Source: Tridacna crocea
Taxonomy: Eukaryota; Mollusca; Bivalvia; Cardiida; Cardiidae
NCBI GenBank assembly: GCA_943736015.1
Contig: OX031060.1
Span: 18,507,731 to 18,571,730, forward strand
DNA length: 64,000 nt
Reading direction: 5' to 3'
Below the pieces are notes generated by a model. That model ran no database searches and was not told the DNA's origin. It was given only the letters and a program-made list of their open reading frames with translations. Positions 1-64,000 of this stretch are shown piece by piece; the stretch's first letter is position 1, and each line of letters starts with the position of its first letter. The position numbers and the translations under genes were made by a program.

Positions 1-163
1 GACATAAGGTGGTGCCACTGTAGTTTACGTCCACTGTGTTTAAGTCTGTAGAACTCTTCCACCTGTGGGATATAGTCTTCCAGTTCCATGGGTAATGATA
101 CAGCCAGTCTGTCGCTAGATCTCGCCCAGGCACCAGCATTTAAAATCTTTATATTTATTGAAT
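1..163 (-). CDS. CUL5: CUL5 exon, cut by window edge
   Basis: It encodes DSINIKILNAGAWARSSDRL, AVSLPMELEDYIPQVEEFYR and LKHSGRKLQWHHLM, running off the window. The acceptor is ttgcag at 164-167. This is the start of the cullin-homology C-terminal half. Confidence 0.96.
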
Positions 164-3100
164 CTGCAAGGCAGAGTAATATCTGAGGACCAAAATTTCT
201 TTCTGAGCATGCAAGGTGCATGTTATAATCAAATTGTAAAATATGAACCCTAAAATCCTTTTTCACACATGTCACATGTTTTAGAAAGAACTCCAAAGAC
301 CTCTGAAGCTTTCTTCACAACTATACTTGCTGTTCAGCCATAATGGGTCTAGATCAGACTGCACAAAACATGCAGTTTGATCTTTGATCTTAACTGTCTG
401 CATTGCTGAGACATCTCAGGAAAATCAACCACAATTTTATTTATCTTGGTCTTATTTCTAGACTTAAAATGTCTGTCAGGTTTAATCGGTGCTCTACAAG
501 TTAACCTTTTACTCCAAAGACACTCATTTCTATGCATTGCTTGTAGGAGCCTTTGGAAAACATTGTGGTAAAAGGTGAAATTGCTCGTGATGAGCAATTT
601 CACCTTTTGCCACAATGTTTTCTATGCTATAAAAAGGTGTCATATACACGTAAGAAACAGCTTCATCCTTGCTGTTATTTAGGATCAATTAGAAATACCA
701 TAGAAATGCCTTGTGGCGTAAAGGGTTAAAGTTGTTCCTAACTGGAGCAATTAAACTTACAACAGACAACTCTGGATACATCTTTGTGAAATATAGATAA
801 TAAATTAATGTGTATTCAGGTTAAATACATAAGCACTTGTGAAAAAATCATGTCACTGGGAGAAATTGCTTATCTTAACCACTTTATCCTTATGTCACAA
901 TGTTTTTAAAATCAATTTGCAGCAACAGTTGCCTATGTATTATTAATCTTGATGTCTGACACTGTGGAAAAAGGAGAAAATGCTGGTAACTAGGAGAAAT
1001 AGCATTTTCTCTTTTTTGCACAATGTTTTCTATCCTACTGGAAACAAATTCAACTTTTGAGTTACTTTTAATTTTTCATCTGCAAGTCCTTTTAATTTGA
1101 ACTTGTGTAAAATGCTGTCAATTTGTAAAAAGTCAATATGACAGACTCCTATGCACAATCAACAAATTAATATTGGAGGAAATAGCTAATATAAATTTCA
1201 GGACAAACACCTTAGTAAAACATAATTCCTGAACCAGTAAGAGTTGACTTTTGAAAATTGCGTCCTGCAAATCTCCAATATATGATCAATATATGTGCGA
1301 GGAGTTCACGACACGAAATTACTAGTATTTTGTACACAGAAGGACACACAGATGGACACATGGACGGACACACAGGCTGATTCCAGTACACCCCCAAAAA
1401 CATTCAATTGCAGAGGTATAATAACTTGATGTTATATAACTTTGACCGTGTTTACCTCAGTCTTTGGCTTGAAGAGATATATGTGCCAATTGCCTGTAAA
1501 GAAAATCTATAAACGGACAAGTAAGTGCACTGGCACCCCTGATGTAATCGAACTATCAATGTAACTAGTTTTACATGCTTTTACCCTTTACCACACAATG
1601 ATGACTTGTCATGACACTGAGGAAGAAGCCTTCTGAAAACATTGTAGGAAAAGAAGAAAATGCTGGTAACCAGCATTTTCTTCTTTTCCCACAATGTATT
1701 CTACCATTATACAGACAACTTCCATCATTTGAGCCACATCTCAATGATCATCTGCAAATGCTTTCAATTTTGATGAGTCTAAAATTTTGCTGTGTGGTGA
1801 AGATTTAAACTATAAAACTATGAAACTTTACCTGCTATATATTCATTGTTATTTCTGTGAGCATCTTTGAATTCTTGATTAAGATCTTCACTGACTTTGA
1901 TATCCTGGAACATCCGTGCTAGTTTATTCACATAGTCTGCTGGCATACCCACTTCCTGTTACATTTATATATACAATCACAGTAATAAATAGAGGATAAT
2001 CAACTGGTTTTTTTTGATATGAAAAATATCTCACGAGGATGCATTGTTAGGCGTTGAAAAAACGAGTGCGCAGCAGGAGTTTTTTTAACGCCTTGCAACG
2101 CATCCGAGTGAGATATTTTTCATATCAAAAGTAACCAGTTGATTATTCTATTTATTATATACCTTTTTGATATCATTAGTTCCCAAATTACTGCAGGAAG
2201 TGAAAGTGAAAGTTGATATCGTCACTAGTGATGATATCAAAATTTATTACACTGGGAAATTCCAGGATTTCACTGCTAGGTATATAATAAATATATATAC
2301 AAAATTATCATAGTTATAAATATTATTTGCTTGGTTTAGGTTTTAGGTTTGTCCAAATCGAAAGCATTTGCAGACGACAAAATAAAAGTGACTGAATTGA
2401 AATTTGTTTTGTGAAGGGTAGAAAACATTGTGGGAAAAAGGAGAAAATGCTGGTGACCAGCATTTTCTTCTTTTCCCACTATGTTTTCTATAGGCTTCTA
2501 TCTCAGGGTCATCAAAAGTAGGGATTGTGAGGTAATGGGTTAACTCTTTACCTGACGACAGTTTCCGACTACTCCAAATTGATTACATTTGCAGACAAGA
2601 TTAAATGATCATCTTACAATTTCTGTCTTTGAATGGGTAGAAATTTGAAAGCATTGTGGATAAAGGAGAACATTATCTTCAAAAGGCTTCATCCTTAGGA
2701 TTGCAAAAACTCCAGATTGTGTGGCACAGGGTTAATACGTCACCATGACACATAATATTATAAGTTGAAAAGATCTAAAAATAGCTAACACAATGACACT
2801 GTAAATGTATAATACAAAAGGATGCCTTAACTCTTTACCACACAATCCCGACTTTTAACGACACTGAGAAAAAAGCCTTTTGAAAACATTGTGGGAGAAG
2901 GAGAAAATGCTGGTAGCATTTTCTCCTTTTCCCACTATGTTTTCTATCCTTCCTGAATCAAATTTCATTCTTTCAGTCACATTCATTTTGTCATCTGCAA
3001 ATGATTTCAATTTAGACCAGTCAATAAAATTGTTGTTTGGTAATAAGTTAAAGCTAGAAAAGGCATTGAAAACATACCCGCAACCACTCCACCATATTTT

Positions 3101-6100
3101 CCTCTTTCTCATTGTCAGCTGAAGTATCTAATATAAGTCGGCGGGTGAGATGGGCCTTATGGTATCTCATAAATACATCTTTGTTCTGTACATACTTCAG
3201 CACCAATAGCTACAGTAAAAGAAAACCATGCTTTGACTTTTATCATGCCAGTAATCAGAAAAGCACTTGTAACTCTTTACCACACAATCCGAACTTTTAT
3301 CGACCCTGAGAAAGAAAACTTTTGAAAACACTGTGGGAAAAGGAGAAAATGCTGGTAACCAGCATTTTCTCCTTTTCCCACAATGTTTTCTACCATTTCT
3401 AATTCAAAATTCAATTTTTGATTAACACTTATTTTGTCGTCTGCAAATGCTTTCAATTTAGACTAGTCCAAAGTTTTGTCGTATGGTAAAGCGATAGTTA
3501 TTGCCTACATGGCAAGTTCACCTACAGGTCTAATTTCAGTTTTAATTCTTAATCCCAAGACCAGCCAACTATTTGTCTAAGACAAAATGTCTCAGCCATT
3601 CATATTGACGGTCTTGAAAATTCAAAATAAGAAAAAGATTTGAGCAGCACCCTAGCAAAAAGGGGTTTAACTGAGTCATACTGTACGTCAGCCTACTTGG
3701 ACTAGATTGACCTGGGTCAATACTTTCTGAAGATGTTTAAATCCCCTTTCCAGCTTAATACCTGTAATTCTCATGATACCTCACAAAAGTAAGGGTGAGA
3801 ACTATTCATCACTCAAGATGTAGGCATACACTGGTTGTATATACACATTAGATAATAAAAATGAGGTAAGTATTTGTGTTGATATGCAATCAAAATATTA
3901 TTTACTAAGTGCACAACTACCTCCAAAGTTAAAAGTCTAAAAGTTACCAACTCCACAAGTAACAAAATCACTTACAACATCTTTGAGTTTTTTCTCGACC
4001 TCCTCTGATGTAAGTTTTTTACTAAGTGGTGTTTTTCTGAGTAACATATCACAGTAATTGGCAAGCAGCTCAGGGCATTTGGACTCTGGTTGGGTTTTGG
4101 TGCCAACACTGCAAATAAATGTTATATCTTTTCCACATGTCTTTACCAGTCTACAAAATCTTAGAGTTGTCAATGTTGAAATATTTGAAGATGACAAAAA
4201 ATATTCAATTCAATTTTTACCAAATGACAATATTTTAGATTAATCTACATTGACGTGTGTGCAGATGACAAAAATATAGTTTAAATGGTTGAGTTTGTTC
4301 CTATGAAGGTAGATTACATCATAGGAAAAGGATTTGGATGTATTGGGGTTTAACGACACTTTAACAGCTAAGGTCACATCATGGCGGTCGGTGACGCACA
4401 TGTGTTTCCTGGCTTTCTCATATCAGCTCTAACACAACTTTCTTTCCAAAGGCACCAACTACTTTTCTCACATGCTCCAGCAGAGGTAAGAGGCGAAAAT
4501 ACGCCGGAAAGAAAGTACGCCTCAACCGGGTATCGAACTCACAACCACCAGGTCATGAGTCTGACACGCTCACCACTGAGCCACCCAGGTGGGCTAGGAA
4601 AAGGAGAACCACCATGGTAACAAACATTTTCTCCTTTTTCTCACAGTTTTTTATGACATCCTTTTGAAGACAAATACATGCATCATCCTTTTTTTTTTTT
4701 TTTAAGCATTATAATTGTTTACTTCAGTAATTTATCGTTAAGTTAATACATAGTAGAGAAAAGTTGAAATAAAATTGAAATTAAAAGAGGCATTCAGTGC
4801 ACACATGCATCATCATTCAAGCCACGTAAAATTTGTCCTCTACAAACAGTTTGATTTATAGAAGTCTACAAATGTTTCCTTTGGTAAAGAGTAAATCAAT
4901 TTCATCAGGTTATTAAGCCTTTCATTTTTTAGCAGAAATATTTATAAATAAGTTATTTTGGGGGCCCCAGAAGTAGAATGCAAGTGCAGATGAAGACAAA
5001 TTTGGTCTTGGTGTAGCCTCAAGTAACAGATGGTATAGATCAAAGATCAGACTGCACATTCTGTGCAGTCTGATCTTGATCTATGCCATCTGCAAAACCT
5101 AATTTTATCATAACTAGCAGCAATGGACTTATTGAGATGCAATGAAACATACATACCCTTTATTTTTAAGAGGTATCTCTAGTTTAAAGACACTGGTATC
5201 ATTTACAACTGTCTTGTATGCCTTGTCTCGAGCGGTGAGAAATCTTGGATCATCATTAAAGGCATCCAACACCAGTTTGCTAAATCTGTTGAATAACTCG
5301 AGCAGCTGTTCGACATACTTTTCAGAGTCCTATAAAATAAGAAAAAAAGACATTGCTCTTATTTGTTTTGTATTTAAAACTGTTTTCAACATTATTTCCA
5401 GTTTTGTAGCAGCCAGTACGTCCTTCCTTTACTGGAGTTGCTCTAACCCAGCCTTTGCTCATTTCTCATCTCAAGCCACTGGCTGCTTTCTCATATAATC
5501 AATGACTGAACAATAATCAGCGGTGAGAGAGGAATGAATCCTGTAGAAATTACTATCATTAACCCTCTGAAAGGAATTTGCTGAGCTGGGGATTTTAACC
5601 ACAAGCGCCCCGGTTTCATATCCTATTCTATCTATCCTCATTCTTACCGAGTATAGAATGACGATCTGGGTCCATTTTCATCAACCATTCTGAAGATTGT
5701 TCTTTGTGTTATTCTTTGAGAGTGAAAGTAACAGAACTTCAGATTGGCTAAACCATATATGGTTTAGCCAATCAGAAGTTCTGTTATGTTCACGCCGACA
5801 AAATTCTGAGGAATAAGATGAAGAATGTTGTTAAGAATGGTTGGTGAATACCGACCCCAGACTCATTCCTCTCTCATCACTGAACATTCTTTGACTTTGT
5901 GTAAATGGGAAAGTAACGAGGAGTGTGGAAAGGATTGTGCATGATATTGGAACAGGGAAGGACCAGAAACGTATGGACAGGTGCATGGATAAGCCTGCAC
6001 GTTAGAACAGTATCTATACATGTGTTAACCAGAAATGAAACAAGTCTATCTGTGTGTGATGAATCCAATGTTTGAGACAAACTGGAGAACATTACTAAGT

Positions 6101-9100
6101 ATGAAGAAATAAGACATGTAGATCATCCAGTAGTCATTCAATTTTATGCGCTGACATTCATGGATTTTCAATAATTTTTTTTTAATACATGTAAAGAATG
6201 CTGGTGATGAGTAAAAGCAGTAAAACCCTTTCATTTTTTTCCCCTTCCCTTTTTCTTTCATAACTTAGCTTACAACTTGAAACTTACTGTTGTAATAATT
6301 TCCGCTGCAGATATCATATCAGCCAACCCCTGATTGATGACGTGTGCCTCCAGGGCATGTAACATTGGAGTAATTCCATCTGGAACTCTATCCATTAGAT
6401 TGAACATTAAGCGTAACTCTGAAATAGTACCGAAATTACAATGTATGTCTATTGCAATATGCAGTTTTTTTGAGAGAGAGGCACAGTATAGGTAACAAGG
6501 CATATCATAGCATGATACTAAAATATAAAATCATGCTAGCCTTACAACTCTGTAGCAACACGTTTTCATCTATTTGGTGTTTGACCATGAGGAAGACGCC
6601 TTCTGAAAACATTGTAGGAACAGGAGAAAATGCTGGTAACCAGCATTTTCTCCTTTTTCCACAATGTTTTCTATTCTTCTAAATTCAATTTTCGCTTTTT
6701 TGAGTCCTGTCCATATTGTCATCTGCAATGCTTTAAATTTGGTCAAGTCTAAAAATTTCTCATATAGTAAAGCGTTAAAAGCTTTACTAAGACCTTTGTT
6801 CTACAACATTAGTATTTCTGTATCACATTTTCTATCCAATACAATTATCCTATCACCTAGTATAGAGGTAAATACCAATTTATTTGAGCAATGTTCTCTT
6901 AACCCTTTATTCCATAGATACTCACTTCTACCCATTGCTTGAATGAGCCTTTGGAAAACATTGTGGTAAAAGGTGAAATTGCTCATCACAAGCAATTTCA
7001 CCTTTTGTCACAATGTTTTCTATGCCATCAAAAGGTGTCATATACCCATAAGAAATGGCTTCATCCTTGCTGTTATTTAGGGTCAAGTAGGGATACCATA
7101 GAACTGCCCTATGGGGTAAAGGGTTAAGAGAGGGATTAATCAACCCAAGTTAGCTTGCACAATACGCGCAGGCTGATCCGAGTCAAAACATTTTGACCTT
7201 GATGAATTCTCGGCATATCCAAAGACCATTCTACTGTTCAGGATTCAATTAGCTGTTAGACAAACGGAATTTTACAAATCTATACTAATGTGATGAACTG
7301 CTTGGTATTTCACACAAAGTACATGCATTAAATCCCAATTTGCAAGATCACTGCCAATTTCTATCACTGGATTTAAAACTATAAAAATTATTTCATGTTG
7401 TGCCGCTTAGCGTGACTCACTGACCATTTGTGGAAACTGTAGGTAAAGATCAAACTGCACAGAACATGCAGTTCAATCTTGGACCTACAATGTCCAATAA
7501 AAAGATACTTTTCTCCAAAATATGTGTTTGAAATTGCAAAATTAAGATTTTTGTTAATGTCTTGAAAGTTTCATTAAATTTATTTAGCAGGAAAAGGAAA
7601 AGAGTTAAGTTCTTTTTTTCTCTTTTCTTCCACCTACGAACAACTTATTATTAATTATTAAGGGGATAAACAAGCTAGCCGCTTGCCAAATAAGATTTTT
7701 ATATAATCTACATACTAAGGTGGAGGTATATATTCACTCTAGAGAAATACTTACTTTCTGTTTCATTGTTTCGTATCATACCAGCACATTCCTGAAGAAT
7801 AGTTTCCTTAAATACTGTTACCAGCACATTTACACAGCATTCAGTTAGCTGTAAAAAAAATAATTTAAATGAGAATTATATTAAATCATATAGATAAATT
7901 ATTCTCTATTTTAGATGGAGATGCCCAATTAGAGTAAAAATTTTCATAGCATTCAGTTAGCTCTTATTCTGTTTGATACAAGAAAAAATATTAAATAAAA
8001 TTTGATATCAGCATGCAGTTACCAACACCTGTGACTATGTTAATCATAGTGTATTGTCTTAACTCTTTACCACACAATCCCAACTTTCAACAACCCTGAG
8101 AAAGAAGCCTTTTGAAAACATTGTAGGAAAAGGAGAAAATGCTGGAAACCAGCATTTTCTCCTTTTCCCACAATGATTTCTACCCTTCCCAGACCAAATA
8201 GTAATTTTTAAGTCACATTAATTTTGTCGTCTGCAAATGCTTTCAATTTCGACAAGTCTACAATTTTGTTGTTTGGTAAAGAGTTAAGGCTCAGTATTTC
8301 AAAATGTTTTATATGTGTTCCAAACAACTTTGAAAGTAGCTGACGACTTCAAGATTTTTGTTTGGTGAACTTACAACACAAATAAATATGGAAATTCTTC
8401 AGGGTAATGTAACTGAAAGGTTTGACCAAATTCTTGGCTAACATAGCTCCAACTAAAGTCATGTGACAAACAAGAAAAAAAAGTCTTTTTTTTTTCCAGT
8501 AGACTGTTTGTAAATTTTGAAACAGTGGCAACTGAGCTCTGATATCAAATGAATATCTAAGATTAACTCATTACCAAACAACAAAATTTTAGGTTTGTCA
8601 AATCAAAATCATTTGCAGACAACAAAATAAAAGTGACTGAAAATTTGAAATTTGCTTTGTGAAGGGTAGAAAATATTGTGGTAAAAGGAGAAAATGCTGA
8701 TAACCAGCATTTTCTCCTTTTCCCACAATGTTTTCTACCCTGCTGCAAACACATTTCAATTTTTGAGTTAAAGTTTATTATGTCTTCTGCAAGTGCTTTC
8801 AATTTGGAACAGTCTAAAATTTTGTCTTTTGGTAAAGGGTTACGCAATCAAAAACACTTACTGCACTGACAGAAATGAAACCCCAGCCCGTTTCTAAATA
8901 TCTCATGGCTCTTGTCTCCTCCTCCTTTAATTTGGCATCTGCATATCTCATATAGTTCTGCACACCATTGGCAGCAAGATATTGAGGTGCTTTTAACTTG
9001 TAGAATGACTTGGTGGCTTCAAGATATGCTTTCTCAAAGTTTTCCCTGTAGATCTTCAATTTATCCTCTGCTTCGGAGCTTAAATTTACTGTAAAGATAT

Positions 9101-12100
9101 CAAGATAAATTATTAGCGTTTTTTCTCTTTACCAAAAAATCCTGAGTTTTCTAGATCCTGTGAAAAAAAAGCCTTTTAAAAACATTGTGGAAAATGGAGA
9201 AGATTCTGGTAGTCAGTAATTTCACCTTTTTCAACAATGTTTTTAACTCTATCAAAACACAAATTTCAGTTTTTAGGTTATTCACATTGTCATGTGCAAA
9301 TTCTTTTAGTATGAGCAAGTTTAACCCTTTACCAAACAATCCCTGGTTTTTACGATCCCGAGATAGAAGTCTTTTGAAAACATAGTGGGAAAAGGATAAA
9401 ATCCTGGTAACCAGCATTTTCTCCTTTTCCCACAATGTTTTCTACCCTTCTGCAAACAAAATTCAGCCATTGAGTTATGTTTATTTTTTTCTTTTTTGGT
9501 CCAAAAGTGCTTTCAATTTGGATAGGTCTAGAAATGTTTTGTTTGGTAAAGGGTTAAATTTGTTGTTTTGTATAGAGTTAAACCATTTACATGTGTGTCT
9601 AAGCTGTACAATAAGATCCTGTGTAAAGTTACTGAACGTAAGAATTCAAAATATGTCACAATATTCTTTTTCCTATATACAAACTACTCAGACATTTGCA
9701 TTTACAAGCCTGTTTCTTTACCCATTACCACACAATCCCTACTTTAGAAAACACTGTAGGAAAAGGAGAAAATGCTGGTGACCAGAATTTTCTCTTTTTC
9801 CCACTATGCTTTCGACATTTCAAAAAACAAATTTCAAATTTTCAGTCACTTTTATATTTTTGTCTGCAAATTCTTTCAATTATATATGTCAATGAAATTT
9901 ATATGAAAAAAAACAATACAAATGATCAGTAATTAAGAATCATAAAATTACACAAACAAAATTTTTTGATGGTATTCCCTTCAAAGGCTACATAGCCTCT
10001 TAAGCTATTTTCAGATTTCCCGCCAAAATCAAAAAAGCATTGTGGGAATGTTAAGTGACTTGCACATGACTAATGACTATTAAATTCCACAGCATAACAA
10101 ACATGTAATTATTTTCCATAATGTCTAGAACTTCGGATGCTATGTTTGCAGCTTCGTATGTATATTACCGGTATGTAAATGAGCGAGTTGCTCATGTAAA
10201 AATAGACCGTGTTTCCCTACAGTGTCGACCTGGGCTGTAGTAAATCTCTAATTAATCTAGTTGTTGGATGGTACTCGACTACTGGGGTTTAATGGTTGAA
10301 AATTATAAGGCTTTTGGAGTATAAGGATGATTCTTTTGTATTTCTGTAAAATTTTCGTCCCAAAATCTGAAGGTCCACCTTTAAAGATACATACCATATG
10401 ATTCTCTAACACCAATGACCAATTGTGAGTCGAAAGCTTCTCCATTCCTTTCAGCATGTACAAGTTTCATGGCACTGTCCTGCAATCGCTGTTTAATGTT
10501 CATAAATATACTGTTGTTCCAACTGTCTAACATCAGCTGTAACATTTGTCAAAAATGTAAGTAAAACATAGTCTATATATAATTCGCCCAGAACAATTGT
10601 GAAAACAGGCAAACAGAATATGGCTGGCAACATGCAAAAAAGGCATTTGGACAGCTGGGTAAAGTGGCGTCTTCCATCTACATGTGCAGTCCACTCAGGT
10701 TAATCCCACACAGCATTTTACAACTACATTCTGTTCCGTTCTTCTGTAGACTTGTGCAAAGCAGAAAATTACATACATGTATATTGTTTCGGTAGTCCAC
10801 ACAGGCTGATCCAAGACAATACTTGACCCTTTCCCAAACAATCCCTGGTTTTTACGGTCTGGAATAGTAGCCTTTTGAAAACAATGTGGGAAAAGGAGAA
10901 AATGCTGGTAACCAGCATTTTCTCCTTTTTCCCACAAAGTTTTCTACTATATTGATTTTTACAGTCTGGAATAGTAGCCTTTTGAAAACATTGTGGGAAA
11001 AGGAGAAAATGCTGGTTACCAGCATTTTCTCCATTTCCCACGATGTTTTCTACCCTATCATAGACAAAGTTGAATTGTCGTCTGCAAATGCTTTCAATTT
11101 GGTCTAGTCCAAAAGTTTGTCGTTTGGGAAAGGCTTAACGCAATTGTCCAAATACCCCCTTTTTTGAGTGCTGAAGGCCATATAATCAGAGACAGAAGAG
11201 TTCGCCACAATTGCTGGAAATATCTCTTGGCTGTTGCATGGAAAAATGGTTGAGGGGTTAATTTGGGTGATTAGAAAAACAGAATTACTTGGTAAAGGAA
11301 AAGTTTTTTTCATGTCAGGCGTCATTGAACCCTTTTAACCCTTTACTCCATAGATACTTAACAACAGACAGCTTTTGAAAACTTTGTGGGAAAAGGAGAA
11401 ATTGCTCGTAACGAACAATTTCTCCTTTTCCCACATTGTTTTCCACTCAATCAGATATTTGTATCCTCATTTGTCCATGTTTTTGACATCATATCTTTAT
11501 TTGCTGCTGAACTGCTGAAATGGAAGAGCCTCAAATTGGCATATTAGGTAAAGAGTTAAATGAATAAAAGAAGGTACTCATATAAACTTTGGGGGGGGGG
11601 GGGTCATTTAGAAAATGTAGGGTCCAATTTCAAAGATAAAGGGGGTCTGGGAAAACCATTTCAGGGGTCATATGAAGAATGGTTGACAAATACATGTACA
11701 GAATATCAGATTATAAAATAAAACTACAAAATCTAACCATGACCTCTCATTTACACTTACCTTTCTTACAATACTCTCTTCCCCTTGATTCTTTTTCTGC
11801 ATAGGGGTGTGTGTCTTATTGGCTAGGGACGTTTCCAGCTGCATGAAAGGTTTTGGCAAGTAGTCACATTGTGTGAAGAATTTTCCCCACTCCGCAATGT
11901 ATGCCTTTAGCAAAGCTGAGTCCTCCTGGTTATGGAGAACTCTCTGCAGAAAAAAAGTGGATTTATCTTAACCCATTACAACATAATCATGACTATTAAC
12001 CCTAACAAATGGGGCCTTTTGAAAACATTGTGGGGAAAGGAGAAAATGCTGGTAACCAGCATTTTCTCCTTTTCCCACAACATTTTCTACCCTTCCCAAA

Positions 12101-14645
12101 TCAAATTTCAATTTTTGATTCACATTTATTTTGTCAACTGCAAATGCTTTCAATTTGGACTAGTCAAAAATTGTGTCACTTGGTAATGAATTAATAGATC
12201 AGCATTCTGCATAGCTGTGCTCACAAAGAATTTCTAATTCTCAAGATTAATTTTTACTGGCTGAACCATTTTGTAAAGCCAATCAGAAATTATGCTTCTC
12301 TAAATCTGGGTTAACCCCTTACCCCATAAGGCATTTCTATGGTATCTCTAATTGACCCTAAATAAAAGCAAGGATGAAGCTGTTTCTTATGTGTATATGA
12401 CACCTTTTGATAGCATAGAAAACAATACGGCAAAAGGTGAAATTGCTCGTCACGATCAATTTCACCTTTTGCCACAATGTTTTCCAAAGGCTCCTACAAG
12501 CAATGCGTAGAAATGAGTATCTATGGAGTAAAGGGTTAAGACTCAGGTTTTTTTTACACATCTTCGAAAGGGAAAAGGAGACTGCAGCTAAACCATAAAA
12601 TTCTAGATGCCAGGGTTTTCTCCTTTTACCATAACATTTTAACCCTTTACCTGATATGCCAACTTGAGGCTCTTCCATTTCAGCAGCAAATAAAGATATG
12701 ATGTCAAAAATAACGGACATACATGTATGAGGATACAAATATCTGATTGAGTGGAAAACATTGTGGGAAAAGGAGAAATTGCTCGTTACGAGCAATTTCT
12801 CTTTTTCCCACAATGTTTTCAAAAGCTGTCTGTTGTTGATACATCAAAATGAATATCTTTGGAGTAAAGGGTTAAACTGGCTATTTTTCTTAAATGCAGT
12901 TCCCATTTCTAGCTCCAACAAAAAGAAGTCATTTTTTGTTTAGCATATGTTTGTTTCTAAACTTAACCAATGCCTTACATTTTGAGCATGTGTGATAAAT
13001 TCTAATATATCATCTTCTAGAGCTTTGTACACACTCTGAGGTCCCTTGTCATCCCACAAACATACTGAATGGACAGCCCTGAAAATACAGAATGATTACA
13101 GAATGATTATGTGCCGTTTGATTTTAACTTTTTACCAAACAATCCCGACTTTTAACGACCTTCAGAAAGGAAGCTTTGGAGAACATTGTAGGAAAAGGAG
13201 AAAATGCTAGTAACCAGCATTTTCTCCTTTTCCCAAGTTGTTTTCTACCTTTCCTAAAGCGAATTTCAATTTTTGAGTCGCATATATTTCATCGTCTGCA
13301 AAAGCTTTCAACTTGGACCAGTCCAAAATTTTGTCATTTGGTAAAAAGTTGAATTATTTTTAAAAGCGTCCATTATACCACACTAAACAATGCATCTATC
13401 CAAGGTTTTTAAACAGTGATGTGTATGCTTTATTGGCTCATTTCCCACATACATAAAAATTGAACAGTATTTTGCTGTAACAGAAGAAGGAATCCTGTCT
13501 CCTATCGCAATCACTTTCATTACTCCAATGGTATAAAATTTGGTAAAGCTGGGAATGTTAGATGTAGCTCAGATGTTCTCAGAATCAGTTTTAACCCATT
13601 ACCACACAGCAAAATTTTATTATACCTATCCAAATTCAAAGCATTTGCAGAGGACAATTTCAAAGTGGCTCAAATGGTGCAATTTTGCTTTAATAGGAAA
13701 GAAAACTTTGTGGGAAAAGGAGAAAATGCTGGTTACCAGCATTTTCTCCTTGTCCCACAATGTTTTCAAAAGGCATCTTCCTCAGAGGTGTAAAAGTCCG
13801 ACTGTCGTCACTGTGTGGTAAAGGGTTAAATGTAAGACTTGAGAAAGAGATCTGGAAAAATGGGAAATACAAATCAAAATTTTTGTTCCTTACCATACAC
13901 TCTCTACTTTTAACGAAGAAGGCTTAGGAAAAACACAGTGGGAAAAGAAGAATATGCTGGTAACCAGCATTTTCTCCTTTTCCTACAATGTTTTCTACCC
14001 CTTGAAAGACATAAATGATCATTTGAGTCAAATATGTCATCTAGAAACACTTTCATTTTGATCCCTCCCAAATTTTTCATTTGGTAATGAGTTTACTCTT
14101 TACCACACAATCCCTACTTTTAATGACCCTGAGAAAGAAAGCTTGTGAAAACTTTGTAGGAAATGGAGAAAATGCTGGTAACCAGCATTTTCTCCTTTTC
14201 CCACAATGTTTTCTACCGTTCCCAAATTGAATAAATTTACATTTATTTTGTCGTCTGCAAATGCTTTCAATTTGGACCAGTCCAAAATTTTGTCCTTTGG
14301 TAAAGAGTTAAGGAAAACATACAAACAAGGTAAACTACAAAAAGCTTTTGAAAACATTGTAGGAGAAGGAGAAAATGCTGGTATCCTTCCCAAATCAAAT
14401 AAATTCATGTTTATTTTGTCATCTGCAAATGCTTTCAATTTGGACCAGTCCAAAATTTTGTCCTTTGGTAAAGAGCTATGGAAAATATACAAACAAGAAA
14501 AACTACAAAAAAGAGAGATCAGCTGATGCCACACCTACCAGAACAAGTCATGCCACTCAGATCTGGTTACTGGTTCTTGCTTTAACAGTTTCAAAACAGA
14601 CGGGCGCATTGATGGCCATTTTTCATCAAACTGGAACTGTCCCTG
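1..14645 (-). CDS. CUL5: Cullin-5, multi-exon gene, C-terminus outside window
   Basis: CUL5 is the scaffold of CRL5 E3 ligases: its N-terminal cullin repeats bind elongin B/C-SOCS-box receptors and its C-terminus binds RBX2 and NEDD8. Twelve exons with GT/AG borders and matching phases can be joined: 14645-14539, 13078-12979, 11943-11761, 10536-10395, 9088-8862, 7848-7755, 6418-6288, 5329-5157, 4108-3976, 3209-3078, 1955-1832 and 163-1. Together they encode about 570 residues. Diagnostic stretches include AVHSVCLWDDKGP, NGVQNYMRYADAKLKEEE, TKTQPESKCPELLANYCDML, VQNKDVFMRYHKAHLTRRLI and EVGMPADYVNKLARMFQDIK, which follow vertebrate CUL5 almost without gaps. The cullin-homology C-terminus (~200 residues, WHB domain and neddylation lysine) lies left of position 1. 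The first ~10 residues sit in an upstream exon I cannot fix. Introns are packed with TTAA MITEs. Paralogy to CUL1-4 is excluded by the CUL5-specific wording of these blocks. Confidence 0.96.
501..729 (+). mobile_element. TTAA MITE, family B
   Basis: Family B starts CTTTACTCCATAGATACTC, has hairpin arms GGTGAAATTGCTCG and ends GGTAAAGGG before TTAA. This copy has TTAA at both ends and lies in a CUL5 intron. Confidence 0.88.
960..1130 (+). mobile_element. TTAA MITE, family A, degenerate
   Basis: Hairpin core and part of the 3' arm remain; both ends have decayed. Confidence 0.6.
1200..1430 (+). repeat. Dispersed repeat with GGACACACGGACAG-type tail
   Basis: Shares gagttgac...ttgtacacagatggacacat and the ending tgattccagtacaccccca with 53,790-54,010. 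Ends near a gaggtataa word. Confidence 0.7.
1580..1807 (+). mobile_element. TTAA MITE, family A
   Basis: Family A starts CCCTTTACCACACAATCCC, has hairpin arms GAAAACATTGTGGGAAAAGG-AGAAAATGCTGGT around a single central A, and a 3' arm with GTCTGCAAATGCTTTCAATT. This copy has a paired change (GGAG to GAAG on one arm, CTTC on the other). Confidence 0.9.
1832..1955 (-). CDS. CUL5: CUL5 exon
   Basis: It encodes EVGMPADYVNKLARMFQDIK, VSEDLNQEFKDAHRNNNEYI and A, plus G of an Asp codon. Donor gtaaag, acceptor taacag, 124 bp. A fold-back element starts ~28 bp upstream of the acceptor. Confidence 0.97.
1984..2155. mobile_element. Fold-back element, ~80-bp arms
   Basis: The left arm (ataaatagag..gatatgaaaaatatctcac) is matched in inverse by the right arm, with a short GC-richer centre. 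It lies in a CUL5 intron just upstream of the exon at 1,832-1,955. Confidence 0.8.
2335..2543 (-). mobile_element. TTAA MITE, family A
   Basis: 3' arm first. Shares its right TTAA (2540-2543) with the next copy. Confidence 0.85.
2540..2735 (-). mobile_element. TTAA MITE, family A, decayed
   Basis: Hairpin half lost (ends at gagaacattatc). TTAA at both ends. Confidence 0.7.
2827..3051 (+). mobile_element. TTAA MITE, family A
   Basis: Hairpin centre shortened to atgctggtagcat. Ends ~27 bp from the CUL5 exon at 3,078. Confidence 0.88.
3078..3209 (-). CDS. CUL5: CUL5 exon
   Basis: It encodes LLVLKYVQNKDVFMRYHKAH, LTRRLILDTSADNEKEENMV and EWLR. It is 44 codons, phase 0 at both ends, with donor gtatgt and acceptor ctgtag. 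The intron past its donor begins with a family-A MITE only ~27 bp away. Confidence 0.97.
3269..3499 (+). mobile_element. TTAA MITE, family A
   Basis: Full-length with intact hairpin; terminal TTAA altered on both sides. Confidence 0.87.
3976..4108 (-). CDS. CUL5: CUL5 exon
   Basis: It encodes VGTKTQPESKCPELLANYCD, MLLRKTPLSKKLTSEEVEKK and LKDV. Acceptor tttgcag, donor gtaagt, 133 bp. This is one of the most conserved segments of the protein. Confidence 0.97.
4340..4600 (-). mobile_element. tRNA-derived SINE
   Basis: On the minus strand an A box (TGGCTCAGTGG at 4,583-4,573) and a B box (GTTCGATACC at 4,538-4,529) are correctly spaced. A homologue at 56,186-56,670 shares the body (catggcggtcggtgac). 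This copy is the empty site for the MITE in the other. Confidence 0.82.
5035..5095. repeat. Short hairpin repeat AGATCAGACTGCACA
   Basis: agatcagactgcacattctg paired with tgtgcagtctgatct. Relatives at 345-395, 7,445-7,490, 19,505-19,545 and 55,620-55,670. Confidence 0.75.
5157..5329 (-). CDS. CUL5: CUL5 exon
   Basis: It encodes DSEKYVEQLLELFNRFSKLV, LDAFNDDPRFLTARDKAYKT and VVNDTSVFKLEIPLKNK, plus two bases of a Gly codon. Donor gtatgt, acceptor ttatag, 173 bp. Confidence 0.96.
5668..5866. mobile_element. Fold-back element, ~95-bp arms
   Basis: Centred on aaccatatatggtt at ~5,760. The inner 36 bp on each side are nearly perfect (attggctaaacc / ggtttagccaat); the outer arms are diverged but alignable out to ctgggg/ccccag. 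Confidence 0.75.
6288..6418 (-). CDS. CUL5: CUL5 exon
   Basis: It encodes LRLMFNLMDRVPDGITPMLH, ALEAHVINQGLADMISAAEI and ITT. Donor gtaagt, acceptor tttcag, 131 bp. It completes the Lys codon opened by the previous exon. Confidence 0.95.
6575..6778 (+). mobile_element. TTAA MITE, family A
   Basis: Lacks the first ~20 bp; the right end reads GTAAAGCG before TTAA. Confidence 0.85.
6899..7127 (+). mobile_element. TTAA MITE, family B
   Basis: Complete with TTAA at both ends; hairpin centre GCTCATCACAAGC. Confidence 0.9.
7755..7848 (-). CDS. CUL5: CUL5 exon
   Basis: It encodes LTECCVNVLVTVFKETILQE and CAGMIRNNETE, plus the first base of a Lys codon. The acceptor is preceded by a long T tract, the donor is gtaagt, and the length is 94 bp. 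Confidence 0.95.
8059..8287 (+). mobile_element. TTAA MITE, family A
   Basis: Complete. Hairpin centre GCTGGAAACCAGC. Confidence 0.9.
8563..8842. mobile_element. Symmetric family-A MITE (two 3' arms)
   Basis: Both sides of the hairpin are 3'-type arms (aaaattttagg... and ...ctaaaattttg), so the whole 280 bp is one palindrome. Ends ~18 bp from a CUL5 donor. Confidence 0.85.
8862..9088 (-). CDS. CUL5: CUL5 exon, cullin-repeat core
   Basis: It encodes NLSSEAEDKLKIYRENFEKA, YLEATKSFYKLKAPQYLAAN, GVQNYMRYADAKLKEEETRA and MRYLETGWGFISVSA. It is 227 bp with acceptor tttacag and donor gtaagt. The tail GWGFISVSA departs from the RRECNSVEA expected in vertebrates, while both sides are conserved. Confidence 0.96.
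9120..9324 (+). mobile_element. TTAA MITE, family A, diverged
   Basis: Hairpin arms diverged (ggagaagattctgg / cagtaatttcacc). Shares TTAA at 9,321-9,324 with the next copy. Confidence 0.75.
9321..9557 (+). mobile_element. TTAA MITE, A/C mosaic
   Basis: The 5' arm has the family-C word AATCCCTGGTTTTTACG, the 3' end the family-A GGTAAAGGG before TTAA. Confidence 0.85.
9719..9882 (+). mobile_element. TTAA MITE, family A, truncated
   Basis: Stops in the 3' arm at gcaaattctttcaat and passes straight into a family-E element. Confidence 0.82.
9883..10380 (-). mobile_element. Family E element, truncated, next to a CUL5 donor
   Basis: Inverse orientation, ending TCCACCT at 10,380 with TTAA at 10,381-10,384, only ~10 bp from the CUL5 exon border at 10,395. 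Its other end is joined abruptly to a truncated MITE at ~9,882. Confidence 0.85.
10395..10536 (-). CDS. CUL5: CUL5 exon
   Basis: It encodes LMLDSWNNSIFMNIKQRLQD, SAMKLVHAERNGEAFDSQLV and IGVRESY, then a split Val codon. The 142-bp length takes phase 0 to phase 1. The donor gtatgt lies ~10 bp from the TTAA border of a family-E element. Confidence 0.95.
10824..11138 (+). mobile_element. TTAA MITE, family C, with two hairpins
   Basis: Family C starts CCCTTTCCCAAACAATCCC and ends GTTTGGGAAAGG. Here the segment from ttttacggtctggaatag through the hairpin is present twice in tandem. Confidence 0.87.
11335..11559 (+). mobile_element. TTAA MITE, family D
   Basis: Family D has a 3' arm with ttgctgctgaactgctgaaa and gaagagcctcaaattggc. 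TTAA at both ends. Confidence 0.88.
11591..11603. repeat. Poly-G tract
   Basis: A run of about 13 G in a CUL5 intron. Confidence 0.9.
11761..11943 (-). CDS. CUL5: CUL5 exon
   Basis: It encodes 61 codons, RVLHNQEDSALLKAYIAEWG to GEESIVRK, including FFTQCDYLPKPFMQLE. It is phase 0 at both ends, with donor gtaagt and acceptor tctgcag. The intron upstream of its acceptor carries a family-A MITE whose TTAA is only ~25 bp away. Confidence 0.95.
11968..12194 (+). mobile_element. TTAA MITE, family A
   Basis: Complete. Its left TTAA is ~22 bp from the CUL5 acceptor at 11,944-11,946, so branch-point sequence may lie in the MITE. Confidence 0.9.
12311..12539 (-). mobile_element. TTAA MITE, family B
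   Basis: Complete, inverse orientation. Confidence 0.9.
12639..12875 (-). mobile_element. TTAA MITE, family D
   Basis: Inverse mate of the copy at 11,335; the two lie ~1.1 kb apart in opposite orientation. Confidence 0.88.
12979..13078 (-). CDS. CUL5: CUL5 exon
   Basis: It encodes AVHSVCLWDDKGPQSVYKAL then EDDILEFITHAQN. The acceptor is ttttcag, the donor gtaagg, and the 100-bp length takes phase 2 to phase 0. The first base completes the Trp codon begun in the previous exon. Confidence 0.95.
13124..13352 (+). mobile_element. TTAA MITE, family A
   Basis: Left TTAA intact, right end mutated to gttgaa. Confidence 0.87.
13591..13829 (-). mobile_element. TTAA MITE, family A
   Basis: Central base is T (GGTTACC), as expected for inverse orientation. 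Confidence 0.9.
13888..14094 (+). mobile_element. TTAA MITE, family A
   Basis: 5' arm shortened. Abuts the next copy at a mutated gtttac junction. Confidence 0.83.
14093..14311 (+). mobile_element. TTAA MITE, family A
   Basis: Its 3' arm and ~35 bp of right flank are repeated at 14,390-14,512. Confidence 0.87.
14340..14478 (+). mobile_element. TTAA MITE, family A, half hairpin
   Basis: One hairpin arm is missing: atgctggta runs straight into tccttcccaaatc. Confidence 0.8.
14539..14645 (-). CDS. CUL5: CUL5 exon: first recognisable coding exon
   Basis: It encodes QGQFQFDEKWPSMRPSVL, KLLKQEPVTRSEWHDLF and ends TG|gt, so the Trp codon is completed by the next exon. It aligns to vertebrate residues ~11-45. 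The acceptor is a NAGNAG (cagcag), so one Gln may be optional. The preceding few residues must come from an upstream exon. Confidence 0.93.
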
Positions 14646-14904
14646 CTGTAAACAAGAATAAAAAAAAAATGTTTTGATTATAACTGATCAATATGTGCAT
14701 CACTGTGACAAACCTTAGTCATCCATTTTTCCTTATTACCAACAATAAATCATAAATATGTCATATGTAGCAAAACAAAGTAGATACAAAAGCTGGTTTT
14801 GGACCTTGTATTTTAGCTGAACATGCATCTAAAGCTGGGTAAACATACAAATTTGCAAGATGTCAATACTAAAAACTCCCGCAACTTTCCCCTATTTTTG
14901 TACT

Positions 14905-15137
14905 CAAGTTTTTACCACAAAACAATATTCTAGACCTGTCTGAATTTGTAGACCACAATTTCAATATGGCTTAATGATGCAGATTTTTGTTTGATAGGGT
15001 AGAAAACATTGTGGGAAAAGGGAGAAAATGCTGGTAATGACCATATTTCCTTTTCCCACGATGTTTTGTACCCTTCCTTTACCAAATGACAATGTTTTAG
15101 GTTTGTCCAAATCAAAAACATTTCCAGACACTATATA
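14905..15137 (-). mobile_element. Two merged family-A MITE remnants
   Basis: A decayed copy with its hairpin (14,995-15,065) runs into the 3'-arm start of another (taccaaatgacaatgtttta). Confidence 0.65.
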
Positions 15138-15509
15138 CCGTGGAAACCATAATATAAAACGAGGGGGAATTCCATGTGTATTTCATTTTCAAACAGATTG
15201 TTTTACTAACCCCTTTGCCAAATTCATAACCCTGCCAGTGTCATTAAAAGCTTTTGCAGATTGCAAATAACAATGATTCCAATTCTGGGATTTGCTTTTG
15301 AAAAATAAGAAACATATGTAGCAAAGTAAGAAACCTCTTGTTAACAGTATTGCTCCCGAATCTTTCTTCTTTTGGATTATCTGGAAAATGATGAAAGGTT
15401 GTGAGGAACATTTTTCATATTTTCTTTTCATTCTACAGATAATATAGAAAGAACGTTTAAACAAAATGCAGCTGCCCCCACCTCCTGTCAGTTTTCTCTT
15501 TATATGTTG

Positions 15510-15605
15510 CAGGCCCCGCTTGGCCCAGTGGTAATGTACATGTGTGTGAATTATAACCTTGATGCCACAGGTTCAAGCCACTATGGGACCCCTGAATTGT
15601 TCATG
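15510..15605 (+). mobile_element. tRNA-like SINE head
   Basis: A-box-like TTGGCCCAGTGG and B box GGTTCAAGCC ~45 bp apart. No clean acceptor stem, so it is not called a tRNA gene. Confidence 0.5.
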
Positions 15606-15639
15606 GGAGTGATGGAAAAAGATATAGAAAAAAAACTCT

Positions 15640-16700
15640 GGAAATAGCATTTTATCCCTTTCCAACAACATTTCACTCCAAAATATGCTTTTCAGATAAG
15701 GACAAGAAAGAATAGGGCAGTTATACGAGTTTAACAACCACTGATCAGTGTGTTTTACATTTGTGATTTCAATCTCATATTTTAAACTTAAATCACGTGG
15801 AAATTATTAGACAATCATATTTACATTTTATTTTTCGTCTTTCATAAAGCTTGCTAGTCTAATGATTTCATCTTAAAGTCTTAGACTCTTCCAAGAAGAA
15901 CAGTTTTATATCTTGGTTCTATAGACGGCTTTGTATTTCGCAAAAGGAATTTCCTTACACTAAAGAATCTCGTTACTAGCAAAAGTTTTATATAAAACTT
16001 ATAAATTTGACAAGTCAAGTTCAAATTCTCAAATTCAGAAAAAATCCTTTCATGTAAAAAGACTACGTTCGAGGAAAAAATCTTCCTTCGTGTACATACA
16101 TACTTTCACGCAAGAACGGTTATTTATAGTAACACTTTCACCGCGATAGTAAAACACGATTTTTTGAGTGTAAAAATCTTAAATTCATAATCTTACTTTT
16201 ACAAATACCTAGAATGTATAAGCAATAAATCAACGGCAGTTTCCTTTCATGAGAAAAAAGCTTCTTTCATAGTAAAGAATCTTCCTTTCGTGTACGTAAT
16301 CTTCCTTTCGCGAAAGGAAGTTCCTTTCGCTGTTTCGCTATACCGTGAATTCTGTGCCATGGTTAAGGTCAAATTCATCAGCGAGTTAACAGTGGTTCAA
16401 TATTAAGAGAGATTCAATTCACTACGCTTATGGCAATCTTGAATTATGTATTTGTTTATAGTGTAAATGAAATAATACAGTTCGTTTATTTCTAAACGAT
16501 TTAAGTCGCCAGAGACTGGCAACCGAACCCTTTTTGTTTCCAGAACAGAATTGATTGAATAACAATAACAATAGTTTCGGTTACAAGCTCTATAATTTCG
16601 ATAGATATATGTTCATAGAGTTGAATGTCAGCAATATCTCATCAAAAACAACAAATACGTAAGCGTGAAATGATTTAAGAATTTTGTTTTTCTTTGATAA
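15640..16700. other. No gene seen; words of CTTCCTTTCG type
   Basis: AT-rich DNA. 15,940-16,340 repeats short words such as cttcctttcgtg and the palindrome ctttcgcgaaag several times. No exon recognised. Confidence 0.5.
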
Positions 16701-16712
16701 ATTCTTTTTTAC

Positions 16713-16721
16713 CTTCAACAT
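16713..16721 (-). CDS. CUL5: Candidate CUL5 start exon (ATG TTG AAG)
   Basis: A minus-strand ATG TTG AAG is followed at once by a gtaaaa donor in phase 0, which would join to the QGQFQF exon and give MLKQGQFQFDEKW. A TAG lies in frame seven codons upstream. Vertebrate CUL5 has about ten residues here, so length and phase fit only loosely. Other short ATG exons are possible and no sequence conservation supports this one. Confidence 0.3.
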
Positions 16722-16984
16722 TTCTACAGCCAATTTATCCTAGGTGCACTTGATTATCCTATTCATTGTAGGTCTGGGGATCGAGGAGATTTTTAATCGA
16801 ACAATGTTCTTAAAATTATCCAAGTTGACCACTCATCTGCAGATCTTTATTTGTTTGCTCTTGCTCTGGTCTACATCACAGCGAAACTTTCAAGCCGACA
16901 ATGACATCTATAATTTTGCTTTTTCAATTATTTTTTTGGAGAAAATATTCCGCTGGAATAAAATTTCTTGACAGTAACTGTTGA

Positions 16985-17115
16985 TAAAGACGGGGAGGTA
17001 ATTATCATATTCCATTGTAATGTGAATACAGTAGGTTTAGAGTTATAAATGATAATTCTAGGAAGGACAGAAAGGAAAAAGTGGCTCTGTGAAAGTAGAA
17101 CAATAATACTTATTT
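16985..17115 (-). mobile_element. Family G internal segment
   Basis: Inverse of 37,950-38,080 (shared words ggaggtaattatcat, ctaggaaggaca and aaaagtggctc). No termini were found next to it. Confidence 0.6.
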
Positions 17116-17569
17116 TTAAACTAGCTATAGGTATCCAGATTGAGTCAGACTCAATGTAAACAAAAAAAAGGTGCTAAATACTCCTCACAGAAAAATGATT
17201 ATTTCTATTAGTAGATCTAATCTTAAATCTATTATATATGACGATTTTGACAAAAATTACAAAATCACTAACATCATGATTTGAACATGTCGACTTCAAA
17301 AAGTAATAGACAGAACAATATGGCATTGATAAGGTACAAGATGTTTCCTTATCATGTAAACTAAGTGGTCTACGCAAATCAGGCACATACACATACATGT
17401 ATTCCTACAACACAGTAACATTATCAATGAATCTAAAAATAGATACACCAAGGTAACTTGTAGCAAATCCCCGTTGTCTGCGCATATCATATTCTTCGAA
17501 GATTCGAGTATTTATAGAATGCCATCTAGCGGGAGATAGTGGCAAATCCCAGCAACATTAACCAAGGGT

Positions 17570-18030
17570 GACAACCTACGTCATAGCAGAGGGGTCGGAA
17601 TAGCCGCCATTTTGTGCTCATTTAGTGGAGATTAATTACTTTGAAAATATAATGTATCTAAAATTTACTTAGAATACCTACTTCATCTGGTGACGGTAAA
17701 TATATATTTGTCCTATTCGTGAAATCAAATGCCATGAAACAATGTTGTAGCTCTTAAACACTTCAACACGATTATTTTTAATGGCATTGCATACGACATC
17801 TATTTTTAAATCGCACATGTGTCACCGGCTTCGAAAATTGAGCGGAGGTAATTGTAAAATCAACGAAATTAATGAACAAAATATTAATGTATACTAACGA
17901 AGAAAGTTGTCGGGTACCATATGCACTGCTTTGTTTGGACTGATCTTCAATAACAATAATGTACAAGCTGAAAAACTTACCTTTTTGAAACGAAAATGGC
18001 GGATTTAAAATGTCTCCAATGACGTATGCT
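17570..18030 (-). promoter_or_regulatory. Promoter-like region, probably CUL5
   Basis: Two clusters each pair a CRE-like word with a YY1-type word: ctacgtcata plus gccgccattttg at 17,575-17,613, and aaaatggcgg plus tgacgta at 17,994-18,026. A good minus-strand donor (AAAAAG|gtaagt) at ~17,982 could close a noncoding first exon. The function is inferred from motif content and from lying upstream of CUL5. Confidence 0.35.
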
Positions 18031-18150
18031 GTTTTACCTGATTAAAGTTCATTGACCAGAGAGGTCTTTGTCATATCTTTAGTCCTTCATTATTCAGATC
18101 ATTGTGTAGGTGAACCTGGTGCATTAAACTGTTATTTTACGTCTTGTATA

Positions 18151-18397
18151 TTAACACTCTACCACGCAATCACAAAATAAAACTAAACTGTGTAAGATAC
18201 CCGGTGAAAACACCGTGGGAAAAGGAGAACATGTTGGCCACCAGCATTTCATCCTTTTCCAAAATTGTTTTCTGCCCTTTTAGCATCAGTTTTCATCGAT
18301 TGAGCCATAATTTACCTTTATAATTAATTTACCTTTATAATCTGGTACAGATTTGAGTTTGGACGAGTAAATTTTTTTCTTTTTGTAAAGATTTTAA
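18151..18397 (+). mobile_element. TTAA MITE, family A, diverged
   Basis: TTAA at both ends and a decayed hairpin (gttggccaccagc). Contains a 20-bp tandem repeat (tttacctttataa). Lies between the two genes. Confidence 0.75.
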
Positions 18398-18399
18398 CA

Positions 18400-19284
18400 G
18401 TTTACTACACAATTTCTTCTTGTGCTGTTGATTAAATCCGTTCAGTTTAACCCTTAATCTGCTAAAAAGAAACTTTCAAGCTGATAGCAAAAACCTGAAT
18501 ATTGCTATTTCAAAGTTATATTTTGGAGAAAAAAATGTACCCTTGTTGGACAGTGTGAATCCAAGATCAGCAGACTGCTCTTAATATACACTGTCTCTCT
18601 GTTAGTTTGTCCGTCCGGACATATATTTCATAAGATCCTTTTTGGAAATTGATTAAACTTTGTACAGGTGTTCCTTATGACGTACCACTGATATACTCGT
18701 AGTCATTTTTTCATTTGGTGTTGTGTCATGGAAAAAGGGGACTTGTTGTATATTTCCTTTTGGAACCAACATCTCTTTAACTAGATCTAAATGACAAAAT
18801 TTTATAAACATTCATATTTATATTGTTTATCAAAAGCCACAAACAAGCATATGTTTTCATTTATTGAAATGCCATGTTATGAAAAAAGGGGTCTTAACGT
18901 AGGCTATTTTTTATGGACCAATAACAAAAAGGTCACGTATACACGCAAAACGCTGAACCTCTGCTATATTTCTCTTAAATTTTTTTTTTCAAGGGGATGT
19001 CATTTCAACGAAATAATTTGTTTTCAACTGAATGTTAACAAAGTATTTATAGTGTTTCTTATTTTGCCAAACTATAGTCGTAAAGAGCGTTGGGTAAAAA
19101 TCAATGGATTGAACTGAATTCGGACAGAACTTAATGACCGGAATGAGCTGGCGGATCTACAATTGACTCAAACCTGAATTTTACAAGTTTTCTTCAATCT
19201 TGTATAACCTGACCAAGTTTTATCTTTACTATAGCCACTTATTTCAAGTTCGCTAGTCTGTCAGTACTTTCAGTACTTTGATCA
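18400..19284. other. Intergenic, no gene seen
   Basis: 18,470-18,600 resembles 48,560-48,690 (gaaactttcaagc, attggacagtatag). Open frames are unconvincing. Confidence 0.5.
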
Positions 19285-19353
19285 ATATTAGCAAATTTTG
19301 TAGGATAATATTACAGTGGAGATAGCTGTTTTCTATTACGGGTCCACTGCGTT
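19285..19353 (-). mobile_element. Family G MITE end
   Basis: The terminal ~70 bp of family G in inverse orientation, ending TATTACGGGTCCACTGCG before TTAA. Its middle part resembles 16,985-17,115, over 2 kb away in the same orientation. Confidence 0.7.
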
Positions 19354-19726
19354 AACCTACATTGTCCGCAAAAAGGTAATTGAGTCCCACATAGCAGAGA
19401 ATTAAAAGTTATAAAAATTATTTCCATTTATACGTACATGCACGCTTTTTATTTCCATGAGATCTTTTTGCAAGAAAAATATGACAAGGTTGAGCAATGA
19501 CGACCCAAGATCAGATCTCACTTTTTGCAGTCTGATCTTAATCTTTTCTACTCGGTAAAAGCCCCCTCAGTCGCACTTTGCTGTCTCGGAATTGCTCTCT
19601 CACCACTGAACATATTGTGAACGATGTTTATGCGGGTAATCAGACAATGGCTTCTAAACACAGGATGTTGCTTTGTGCATGAAAACTTCTGATCTGCTAT
19701 ATTGATAAGTATTTGTTAAGTTATTA

Positions 19727-19951
19727 TCCATTTCCCAAATAAGCCCTGGTTTTTACGGGTCTGCAGTAAAGGTCTTTTGAAAACACTGTGGGAAAAGGAG
19801 AAATTGCTCATAGCGAGCAATTTCTCGTTTTCCCACAGTGTTTTGAACCCTTTTTGAGAACTTTCTGGCATTTTCTCCAAATCTAAAATTGTCGTCTGCA
19901 AACTCTTTTGGTTTGGAAGAGTCCAAAATTCGTCGTTTGGGAAAGGGTTAA
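19727..19951 (+). mobile_element. TTAA MITE, family C
   Basis: Hairpin centre GCTCATAGCGAGC. Right TTAA intact. Confidence 0.87.
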
Positions 19952-20039
19952 ACATATTTATTTTACATCAATTGAGAAACAATTAAGTTCTTACAACTTA
20001 TACTAATCTCGATCTCTCGATCCTGCTTCCTGGGAACTA

Positions 20040-20165
20040 CACCAGTACTCGTGCCGAGTGTGTGGGCCATTGAAAAATTCTTAAGTTGACACCCACTCCC
20101 GGGTATCGAACAGAGGACCATGTTAACGAGGCCGACGCTCTACCTCACAGCACTGAAAGTACTGA
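20040..20165 (-). mobile_element. tRNA-like SINE head
   Basis: Minus strand TGAGGTAGAGCGTCGGCCTC followed by TGTTCGATACCC, matching A- and B-box layout. Confidence 0.55.
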
Positions 20166-20901
20166 CACCACCACACAGTAATGCTTAAGATCTCTGAGTC
20201 CTTCATGCATACAATGTAGATGGGAAAAGCAGCACTTTCCTTTCTTGATAAAGAAAGAGATTGTTATTCCGAAACTGATAAATACACCTCTCTTTTTCTT
20301 TATAATGAATGCAAATGAAAATCAATGCATCATTTTATAAACGCAGACGTAATATCCAACATTTAAACTAGTTTAAAAAACATCGCTTTAAAAAAAAAAA
20401 AAGCTTCTATATTATATTTTGACCTTCTTTTAACCACAAAATTTTATATAAGCTCCATGTCAAGCTATAAATTTTCCGATTGATCAAGATGCAAGAAACA
20501 TCTTTGGTCTAAGATCAACAATACTTTTCCTCCTATGATATCCCGATATAGACTATATCATTATAGTCAGAGGAGTCAGAATATGTAACAAAGAGCCGCA
20601 TTTTAAACATTCCATGGATAAATAAGGAAACTGACGAAACTGAAAAGAGCAATCCGAACGTCAAAAGAAATCCTTTTTTACACGTAACACATAATCTGAT
20701 AAAAATGCAGGGAATGTACAGCATGCGAAGTCCAGGTAAACAAAAATAATTTGTAACACATTTTCATTCAACTTGTATGCTGGAACAATCCTGAAAGTGG
20801 AATGACAAACTAGTTAATCATATGAAAGGCCAGCAATCGGATACTTGTTGTAAAGCCGGATGTAACCTGGTTTTCGGACAGATCAACTTTACAGTGCAGT
20901 A

Positions 20902-21060
20902 TTAAATTCTTTACCAAACGACAGAAATTGTAACAACGACAAAATTGTAGACTTGTTCGAATTCAATCAAACTGCAGAGGACAAAATAAACTTGAATCAA
21001 AAAATTGAAACTTGACCTTAGAAGAGTAAACTACAGTGTTTGAAAAGGAGAAATTGAAAT
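20902..21060 (-). mobile_element. TTAA MITE half copy
   Basis: 3' arm and the first hairpin arm only; breaks after aaaggagaaattgaa. Confidence 0.65.
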
Positions 21061-21383
21061 CTTTAAAATTGGGTAAGAAATCATTGTAAACACCTGGGTG
21101 TAGACACGTGTGCAGCAGCACCAAAACTATCGGTTGATATGGCTTGTCACACCGATAAAATTGGCTGATGCGGTATGATGCCGCGCCAATAATTGATAAT
21201 TATTAAGATAGAAAATGTGAACAACATGTAAAAGTGGCAAATATAAAAAAAAAACAACTGATAAACTTTCCTTTTCTTAGTGAAATTTAGAGTGAATGTA
21301 AACACATACAAATTTCTCATATTACAACATTACTTTGTAGTTAATAGTTAATGTATATCTAGTACAGATAACTGTCACAAAAG

Positions 21384-21582
21384 TACCTTCAGTCTGAAGG
21401 TGTCTGCTCCGATGCTATTTTTGTGACAGGTCTTCGCTAACACCTTCAGTCCAACCATTCATTCAAGGCTTCTGGAAAAGATACGACTTTACCCACATCT
21501 TTTCGAACGGCTCTATGCGACAAAATTTCCAATGACAGCTAATAAAATGGGTATGGATCGTTAGATGAATGATTAATCTTTA
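21384..21582 (+). repeat. Left 199-bp terminal inverted repeat
   Basis: It begins TACCTTCAGTCTGAAGGTGT and includes the words tctgctccgatgc and cttttcgaacggctctatgc. It has its own small palindrome cttcagtctgaag. Confidence 0.88.
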
Positions 21583-21876
21583 AGAGCACACAAAATATGC
21601 TGCAAAATACCAATTAAATCAATGGGAATTTACCTTTTTCCCAACGTGAATAAATCCAGCATAGTTTGTAAACAACTAACACGGCGACTTCCGTTAGTCA
21701 GGCATGCGCACTCAACGGAATTTGAAATTTGTACAGTCTGGTTCCCTAACCCTATACAGCCAAGTTCGATCAAGGTGCGTTTGTTTACAGAAAAATTCGC
21801 AACTAAACCATCCTGTAGCGTGTCAGAGATACTGCGATTTCTGCTGAGACATGCGCATTGAAAAGATCACCATGTT
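21583..21876 (+). promoter_or_regulatory. UBE2J1 promoter/5'UTR between the inverted repeats
   Basis: It holds an ETS-type word (cttccgtt, ~21,689), two NRF1-like TGCGCA words (21,705 and 21,852) and more CpG than its surroundings, as in housekeeping promoters. It lies directly upstream of the UBE2J1 start and wholly inside the 789-bp element. Confidence 0.5.
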
Positions 21877-21937
21877 ATGATTTCTGGTGAAGTAGGTCAA
21901 CGATTATTTACGTTGAAAAGTACAGATTTGCACAAAG
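21877..21937 (+). CDS. UBE2J1: UBE2J1 exon 1 (start codon)
   Basis: ATG at 21877 opens [20 protein letters not shown] and ends in phase 1 at a gtaaga donor, exactly what exon 2 needs (G|CT gives Ala in AVKRLMKEA). A TGA lies in frame six codons upstream, so this is the first in-frame ATG. An overlapping two-codon uORF (ATG TTA TGA) starts at 21872. The FTLKS part weakly recalls the YNLKS of vertebrate N-termini, but the exon is longer. It lies inside the 789-bp inverted-repeat element. Confidence 0.72.
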
Positions 21938-24900
21938 GTAAGAGTTGGATATTAACTAACATCAGTTTTTTTGTAAAGATTAATCATTTATCTAACAATC
22001 CATGCCCATTTTATTAGTTGTCATTTGAAATTCTGTCGCATAGAGCCGTTCGAAAAGATGCAGGTAAAATCGTATTTTTTCCATACGGGTTCAATGAATG
22101 GCTGGCCTGAAGGTGTTAGCGAAGACCAGTCACAAAAATAGCATCGGAGCAGACACCTTCAGACTGAAGGTATCACAAAAGGAGATGTTGCTTTTTGACT
22201 GGTTGCCTCTGGGTACAGAGACAATCCGTACAAAATTAGTGGAAAGTTCTGCACAGATTTTGTGCGCAAGTTTGAACCTTTATAATTTCACAAATAGAGC
22301 ACAAAACTAGGATTTAAACATACCTGTTGCTTGTGTATTCAACATATGATACAAGACAATGACACACAACACAAAACAAACTAGCCTGATTTTAATTTTA
22401 TTTTTATTTAGCTGTCAAGCGGCTGATGAAAGAAGCACAAGAGTTAAGTGAGCCAACTGAGCAGTACTACTGTCAACCACTTGAGGTAAACTTGTCATGT
22501 TTTCCCTGAGATAAAGTCTAACAATTTTTTTTTAGTAGCCAACTGGGCCCCTAAAATTGAAAATTTAGGGGCCAAGTCAAAAACTTAGAGCCCCAGGATT
22601 AAAATTTCAGTAAAAGATAAAAACTTCAATAAAATTTGATTAAAGCTAACAATGCCCATAACACTCTGGGCACTTCATTGACCTAAATTCCTCACTAAGC
22701 AACTTTGCAAATACTTTACCCTGATCTAACCATTTAGAAACAACGCATATTTATGTAGATCTTATTGGCACTGATATCGGATAAAATCAGAATCTGCTTA
22801 GAAACAATTTTTGAAAACAAAAAAAAATGGATGACAAATAACTGATGAAACACATATAGCTATAGATACTCTAGAAATGGGGTTTTTGTGCATCGTTATG
22901 TATGCTGAATGTGATAGGAATTTGGTGAAAATACCCAAACGTCAATACACAGTCATAGTGTGTCTACACAACTGTGCTCTACACTCGGTACTAGGCTAAT
23001 ACGGAAAAAATTTTCTGTAGAGTTGTATTAGCGAGTTAGGTAACACCCATACTTACTCGGATCATAGATAGGTGTATAATGATAAATGAAAATCAGTACT
23101 ACATTATATGGAAATGGGCAAAATATACAGTAGACCTTTACCGAAATTTTTCCAGGGACCATCAGTCGCTCAGCTAGGCTATCATACAGGATTTTTCAGT
23201 CGTTTCAGTTGTCATGGGCAACTGAGGGAGTGCTAGTCTTTATCCCTGTTTTCTTGTTTAGCCTTTTTCCAAACCAACCAATGTTTAAACTTAACCTTTT
23301 ACCAATCAATTCCGAATTTTAACACCCCTGGGAAGGAAGGCTTTTGAAAATATTGTGGGAAAAGGAGAAAATGCTGGTAACCTAAGCCAGCACTTTTCCC
23401 TTTTTCGACAACGTTTTCTTTCCTATCAAAGAAAAATTGCATCTTTCGAGCCATCTTTAAATTGTTGTCAGCAAATGCTTTTAATTTGAACATGGCTAAT
23501 TTTTTTTTTTTTGTCTGGTAAAAGGAAAATGGGCTGAATAAAGCCAACAGAGAGTTTAGATATAAAATTCAATTAACTTTGTACCACACGACAAAATTTT
23601 AGACTGTTTCTAATTGAAAGCATTTGCAGACAACAAAATAAAGGTGACTGAAACATTGAAATTTGATCTAGGAAGGGTAGAAAACACTGAGGGAAAAGGA
23701 TTAAATGCTGGTTACCAGCATTTTCTCCTTTTCCTACAGTGTTTTCAAAAGGCTTCTTTCCCAGGGGCGCCAAAAGTAGGAATTGTGTTGCCAGTTCATC
23801 TTTTTTTATTTTTGGTGTACATTGCTTCAGCTTAGTAATCTGATATTTATCTACTTCAGCCGCAAAAGAAGCTGTAGGTTTGAAAAGCACTAAAGGGTAA
23901 ACAACCCTCAGAAAGATGACTTTTGAATCAGTTTGGTAAAAGAAAATGCAGGCGACTAATATTCAAGTACCGGCTAAGGTTCTAAATATCCCCTTTGCAA
24001 TCTCTGAAAATAATGTACGAGTTCCCAAATGTACAACTTTTCTTTGGGCATAGATAAGCTTAGCGGTAGTTTTAGCTGTACTATTCTTAATATTTTTTAC
24101 TACATTGGGTAAGCCAGAGAATATAGGCATTCTGGTATGTATAATGTACATGTGTATGTAAATCCTTGCTAAGGCCTCAAATATCAGGTAGGGTTCCAAA
24201 CTTCCTATGATTGCATTAACTCATTACCAAACTACAAAATTTTTGGCTTGGGGGTAGAAAACATTGTGGGAAAAGGAGAAAACGCTGGTAACATTAAAAA
24301 AAGTTTGTCTTTAGAGTTTCCAAACCTTAACCTTATTATTCTGGGATTGGCAAAAAAAACAACTTTGTCCCGTGTGACTTTGGTACATTTTGCATGTAAA
24401 AAGTTATTTGGAACAAAAATCACTACCTACCCTACTTGCAACATCTTGGACCGAACCCATAAACACAGATAATTTTTTTAGGCCTAGGGCAAAGATTGTA
24501 GATACTATACAAGCAGATGTTTATGTATACCTGTATGATTGTGATCCCTTGCAAAGGCTGATATCTTTGTTAACTTTTTACAACACAATGGTGACATTGA
24601 TCGACCCTGAGGAAGAAGTCTTTTGAAAACCTTGTAGGAAAAGGAGAAAATGCAGGTAACCGGCATTTTCTCCTTTTTCCCACAAAGTTTTCTACCATAT
24701 CAAAGAAAATTTCATCATTTTAGCTACTATGAAATATTTGTCTGCAAATGCTTTCAATTTGGATAGGTCTAAAACTTTGCTTTGCGATAAAGCGATAAAT
24801 GGCTAACATTGAAAAAAAAAATGTAATGACTCTCTAGTCTCTATGAGTAAGCTGTAATTTGCAGGGGTCCAAACTTTTGTCATGCAATAGCCCAGCTCTT

Positions 24901-27900
24901 GTTTGTTCCCTCATAAAAAGGCAGAGTATATTTACTTACAGGATAACTTGTTTGAATGGCATTTCACTTTAAGAGGACCAGCTGACACAGAATTTGAAGG
25001 CGGTTTATACCATGGACGTATCATACTTCCACCAGAATATCCCATGAAACCACCAAGTATTATTCTTTTAACAGTAGGTCGATTTTTATGCAATTACATT
25101 TTTAACAAACAGTAATACTTTAGACTCCTCTAGATTTAACTCTTTACCAAACAACAAAATTTTAGATTGGTCAAAACTGAAAGCGTTTTCAGACAACAAA
25201 ATAAAAGTGACTGAAAATTTGAAATTTATTTTTGTGAAGGGTAGAAAACAGTGTGGGAAAGGAGAAAATGCTGGTTACTAGCATTGTTTTTCCTTTTTCC
25301 ACAATGTTTTCTAAAGGCTTCTTACTCAGGGTTGTCAAAAGTAGGGATTGTGTGGTAATGGGTTAATGTAATTATAGTTGAAAAATATTTCATTACACCT
25401 GCTAAATGGCATTCTATAAAAACTCATCTATCTAATTTGGGCATCCTGGGTACAGAACCAAACCACTTTCCTACACGACAACCGTTGCTTTGAAGTTCAA
25501 ACTAAAATAAACGTTTACTCAATAAAACATTACCTCGTGCAATTCACTCAGCTATGATCAGCAGTTTAGAGAAATATGGAGCTAAAGCAGGCCTGATTTC
25601 TCCTCAAACGTATTGATAAGAGCTCATTTCTACATTGCTACTTTATAGAGCGTAATACATGTATTACAGTCTGCCTGCTTTCGGGGCTAGTGCATCCTCG
25701 CAAGCCAAGGCTGATGATACTATACCCTTGGCGGATCGAGCTTGATTTTTACATTCACCTGATACGCTTTTTCATTGGATGCTGCAAGCTCTAACTGCAA
25801 CGAATGAAATCGCTCGTAGCATTTCATCTTTGATAAAAATAGAATAAGGTCGCTTCCTTTCGAATAGAAAGTAAACATGGAAACTTATGTGGATGTCTGC
25901 TTATCGATTTATGTGTATTCGTAAGTGGTTTGTAAAACGATATTTCATTGGCTCTTAGGAATATGATGTAAAGGGGGGTAATAACCAGCATCCAATAGAG
26001 GGTGCATCGCAGGAATCTTGAAATTGGGCTCAATCAGCCAAGGTAAGATCCACATAGTGATCGTAATCTTGGCTCGTGAAGATGGGGCTAGTGATGCGTC
26101 ATATATTAAGACAGGTTAAATCTTCGAAGAATATGACGTGCGCAGACAACAAAAAGTATTTGGCTCAAATATTGAGGGTTATTACTGAAAGAGTAGAAGA
26201 CATTTTGGAAAAAAAGGAGAATGCAATTTTCAAGAGGGTGCTTTCTTAGGACGTTAAAAGCATGGAATAATTTGGTAAATATTTCTATTAACCCTTTACC
26301 ACACAGTGTCAACTTCTGACGATCCTGAGAAAGAAGTCTTTTGAAAACATTGTGGGAAAAGGAGAAAATGCTGGTAACCAGCATTTTCTCCTTTTCCCAC
26401 AATTTTTTCTCACCTCATTGATAGAAATTTTAAATTTTCAGTCACATTTTATTTTGTCGTCTGCAAATGCTTTCAATTTGGACCAGTCTAAAATTTTGTC
26501 ATTTGGTATTGAGTTCAAGTTACCGGTAAATAATATGTTTTAAATGTAATCTTGATGCATATTTTCGCAGTGCTTTTAATGCACGAATGACACTGAATCC
26601 ATACAACAATAGGCAAAATTGCTTTATCACATTAAAGAAATGATCTGTATAGGGCCAGTTAAAATTATGTGAAACCTGAATGAAGTTTTTACCAACTAAT
26701 TTCTGTCTCTTGCAGCATAATGGTAGATTTGAAATAAACAAGAAGATTTGTTTGAGTATATCAGGCCATCACCCAGAATCTTGGCAGCCATCTTGGTCAA
26801 GTAAGTTGATCCTAGTATACCGTAATTCACCAATGGATTCGGACACAATTAATTATGACTTGTGTGAAACAGACCAGTGAGTTTGGAAGAAGATTTTGTG
26901 AGGCACTGGTAAGAGAAACATCAGGAAAGAGTGGATAGGTGCATTGGCCATCATGACACAACTGAAATATTTTTGAAAACAGTTTTAAAGGTGGCCCTTC
27001 AGAATTTGGGACCAAAGTTGTACAAAAATACAAAAAGATCATCCTTATATTCCCAAAGCCTTTTAATTTTCATTCTTAAAACTAGCAGTCGAAAACCATT
27101 AGACAGCAAGAGAAATTGGAAATTTACTACGGCTCAGGTCGATAGTGATGGGAAACACAGTCTATTTTTACATGAGCAACTCGCCCATTTACATACCAGA
27201 AATACACAAACAAAGCTTCAAACAGAGAAGACATTATGGAAAATAATTACATATGTTATAGAATCTAAGCATCATTAGTCACAAGCCAGTCACTTGAAAT
27301 TCCCACAATGCTTTTTTGATTTCTGGCACAAAATCAACTACCATAATCAACTGGAGTCATACATGTGTTTTCCTTGTTGTTTGAAAGTTCCATCTGTTTG
27401 AACATGTCTAAAAATTTGTCGTTTGGTAAAGAGTTAAATAAAAAACATTACATGTATTTCTATTGTAGTTCGCACAGCTCTTCTTGCCATTATTGGGTTT
27501 ATGCCAACACACGGAGCTGGGGCCCTGGGGTCCTTAGATTATACACCTGACGAGAGGAAGGTCTTAGCTAGAAAGTAGGTCTACGCTAAATGTACAGTTA
27601 TGAGAAGACAAAAATTACCTTAACCCTTTGCCAAACAATCCCTGGTTTTTAAGACCCAGAGGAAAAAGCCTGCCGAAAGCATTGTGGGAAAAGAAGAAAA
27701 TGCTGGTAACAATGTTATCTTCTCTTCCAAAGTCAAATTTCAATTTTTGAGTCATATTTATTTTGTTGTCTGCAAATGCTTTCAATTTGGACAAGTCTAA
27801 AAGTTTTGTCGTTTGATAAAGAGTTAATTATGGACAACAAAATTTTAGCTTGGTCCATATTGGAAAGCGATGCAGAAGACAAATTGACAACTACACAAAG

Positions 27901-30900
27901 TGATATTTGTCTATTATATGGTAGAAAATATTGTGGGAAGTTATATATTATGGACTTATGGAGCACTGGTCCTGGTAACTGAATAAACATTCAAAGGAAA
28001 GGACATTGGTCTTTAAAAGCATTTGTTCAAGGTGAGGTTTAGTTTTTAAAAAGCCATTTTGCCTTCTTGAACAATTCTTACAAACAAAGTCTGTAACAAA
28101 GAAACAAATGAACAATGCAACGAAGAAATAAGCAACCAGGTAGGATTCTAACCTTGGAATGCCCAGACGAAAGGCAGGCACCTTAACCACTTAGCCAAAG
28201 AAATATCATGCCATGCATGGAGGAGTGGTCTCATGTAACACACTCCCTCTTAACCCTTTCCCAAACGGCAAATTTTGTACCAGGCCAAATTGAAAGCATT
28301 TTGCAGATGACAAATTAACAGTTGCTAAAAAGATGATTTTTCTCTATGATAGGGTAGCAAACATTGTGGGAAAAGGAGAAAATGCTGGTTACCAGCATTT
28401 TCTCCTTTTCCCACAATGTTTTTAAAAGGCTTCTGTAACCTGACCTGTAAAAACCAGGGATTGTTTGGGAAAGGGTTAAAGTCATCTTTTACTGATAACT
28501 GAAAGCCGAAAGGTCGTTTTTTGGACAACAAATGGGATTAATGGCTCAATGGCCAATTCTGGATGAGTCCCCACCTTTTGAGCAAACTCTTTAACAAAGA
28601 AACAAATTAATAAATGGATGGGAGAAATAAGGGAACGGGCAGGATTTGAACCATAGAACGCCTGGACAAAAGGCAAATACCTTAACCATTGAGCCAAAGA
28701 TATATCTCTCCAACGCAGATGTTAAGTATTGTATTTAAGTTGGGATGAAGCCATGTATGTTGGAGTGGTCTCCTGTTACACAATCTTTTCTATAGCTCTA
28801 TGCAGCAGTGGGATAGAAAGGTGTATTTTATACAATATGGGTTTAGTATATTGCTTAATGTTGAAAACAGCTAGTAGTGAAGGTCAGGGATGACAGAGGA
28901 ATTAATCCTGTCAATGACTATCATCAGTCCTTGGAAAGAAATGAGCCCATCCAGGAATCAAACCACTGACCTCCTGTTCTCAAGTCTTGCATGCTACAGA
29001 CTACGAAGCTCTGCTCTAGTGGGTAGGACAGGATGTTTTAACCCTTTACCACATGGCAAAAATTTAGACCCAACCAAAAAGAAAACGTTTGGAGATGACA
29101 ATTTCAAAGTGGCTCAAATGGTGCAACTTTTCTTTGATAGGGTAGAAAACTTTGTGGAAAAAGGAGAAAATGCTGGTTACCAGCATTTTCTCCTTTTCCC
29201 ACAATGTTTTAAAAAGGCTTCTTCCTCAGGGTTGTTAAAAGTCATCATTGTATGGTAAAGGGTTAAAAGGCAGTTCCTTGAGAAACTTAATGGAGGCATG
29301 GAGAAAATACTGTTGAAAAAAGAAGTAAATCTGTTCCAGATAACAAAACTTTAGACACGTCTAAACTAAAAGCATTTGTTGCCCACATAACAAATGGTGA
29401 TCAAAAGATGGGATCTTTGAAAAGGGAGGAAACACTGCAGAAAAAGGCGAGAATACTGATTACTTATATTTTCTCACAATGTTTTGGAAGCCTTTTGCCT
29501 CACAGAACTCTTTGGATAAAAGTCAATAAATTTAGCGTTTGTGTTCTCATTGCAGGTCTATAGATTTTAAATGTTCGGAATGTGGGCCAATAAACCATAC
29601 CCTAAAAGCAGTGACTGTGGCCTCATTGAAAACAAGGGAAGAGGCTAAGCAGCTTGCTGCTCAGATGGATTTTAAAGTAAGAGTTGAGTTTACCTTGTTC
29701 CTTGCTTCACTATGACAGCTTTTCAGCCCAAATTCAGGGACCCATTGGGATATTGATAAAGCCCGGGAAAGACAAGAATTAACTTTTTACCACACAACCC
29801 AGACTTTTAACGACCTTGAGAATGAAAGCTTTTGAAAACATGGTCTTGATCTACACTGTCAGCCGAGCCCCAGTTTTCAGCTTTGGCACTAAAAATTTAG
29901 GGTTCAAGGTCTCATATCTTTTTCGACATCCTTATTTTAGCAATCCTACTTTCGAAATTGGCTAAATTTTCAGTATCATTTTCAAGCTACAGATTTGATT
30001 ATTTACATGAGAAGTGTTTCAGTCGGATCACAGCAAATGTTTATGAACACTTAACCAAATGACAAAATTGTAGACTTGTCCAAATTGAAAGCATTTGCAG
30101 AATAAATGCAAAATAAATGTGACTCAGAAATTGAACTTGACTTTTGTAGAGTAGAAAACATTAATTGTGGGAAAAGAAAAAAACTGCTGGTAACCAGCAT
30201 TTTCTCCTTTTCCGCACAACGTTTTGTACCCTTCCTGAAACAAATTTCAATTTTTGAGTCCCATTTAGTTTGTAATCTGCAAGTGCTTTGACTTTGGACA
30301 AGTTTAGAATTTTGTCATTTGGTAAAGAGTTAATTTACAAAACTATGGATCATACATTTGTATTTTAACTTTGTGCAGAATGAGAAAGAAAAGAATGCTG
30401 CTTTGAAGATAGAAACCACTGAAGAAACAAAACAAAGCACAAGTACTGAGACCTCTGGTACAACTGAAGGTGGCATATCACAGTCAGCCAAAGGGGCCAT
30501 TCCAAAAGTGAAAACAAATCAACCCTTTCCACAGCCAGCACAGTTTGCACAATTTCCTATGCCTCTGCCATTTCTACCGCCATTTCCTATACCTGGAAAC
30601 ACCCAAAATGATCAACAGCAAGGAAATAATGTTTTAAATCAAGTCCCAAGATTTCCTCTTCCCTTTGCTGCACCATTTTCCCCACCTTTTCCCCAATTCA
30701 TGCCTCCCATGCCCATGGTACCAGGTATGAGCTTTCCGGCTGTTCCTGCAGGAAATAGAATCAGCAGAACTTCAGAAAGTGGTAGTGAGACGATGAGAAG
30801 CCAAACGGCAACAGAATCTACAAGTCAGTCTGACCAAATACAATCAACACAGTCTAGTGTTGTATCCAGCTCTCAGCCCAGTGAAAATTTACCCACAACT

Positions 30901-31170
30901 ACATCAACACCTTCCACATCACAGCAACTGCAATCAACAACTCAGACAACTGGTGAGGGACTACGTCAGAGAAATGTGACAGAAACAACCAATGTGACGC
31001 CACAAAGGGCAACTACGCCTATTCAACGACAGACACAAGGTGAAATACCAAGAAGTGGTCCAAGAGAGTCTGTCGCATTTGTGGTGTTTGCTGTGATAAT
31101 CATATCTCTGATAGCAATGCTTCTTTTACGAAGGTTGTACATGATGAAGTATTTATCTGGTCTTATATAG
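21877..31170 (+). CDS. UBE2J1: UBE2J1/UBC6-like ER ubiquitin-conjugating enzyme, complete, 7 exons
   Basis: This is a tail-anchored E2 of ER-associated degradation. Exons: 21877-21937, 22412-22485, 24942-25073, 26716-26800, 27469-27574, 29556-29676 and 30379-31170. All have GT/AG borders and matching phases, giving 456 residues. The UBC fold shows [60 protein letters not shown] and [20 protein letters not shown]. The catalytic Cys is in [19 protein letters not shown] (about residue 101), and YPMKPP replaces the usual HPN region as in the UBC6 class. The last exon holds a long Pro/Phe- then Ser/Thr/Gln-rich linker and a C-terminal hydrophobic anchor ([18 protein letters not shown]) followed by RRLYMMKY. 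It is longer than human UBE2J1 (318 residues) because of the linker. UBE2J2 is less likely given the length and tail. Confidence 0.95.
21974..22172 (-). repeat. Right 199-bp terminal inverted repeat
   Basis: This is the reverse complement of the left arm, starting 36 bp after the UBE2J1 exon-1 donor, so it lies in intron 1. Confidence 0.88.
22412..22485 (+). CDS. UBE2J1: UBE2J1 exon 2
   Basis: It encodes (A)[18 protein letters not shown] then YCQPLE. Acceptor ttatttag, donor gtaaac, 74 bp, phase 1 to 0. Confidence 0.95.
22486..23290. other. UBE2J1 intron 2, unique-looking part
   Basis: Between exon 2 and the first MITE. A small inverted pair (ggggcccctaaaattgaaaa / aatttaggggcc) at ~22,548; otherwise nothing recognised. 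Confidence 0.5.
23291..23524 (+). mobile_element. TTAA MITE, family A
   Basis: Hairpin asymmetric (ctggtaacctaagccagc). In UBE2J1 intron 2. Confidence 0.83.
23573..23790 (-). mobile_element. TTAA MITE, family A
   Basis: Left TTAA intact, right end lost after aggaattgtgttg. Confidence 0.83.
24217..24295 (-). mobile_element. TTAA MITE fragment
   Basis: TTAACTCATTACCAAAC, then a deleted 3' arm, then one hairpin arm only. Confidence 0.7.
24570..24797 (+). mobile_element. TTAA MITE, family A
   Basis: Hairpin centre GCAGGTAACCGGC. Ends ~145 bp before UBE2J1 exon 3. Confidence 0.85.
24942..25073 (+). CDS. UBE2J1: UBE2J1 exon 3
   Basis: It encodes 44 codons from [12 protein letters not shown] to PPSIILLT, the beta-sheet core of the UBC fold. 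Acceptor ttacag, donor gtaggt. A family-A MITE begins ~62 bp after the donor. Confidence 0.96.
25136..25366 (-). mobile_element. TTAA MITE, family A
   Basis: Complete with both TTAA, in the intron after UBE2J1 exon 3. Confidence 0.9.
26140..26280 (-). mobile_element. TTAA MITE remnant
   Basis: Recognisable by gacaacaaaaag and agagtagaagacattttgg; hairpin lost. Confidence 0.5.
26288..26516 (+). mobile_element. TTAA MITE, family A
   Basis: Left TTAA intact; right end reads gagttcaa. ~200 bp before the catalytic exon of UBE2J1. Confidence 0.87.
26716..26800 (+). CDS. UBE2J1: UBE2J1 exon 4, catalytic cysteine
   Basis: It encodes [20 protein letters not shown] then ESWQPSWS, holding the active-site Cys. 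Acceptor ttgcag, donor gtaagt, 85 bp, phase 0 to 1. Confidence 0.97.
26985..27340 (+). mobile_element. Family E element, 3' truncated, in a UBE2J1 intron
   Basis: Starts TTAA-AGGTGGCCCTTCAG and ends early near ttctggcacaaaatc. It lies in the intron between exons 4 and 5. Confidence 0.85.
27370..27437 (+). mobile_element. TTAA MITE fragment
   Basis: Only the 3' arm end (aaaatttgtcgtttggtaaa) is left, ~31 bp before UBE2J1 exon 5. Confidence 0.7.
27469..27574 (+). CDS. UBE2J1: UBE2J1 exon 5
   Basis: It encodes (I)[17 protein letters not shown] then [17 protein letters not shown]. Acceptor ttgtag, donor gtaggt, 106 bp. A MITE remnant ends ~31 bp before the acceptor. Confidence 0.96.
27620..27827 (+). 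mobile_element. TTAA MITE, A/C mosaic
   Basis: Hairpin second arm mostly lost. Shares TTAA at 27,824-27,827 with an inverted half copy to 27,940. Confidence 0.8.
27824..27940 (-). mobile_element. TTAA MITE half copy
   Basis: 3' arm and the first hairpin bases (gtagaaaatattgtggg) only. Confidence 0.7.
28010..28249 (-). mobile_element. tRNA-derived SINE, copy 1
   Basis: Minus strand TTTGGCTAAGTGGTTAAGG and B-box-like GGTTAGAATCC. A sister copy follows at 28,500-28,790 with a family-C MITE between them. Confidence 0.65.
28250..28479 (-). mobile_element. TTAA MITE, family C
   Basis: Complete with TTAA at both ends, between two SINE copies. Confidence 0.9.
28500..28790 (-). mobile_element. tRNA-derived SINE, copy 2
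   Basis: Minus strand TTTGGCTCAATGGTTAAGG and GGTTCAAATCC. Shares ggagtggtctc and the flanking body with copy 1. Confidence 0.7.
28880..29037 (-). mobile_element. tRNA-like SINE fragment
   Basis: Minus strand TAGAGCAGAGCTTCGTAGTC and GGTTTGATTCCTGG. The upstream part (gacagaggaattaatcctgt) recurs at 5,525-5,550. Confidence 0.5.
29038..29266 (-). mobile_element. TTAA MITE, family A
   Basis: Complete with TTAA at both ends. Confidence 0.9.
29333..29525 (-). mobile_element. TTAA MITE, decayed
   Basis: 3' arm and hairpin recognisable (gagaatactgattac). Ends ~30 bp before UBE2J1 exon 6. Confidence 0.6.
29556..29676 (+). CDS. UBE2J1: UBE2J1 exon 6
   Basis: It encodes (K)[38 protein letters not shown] and FK. 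The Cys pair CSECG matches CEGCG of vertebrates. Acceptor ttgcag, donor gtaaga, 121 bp. Confidence 0.94.
29779..29843 (+). mobile_element. TTAA MITE 5' fragment
   Basis: First ~60 bp of family A, broken inside the hairpin arm at gaaaacatgg. Confidence 0.7.
30051..30333. mobile_element. Symmetric family-A MITE (two 3' arms)
   Basis: Second full-palindrome copy: both arms carry the 3'-type gtctaaaatt sequence. Ends 46 bp before the last UBE2J1 exon. Confidence 0.85.
30379..31170 (+). CDS. UBE2J1: UBE2J1 last exon, disordered linker and tail anchor
   Basis: Acceptor gtgcag leads in phase 0 into [21 protein letters not shown] Pro/Phe-rich stretch ([28 protein letters not shown]) follows, then ~130 residues rich in Ser, Thr and Gln, then a ~20-residue membrane anchor and a short lumenal tail ending in TAG. 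The gene's conserved catalytic domain is upstream; this exon supplies ER anchoring. Confidence 0.94.
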   Translation, partial: NEKEKNAALKIETTEETKQSTSTETSGTTEGGISQSAKGAIPKVKTNQPFPQPAQFAQFPMPLPFLPPFPIPGNTQNDQQQGNNVLNQVPRFPLPFAAPFSPPFPQFMPPMPMVPGMSFPAVPAGNRISRTSESGSETMRSQTATESTSQSDQIQSTQSSVVSSSQPSENLPTTTSTPSTSQQLQSTTQTTGEGLRQRNVTETTNVTPQRATTPIQRQTQGEIPRSGPRESVAFVVFAVIIISLIAMLLLRRLYMMKYLSGLI

Positions 31171-31234
31171 AAATCGGTGATGGGTAACTTTTATCAGCAG
31201 ACTTACACAGACAACTTACAGTATTGCAAAGAAA

Positions 31235-31240
31235 ATTAAA
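31235..31240 (+). terminator. Possible UBE2J1 polyadenylation signal
   Basis: ATTAAA lies 65 bp after the UBE2J1 stop, just before a family-A MITE at 31,253. It is the nearest plausible hexamer; actual 3' end use is unknown. Confidence 0.35.
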
Positions 31241-31252
31241 TGTGCTTCAACA

Positions 31253-31478
31253 TTAACCCATTACCACACAAACCCTACTTTTGACGACCTTGAGAAAGAA
31301 GCCTTTAGAAAATATTGTGGGAAAAGGAAAAGATGGTGGTAACCAGCATTTTCTCCTTTTCCCTGTGGTTTCTATCCTTCTCATAATAAATTTCAAATTT
31401 TCAGTCTGTTTTATTTTGTCGTCTGTAAATGCTTTCAATTTGGATAAACCTAAAATTTTGTCATTTGATATTGGGTCA
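31253..31478 (+). mobile_element. TTAA MITE, family A
   Basis: Starts 83 bp after the UBE2J1 stop, so it may lie in the 3' UTR. Confidence 0.87.
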
Positions 31479-31479
31479 A

Positions 31480-31740
31480 GTCTTTACTGCATGATAGAAT
31501 TTTAGACTTTTCTAAATTGAAAGTATTTGTAGACACCAAATTCAACATTACTTACAAAATTTGATTAGTCTTTGAAAATTCTGAAAACATGGTGGGAAAA
31601 GGAGAAACTGCAGCTTGTCAGCATTTTCTCCTCTTCCTACCATGTTTTTGATAACACATTTTTTTCTCTGGGTTGTTGTTTAACACCCTTCCAAATGCAA
31701 TTTTTATCAGTTTAGACAGATTTTTCACATGTAAATGTTT
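31480..31740 (-). mobile_element. TTAA MITE remnants
   Basis: Decayed 3' arm, hairpin (ctgcagcttgtcagc) and further degenerate pieces. Confidence 0.55.
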
Positions 31741-31756
31741 TCAGTGCTGGCTTCGT

Positions 31757-31985
31757 TTAACCCTTTACCAAACAATCCCTGGTTTTTACGGCCCTCAGAT
31801 AGAAGCCTTTAGAAAATATTGTGGGAAAAGGAGAAAATGCTGGTAACCAGCATTTTCTCCTTTTCCCACAATGTTTTCTACCACGCTGGAAATAAATTTT
31901 AATTTTTGGGTTACGTTTATTTTGTCGTCTGCAAGTGCTGTCAATTTGGACTGGTCCAAAATTTTGTCGTTTGGTAATGAGTTAA
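31757..31985 (+). mobile_element. TTAA MITE, A/C mosaic
   Basis: 5' arm of C type, 3' arm of A type. TTAA at both ends. Confidence 0.88.
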
Positions 31986-31997
31986 TTTGTCATGTAG

Positions 31998-32205
31998 TTA
32001 ACTCATTACCACACGACAATATTTTAGGCTTTCATTACCACACAACAATATTTTAGGCTTGTCCAAATTGAAAGCATTTGCAGACAACAAAATAAAAGTG
32101 ACTTAAAATTTGACATTTGTTTTTTGAAGGATACAAAACAGGTGGGAAAAGGGGAAAATGCTGGTTACCAGCATTTTCTCCTTTACCCACAGTGTTTTTA
32201 AGTCG
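31998..32205 (-). mobile_element. TTAA MITE, family A
   Basis: First 35 bp tandemly repeated (cattaccacac..ttttaggctt). 5' arm lost. Confidence 0.83.
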
Positions 32206-33283
32206 CACGTTTGTCAAAACGTTCGACTTTTTGCGATGAGCTCGAGGAGCTCAGGGTGGGTTGGGGGGTGTCTATAGTGGGTTGAAGAATCATGCAAAAA
32301 ATTGGATCAAAAACGTCGTATATACTTCATAAACGAGGTGCAGTTACTCTGCTTTTAACCCAATCGCTGTAGAACTACTTTTTCTTTGGTATGTCTGGAA
32401 TTTGTTCTTTATGATGGGACTGGACCCGGTAACTCATATAACTCATATACCTACGCTAGAAAAAGGAGAACGTGACTCAAATTTTAAATTAAAAAAAATG
32501 CAGTTATTTTGTATATCATGTGAAAATTTAACATCTATCTTTGTTTAGATGGGCAAAGAAAACACAATTCAGCTAAGATATCCCCCATCAATGCTTAATG
32601 TGAGTTTAAAAGGGATCGCGGATTAATATGGCTTATCGAGAGCACCTTAATGTAAAATTTCATGTATTATCGAGACCGGTAGAGCTTCGCTTATAAGGGT
32701 GGAATTTCGGACTCGAGTGATGTCATTTGAAATCAACTCTTTTAAACCATGCAAACCATGAATTCAGGGTTAAATATCGTTAAACTCGCTCTAAATTTGA
32801 AAATTTGTTTCGTTCCGCAGCTTTGACCTAGTTTGTAACGCACGTCTCGGATGAAACACCCCAAACCACTCGAATACCCCAAAACACCCAAAAACTATTC
32901 CATTACACATCAAAAAACTTTTGTAACACATAAAACTGCATGCGAAACGCTTACATACACGATTTTATGGAAATCAGACATGAACTTTTGCTGTCAATTC
33001 TAGTATTTTAGGTCTTTGATCAGCTTAAGTTTGAAGTACAAAATTGTACTTTGATTAAGAAAATGCAAATGGCGGACGGGATAGAAAACAAACGCACATG
33101 TATATAACGATTAACACCAGTAAAGTTAAAATGTTGATTACTGCATTTGTTCGGACCCCAAAAGAGTGGCGACAAGGATATTTCATCCCCTCCGTATACA
33201 GTAAATACAACATGAAATATGAAACGCAAGGTAAAGTACAGCAATGACGACCGTACATTGACAGTTGCACTGTTGAGGGGGTT
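32206..33283. other. Intergenic, nothing recognised
   Basis: Follows an abrupt MITE break at ttttta|agtcgcacg. Contains gagctcgaggagctc and a G-rich patch. No exon or transposon ends identified. Confidence 0.4.
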
Positions 33284-33415
33284 TACAGTCAAAACGTACT
33301 CAAACCAAAACGTACCCAAGTCAAAACGTACCCGAATGGAGTCAAAACTTACCCAAATGAAGTCTAAACCTACCCAAGTGGAGTCAAAACGTACCCAATG
33401 TGTAGTCAAAATGAA
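33284..33415. repeat. Short tandem repeat, unit ~17-21 bp
   Basis: About six imperfect units of GTCAAAACGTACCCAA with small length differences lie next to the 3' end of the retrotransposon. Confidence 0.8.
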
Positions 33416-33439
33416 CACATGATTTTTATAGAATTTCTA

Positions 33440-33859
33440 ACTTCAATTTATGTTTAGTTTAAACATATTTTATTGCCATACATATGTACATGTCAATAAC
33501 AGCAATACATAAATACAATTTCTAGTATACATGGAATGACAAATGTACATTGGCAAAGGGGTCTGGCCACAAGTTCTCACAACTTAGATTCGGCCATTCC
33601 CCTCCTCCAATTACATATTTAGGAAACAACAGTCTTATGGCAGCTAAAAAAATTTCAAACTTTTCAGTAGTTAGGGAAAATTAAGAGAAACAGATAATGA
33701 AAAATCTGAACATCAAAGACTAATGTACTAGACAACATCAGAGTGATAAAGATTATAGATATATTGTATATTATATATTGTCAGCCGGGATTGAGATTGG
33801 AGAATTCTGATCAAATGGCGACTCATATAGGATGGGCTCAAGGAACGTATTATAAACGG
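33440..33859 (-). mobile_element. 3' untranslated part of the retrotransposon
   Basis: AT-rich DNA downstream of the reverse transcriptase on the minus strand, ending near an AATAAAATATG word and followed by a GTCAAAACGTACCC-type tandem repeat. The exact 3' end is not certain. Confidence 0.5.
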
Positions 33860-36370
33860 TCAATCAAACCTTCCTGAGTTTTTAATAAATTCTTGGACAG
33901 AATAAACTATTTCAATATTATCATTAAGGCTTAAATTATCACATCCAAACAATAATGAATTTAAGTTTAAAGGGTGATATTTGCGGAGTTTGCGAAATAA
34001 CATCAATCTTTGATTGGTATATGACAGGCAGTGAAAAAAATAATGCTCCGCATCTTCAACATAATAGCCACAGTGGCACAAATTACTTTCCGAAATGTGG
34101 TTTTTGTGTAAGTCAGATTTCAGGTCGCTGCAATTATTTCTTGATCTCGCTTGAAAGACTGAGAATTTGCGATCTCCTACACCAAAGTATTTTGGGACTA
34201 CAGACACTGGAAATTGACGCAAGATTGTTGACTTGAACATAGCAAGTGATTGTAGTGATTTTGTTTCCATCGGCAAATTGTTCCATAGAGATATTGCCGA
34301 CGGAATAAACGACTTCGCAAAGATTTCGGTACGGCGGACCAATGTTTCAATATCTAGGGAATTTCGAAGGGAATATACTGTACTATTTCCAACAGTTGAT
34401 GGAAACAGTTGACATAAAAAGTCTGGAGCTTGACCATTGATGATTTTAAACGTTAAAATAAGTTTCTGGTATTTACGTCTGTCGGACAAGCTCAGCCAGC
34501 CGATCTCTGTATACAAATTTATAAGAGAAGTGGATCTCGTAAGTCCTGTAACTATTCTTGCAGCTTCGTTTTGAATTTTTTCAAGAGAATCTCTTTCACT
34601 AAAGGTACAGTTATCCCATACAACAGAAGCATACTCAAGAAGAGGGCGTAAAAATGATATGTAAAGTTGGTTCAAAGAATTTCGGCTTATTTTGAATTTT
34701 ACTGCCCTCATCATTCCAAGGATTTTAGAAGCCGACACAGTCAATTGCCTTATATGTTCACGCCATTTTCCATTTGCAGAAAGGGTTAAACCTAAGTGTT
34801 TATGGTGTTCAACAAAACTTATTTGGACATTATCGAAGAACAAATTTGGGCTGGGAACGGTTTTTGCAGAAAAGATCATTGCTTCAGTTTTTTGGGGATT
34901 GAATGTAACCAGCCACTGCTTTGCCCAGTAAGAAATCATTAGTAAGTCATGATTAAGTATACCCTGAATATCTTTAACTGCTGCAGCTGAACAAGCTAAT
35001 GATGTGTCATCAGCAAATAAACGTGAAATGCTGAGCAGGTTTTCAGAAATATCATTAACATAAATTAGAAATAGAAGAGGGCTGAGAACTGAGCCTTGTG
35101 GAACGCCCGCCTTAACATTCATTAGTTTTGACTTCGCAGTACCAACAAATACTGCTTGTTGTCTATTTGAAAGATAACTTTTAATCCAATTTAGCAAACA
35201 ACCATTAATTCCATTTTGTTGCAATTTGAAAAGTAGACCCTTATGCCATACTCTATCAAAAGCTTTCGAAATATCACAAAAAACCATACAAGTATTCTGG
35301 TTAGAGTCCAGAGAAGAAACAACTTGATGATAGATATCAATCAGCTGATGAACAGTAGAATGACCTTTTAGAAAACCTGACTGCTTTTGGTATATTATGT
35401 CATTTGAAACAAAGAAATTGTACATATACTTGTAGACACACCGTTCCATTAATTTTCCAACACAACTTAGTAAAGATATAGGACGGTAGTTACTAACTCA
35501 AGATTTGTCTCCTTTTTTGAACAGTGGCATGATAATAGACTGTTTCCAACTTTGCGGAAAAGTTTCTTGATCAAGAGATTTATTGAAGATCCTACACAAT
35601 GGCTTTGATATACTGTGTTTTGTAGCCTTGAGTAGTTTATGACTTATTTGATCCGGTCCAATTGCTTTATTTATGTCTAATGTTCCAATAATATTTTCAA
35701 CATCCGCAACAGAAATTTGAATGGTTGAAAGAGTATTTAGTGTTTTGTGAACAAAGTTTGGTAAAGTGGCATTTGAGTCATCTAAAGTTGATATGGAAGT
35801 AAAATATTCGTTCAGACAATTAGCTTTATCTTCGTCAGTATAATGAAACGTTTCTAAGTCATTATTCAATGTTTTCAAAACTGGAATCGAATTAATGCTG
35901 GTACTGTTGTTGACCAAACTGCAAAGATATTTCCAGTACTGTTTTGGATTTTCAAAACGCGATGAGGATAGACGTTCGTCAAGATTACTGTAGTAGCGTT
36001 GTTTAGCGTATTTCTTTAGGTTATTTACTTTATTGCGCATTTTCTTGTATTTTTCCCAATCATTTATACGCTCGGATTTCGTAGCTATAGCCTTTAGTCT
36101 GTCTCGTTGTCTACTTGTTCTTCTTATCTCCGAATCGTACCACGGTCTGTCGTTAGGTCTTATCGTAATTTCTCCAGAAGGAATACACTGGTTCATCAAA
36201 TTCATTAAAATACGGCTAAAGCGGATACATGCATCATTTATGTTAAGGTTGTCTATGAAATCCCAGCACTCATTGTCAATTAATAAATTAAGCTGGTTAA
36301 AGTCAGCTCTGTCGAAGTACCATACCTTACGTTTTGAACAATGCCTTAGAGGCTGATTTAATTTATGTAA
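33860..36370 (-). pseudogene. 5'-truncated non-LTR retrotransposon reverse transcriptase with one TGA
   Basis: One frame reads from about 36,370 to 33,860 and is broken only by a TGA at 35,498-35,500 within KKGDKS*VSNYRPISLL. Reverse-transcriptase blocks in order: NKAIGPDQISHKLLK, YRPISLLSCVGKLMER, KQSGFLKGHSTVHQL, DISKAFDRVWHKGL (catalytic Asp), GVPQGSVLSPLLFLIYVND and FADDTSL (catalytic DD). A C-terminal CHCG...HYFFHC motif follows, as in Jockey/CR1-type elements. The frame opens with FLHKLNQPL just after a stop, with no endonuclease, so the copy is 5' truncated. No other stop or frameshift was seen. Confidence 0.88.
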
Positions 36371-36661
36371 AAATTAATAGAAATTACGTATTCGTCATCA
36401 AGACGATTTATAACTCCTGCTTTATTTTAAATTTGCCTTACATGATTAAAACCAATGATGAAACTTGTTTAACAATAAACATAGCGAAGTGAATCAAATG
36501 CTTAGTAATAAAATCACGTTTTTCTTTCTATTTTTTTTTAAGGAAGATAAAGTTACTATTAATGAAAAAAAAAAAGCATATTGGATACTTTGAAAATATT
36601 TATCCATCATTATAAAAATATGTTTTATATATGAAAAAAAAAAACATAAGCATCAGCACAT

Positions 36662-36889
36662 TTAACTCTTTACCACACAAGAAAATTTGGACTGGTCTAA
36701 ATTGAAAGCATTTGCAGACGACAAAATAAAGGTGACTGAAAAACTGAAATTTGTACTGGGAAGGATAGAAAACACTGTGGGAAAAGGAGAAAATTCTGGT
36801 TACCAGCATTTTCTCCTTTTCCCACAGTGTTTTCAGAAGGCTTCTTTCTCAGGGGCGTCAAAAGTAGGGATTGTGTGGTAATGGGTTAA
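36662..36889 (-). mobile_element. TTAA MITE, family A
   Basis: Complete with both TTAA. Confidence 0.9.
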
Positions 36890-36990
36890 AGAAATGATAT
36901 AACAGAAATGTGATACATTAATTACATTGTTTGGATAGCAAAGATACAATTTCAGCACTCAAAAAGAGTGTAACAAATTTAATGTGGTGA

Positions 36991-37211
36991 TTAACCCATT
37001 ACCACACAATCCCTAATTTCGTCTACCCTGAGAAAGAAGCCTTTAGAACACATTGTGGGAAAAGGGAAAAAAATGCATTTTCTCCTTTTCCCACAATTTT
37101 TTCTAACCTTCACTAAACAAATTTCAAATTTTCTGTCACTTTTATTTTGTCGTCTGCAAATGCTTTCAATTTGGACAAGCCTAAAATTGGGCTGGTCTGG
37201 TAATGAGTTAA
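36991..37211 (+). mobile_element. TTAA MITE, family A
   Basis: Hairpin centre deleted (aaaaaatgcattttctcc). Confidence 0.87.
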
Positions 37212-37417
37212 ACTAATTATTCACAATGGTCTTTAACCTGTTGTAGATTGCATAGTTATTAATTACTTTGCAAATATTTTTTATAGTTTGAGAGTCAGTT
37301 TGGTTGAGATGAAAAACCTTAGGACTGTTTTTTCAGCTAACCTGAGCACAACATGCTCAAGGTAAGCTTTTAGGATCACCTGGTGTCTGTCATCCGTCAT
37401 GCGTCATCAACAATTCT

Positions 37418-37646
37418 TTAACCCTTTCCCAAACAATCCCTGGTTTTTACGGGTCTGGAATAGTAGCCTTTTGAAAACATTGTGGGAAAAGGAGAAAATG
37501 CTGGTAACCAGCATTTTCTCCTTTTCCCACAATGTCTTCTACCCTATCATAGACAGAAATCATCTTTTCAGCAAGAGTTGAATTGTCGTCTGCAAATGCT
37601 CTCAATTTGGTCTAGTCAAAGAGTTCGTCGTTTGGGAAAGGGTTAA
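37418..37646 (+). mobile_element. TTAA MITE, family C
   Basis: Complete with both TTAA; good family-C reference. Confidence 0.9.
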
Positions 37647-37779
37647 ACATCAACTCCTCCAAAACCGCTGGGCCAATATGGACCAAACTTGGCTGGAATG
37701 TTCCTTGGGAGGTCCTCTTTGAAAATTGTTCACAGAATTTGATTACGTCAAAAGTTTTGGTTGCCATGGCAACCAAACA

Positions 37780-38760
37780 ATTTTCTAAGAAATTCTTTAA
37801 AAATCTTCTTCTCTGAAACAGCTGGCCAGATTTTAAAATAATTTCACAGAGTTGTTCCTTAACGTAGTGGACCCGTAATAGAACACAGCTATTTCCACTA
37901 TAATATTACCCTAGAAAATTTGCTAAGATTAAAATTGAGCACTATTGTACTACTTTCACCGAGCCACTTTTTCTTTTTTGTCCTTCCTAGAATAATCATT
38001 TATAAATCTATAACTACTATAATTTCATTACAAATGGATATGATAATTACCTCCCTTTTCTGGAAACTAACAAAATTATCAACAAATAATTTCAAGACGG
38101 ACCCCGAAGGAATTTCTGTTCGGTCAAAAATGTGCAACAGTATCATATCTGTACAAAATATGTCTTATCAACTGTCCAGAAATTTTATGCCATGCTGCAC
38201 TATGCTTATTACGGGTCCACTACCTTAAGTGACCCTTTCCAAAACTTTTTCGTGAAATTTTGATCTGTCAAGAAACATGACTCTGGTGAATGGGGGCTAC
38301 TTGTACTTATATGGACATGCAGAAATTCTTGAATATTCTTACTTCTCTGAAACGGCTGATCAGATATTGAAAAAAGTTCACAGAGATGTTCCTTGGGTGA
38401 CCCTTTTAAAAACTTGTTCGCGAAATTTTGATTTGCCAAGAAACATGGCTCAGGTGAATTGGGGCTACAATATGGAAATGAAGAATTTCTTGAAAATTCA
38501 CCTTCTCTGAAACCCATGATCAGATTTTAAAATAATTTCAAAGCAATCTTCCTTGGGTGACCATTTTCAAAAATGTTTTCGAAATTCTGATCCATCAAGA
38601 AGCATGGCTCTGGTAAATGGGGTCCACTTGCACTATTCGGACATGAAGAAATTCTTGAAAATTCTTCTTCACTGAAATGGTTGGTCAGATTTTGAAATGA
38701 TTTCACAGAGATGTCCCTTATGTGTCCCTTTTCAAAAATTGTCAAGTGCTAGCATCGGTA
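37780..38760 (+). repeat. Tandem array, ~155-bp unit
   Basis: About four units containing gttccttgggtgaccctttt, gaaattttgat and aagaaacatggct. One unit is interrupted by the family-G MITE. Confidence 0.8.
37863..38224 (+). mobile_element. Family G MITE, 362 bp, TTAA target
   Basis: The ends are GTAGTGGACCCGTAATA and its inverse, flanked by TTAA at 37,859-37,862 and 38,225-38,228. It interrupts a tandem repeat whose unbroken units read ttccttgggtgaccc at the same place. Confidence 0.82.
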
Positions 38761-39206
38761 TGCAGTGGCACTGTTTCAGTAAGTTCCAAGTAATAGAGGT
38801 GACCAATGACATACATTTAATATTGTTTTGGGTATATTATGTCGGGCTATATGCCAACATGGATATATTAAAGAAAAAGAAAAATGAAAAGATCTAACTT
38901 GGTGGGAAGCTGCCTATTACAAGTAACTGCATTTGCTCAACTAAATTGCAGACTAGTCAAAATCGAAGAATTGCTGAAAACTAATCAAATTTGACTTACG
39001 GTAAACCATTAAATTTGAGTCTAATTGGAAGAAAACCTTGAGTTAAAAAAAATGAGTTTTTCTTTCTTTCAGCTCTGTTTTCCAAAGCTGTTTGAATTAC
39101 GTAAAAGCAAGATTGTCCTGTAAAAGGGTGATGACCACCTATCAGTCCCAAAATATCAAGGTTTCACCATTAGTGCGACTTTCAGGACCTTCAGTCCTTT
39201 GATTTA

Positions 39207-39258
39207 AAGGCTTCTTTCTCAGGATCGTCAAAAGTAGGATTGTGTGGTAATGGGTTAA
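39207..39258 (-). mobile_element. TTAA MITE fragment
   Basis: Outer ~50 bp of the 5' arm in inverse orientation with TTAA. Confidence 0.7.
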
Positions 39259-39315
39259 AGAGTTTTAAGTAACTGTAATTTTCTTCTTTGGCACTCAGTA
39301 GATTTGCCTTGTTAC

Positions 39316-39512
39316 CTCTTTACAACAAAGAGCCCTATAGAAACATTTTGGGAAAAGGAGAAAATGCTGGTAACTAGCATTTTCTCCTTTTCCCACAATA
39401 TTTTCCACCCCATCAAAGACAAAAATCATCATTTTAGCTACAGTTATTTTGATGTCTGCAAATGCTTTGAATTTGGTAGAGCCCAAAATTGTGTTGTTTG
39501 GTAAAGAGTTAA
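39316..39512 (+). mobile_element. TTAA MITE, family A
   Basis: 5' arm shortened, hairpin intact, right TTAA intact. Confidence 0.85.
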
Positions 39513-40075
39513 GCTAAATCTACAGAGTACCAGCTTTACTTCTTGAACCATATCTTATCTGATCTAAATTACCTCTGGTTTCCATATACATGTACATCAC
39601 TATGTTACCGAGCCGTAGTATTACAGCCTGTAGCATACAGAATTCGAAAAAAAGGTTGCTGGTTTGACCCCCTAACTTGGCCTATTTCATTGTGGAGGAT
39701 TGATAATGGTCATTGAGAGAGGATTCATTCCTCTATCACTGCTGATCTTTGTTTCTGTGATGATTATGTGGGAAAGCAGCCAGAGGCTTGGAAAAAACAT
39801 GATGCAAGGTACTGGTAACAACTCGAGGAAAGTATGGATTTGTGTGCTGGCCACTGCTGTGATATAACTGAAATAATGTTGAAAATGGTGTTAAAACCAC
39901 ATAATCAGTCAAGTAACCATCACTATGTCTTAGTTTTATAAATACTTGTTGGTTATTGTGTGCTGTATGTTTATCTGAACTGTACATAGAAGTTATGGGA
40001 TCACTAGGTCATGTAAAAATTTTCTTTCATACTTTTTCATTCTTTCATATAACCCATTACGAAACTACCCATGTT

Positions 40076-40304
40076 TTAATCCATTACCACACAATCCCTA
40101 CTTTTGACGCCCCTGAGAAAGAAGCCTTTAGAAAACATCGTGGGAAAAGGAGAAAATGCTGGTAACCAGCATTTTCTCCTTTTCCCACAATGTTTTTTAC
40201 CCTTCACAAAACAAATTTCAAAATTTCAGTCACTTTTATTTTGTCGTCTGCAAATGCTTCCATTTTGGACCAGTCTAAAATATTCTCGTGTGGTAAAGAG
40301 TTAA
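40076..40304 (+). mobile_element. TTAA MITE, family A
   Basis: Complete with both TTAA. Confidence 0.9.
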
Positions 40305-40329
40305 GGACTTTTTTAGAACAAGCTAAAAT

Positions 40330-40487
40330 GTTGTTAGAGGAGAAGAAAATGCTGGCAACCTGCATTTTCTCTCTTTCCCACGTTTTCTATAGACAAATCT
40401 AATTATTTGTGGTATATGTACTTCATCATATGCAAGTGCTTTCAAATTTGATGAGTCTAATGTTTTGTCATCTGGTAAAGAGTTAAA
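40330..40487 (+). mobile_element. TTAA MITE, family A, truncated
   Basis: Starts in the first hairpin arm; right end intact. Confidence 0.75.
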
Positions 40488-41118
40488 TATGTAATATAAA
40501 TATGTAATATGGTTTTCATAGTGACCATAGATGGAATTCTGGGCTCATTTCTTGCTATCATCATCTTCATTTTTATGTCTAATCTACTACATAAGTACTG
40601 CAAATGACTGAAATCCTCTTTTTATTTTTATATCAGCTACACTTTGTCAAAAAGTAGTTTAATGTATCAGCAAACAGTATCAATCTATGCCAGCCTGTGC
40701 AGTTTGCATAGGCTAACCTAGGTTGTAACTTTTAGCTTTTGTCAAAATTTTCAGTATGTCAAAGGACCATTCTACCTCCAGATATCTTTGGTTGTCAGAC
40801 AAAATATGTTTTATTGATGAATGAATAAATATGTGATGACTTACTTGGTATATTAGATTATGGAGATGCATTAAACCTACTAAAGACAGAGTATGGCCCA
40901 GTATTTTATAGTATTCTAACATGACACACGAATTTGGCTCTATAAACACAGTGCAAGGAAAGCGTGGTAAAATCTGCGACAATCCATGTAGAGTGGTGTC
41001 ATCCTATATCGAGTGACGTCATTCAATGAGTTATTTTATGGAACATATTCTTCATCGGCGTTTTTACTCGAACTTTGAACTTGTTTTCCTTTCATTAGAA
41101 CTGGACATGTTAGAATGG

Positions 41119-41288
41119 AAATAATCTTCTTTCTATCGTGGTATATCGTTCAATAAACCACAGTTGTGAGTTATGAGGCACAATTAATAACCCACTCGGG
41201 CTATCGCCCTCGTGGATTATTTATTGTGCCTCATAACTCACAACTGTGGTTTATTGAACGATATACCACGATAGAAAGAAGATTATTT
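41119..41288. mobile_element. Near-perfect fold-back element, ~81-bp arms
   Basis: aaataatcttctttctatcg opens the left arm and its inverse closes the right; only a few mismatches occur, close to the centre (cgggctatcgccctcg). No recognisable target duplication. Confidence 0.85.
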
Positions 41289-41323
41289 CTTAAATGTACC
41301 TCTCTGTGGTTCTGGAAGATTTC

Positions 41324-41552
41324 TTAAACCATTACCACACAATCCCTACTTTTGACGCCCCTGAGAAAGAGGCCTTTTGAAAACACTGTAGGAAAAGGAG
41401 AAAATGCTGGAAACCAGCATTTTCTCTGTTTCCCACAGTGTTTTCTACCCTTCCCAGAAAAAATTTCAATTTTTCAGTCACCTTTATTTTGTGGTCTGCA
41501 AATGCTTTCAATTTGGACCGGTCTAATATTTTGTCGTGTGGTAAAGAGTTAA
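41324..41552 (+). mobile_element. TTAA MITE, family A, first of a trimer
   Basis: Shares TTAA 41,549-41,552 with the next copy. Confidence 0.9.
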
Positions 41553-41804
41553 CCCTTTACCACACAATCCCGAGTTTTAACAACCCTGAGAAATAGGCCT
41601 TTTGAAAACATTGTGGGAAATAGACCTTTTGAAAACATTGTGGGAAAAGGAGGAAATGCTGGTTACCAGCATTTTCTTCTTTTCCCACAATGTTTTCTAC
41701 CCTTCCCCACACAAATTTCAGTTTTTTGGCCATGTTTTTTTTGCCGTCTTCAAATGCTTTCAGTTTGAATATGACTACAATGTTGTCGTTTGGTAAAGAG
41801 TTAA
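41549..41804 (+). mobile_element. TTAA MITE, family A, second of a trimer
   Basis: Has a ~33-bp internal duplication (ccttttgaaaacattgtggg twice). Shares TTAA at both ends. Confidence 0.9.
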
Positions 41805-42026
41805 CCCATTACCACACAATCCCTACTTTTGACGCCCCTGAGAAAGAAGCCTTTAGAAAACATTGTGGGAAAAGGAGAAAATGCTGATAACCAGCATTTT
41901 CTCCTTTTCCCACAAAGTTTTCTACCCTTCACAAATTTTTCAAATTTTCAATCGCTTTTATTTTGTCATCTGCAAATGCACTCAATTTGGACGAGTCTAA
42001 AATTTTGTCGTATGGTAAAGAGTTAA
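41801..42026 (+). mobile_element. TTAA MITE, family A, third of a trimer
   Basis: Nearly identical over its 5' arm to the copies at 40,076 and 45,157. Confidence 0.9.
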
Positions 42027-42158
42027 AGGCCCCTTAGGTGTCAAATGTTAAAGATTTGGGTGGAAAAGATGCAAATTTAATACATACCATTCAGAAATAA
42101 TGGATATTATTACAAGTCTAATATTTGTTTTACAGTTGAATCTTTTTCAAAGTTTGAG

Positions 42159-42387
42159 TTAACCCTTTACCAGACAATGATGACTTTTAACGACCCTGTG
42201 GAAAAAGCCTTTTGAAAACATTGTGGGAAAAGGAGAAAATGCTGGTAACCAGCATTTTCACCTTTTCCCACAATGTTTTCTACCCTATCAAAGCAAAATT
42301 TCACGGTTTGAGCCACTTTGAAATTGTTGTCTGCAAATGCTTTCATTTCAGATAGGTCTAAAACTTTGCTGTACGGTAAAGGGTTAA
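42159..42387 (+). mobile_element. TTAA MITE, family A
   Basis: Complete; 3' arm like the copies at 1,580 and 24,570 (aaactttgct). Confidence 0.9.
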
Positions 42388-42389
42388 AA

Positions 42390-43160
42390 GCTTGACATAT
42401 ACTCAGTATATTGACAAGATTATCTCTGAAATGGTTGTTATTTTGCAGAGAAAATGTTTATTATCAGCATCTTTTTGCCCTTTTTGATACATACCGACCA
42501 AGACGGAATGTATTATGGGATTGGTTGGGTACAGGCGTGAAAGCGGGCTGGTGGGCAGGCGGTGTCGAGTTGTTTGTCCTGAGCACAACTTTTTCAGCTC
42601 CTGTCTGATTGATTTGAAACTTGGCATCTGTGTTTGTTGCAATAAAATGGAAGGCAGTGCAAAAGAACCATAAAGTCATAAATGCATGGAATCATTCAAA
42701 AAAGCTTCTTTCGAACTACAAGAGACTATTTGTATATTTTTGTCATTGTTTATTTGGCAATATTTTGTTTGTTTTGGATGCTTTGTTATACATGTACTTT
42801 GTTGTGCTATCCAAATAAAGGGGAATCCATTGTTATTTATTTCATGTTGCTTTGTTTGTTAGGTGTTTGCGTCATTTTCCACCATCATTTAGTCATAATA
42901 TGGAGGCCAGTCTGTGTCTTCTTTGAGTTCAGTTTGCAAGTTCTTCCATTAATACATTGACCAGTACTTCAAATAATACTTATCTTTAAGTATGCAGATA
43001 TACTAGTTGCTCAAATTTCTTTTATTTACTGATCAAGTTTTTTGCAACTTTGATGACCCAATCAAGGGTTACAAATCCTCTTGCCCTATTGGTAAAAGAA
43101 CAGGGAGAATGTACATTCACACTGTAAGTATATTTTACTTTCTTGGCTATATGTCGCACA
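42390..43160. other. Nothing recognised
   Basis: Short open frames only, no splice-supported exon, no repeat ends. Confidence 0.4.
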
Positions 43161-43165
43161 AAGCA

Positions 43166-43395
43166 TTTTACCCTTTACCACACAGTCCCGACTTTTGACA
43201 ACCTTAGAGTTGAGGTCTTTTGAAAACATTGTGGGAAAAGGAGAAAATGCTTGTGACCAGCATTTTCTCCTTTTCCCACAATGTTTTCTACCCTATGGAA
43301 TACAAGTTTCCTCATTTGAATTGCTCTTAAATTGCTATCTGTAACTGCTTTAAATTTTGACAAGTCTACATTTTTCTCGTGAGGTAAAGGATTAA
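43166..43395 (+). mobile_element. TTAA MITE, family A
   Basis: Left TTAA altered (ttttac); right intact. Confidence 0.87.
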
Positions 43396-44019
43396 GGAGT
43401 CTTTACCTAAAGTGAAAAAGTTTAGGTAACGTGTGTTTTCAAAGAAATTAACACTAGTTCATGTACATGTACTACCTAGAAATTACTGTCAATAATGAAT
43501 TGTTATGACTTCGATTAGATTTCAATATGACATTGACTTTAGCAGATAACCTTGACAACAGATATGAAAGACGTTATAAATAGGCAAATGTAAAATATCA
43601 AAGCCTTCTCATTTAGAAGTAAAGACCAGCATTCTCTTTTTTTCATGCTTTTTTATCTTGAAATTTGACCTGATGATGAGTTGATGACCAGATAAAAGGT
43701 GTCACCACATAAAACATAAACATGAAATTAGCCCTATCACCCGCCATTAAAAAGTTCTGCTAAACATTAAATTATTTTGTAGAAATGTTACCTGATATTT
43801 AACCTTGACCTTGTCAAATGACATTGACCTTAGTAGCTGATTAAAGGTGTTACCAAAAAAGACCAAATACTTTTCAAATATTAAAATCCTATCACTTTAC
43901 AATAAAAAAGTTAATACAAAAGTATTTTACAAAAATGTGGCCTAGATATTGTCACAGGAGACCAGTCCTTTATGCATAGCTTTGTCCTGATTTAAATACA
44001 GTACCTAACAACTGTGTTG

Positions 44020-44350
44020 GGGAATATCTCTTTCGCTCAGTCGTTAGAGTATTCATCTTTAACCCTTTACTCCATAGATACTCATTTCTACGCATTGCTT
44101 GTAGGAGCCTTTGGAAAACATTGTGACAAAAGGTGAAATTGCTCGTCACGAGCAATTTCACCTTTTGTCACAATGTTTTCTATGCTATCAAAAAGTGTCA
44201 TATACACATAGGAAACGGCTTCATCCTTGCTGTTATTTAGGGTCAGTTAGATACACCATAGAAATGCCTTACGGGGTAAAGGGTTAAAACCTTGAAGAAT
44301 GAGGATCTTGTCTGCCATGGGTTCGAATACCTCCAGATGTGGTTTCTATT
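44020..44350 (+). mobile_element. tRNA-like SINE interrupted by a family-B MITE
   Basis: CGCTCAGTCGTTAGAG (A-box side) is at 44,035; CATGGGTTCGAATACC (B box) is at ~44,320. The MITE lies between them at TTAA. Confidence 0.65.
44059..44287 (+). mobile_element. TTAA MITE, family B, inside a SINE
   Basis: Complete; inserted between the A- and B-box parts of a tRNA-like SINE. Confidence 0.9.
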
Positions 44351-44756
44351 TCAACCATGCATTTTTTCATTTGTTTCTTTGTTATGCCTTTGTTTGTAAG
44401 AATAATTGGCCTTGACCATATTTGGTGACCTTGTCTTTGGTACCAGATGAAATGAAATATCACAAAGAGTTCATTTTGTATGAAAGCCTTATAACTTACA
44501 GTTACAAAAGCTATGCCCATTTTCTTTTTTATGTAAAGTCAAACAACAGACAAACAGACAGTGTGAAAAAAACTATATGATCCTTTTATTGATGTGGGGC
44601 ACCGGTTGCGAAATTGTACTATTTTTTTTTAACACAAATTAGACACACTAGTATATATCTTTATATTCAGAAAATATTTGAACTAGCCTAGACTGCTAAG
44701 GTTCAATCCTGAACCACTGGAGCATAATTTAATATTTTTCATTTTTGGGGAATCTT

Positions 44757-45524
44757 TTAAAGGTGGCCCTTCAGAAATTGGGACGAAAATTTTACAAAAA
44801 TACAAAAAAATCATCCTTACACTCCCAAAGCTTTATAATTTTCATTCATTAAACCCCAGTAGTTGAAAACCATCCGACAACTAGATAAATTAGAGATATA
44901 CTACAGCCCAGGGCGACACTGATGGGAAACACGATCTATTTTTACATGAGCAACTTGCTCATTTACATACCAGAAATATACAGACGAAGCTTCAAATATA
45001 GCATCCAAAGTTCTAGACATTATGGAAAATAATTACATGTTTGTTATGCTATGGAATTTAATAGTCATAAGTCACGTGCGATTCACTTAACATTCCCACA
45101 ATGATTTTTGATTTTGGCGGGAAATCTAAAAATAGCTTAAGAGGCTACATAGCCTTTTAACCCATTACCACACAATCCCTACTTTTGACGCCCCTGAGAA
45201 AGAAGCCTTTAGAAAACATTGTGGGAAAAGGAGAAAATACTGGTAACCAGCATTTTCTCCTTTTCCCACGTTTTCTAACCTTCACAAAACAAATTTCAAA
45301 TTTTCAGTCACTTTTATTTTGTCGTCTGCAAATGCTTTTGATTTGGACAAGTCTAAAATTTTGTCATCTGGTAATGAGTTAAGGGAATACCACCAAAAAT
45401 TTTTTTTTTGTTATTTTATGATTCTTAATTACTGATGATTTGTATTGCTTTTTAATATAAATTTCATTGACATATATATTTTTTAATTTGGTGTGATGTG
45501 AAAATTCTAAATACCCACCTTTAA
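44757..45524 (+). mobile_element. Family E element split by a family-A MITE
   Basis: Same ends as the 54-kb copy, both with TTAA. A family-A MITE sits inside it at the gccttTTAA point. Confidence 0.87.
45157..45382 (+). mobile_element. TTAA MITE, family A, inside a family-E element
   Basis: Complete; the empty site is visible in the other family-E copy at ~54,752. Confidence 0.92.
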
Positions 45525-45619
45525 TAACGGATTGATTCTTTATTGAAAAGTAGATCAAGAATTTGATTAGAAAAATAAATACATCTACTGTAACTCCTCT
45601 TTCAAATCCCAAATAGCTT

Positions 45620-45847
45620 TTAACCCTTTACCACATAATCCAGACTTTTAAAGACCCTGAAGGAGATGGCTTTTGAAAACAGTGTGGGAAAAGGAGAAAA
45701 TGCTGGTAACCAGCATTTTCTCCTTTTCCCACAATGTTTTCTACCCTATCAAAGACACAAAACAGCATTTCAGCTACATTTATATCGCCATCTGCAAATG
45801 CTTTTAAATTTCTTGAGTCCAAACTTTGTCGTTTGGTAAACGGTTAA
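45620..45847 (+). mobile_element. TTAA MITE, family A
   Basis: Complete with both TTAA. Confidence 0.9.
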
Positions 45848-45986
45848 TGAGTGAATCCATATTTGCAAAATCTGGTTGGTGTTTTACTGCTAACCCTTTA
45901 TCAGTGGCAACAAATAAACACAACGTGAGGAAAATCTAAGCGTGGGCACATTTTAGCATATTTTTGGAACACCTCTTTTAAATCTT

Positions 45987-46215
45987 TTAACCCTTTACCC
46001 CATAAGACATTTCTATGGTATCTCTAATTGACCCTAAATAACAGCAAGGATGAAGCTGTTTTTTATGTGTATATGACACCTTTTGTTTACATAGAAAAAA
46101 ATGTGGCAAAAGGTGAAATTGCTCGTCATGAGCAATTTCACCTTTTGCCACAATGTTTTCCGAAGGCTCCTACAAGCAATGCGTAGAAATGAGTATCTTT
46201 GGAGTAAAGGATTAA
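45987..46215 (-). mobile_element. TTAA MITE, family B
   Basis: Complete with both TTAA. Confidence 0.9.
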
Positions 46216-46462
46216 GAGGTAGATCTAGGTCCTCCGAATCCCACTTCAGAAAGGGTTAACCCGTCTCCACCTCCAAAACAAAGGGTAACCCTAACGTTAT
46301 ACCTTTGATTATTTTTCCGCTAAGGGCTAGAGCGTAGAGCTCTCCACATAAAGTAAAAGAAAAATTAGAAGGCATTGAAGGGCCTGAAATCACTCTACTG
46401 GCAGAGATTTTGCCTTTATGCTAGCATACATTATGAATTCATGATGCAAAAAGACAAAAAAC

Positions 46463-46518
46463 AAGAGTGTTTTCCAAAGACTTCTTCTTTAGGGTCGTTA
46501 AAAGTCGGGATTGTACAG
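46463..46518 (-). mobile_element. TTAA MITE fragment
   Basis: Outer 5' arm (ttagggtcgttaaaagtcgg) only. Confidence 0.6.
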
Positions 46519-46639
46519 ACTTACCACCATAGGAACTAACCTGCAATACAACAATGAAATAAATAGTTTGAGAGAAGAAATTTTTCGAAGATTTTACTTT
46601 ATACCATAAAAGGAAAATGAGTCTCTCATAAAAGCCATG

Positions 46640-47030
46640 TTTTTAGACGGATCCTTTTTTTTTTTAAGGAATTCTGTAGACCTCTATCTAAGGAACATTC
46701 CTGCAAAATAACAATGCTATCCAATTAGCGGTTTGGGAGGAGAAGATTTTTAAAGGTTTTTTACCTCGGTTGCCATGGCAACCAGAATTATCCATGGAAC
46801 ACAATTATTTGAAGGAATTTGAAAGAGGACCACCTAAGGAACATTCCTGTGAAATTTGGTAAAAATCCATTCAATAGTTTCTGAGGAGAAGTTTTTTTAA
46901 AAAAAAAGTTTACGGATGCACGCATGGACGAACGGATGAAAGGACGGACGGACGGACGCATGCACGATGGACACAACGCCATGACAATAGCCCCCTAGCC
47001 TACGGCCAGTGGAGCTAAAAAACCACCAAA
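46640..47030 (+). repeat. Dispersed repeat with GGACGGACGGACG tail
   Basis: Contains ggttgccatggcaacc and aaggaacattcctg twice, then a GGACGGACGGACGCATGC tract and an agctaaaa end. Relatives of its body occur at 37.7 kb. Confidence 0.7.
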
Positions 47031-47229
47031 TTGTGTTCTTGCAAGTCCATGGGCTTGAATCCATTAAGACAGCATATGTAGGTATTGTGAATTGAACAAA
47101 CTGTGAAAAAATTAAAGCGAAACTTCTTAAATCTAAATATTTGGAATCCAGGCAAATTTGATATTGTTTAAAACTTTCATTATGCCTTGTATTAAACAAT
47201 CCTAGTAAATTTCAAAGAAATCTAACTAA

Positions 47230-48110
47230 TAACGTGGACTTTGCTGATCAGAAAACGATTATTAAAACTAAGTAATCAAATGGCTACTTTTCTTGACCAG
47301 TTTATTAGATTTTCAATCCCTTGATGAATCTTAGCAAGTTTCAAAAGAATTGGATCAACATTGTGAACTTCATTGCCTAAACAAGAATTGGATAATTTCA
47401 ATTTTGAATAGCTACTTTTCCCGAACTGGTAGTCAGATAAGTTTTTCAAATCAATGGGGTTTGAACTGTTTATGATTCAAAGCAACTGTGTAAGTTTCAT
47501 GTCAATCAAAAAAAAAATGCTGACCTTATCACGTAAACAAGAAATGGAAATTTTGGACTTTAGATATCTACTTTTCCCATCTTGTTTGTTGGATTTTTTT
47601 TCAAAATCATTAAGATTCAAGCTGTTGATGAGACAAAGCAACTGTGTGAGTTTCACAAAAAATCTGATTACAAATGCAAGCTTTATTATGTAAACAAGAA
47701 TTGGAAATTTTCAACTTGCAATGGCTACTTTTCCTATACTGTTTGTAGAATTTTTTTTTTCAAAATCAATAGGGTTGAAGCTATTCATGAGATACTCAAA
47801 ATGTGCAAGTTTCATGACAATCTGACAACAAATGCAGACTTTATTGAGTGAAAAAGAATTGAAAATTTTCAACTTAAACTGGCTACTTTTCCCATACTGT
47901 TTGTTGGATTTTTCTCAAAATCAATAGGGCTGAAGCTGTTGATAAGATACACAAACTGCAAGTTTCACCAAAATCTGACAACAAATGCAGGCTTTATTGC
48001 GTAAACAAGAAAAAGACTAATAGACAGAAAGACAGACGAACAGACGGCAGGATGATGGAAACCCCGCCATGACATAAGCTCTCCTGGCTTTCAGCCTGTA
48101 GAGCTAAAAG
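47230..48110 (+). repeat. Tandem array, ~155-bp unit, with a SINE-like tail
   Basis: Unit starts (aaacaagaattgga) fall at ~47,380, 47,535, 47,692, 47,851 and 48,002. The tail is gacagaaagacagacgaaca then ...gtagagctaaaag. Open frames here follow the repeat and are not called genes. Confidence 0.82.
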
Positions 48111-50160
48111 CAACAGCAGAGCTGTAGTCTACACTCCGAATTGAAGGTTGGCACTACCTGTATTAAGAACATCGATCAATTTTAATCGATCACTTGAGAT
48201 CTACAGCAAAATTGCGAATAAATAAAGTAGGCAATAAATTTAGGGGAAGAAATACAAGTTTTAACGGATCAAAATTGGTCTAGAGTAACGGAAACGAGAG
48301 AAAGCTCCTAAATATCATTGTGGATCGGTATCGGGTCTGAAAACAGTCACCATCAGATTCCATTGTAATTTTATGGTCAACGGGAAAAAACTCGTACAAT
48401 GCATTTCTTCATTAGTTGTAAAGAGTACTCTCCCTTAGTGCTACCCCCCCCCCCCGCCACTACTACAAACAGTCACACCGAAACTTTAAGAGCCGGTGTA
48501 AGGGTAATTTATGCCCATGCGGTCTATCGAAGAACCCGGACCCTCTTTTAACACTTATCCTGCTGAATAAGTAAAATGAAACTTTCAAGCCGATTCTAAA
48601 ACCCCAATCTTTGCCGTTTCAAAAGACTTTTCTTTTGAAAAATGTTCTGATTGGACAGTATAGATTCAAGATCAGACTGCATCATAGCATGTTCATAAGT
48701 ACACCCAAGTTTAATCTGTGCTGATTCTTAAAGTTACGGTTTACTGCTAGTATTTTTCTGTCAAAGTTAGGATGCAGTTGCGTTATTTAAATCAATATAT
48801 ATTATCTGATGGATTAAGTGTTCAAATTAATAGAGAGTGACCTCCCCTCTTAAAAGCCGCTTAAAAGGGAGCGGCGATATAAACTGGAATCAACATCAAT
48901 AATACCGCAAAAAAACATATAGATCTAGCTTTCATCTCCATTTTATAGCTTGGAAGATTCAGGTATGCTTTCACTTCCAGTCCCCTATTTCTTACGATCA
49001 ATGATCAAAGAATGATTGGAAACAGACAATTCAGCCCATAGTAAAGATATTTGTTAATAACATCGAAAACCTAATAGAACGAATCGGTGGTTTGTAAGTT
49101 TAAATCATAACGTAACAAAGCTCATTTATCGTATACATGTACATTCATCAGTAGATAAATTTTATTGTAAAACTTATATTTAGATTCCGCGTGAGCTCTT
49201 ACTTTGTTAGCCAAATGGTTTCGTCCATGTTTCAATTTTGGCGGTCGCCTTCTTTATAAATGTGACAAAATACAAGGGAGACTACCACATGTTTACAAAA
49301 TAGATCTACCAGCTCTGCTATTGGTTTTTCTTCCTTTTGTCTATGTCAAGGTTTTCAGGCGTAGCAGCATCTACAGTCCTACCGTAAACTTAACAAGAAA
49401 TATAGACAGCTTCACTCTACCTTTTTTTTCGATGCAGATCGTCTTTACAAACTACAACGTTTATTCGTCTCCGGTTTTATGCTGTCCACAAATGTAAGGG
49501 ATGTAACTTTTCCATATCATTGATGTTAGTATGTACGAGTTTTCTCCCTTTGACCATAAAAAATGTCCTAATTTAAGCTGGTTTCCGGCTTGTGACAGTT
49601 TTTCCTACTTAGGGAAATCAACGTAAACAGAGCGGGAAGAAAGTAAAACTGTTCATGAAATTCAGGAACATCTAGAAGTCGCACAAATTATCAGATAATT
49701 GAATGAACGAACGGGATTTTTACCCCTCCATAGGCTACCTTAGTTTTAGGAAGAATCTTGTTCGTTTTATTTTCTTAGCCGTTTTCCTGGTGAAATGGAA
49801 CTGCATGGTGCATTAAATTGATAAAGGTTTAAAGTTGATAATAATAATATTGCTAATAATAATAATGAGTGATGTAGAAGTGGCAAGAGAAATACTGCAA
49901 TAATCTTGAATCATTTTAAATTGATTTTAAATAACTTTTTCAATATAGTTTAATCAGTCTATTTCCTTTACTATGTAAATATTTAGAAAATGGTGTCAAC
50001 GGATGAAATGGAAACTGACCACCCCTGCTGAAGTGAAATAAAGAAAGACTATTGTAATTTATGATAGTGAATTTAAAAAAAAAAAAAAAAATATTACACA
50101 AAATGAATATTTGTTATATAGAAGTAGTTCTGCTTTTTTGTAAATTTTATGAAATGGACA
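48111..50160. other. Longest stretch without recognised repeat or gene
   Basis: About 2 kb of AT-rich DNA. A 97-codon plus-strand frame at 49,204-49,497 has no recognisable domain. A poly-C run lies near 48,446. Confidence 0.45.
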
Positions 50161-50163
50161 TAC

Positions 50164-50392
50164 TTAACTCATTACCAAATGACAAAATTTTAGGCTTGTC
50201 CAAATTGAAAGCATTCGCAGACGACAAAATAAAAGTGACTGAAAATTTGAAATTTGATTTGTGAAAAGTAGAAAACATTGTGGGAAAAGGAGAAAATGCT
50301 GGTTACCAGCATTTTCTCCTTTTCCTACAATGTTTTCAAAAGGCCTCTTTCTCAGGGGCGTCAAAGGTAGGGATTGTGTGGTAATGGGTTAA
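50164..50392 (-). mobile_element. TTAA MITE, family A
   Basis: Complete with both TTAA. Confidence 0.9.
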
Positions 50393-50465
50393 TGCAAATC
50401 ATTTGAGGTAATCTTGTCTTGGCTCGAAATTAGCCATCCTACATTGTATAATCTTCACACCTGTA

Positions 50466-50692
50466 TTAACCCTTTCCCAAACAAGCCCTGGTTTTTATGT
50501 GTCTGCAGCAAAAGTCTTTTGAAAACACTGTGGGAAAAGGAGAAATTGCTTGTAACGAGCAATTTCTCCTTTTCCCACAGTGTTTTCTACCCTTTTTTTG
50601 AGAACTTCTGGCATTTTCTTCAAATCTAAAATTGTCGTCTGCAAACTCTTTCAGCAAAATTTTTCGTTTGGGAAAGGGTTAACTACCATAAA
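50466..50692 (+). mobile_element. TTAA MITE, family C
   Basis: Complete; sister of the copy at 19,727. Confidence 0.9.
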
Positions 50693-50906
50693 ACGTTAAT
50701 TTACGCGGTTTCTTTTAAGAATCTTTGAATAGATAAGGAAGGAAGCCAATAATTAATGCACAGTTTGTTTTCTCCTTATCCCACAATGTTTTTTTTAACT
50801 TTCCACAAACAAATTTCAATATTTGAGTAACACTCATGATTCCGATTGTAAGAAAGACATATGAAAACATTATGGGAATAGCAGAAAATTCTATGGATAA
50901 TGGCTT

Positions 50907-51075
50907 TTAACCCTTTACCACACAATGACACCTTTTAACGACCCTAAAGAAGAGGCCTTTTGAAAACATTGTGGGAAAAGGAGAAAATGCTGGTTACCAG
51001 CATTTTTTTCCTTTTCCCACTAAGTTTTCTACCCTATCAAAGAAAAATTGCATCATATGAGCCACTATGTAAGTC
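50907..51075 (+). mobile_element. TTAA MITE, family A, truncated
   Basis: 3' arm lost after gagccactatg. Confidence 0.82.
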
Positions 51076-51775
51076 AGAGACGATTTCAATTTTGTGAAAA
51101 CCATTTTTCATTTTGTCCATTTCGGAAAAAAACATATTCCATTGTGTATTTTAGGCCTACCCAGGAAACACCATCTATCTGCTGATAGATGACACATTAC
51201 CTAGGTCTTAGTGAAACCATACGACTTTAGCAGTAAAAGGAAATGTTAGGCAAATCCCATTATGGTGCCCTATCCTTAGAATTAACGCACAAACAAACAC
51301 TGACAGAAACTTTGCTTTTGAATTATTTCTTTTGCACTTTGTCCGTCTGTGTGGATACCAACACCATCTTTTGAATATAAATTATGGATGAATAATTCTT
51401 AAGGTATAAGACAGTTTTGAAGGGTGTTGTCTGCGCATGTCATATTCTTCAAAGATTTAACCAGTGTCATTTCAAGCCATTCAGAAATGGCACTTTATGT
51501 TTCTGCAAATCAGGGATATCAAGTAGCACACATTTATACATGATGTTAAGAGAGGTTGCAGCTTTTGTGAAAAGGTTTGAAACATGGTCATTGAGGCTGA
51601 AAGAAACTAGAGCTGTCACTGAATGCGACTTAACCCTTTACTCCACAGATACTCATTTCTACGCATTGCTTGTAGGAACCTTTGGAAAACATTGTGGCAA
51701 AAGATGAAATTGCTAGTGACGAGCAATTTCACCTTTTGACACAATGTTTTCTATGCTATCAAAAGGGGTATCAGG

Positions 51776-52120
51776 CCATTTGCCCCCTGGACATCTGCCC
51801 CCCGGACTTCTGCCCCCAGACTTTTGCCCCCTTAGGACACCTGCCCCCTGGACATCTGCCCCCGTAGGACATCTGCCCCCTGGACATCTGCCCTCCGGAC
51901 ATTTGCCCCCGTAGGACATCTGCCCCCCTAGGACATCTGCCCCCTGGACATTTGCCCCCATAGGACATCTGCCCACTTAGGACATCTGCCCCCTGGACAT
52001 CTGCCCCCGGACATTTGCCCCCAGGACAGCTGCCCCCGGACATTTTTTCCCTTACGACATTTGCCCCGGTAGGACATCTGCACCCGGATATTTGCCCCTG
52101 TAGGACAACTGCCCCTTGGG
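51776..52120 (-). repeat. Minisatellite in left arm of fold-back element
   Basis: About 20 units of ~14-18 bp, CCCCCTGGACATCTG and CCCCCGTAGGACATCTG variants. The Gly/Cys/Pro-rich open frames across it are an effect of the repeat. Confidence 0.92.
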
Positions 52121-52197
52121 AAACGATAAGTCTAGCCTAAATGATGTTGAAGAACTAATAACACCTTGAATTTTGCTTTATTTTTCTTAAAATGCAA

Positions 52198-52213
52198 ATA
52201 ATAATAATAATAA
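52198..52213. repeat. (AAT)n microsatellite
   Basis: Five to six AAT units inside the left arm of the fold-back element; its mate in the right arm is absent. Confidence 0.85.
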
Positions 52214-53249
52214 TTTTAATCGGGGTTTACAGCAAGCGTGCCAGATGAGTAACTGACTCTGTCATACTGGAAATTTGATATTAAAACTGAAATCAAGTAA
52301 TCAGCTAAAGATTTTCAGCAAAATAGCACTTAACGATACAGCAGCTGAGAAGTCTTTTTTATAGTGCCGCTCAAAATTACAATGTACAATAAACGTGTAT
52401 ATCTCAAAGTTGCTTTTTTGAGATTGTGCATTAAAAGAGCTTGACATCCAAGTTGTAAGCAAACTTGTTTTTTTACAAACATGGTCGGAAAACTAGTTTT
52501 ATTCCTTCGTGCAGGTGGCAGCATCAGTAGCGCTCAGTGATTGTTAAGACTGGTGCCCGGTCCAATGCAACTAGCCCATGATATTCACGTCAGTACATAT
52601 CACCGACAATAGGTGGCAGCACCGCAGGCGTCGCGTGGATAGAGAACCAGTGACTGAGTGTTTACAACTTGGACGTCCAGCTCCTTTAAATGCATTTTGG
52701 AAATGCAGTATAAACACTATTTCGCATGCCAGATGAGAAACTGACTTGTAAATTGCTGTACTGAAAGTTTTGGATAGTAAAACTGAATTCAATTTAATCT
52801 TCGGCTGGTTAAATTGAATTCAGTTTTACTATTCAAATCAAACTTTCAGTACAGCAATTAAGTCAGTTTCTCATCTGGCACGCGAAACAGTGTTTCAACT
52901 GAATTTCTAAAGCGCATTTAAGGGTCAATCTCAAAAAAGCAACTTTGAGATATACACCTATATTGTACATGGTAATTTTGACCAGCACTATGAAAAAGAC
53001 TTCTCTGTGTTGTTAAGTGCTATTTTACTGAAAATCTTCGGCTGATTAATTGATTTCAGTTTTAATATTAAACTTCCAGTATGATAACTATAGAGTCAGT
53101 TACACATCTGACACGCCTGCTGTAAACCCCGATTAAAATTGGGGTGGTTTTTTTTGCATTTTAAGAAAAAAAAAGCAAAAATTCAAGGTGTTTTTAGTTC
53201 TTCAACATCATTTAGTGTGTTCGTCCGTGTGTCCGTCGTTTCTCAGGAC

Positions 53250-53391
53250 GCAGATGTCCTACGGGGGCAAACGTCCAGGGGGCAGATGTCCTATGGGGGC
53301 AGATGTCCTACGGGGGCAAATGTTCGGGAGGCAGATGTCCTAAGGGGGCAGATGTCCGGGGGGGGGGGGGGGGGGTGGGGGGGGCAGATGT

Positions 53392-53427
<36 letters not shown>

Positions 53428-53616
53428 AATGTCCTAAGGGGGCAGATGTCTGTGGTGCACATGTTCGGGGGGCACATGTCCTAAGGGGGCAGATGTCTGG
53501 GGAGGCAGATGTCCTACGTTGGCAGATGTCCGGGGGGCAAACATCCAGGGGGCAGGTGTCCTAAGAGGGCAAAAGTCTGGGGGCACAAGTCCGGGGGGCA
53601 AAAGTCCAGGGGGCAA
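53250..53616 (+). repeat. Minisatellite in right arm with long G runs
   Basis: The inverse of the left array, GGGGGCAGATGTCC. Two units are expanded to unbroken G tracts (18 G at 53,358-53,375 and 32 G at ~53,394-53,425), which the left arm lacks. Confidence 0.92.
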
Positions 53617-53789
53617 ATGTTCTAGACCCATCAAAAGGTGTCATATACACCTAAGATACAGCTTCATCCTTGCTGTTATTTAGGGTCAATTAGAGATACC
53701 AAAGAAATGCCTTATTAGGTAAACGGTTAATACCCCGCCAGCACTTTGACCGAAAAAAATGTCGAGTTCAGGGGGAGATAATTCCACAA

Positions 53790-54010
53790 GGAAGAGTTGA
53801 CACTTGAGAATTGTGTCTTGCAAATCTTCAATAATATGATCAGTATATGTGCAAAGTTTCAATACAACTGAAGTAAAACTGTAGGAGTATGTGACACAAA
53901 ATTACTAGTATTTTGTACACAGATGGACACATGGATGGATGGACGGACACACGGACAGACAGACTGATTCTAGTATACCCCAAAAAACATTCGTTTTGCG
54001 GGGGTATAAC
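53790..54010 (+). repeat. Dispersed repeat, second copy of the 1.2-kb repeat
   Basis: Better-preserved copy: tgattctagtatacccc and gcgggggtataa, with a GGATGGATGGACGGACAC tract. Confidence 0.7.
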
Positions 54011-54350
54011 AAGCAATCCCCCAATCTCAAGTCCTGTATGATGCGCACTGGGCTACATGGGCTCGGATCTGATACAGGGCCCCATTTTACTTTGGTAGTT
54101 ACAAACAAACTTTGCATTTATAAGTTTAACGCAACTATAGTATTCTTCCACAAGATATGTATCATGATTATTCTAAATAACTATTGCAATAAATCAAAGT
54201 TTCCAGGAAATTTAACTAGATAAAATGAAAAAATAAAATTTTCAGGAAACTTCCAATTATAGCAATAGTTTTCTAAAATGATCATCATACTTATCTTGTA
54301 TCTTGTTGCAAAAATATCCAAAATACTAACAGTTCAGTAAAACTACCTCA

Positions 54351-54897
54351 TTAAAGGTGGCCCTTCAGAATTCGGGACGAAAATTTTACAAAAATACGAA
54401 AGTACCATCTTTATACTCCTAAAGCCTTACAATTGTCATTCATAAAACCCCAGTAGTCGAAAACCATCGGACAACACGAGAAATTAGAGATTTACTATGG
54501 CCAAGGTTGACATCGACGGGAAACACATTCTATTTTTACATGAACAACTTGCTCATTTACATACTGGAAATACACAGACGAAGCTTCAAACAAAGCGCTC
54601 GAAGAAGATATTATGAAAAATAATTACATGTTTGTTATGTAATGGAATTTAAGTGTCATTAGTCACGTGCCAGTCACTTAACATTCCCACAATGCATTTT
54701 TTTATTTTTGGTGCGAAATCTAAAAATAGCTTAAGAGGCTACGTAGCCTTTTAAGAGAATACCATCAAAACAATTTTTTGGGGTAATTCTAAGATTCTTA
54801 ATTATTGATGATTTGTATTGTTTTTTAATATAAATTTCAGTGATATATATATTTTTTGATTTGGCGTGATGTAAAATTTCTAAGTACCCACCTTTAA
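54351..54897 (+). mobile_element. Family E element, complete, 547 bp with TTAA
   Basis: Starts TTAA-AGGTGGCCCTTCAG and ends ACCCACCT-TTAA, giving short inverted ends. It is noncoding. It serves as the empty-site reference for the copy at 44,757-45,524. Confidence 0.85.
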
Positions 54898-54989
54898 AAC
54901 CTGACAGAGGACTCAGGTGATATAAAACGAAGAAGTCATGTTAGTATCACTTCATTTTATTCTTAAGAATAAATAACAGCTGCTGTCAG

Positions 54990-55185
54990 CTCTCTACCAG
55001 ATGACAAAATGTTAGAAATGTCCATATTTAAAGCATTGAAAGATGACATGTAATAACAGTGGATCTGATAAAAGGGGCTGTCTAAAACAGGATAGAAAAC
55101 ATTGTGGGAAAAGGAGAAAATGCTGGCTACCAGCATTTTCTCCTTTTCCCACAGTGTTTTCAAAAGCCTTCTTCAAGGTGGCCTA
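54990..55185 (-). mobile_element. TTAA MITE, family A, decayed ends
   Basis: Intact hairpin (ctggctaccag) with worn flanks. Confidence 0.75.
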
Positions 55186-55189
55186 CAAC

Positions 55190-56015
55190 ACACCAAAAGG
55201 AATATTCGGACATTTGTGTAAAGTGTTGTCTTGGAACAGCCTGCATAGTCTGCTCAGGCTTATCCAAAACATCAATTTCGTTTTTTTGTAACTTTCTGTT
55301 TTAGGAAAGTCTATTGTAGCACAAAATCCAATATATTTGTAAAGTGCCATCTCGTGTAAGTCTGCGCGGACTGCACAGGCTGATCAGAAACAACACTTTA
55401 AGCAAATGTCAAAATGCCCTTTATCACGTGTTGCCAACAAAGGTCATACAATTATCTAATGATGTGGTACAGAGTTACACAAAAATAGTTCCTATCTATT
55501 TTAATCCTTCAAGTGCCGAATGAACCTAAATGGATATTTTCAGTCTGAAGAAGTGACCCAAACAATTGCACTTTCCAGGTCATTATTGTTCAGAGCGTCT
55601 CAGCAAAGTGGCCAAAGTGAATCAAAGATCAGACTGTGTTCAGTGCAGTCCAATCTTAATCTACACTGGCCACAAAAGGCAACTTTCATTACAAACAGCC
55701 CTAAAGGGTGAACTTAACAACGAGAATCTTCAGTATATCTGTCTTTCCTTGCTGGTATTTCATTTAAAAATTCAACACATGCGAATATGTATTATCACAA
55801 TGAAAACGCTGTACAAACTGAAGAAAAGGAAACTTTCAGGTAGACATTGTCATCAAACTACTTCTATGTACAGAAAATATCTTATCTTTACAGGTGACAT
55901 TCTTAAACAATGACTGATCTGTCTAAAAACACACCTTTAATCCTAAGCTAAAAGACCAAAAACTGTACTCACTCAAATTGAACAGCACTTATAGACTATA
56001 CCTCCTATTACTGTC
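55190..56015. other. Nothing coding recognised
   Basis: Contains one AGATCAGACTG hairpin (55,620-55,670) and low-scoring frames. Confidence 0.45.
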
Positions 56016-56019
56016 CATG

Positions 56020-56133
56020 AGAGAAGAAAATGAGAAAATGCTGGTTAGCAGAAATTTCTTCTTTTCCACAATGTTTTGAAATGACCTGTTCCTCATGGTT
56101 GTTAAAACTCTAGATTGTGTGGTAATGGATTAA
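56020..56133 (-). mobile_element. TTAA MITE, truncated
   Basis: Begins in the hairpin and ends GTGTGGTAATGG before TTAA. Confidence 0.7.
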
Positions 56134-56185
56134 CCCTCTACAAAAAAATCTGAAATTTAAATGACCTTAAGACTGATGGTTGGTT

Positions 56186-56670
56186 GTATTGGGGTTTAAC
56201 GCCACTTCAACCCATTACCACTCAATCCCTACTTTTGACGCCCCTGAGAAAGAAGCCTTTTGAAAACACTGTAGGAAAAGGAGAAAATGCTGGTAACCAG
56301 CATTTTCTCCTTTTCCCACAGTGTTTTCTATCTTTCCCAAATCTAATTTCAATTTTTCAGTCACCTTTATTTTGTCGTCTGCAATTGCTTTCAATTTGAA
56401 CCAGTCTAAAATTTTGTCGTGTGGTAATGAGTTAACAGCTTAGGTCATATCATGGCGGTCGGTGACTCATGTGTGTTTCCTAGCTTTCTCACACCAGTAC
56501 TAACACAACTTTCTTTCCAAAGCCACCGACTACTTTTCTCACATGCTTCAGCAGAGGCGAGAGGCGAAAATACGCCGGAAAGAAAGTTTGCCTCAACCGG
56601 GTATCGAACTCACAACCACCAGGTCATGAGTCCAACACACTCACCACTGAGCTACCTGGGCAGGCCATGA
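56186..56670 (-). mobile_element. tRNA-derived SINE split by a family-A MITE
   Basis: Same SINE as at 4.4 kb, with the same A and B boxes. A MITE occupies 56,207-56,435 between gggtttaacgccactt and cagcttaggtcat. Confidence 0.82.
56207..56435 (+). mobile_element. TTAA MITE, family A, inside a SINE
   Basis: Right TTAA intact, left changed to ttcaa. Empty site at ~4,361-4,370. Confidence 0.9.
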
Positions 56671-56976
56671 CCTTAAGAGAAACGGCTTCCACAAAACTTT
56701 ATGAAAAAAGGAGCTAATGCTGTTAAGCAGTATTCTCTACCTTTCCACCCATGCTTTCTACGCTTTCATCGAGAATCCAATCATATGATTGATGCATGTG
56801 TAATTTGTCCATTACCAATGCTTTCAAACTGAAATAATCTTAAATCTTGATGTTAGGCAAGCAGTTTTTTTACCCAATTAGAAAACTAGTATTAAACACA
56901 GACTTTTATGACTTGTACAGAACATGCAGTTTTGTCTTACATCTATACTTTCTGTTAACTAGGTCACGCCTATCAC

Positions 56977-57213
56977 TTAACTCTTTAATTAGCAAACAAC
57001 AAAATTTTAGACTGGTCCAAAATGAAAGCATTTGCAGGTAATTAAATTTATGTGTCCCAATAAACTGAAATTTGTTCTAGGAGGGTTGAAAACATTGTGG
57101 GAAAAGGAGAAAATGCTGGTTACCAGCATTTCTGCTTTCCCCACAATGTTTTCTATAGACTTCTTTCTCGGGATTTTTAAAGTTCCGGATTGTGTGGTAA
57201 AAATTGTGTGGTA
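56977..57213 (-). mobile_element. TTAA MITE, family A
   Basis: Left TTAA intact; right end duplicated (gtgtggtaaaa, gtgtggtagg). Confidence 0.8.
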
Positions 57214-57299
57214 GGCCTAGGTTACACTGCCCTAGACTGCAAATGCTTTCATGTTGTGAAACAAAAGCTATAATTTATTTTGGTCACTCTTAACTCTTT

Positions 57300-57518
57300 A
57301 CCACACGAGAACATTTCAGACTAGTCAAAATTAGAAGCATTTGCAGATGACAAAATAACGGTGACCGAAAAATTAAAATTTAGTTTGGGAAAGGTAGAAA
57401 ACACTGTGGGAAAAGGAGAAAATGCTGGTTACCAGCATTTTCTCCTTTTCCCACAGTGTTTTCAAAAGGCTTCTTTGTCAGGGTCGTCAAAAGTAGGGAT
57501 TGTGTGGTAATGGGTTAA
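57300..57518 (-). mobile_element. TTAA MITE, family A
   Basis: Complete with both TTAA. Confidence 0.9.
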
Positions 57519-57599
57519 CTGATTGCTCTCAGGAAACTATAATAGGCAATTATGCCATGATGCCGGTCATTTCATTATCCTGCTTGTCACATGATTAGT

Positions 57600-59332
57600 C
57601 AGGCCTCTGCCAACTCTCAGAAATTGGGGAGAAGTGACTTCTCCCTAGTCTGAGAATTGGGAGAAGTTTTTCAAAATTGGGAGAAGTGATCAGACTTTGG
57701 GGAGAAGTTCGGATGGACATCAAAAAATAGATGTTGGGCGAAATATAGAGGGAATTCACAACACCGGAACAATATAACAAATTAATAAAATTGAAAATCA
57801 TGTGAATCTAAATGGAATAAAATCATTTTATGCTATCTATCTTCTTCAAGATCATTATACTTATTCCTTTTGGAAACTACTCAAAACATATTTATTCATA
57901 GTTTGGCTTGCTAAATTCATGTACATGTATCTTTAGGATTAATACATTATGGAAAGAAATGATAATGGAAAGAGAAAAAAGTGCTAGTTTGAGTATTAAA
58001 TAGTTTATCCTGGCACATTTTTCTTTTCAAAATCTTTTCCAGACACTAGACTATTTATTTCCAAAGTCCTGAATATAGTTTTTTGCTAAAAATCATTCTC
58101 ATTACCAAATTTAATGTAGATCTACATTATAATGCAAATGTAATATAGTAACCTATGAAATTGACAGCATTTGCAGCAGGCAAATACAAGTAGATAACCG
58201 CTCAAAGGCTGTAACTAATGTTTAAAGATATATAAAAAAATATAGTCTGTCAAATGTAGAAAAGCTCTCTTCCAGCATTTTCTCATATTGCCATGATGTT
58301 TTCAACTTTCTAATGGTAAGTTAGACCCAGTTTCAGAGTGCGAGAGACATCGAAAATATAGCAGTCTGAATACCGTTTTTATTTGATTTATATCCGATAA
58401 ATCGTAAATAAAACCATCGTCATCGTTCAACAACTAACACCTAGATCTCTAATTTACTTTCAAAGCCTTGTAGATCTGCGGTTCGCAGCCCAATTAAGGA
58501 AATACTATAAAATCAACGGAATGCTTAGATCTAGATCTATCTAGAATCAAAGACAATAACTTTTTTTTTTAAATTTTAACTCTTAGTTAGCGTCATAGAA
58601 TAGAATTCGATTTCATCGAAACGCTGTTGCGGTGACGAGCTACCATTTTGAAGATGAATCATGTGACTTCGCTAAAATTCGCCGAAAGCCTTGGTAACGT
58701 GATACTATATTGGCACCAAATTATAGTCACATGATTTGAAAATGTGCCGCATGATCTAGATGACCTAAGTACGTCATCATATCTGTTCGTTTGGAAAACT
58801 GCGAGTAATAACAAATTTTAAAGGATGGGGTAAATGGTGACAAGCAAGTAGGTCTACCGATTCCATCGTTTTCAAAACTGGAATATTTCAATCCATTTAA
58901 AACTTTGGAAATAAAAGTTGACAAAGATTGACCGACATGCGGGGTAGGACTTTCACTCTCATATAGTTACTAAATTTAGCAAACCGTGTTTCAAAAATAG
59001 AGGTCCGACAAACACCGATAGGCGGCGCTGATATTTGTCAATAATAGGGGATTATCCCATGGTGTCGTAAATTTAATTAACAATGACTTGTCAATCAGAC
59101 TCTCGTCTCGGTATGTTGTAAACTAATTAAGCTCACTGATTGGGCACTAACTGTAAATCGGGTACGGCACACGCTGACTTGGAAGACTACACACAGGAAG
59201 CTTTGTCATATACGCGAGGCGACTTCCCGATTTTTTCAGGCGACCTGGACTTCGCTTTACTTGGCGAAATGAGAGAAGTTTTTTTAAATCAGGCGACTTC
59301 TTCGCCCAAGTCGCCCACTCGGCCGAGGCCTG
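57600..59332. mobile_element. 1.73-kb hAT-like non-autonomous element
   Basis: The left end CAGGCCTCTGCC matches the reverse complement of the right end, CAGGCCTCGGCC. TTAGT stands on both sides (57,595-57,599 and 59,333-59,337) as a 5-bp duplication. CAGG-type ends and a 5-bp duplication suit hAT elements of the 5-bp class. No transposase frame is visible inside. Confidence 0.6.
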
Positions 59333-59677
59333 TTAGTACCCGCCACTTTTCTTGTGAAAGGCCAACAGTCTAACCCTACAGAAATGTCTCCCACAACTTG
59401 AGATCTTGATGCTCTACAGGCTTATCAAGAGGATAATTCAACTTTCAACTGCTCACTTGATTCCATATTTATAATTGGATAGAAACAGCATATACATACT
59501 TTTCAGTCTGCTTGACATTTCACGTTTTTTACCCAGATGACCTATGTATTACGGGGACAACATTTGATGTATGATGACCTATGTATTACGGGGACAAAGT
59601 TTAACGGAGATCTGATGGAACAAGTGACTTCTTGCCTCTCAAGTTGTCAATAACACACCATGGTAAATATCCTCAAC

Positions 59678-59913
59678 TTAACCCTTAACCACACAATCCT
59701 GACTTTTAACACCCCTGTGAAAGAAGCCTTTCAAAAAGAAAAAAACACTGTGGGAAAAGGAGAAAATGCTGGTAACCAGCAATTTCTCCTTTTCCCACAA
59801 TGTTTTCTTCCCTTCCTAAAACAAATTTCAATTCTAAGTCACATTTATTTTGTCATCTTCAAATGCTTTCAATTTGGACCAGTCTAAAATTTTGTCTTTT
59901 GATAAAGAGTTAA
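59678..59913 (+). mobile_element. TTAA MITE, family A, first of a dimer
   Basis: Shares TTAA 59,910-59,913 with the next copy; hairpin arm shortened on one side (agcaatttctcc). Confidence 0.88.
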
Positions 59914-60120
59914 CCCTTTACAAAACAATCAGTGGTTTTTTGCCTTTTGAAAACATTGTGAGAAAAGGAGAAAATGCTGGTAACCTGCAATTTCTCCTTT
60001 TCCCACAATGTTTTCTTCCCTTCCTAAAACAAATTTCAATTCTAAGTCACATTTATTTTGTCGTCTTCAAATGCTGTCAATTCGGACCAGTCTAAAATTC
60101 TGATGTTTGGTAAACAGTTA
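59910..60120 (+). mobile_element. TTAA MITE, family A, second of a dimer
   Basis: Same 3' arm variant (tcttcaaatgct) and the same hairpin flaw as the first copy. Confidence 0.85.
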
Positions 60121-60422
60121 TATATTCTGTATTCAGTTGACATTAAAATAAAAGTTGAATTATAAAATCTTTCTGTAAAAAAATCTTATTAATTAAACAA
60201 ATTCTAAAACAAAACAGATTTCCCACATAATGGATACAATTTAAAGTCACTTCTAAAGTTAAATAAAAGTTATGTATTGATAACAGTATGTTACAACCAG
60301 AAAAACAAAAATGAAGTTTAGATCAATTAACAAGAGCATCAGATGTGGATGAAAACACATCACTATTGGACATCAATCAATACTGTAGTGAAAAGATATA
60401 CAGAATATTGTTTTTCTTTGAT

Positions 60423-60538
60423 GAAAGATCAAAATTTATTTCATCGAGTGGACACCATCGGTAATATTGTCACTCTTGCGCCAAGAGTGACAATATTACC
60501 GATGGTGTCCATTCGATGAAATAAATTTAGATCTTTCA
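60423..60538. mobile_element. Fold-back element, ~55-bp arms
   Basis: The arms gaaagatcaaaatttatttc / gaaataaatttagatctttc meet at actcttgcgccaagagt. One or two mismatches per arm. Confidence 0.82.
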
Positions 60539-60885
60539 CAAAAAAAAAACCCAAATATTTTATTTATTTCATGCTTTTAACCCTTTCTGGGAGGAGTTTT
60601 ATAAAAATTCAGTACAGGTCTTTTCCATTATTCCCCGTGGCGTACCCCTCCCCCATAGCAACCATTACAATTTTACGTCAAGCATGAAAAATGTAAAGTA
60701 AATGACGTCTTATTTCCATCTGGTTGTGAATCACGCACAATTAACCTAGGCAACAAGAACATGAAAATCGGTATTCTCACTGGTGGCACCAGTGTAAGAT
60801 TGAAAAATACTTTCACAGCTATTTCTCGATATCCTACTGGAAAGCATGAAATAATAATGTACCATAAAAATTCTATTATATATCT

Positions 60886-61083
60886 TTGTTTCTCTCAGTC
60901 CTCTTTAACCAGATAAATTGCCAACAAATATTAGAGAAACTCAAGGGATGTCCTCATTTAAAACTAGATATGACCAGACATCCAGACAGATGGAGTGATT
61001 TTCATTTCAAAATCAAAAATACTGATTATTCCCCACAGATGTGGGTACTCATTAGAATCGTCTCATTGAGACAATTCTCATGA
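60886..61083 (+). CDS. Possible orphan exon, unidentified
   Basis: A 65-codon frame follows a good acceptor-like tract (tttgtttctctcag at ~60,899) and reads INCQQILEKLKGCPHLKLDM then TRHPDRWSDFHFKIKNTDYS before a TGA. Its composition is protein-like, but I recognise no family and see no partner exon. It may be a chance frame. Confidence 0.2.
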   Translation: MFLSVLFNQINCQQILEKLKGCPHLKLDMTRHPDRWSDFHFKIKNTDYSPQMWVLIRIVSLRQFS

Positions 61084-61184
61084 GTAGCCACAACATAGAG
61101 TTTCAGAGAGAAATAATGGATTTAGAATACAATCACTCCCTCTCATCTGGAGCTCTGTATGACGGCATATGTTTACTTTATAAA

Positions 61185-61412
61185 TTAACCCTTTACTCCA
61201 TAGATACTCATTTCTATGCATTGCATGTAGGAGCCTTTGGAAAACATTGTGGCAAAAGGTGAAAGTGCTTGTGATGAGCAATTTCATCTTTTGCCACAAT
61301 GTTTTCTACACTATCAAAAGGTGTAATATACACATAAGAAATGGCTTCATCCTTGCTGTTATTTAGGGTCAATTAGATATACCATAGAAATGCCTTATGG
61401 GGTAAAGGGTTA
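61185..61412 (+). mobile_element. TTAA MITE, family B
   Basis: Left TTAA intact, right altered to gttag. Confidence 0.87.
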
Positions 61413-61585
61413 GTGCAGTGAAATGTGTTTTCTAGCTGTTGTGATCTGTACAACCTTGCAGCCATCAGGGCCAACAATTGGCCTAAAGATACGAGAATGA
61501 TCACACTGTCATACAATTGCGATGAAATGGGTGATAAACTGACCGAAAATTTAATTTTTAATGAAAGCAAGTAAAGATGTTATCA

Positions 61586-61772
61586 TTAATTCTTTACAAA
61601 ACAATCACGATCTTTAATGACCCAGAGGAAGAAGCCTTTGAAAACATTGTGGGGAAAAAGGGAAAATGCTGGTAACCAGCATTTTCCCCTTTTCCACAAT
61701 GTTCTCTATCCTATCAAAGGCAGAAGTCATTGTTTGAGTCACATTTAAGTTATCGTCTGCTAATGCTTTTAA
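61586..61772 (+). mobile_element. TTAA MITE, family A, cut by the next copy
   Basis: Paired changes in the hairpin (gggaaaatgc / gcattttccc). Its 3' arm stops at gctttTTAA where the next copy starts. Confidence 0.83.
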
Positions 61773-61998
61773 CCCTTTACCACACAATCACAACTTATAA
61801 CACCTCTGTGAAAGAAGACTTTTGAAAACATTGTGGGAAAAGGAGAAAATGCTGGTAACCAGCATTTTCTCCTTTTCCCACAATGTTTTCTACCCTTTCC
61901 AAAATCAATTTTCAATATTTGATTCACATTTATTTTGTCATGTGCAAATGCTTTCAATTTGGTCAAGTCCAAAATTTTGACGTTTGGTAAAGAGTCAA
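61769..61998 (+). mobile_element. TTAA MITE, family A
   Basis: Left TTAA lies inside the older copy; right end changed to gtcaa. Confidence 0.88.
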
Positions 61999-62009
61999 GG
62001 AATTTGTAC

Positions 62010-62130
62010 ATAGAAAATATTGTGAGAATATAAGGAAATGCTGGTTACCAGCATTTCCTTCTTCTCCACAGTACATGTACTTTCATTTTTTTATAAGGTA
62101 GTTATATCATAGAATTGTGTGGTAAAGGTT
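62010..62130 (-). mobile_element. TTAA MITE remnant
   Basis: Hairpin with paired changes (aaggaaatgc / gcatttcctt) and an outer end. Confidence 0.7.
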
Positions 62131-62705
62131 TTTAAAGATGAGATGCAATGTTGCAAAAATAAGTTCAGAATTTTAACAATGATTTAACAAATATGGGTTC
62201 ATTTACATGGCACACAGACAATTTGCGTTACTAATGTTTAATGTGACTAAAGATAAAATCAGTTTTGTTATACATCTTCAACGCTTTGTGATATTTTGGG
62301 ACTTCATAAAAAAGATTAGCCATTCAGAAGTTGTGTTGCTTTCTGAATCCGAACCAAGACAAAAAATGAGAATTGTTGTTGAATTACAACCTGGACTACT
62401 CTATCAAAAGGCACATAAAAGGCCAAAAATCATTAGTGGCCAAAAAACAATGCAGGTGTTGAAATGCATTAAAATCATATCATTTAAAAGTATGCAAAAT
62501 ATTTTGAAGATGACAATCTGTTTCAGTGTAGATGGTCCAAGTGTTGACTGATTTTTAAATTCAGGCAAAATATAACCAAAATATGAGCCACCGTTCAACT
62601 TTTAACCAAGTTCTGGAATTAATTTCTGTGTGAGCTACTAACACTTTGACCAATCGAACAATTAATATTACTGAGTTGTTATCTTCACATACAATTTCCA
62701 TACTT

Positions 62706-62934
62706 TTAACTCTTTACCAAACGACAACATTTTAGACTGTTCCAATCAGAAAGCATTTGCAGACGACAAAATAGATACGACTAAAAATTTCCAAGGTTGT
62801 TTTGAAAGGGTAGAAAACATTGTGGGAAAAGGAGAAAATGCTGGTTACCAGCATTTTCTCCTTTTCCCACAATGTTTTCAAAAGGCTTCTTTTTCAGGGT
62901 CGTCAAAAGTTGGGATTGTGTGGTAAAGGCTTAA
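62706..62934 (-). mobile_element. TTAA MITE, family A
   Basis: Complete with both TTAA. Confidence 0.9.
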
Positions 62935-63303
62935 ATGGTATGATTAAAATCTACATTTTAACATCCGCTTTGTTTACCTTTGGCAGCTATTGTTACTTTA
63001 ACACGGACTTCTACAACCTAAACAGGGGTAGCTATTCAATATAATACCAGCAGTCAATTCTTTGCAAACAATGATTTTTTGCAGATAGACGAATTTTGTC
63101 TGCAAATCATGTTGACATATATAAATGATTAGCAGCGAAACCATCTCATTATGGTTACCGTAATTCCCCTAAGTATTCGGACACCCTTAATTTTCGGACA
63201 CCATTAATTATTTTCCAAAATAATTTATTTTTTGTCCCTAAGTTCGGACACTTGGTAAAATAATTGTCCCTAAATTTTCGGACACGAAATTATGATGGTT
63301 TAG

Positions 63304-63490
63304 AAGACCTGCAGAACTCTACCAAACAACAAATTAAAATGATTTAAAACTTGACGAAGACCCGCTACACTCTTTCCCAAACAAGAAATTAAAAGGGTTT
63401 AGAAGTTGACGAAGACCCGCTATACTCTTTCCCAAACAACAAATTAAAATGGTTCAGAAGATCGACGAAGGTCTGCAATTCTCTTTCCCT
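63304..63490 (-). repeat. Tandem repeat built from a family-C MITE end
   Basis: Four ~54-bp units (gaagacccgctatactcttt, cccaaacaacaaattaaaat, ggtttagaagttgac); the last runs into a family-C copy. Confidence 0.82.
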
Positions 63491-63684
63491 GACAACAAAT
63501 TAAAGACTCTTCCCAAACTGAAAGAGTTTGCATACGACAATTTCCAATTTTGAAATTTATTAAATGGCGGAAAGTTCTCCGTATGCATAGAAAACAGATG
63601 GGAAAAGGAGAAATTGTTAATTACAAGCAATTTCTCCTTTCATCTTGTAAGACTTAGGAAAAAAAGGCTTGTTTGGGATATGGT
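63478..63684 (-). mobile_element. TTAA MITE, family C, decayed
   Basis: Hairpin aattgttaattacaagcaatt with a C-type 3' arm. Confidence 0.7.
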
Positions 63685-63902
63685 AAACTCTTACCAAACG
63701 AGAATTTTATTGGACTACACAAAATTCGAAGGATTCGCAGATGACAATTACATTCTGCTAAAATGATTTTTGATTGGATAATGTAGAAAACAGTGGGGGA
63801 AAGCAGAGAAAATGATTAATTTCAGCGTTTTCTCCTTTTCCAACAATGTTTTCAAAAAGTTTTACCCCAGGATCGTTTAAATTCGTGATTGTAAAGAGTT
63901 AA
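63683..63902 (-). mobile_element. TTAA MITE, family A, decayed
   Basis: Diverged 3' arm and hairpin; ends GTAAAGAG before TTAA. Confidence 0.72.
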
Positions 63903-64000
63903 TTAGCAAGTACCTGAGAAGAGTAAATCGATCAATGTTTTCGCATAAATCCTTTGTTTGGTACCTGATTGATCGTGGTAAACTGAATGCGGGTGCTAAT

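Follow-up and report, generated by a model that had tools for sequence, protein, structure and literature searches.

Does UBE2J1 of Tridacna crocea start inside a transposon? In the 64,000-nucleotide stretch of DNA analyzed here (the window), an element with long inverted ends lies upstream of the second exon of this gene, and contains an ATG, a splice donor and promoter-like words. A sequence-only reading of the window took it to hold the promoter and start exon of UBE2J1. Our analysis leads to a different answer. We conclude that this is very probably an ordinary intronic insertion of a 789-bp non-autonomous transposon, with UBE2J1 starting from its own exon 1 upstream. The element and its flanks have the following parts.

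21375..21383, no strand assigned: left 9-bp target duplication, TCACAAAAG (read directly)
21384..21582, plus strand: left terminal inverted repeat, 199 bp, starting TACCTTCAGTCTGAAGGT (repeat search)
21583..21973, no strand assigned: 391-bp transposon core, common to the aligned full copies; not UBE2J1 sequence
21974..22172, minus strand: right terminal inverted repeat (repeat search)
22173..22181, no strand assigned: right 9-bp target duplication, TCACAAAAG (read directly)

The 9-bp word is perfect on both sides, and the element between the two duplications is 789 bp long. Its inverted arms are 199 nt in length, 91% complementary and spaced by 391 nt. In a BLAST comparison of the element with the window the arm pair has E of about 5e-77, far beyond chance; the remaining matches there are short, and there is no second copy of the element within the window. 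To this point the sequence-only reading was accurate, the 199-bp arms and perfect 9-bp repeats being present where it had placed them.

We searched the 1.05-Gb assembly (31 contigs), in which the window occupies G000:C5:18507731-18571730, with the 807-bp stretch. Full-length matches, core included, were found on many contigs, mostly with 98-99% identity and ending at or near the arm tips (about 10-798 of the query). The claim that this is a mobile element with long inverted ends and 9-bp duplications is thus borne out by many near-identical copies across the genome. Of 2122 first-look candidates, 40 were scored, so the true copy number is probably larger than that listed. We sampled 45 distinct full copies from 41 loci. 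The alignment has 48 rows, including two repeat reads of copies where loci L006 and L007 overlap, and a diverged sequence with a truncated left end (L015_2564); the 45 distinct copies are those that remain when these are set aside. Being the best scorers, they bias the sample towards young copies, and they are 95.6-99.7% identical to their own consensus. A perfect 9-bp target duplication flanks 37 of the 45, with 36 different words. Of the other eight, three have duplications that differ at a single base, one has a perfect repeat of 10 bp, and four lack a clear duplication. When flanks were taken from different copies as a control, perfect 9-bp duplications arose at a rate of 0.04 per 45 (the mean is 0.84 if unswapped pairs are included). 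Only 4 of 789 sites separate the window copy from the consensus of the 48 aligned rows, which indicates that this copy is recent. Arm-to-arm identity is also 87-93% in the matches listed for other copies, and the mismatches between the arms are therefore mostly a feature of the family. The element is a transposon, a member of an abundant family, that inserted recently at UBE2J1.

Thirteen of the 45 insertion sites lie in or adjoin another copy of the element, often at arm ends (loci L002, L006, L009, L014, L015, L017, L021, L034, L040 and L041), which suggests that the family inserts into or close to its own copies; these are the best-scoring copies, and the figure is uncontrolled for abundance in the genome.

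Where the gene itself starts depends on the exon structure around the element. We take the gene to be UBE2J1 from a tblastn comparison with the human protein, in which 51 residues of exon 3 are 80% identical and the other exons have further matches. The gene model is as follows.

20705..20735, plus strand: candidate conventional coding exon 1 of UBE2J1, MQGMYSMRSP and the first base of an Ala codon, then a GT donor
20736..22411, plus strand: intron 1, 1,676 bp, holding the transposon
22412..22485, plus strand: exon 2
24942..25073, plus strand: exon 3
26716..26800, plus strand: exon 4
27469..27574, plus strand: exon 5
29556..29676, plus strand: exon 6
30379..31170, plus strand: last exon, with a hydrophobic C-terminal stretch at its end (likely a membrane anchor)

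Exon 2 starts CTGTCAAGCGGCTG after AG, and an alanine codon should therefore begin with the last base of exon 1. Between the start of the window and exon 2, we scored each GGT donor for which the preceding seven codons are stop-free, comparing the encoded peptide with RYNLKSP of the human UBE2J1 start. The best donor is that at 20735, where MYSMRSP scores 22 and is preceded by an ATG at 20705; the runner-up scores 16. MQGMYSMRSP|A of 20705-20735 is in phase with VKRLMKEA of exon 2. With an in-frame ATG required, a score of 22 was reached in none of 300 shuffles of the 22.4 kb upstream and in none of 1000 shuffles of the nearest 5 kb, the maximum being 18; the shuffles were first-order and preserve base transitions only on average. 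Elsewhere in the window, the same scoring reaches at most 11 past the gene on the plus strand and 4 anywhere on the minus strand. A genome search with 20600-20840 gave no match beyond that stretch itself. The sequence-only reading had seen no conventional first exon, and tblastn with the human sequence did not report the 31-bp exon either, being unable to detect one so short. UBE2J1 thus appears likely to keep a normal first exon at 20705-20735, a placement that rests on similarity to the human start.

With this exon included, the gene model comprises seven exons, bordered by GT..AG, and encodes 446 aa with a hydrophobic end. Residues 14-119 of the product match UQ_con (PF00179) at 2e-17, and among solved structures its best relatives bear the names ubiquitin-conjugating enzyme E2 6 (yeast Ubc6) and E2 J2; these matches support the gene, not exon 1 itself. 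Given a conventional exon 1 upstream, the element lies inside the 1,676-bp intron 1.

Several other features of the window may be recorded here. Downstream of UBE2J1, two long open stretches at 33860-36373 on the minus strand resemble a non-LTR-type reverse transcriptase by eye. There are many repeats of about 230 bp throughout the window, in both orientations, with roughly 87-93% identity among the pairs listed. A tract at 51771-53619 encodes GGKCPGG/MSGGQMSRG-like repeats on both strands and has a 721-bp inverted match (78%). A search of the window with Rfam gave no matches at gathering scores.

We turn now to the start that was proposed within the element. Two short frames overlap there.

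21877..21937, plus strand: frame taken by the sequence-only reading as UBE2J1 exon 1, 20 residues followed by a GT donor
21872..21880, plus strand: ATG TTA TGA, a two-codon frame that precedes and overlaps the claimed start; family consensus ATG TTT TGA

The ATG at 21877 and the splice donor are both present as described. The element is in the sense orientation relative to UBE2J1, and the 20-codon frame that runs to a GTAAGAG donor after 21937 would join exon 2 in a compatible phase. Position 21877 is T in the family consensus, giving TTG, and the window copy has acquired ATG through a T>A change. The word containing this ATG, ATGATTTC, occurs in 0 of the 47 other aligned rows. Of the 45 distinct copies, 42 have T at this site and the window copy alone has A; the search word was unmatched in the remaining two, neither of which has an ATG there (L008 has one T fewer at the site, and L009 one changed base before it). 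Four diverged relatives extend over this position, and all have TTG: L034 and L040 (about 79% identical), L021 (92%) and L015 (94%). A 40-mer that includes the ATG of the window copy occurs once in the assembly. The simplest account of the coding frame is therefore that a single point change, private to this copy, created it by chance. The earlier ATG at 21872, absent from the sequence-only reading, lies in an ACCATG context that looks better for a start than that of 21877, and is stopped after two codons. The donor word CAAAGGTAAGAG is present in 43 of the 45 copies, and is therefore a feature of the family, not an adaptation at UBE2J1. Compared with the UBE2J family start, the final seven residues of this frame score −8.

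These observations bear on how the locus is to be interpreted. The family with its duplications, the position between a conventional-type exon 1 and exon 2, and the ATG specific to this copy are all read in the DNA. Beyond these we infer that a transposase supplied in trans recently placed the element in intron 1 of UBE2J1, with duplication of 9 bp of intronic sequence. UBE2J1 would be transcribed from its own start upstream, and exon 1 (20705-20735) would be spliced to exon 2 (22412). The transposon would be transcribed within the UBE2J1 pre-mRNA and then removed with intron 1, leaving splicing undisturbed.

The alternative that survives best, while still distinctly unlikely, is that the transposon gives UBE2J1 an additional promoter and first exon beside the conventional one, the private ATG leading to an N-terminally altered isoform. 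The sense orientation, the donor and the frame in phase with exon 2 are all consistent with this, as are the core words GCATGCGCA, ACATGCGCAT and ACTTCCG, which resemble NRF1 and ETS sites. Yet the window copy is alone among the copies read in having the ATG, the preceding ATG with its apparently better context runs into a stop, and the donor is common to the family. The more specific proposal, that this copy serves as a second promoter and, by way of the T>A change at 21877, gives a UBE2J1 isoform a new N-terminus in the species or the individual, is less likely again. A non-coding alternative 5' exon provided by the element would be compatible with all the points against an additional promoter. 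The element might also act as a weak alternative promoter, though we do not favor this.

Replacement of the native promoter and start exon by the transposon, the explanation preferred by the sequence-only reading, draws on the element, its ATG and its donor being upstream of exon 2 and in phase with it. It is opposed by the phase-compatible conventional exon 1, situated 0.64 kb upstream and matching only itself genome-wide, and by the poor score of the end of the element's frame. With a normal first exon just upstream, takeover of the promoter and start is very unlikely.

Capture of the UBE2J1 promoter and first exon by the element, as in a Pack-MULE, can be dismissed with near certainty; Mutator-like elements do tend to acquire fragments of host genes, according to PMC6446971, but the core is common to the aligned full copies and to relatives of about 79% identity, and the stretch around UBE2J1 exon 1 (20600-20840) matches nowhere else in the genome. 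The distribution of the core contradicts capture of a UBE2J1 exon and likewise leaves replacement very unlikely. The shared core and the unique exon stretch together contradict an origin of the core in UBE2J1, a statement that concerns UBE2J1 only.

As for the core, the relatives of about 79% identity keep much of it, including the so-called exon region and a GGTA donor. It is therefore an old part of the element, not one recently taken from UBE2J1. The core may represent what is left of the transposase promoter and first exon of an autonomous parent. A scan of the element for bacterial promoters and terminators, which is inapplicable to an animal gene, gave two promoter-like sequences (shuffle mean 2.1) and one terminator-like sequence (0.5).

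For annotation, the locus illustrates a trap. The donor, promoter-like words and chance ATG of a young transposon can mimic a first exon when the true one is only 31 bp long. The family, recently active, high-copy and non-autonomous in an animal genome, is useful for annotation while being of a familiar kind.

We would class the element as non-autonomous and Mutator-like, on its structure only. The MULE domain (PF10551) has 61 matches in the genome; at 30 of these 61 loci, taking 1.5 kb on each side, there were no matches to the arms at E of 0.01 or better. The IS1595-type (Merlin, DDE_Tnp_IS1595, PF12762) has five matches in the genome, with open frames of 90-101 aa, and no arms of the element were found within 1.5 kb on each side of any of the five. 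No autonomous parent being present among the MULE-domain and IS1595-type loci read, the name Mutator-like reflects structure and not descent.

One of these 30 MULE-domain loci has a 515-aa open frame (L072, about 2876-5999 in G000:C9:7510500-7518500). With its GGACGTTTTGGCCACGG end repeats it resembles Rehavkus, for which PMC6446971 gives 9-bp target duplications. Close to one end of this MULE, units of about 155 bp are arrayed in tandem, and its frame is listed in 14 copies without stops and in one with a stop. Like our element it has long inverted ends, but these read as GGACGTTTTGGCCACGG repeats and not TACCTTCAG. The 8-kb stretch around it contains no arms of the element and has quite different ends, and its best match to the element is 19 nt with E of 0.064.

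In comparison with a Pack-MULE, the core of the element is distinct from UBE2J1 and could be traced to no other host gene, whereas the arrangement of inverted arms around a core with promoter-like words and a splice donor is similar. Unlike autonomous Mutator-like elements it has no transposase within. It resembles elements of the MULE/MuDR superfamily in its 199-bp inverted ends and in its 9-bp duplications, which fall within the 8-11 bp of MULE target duplications given in PMC6446971.
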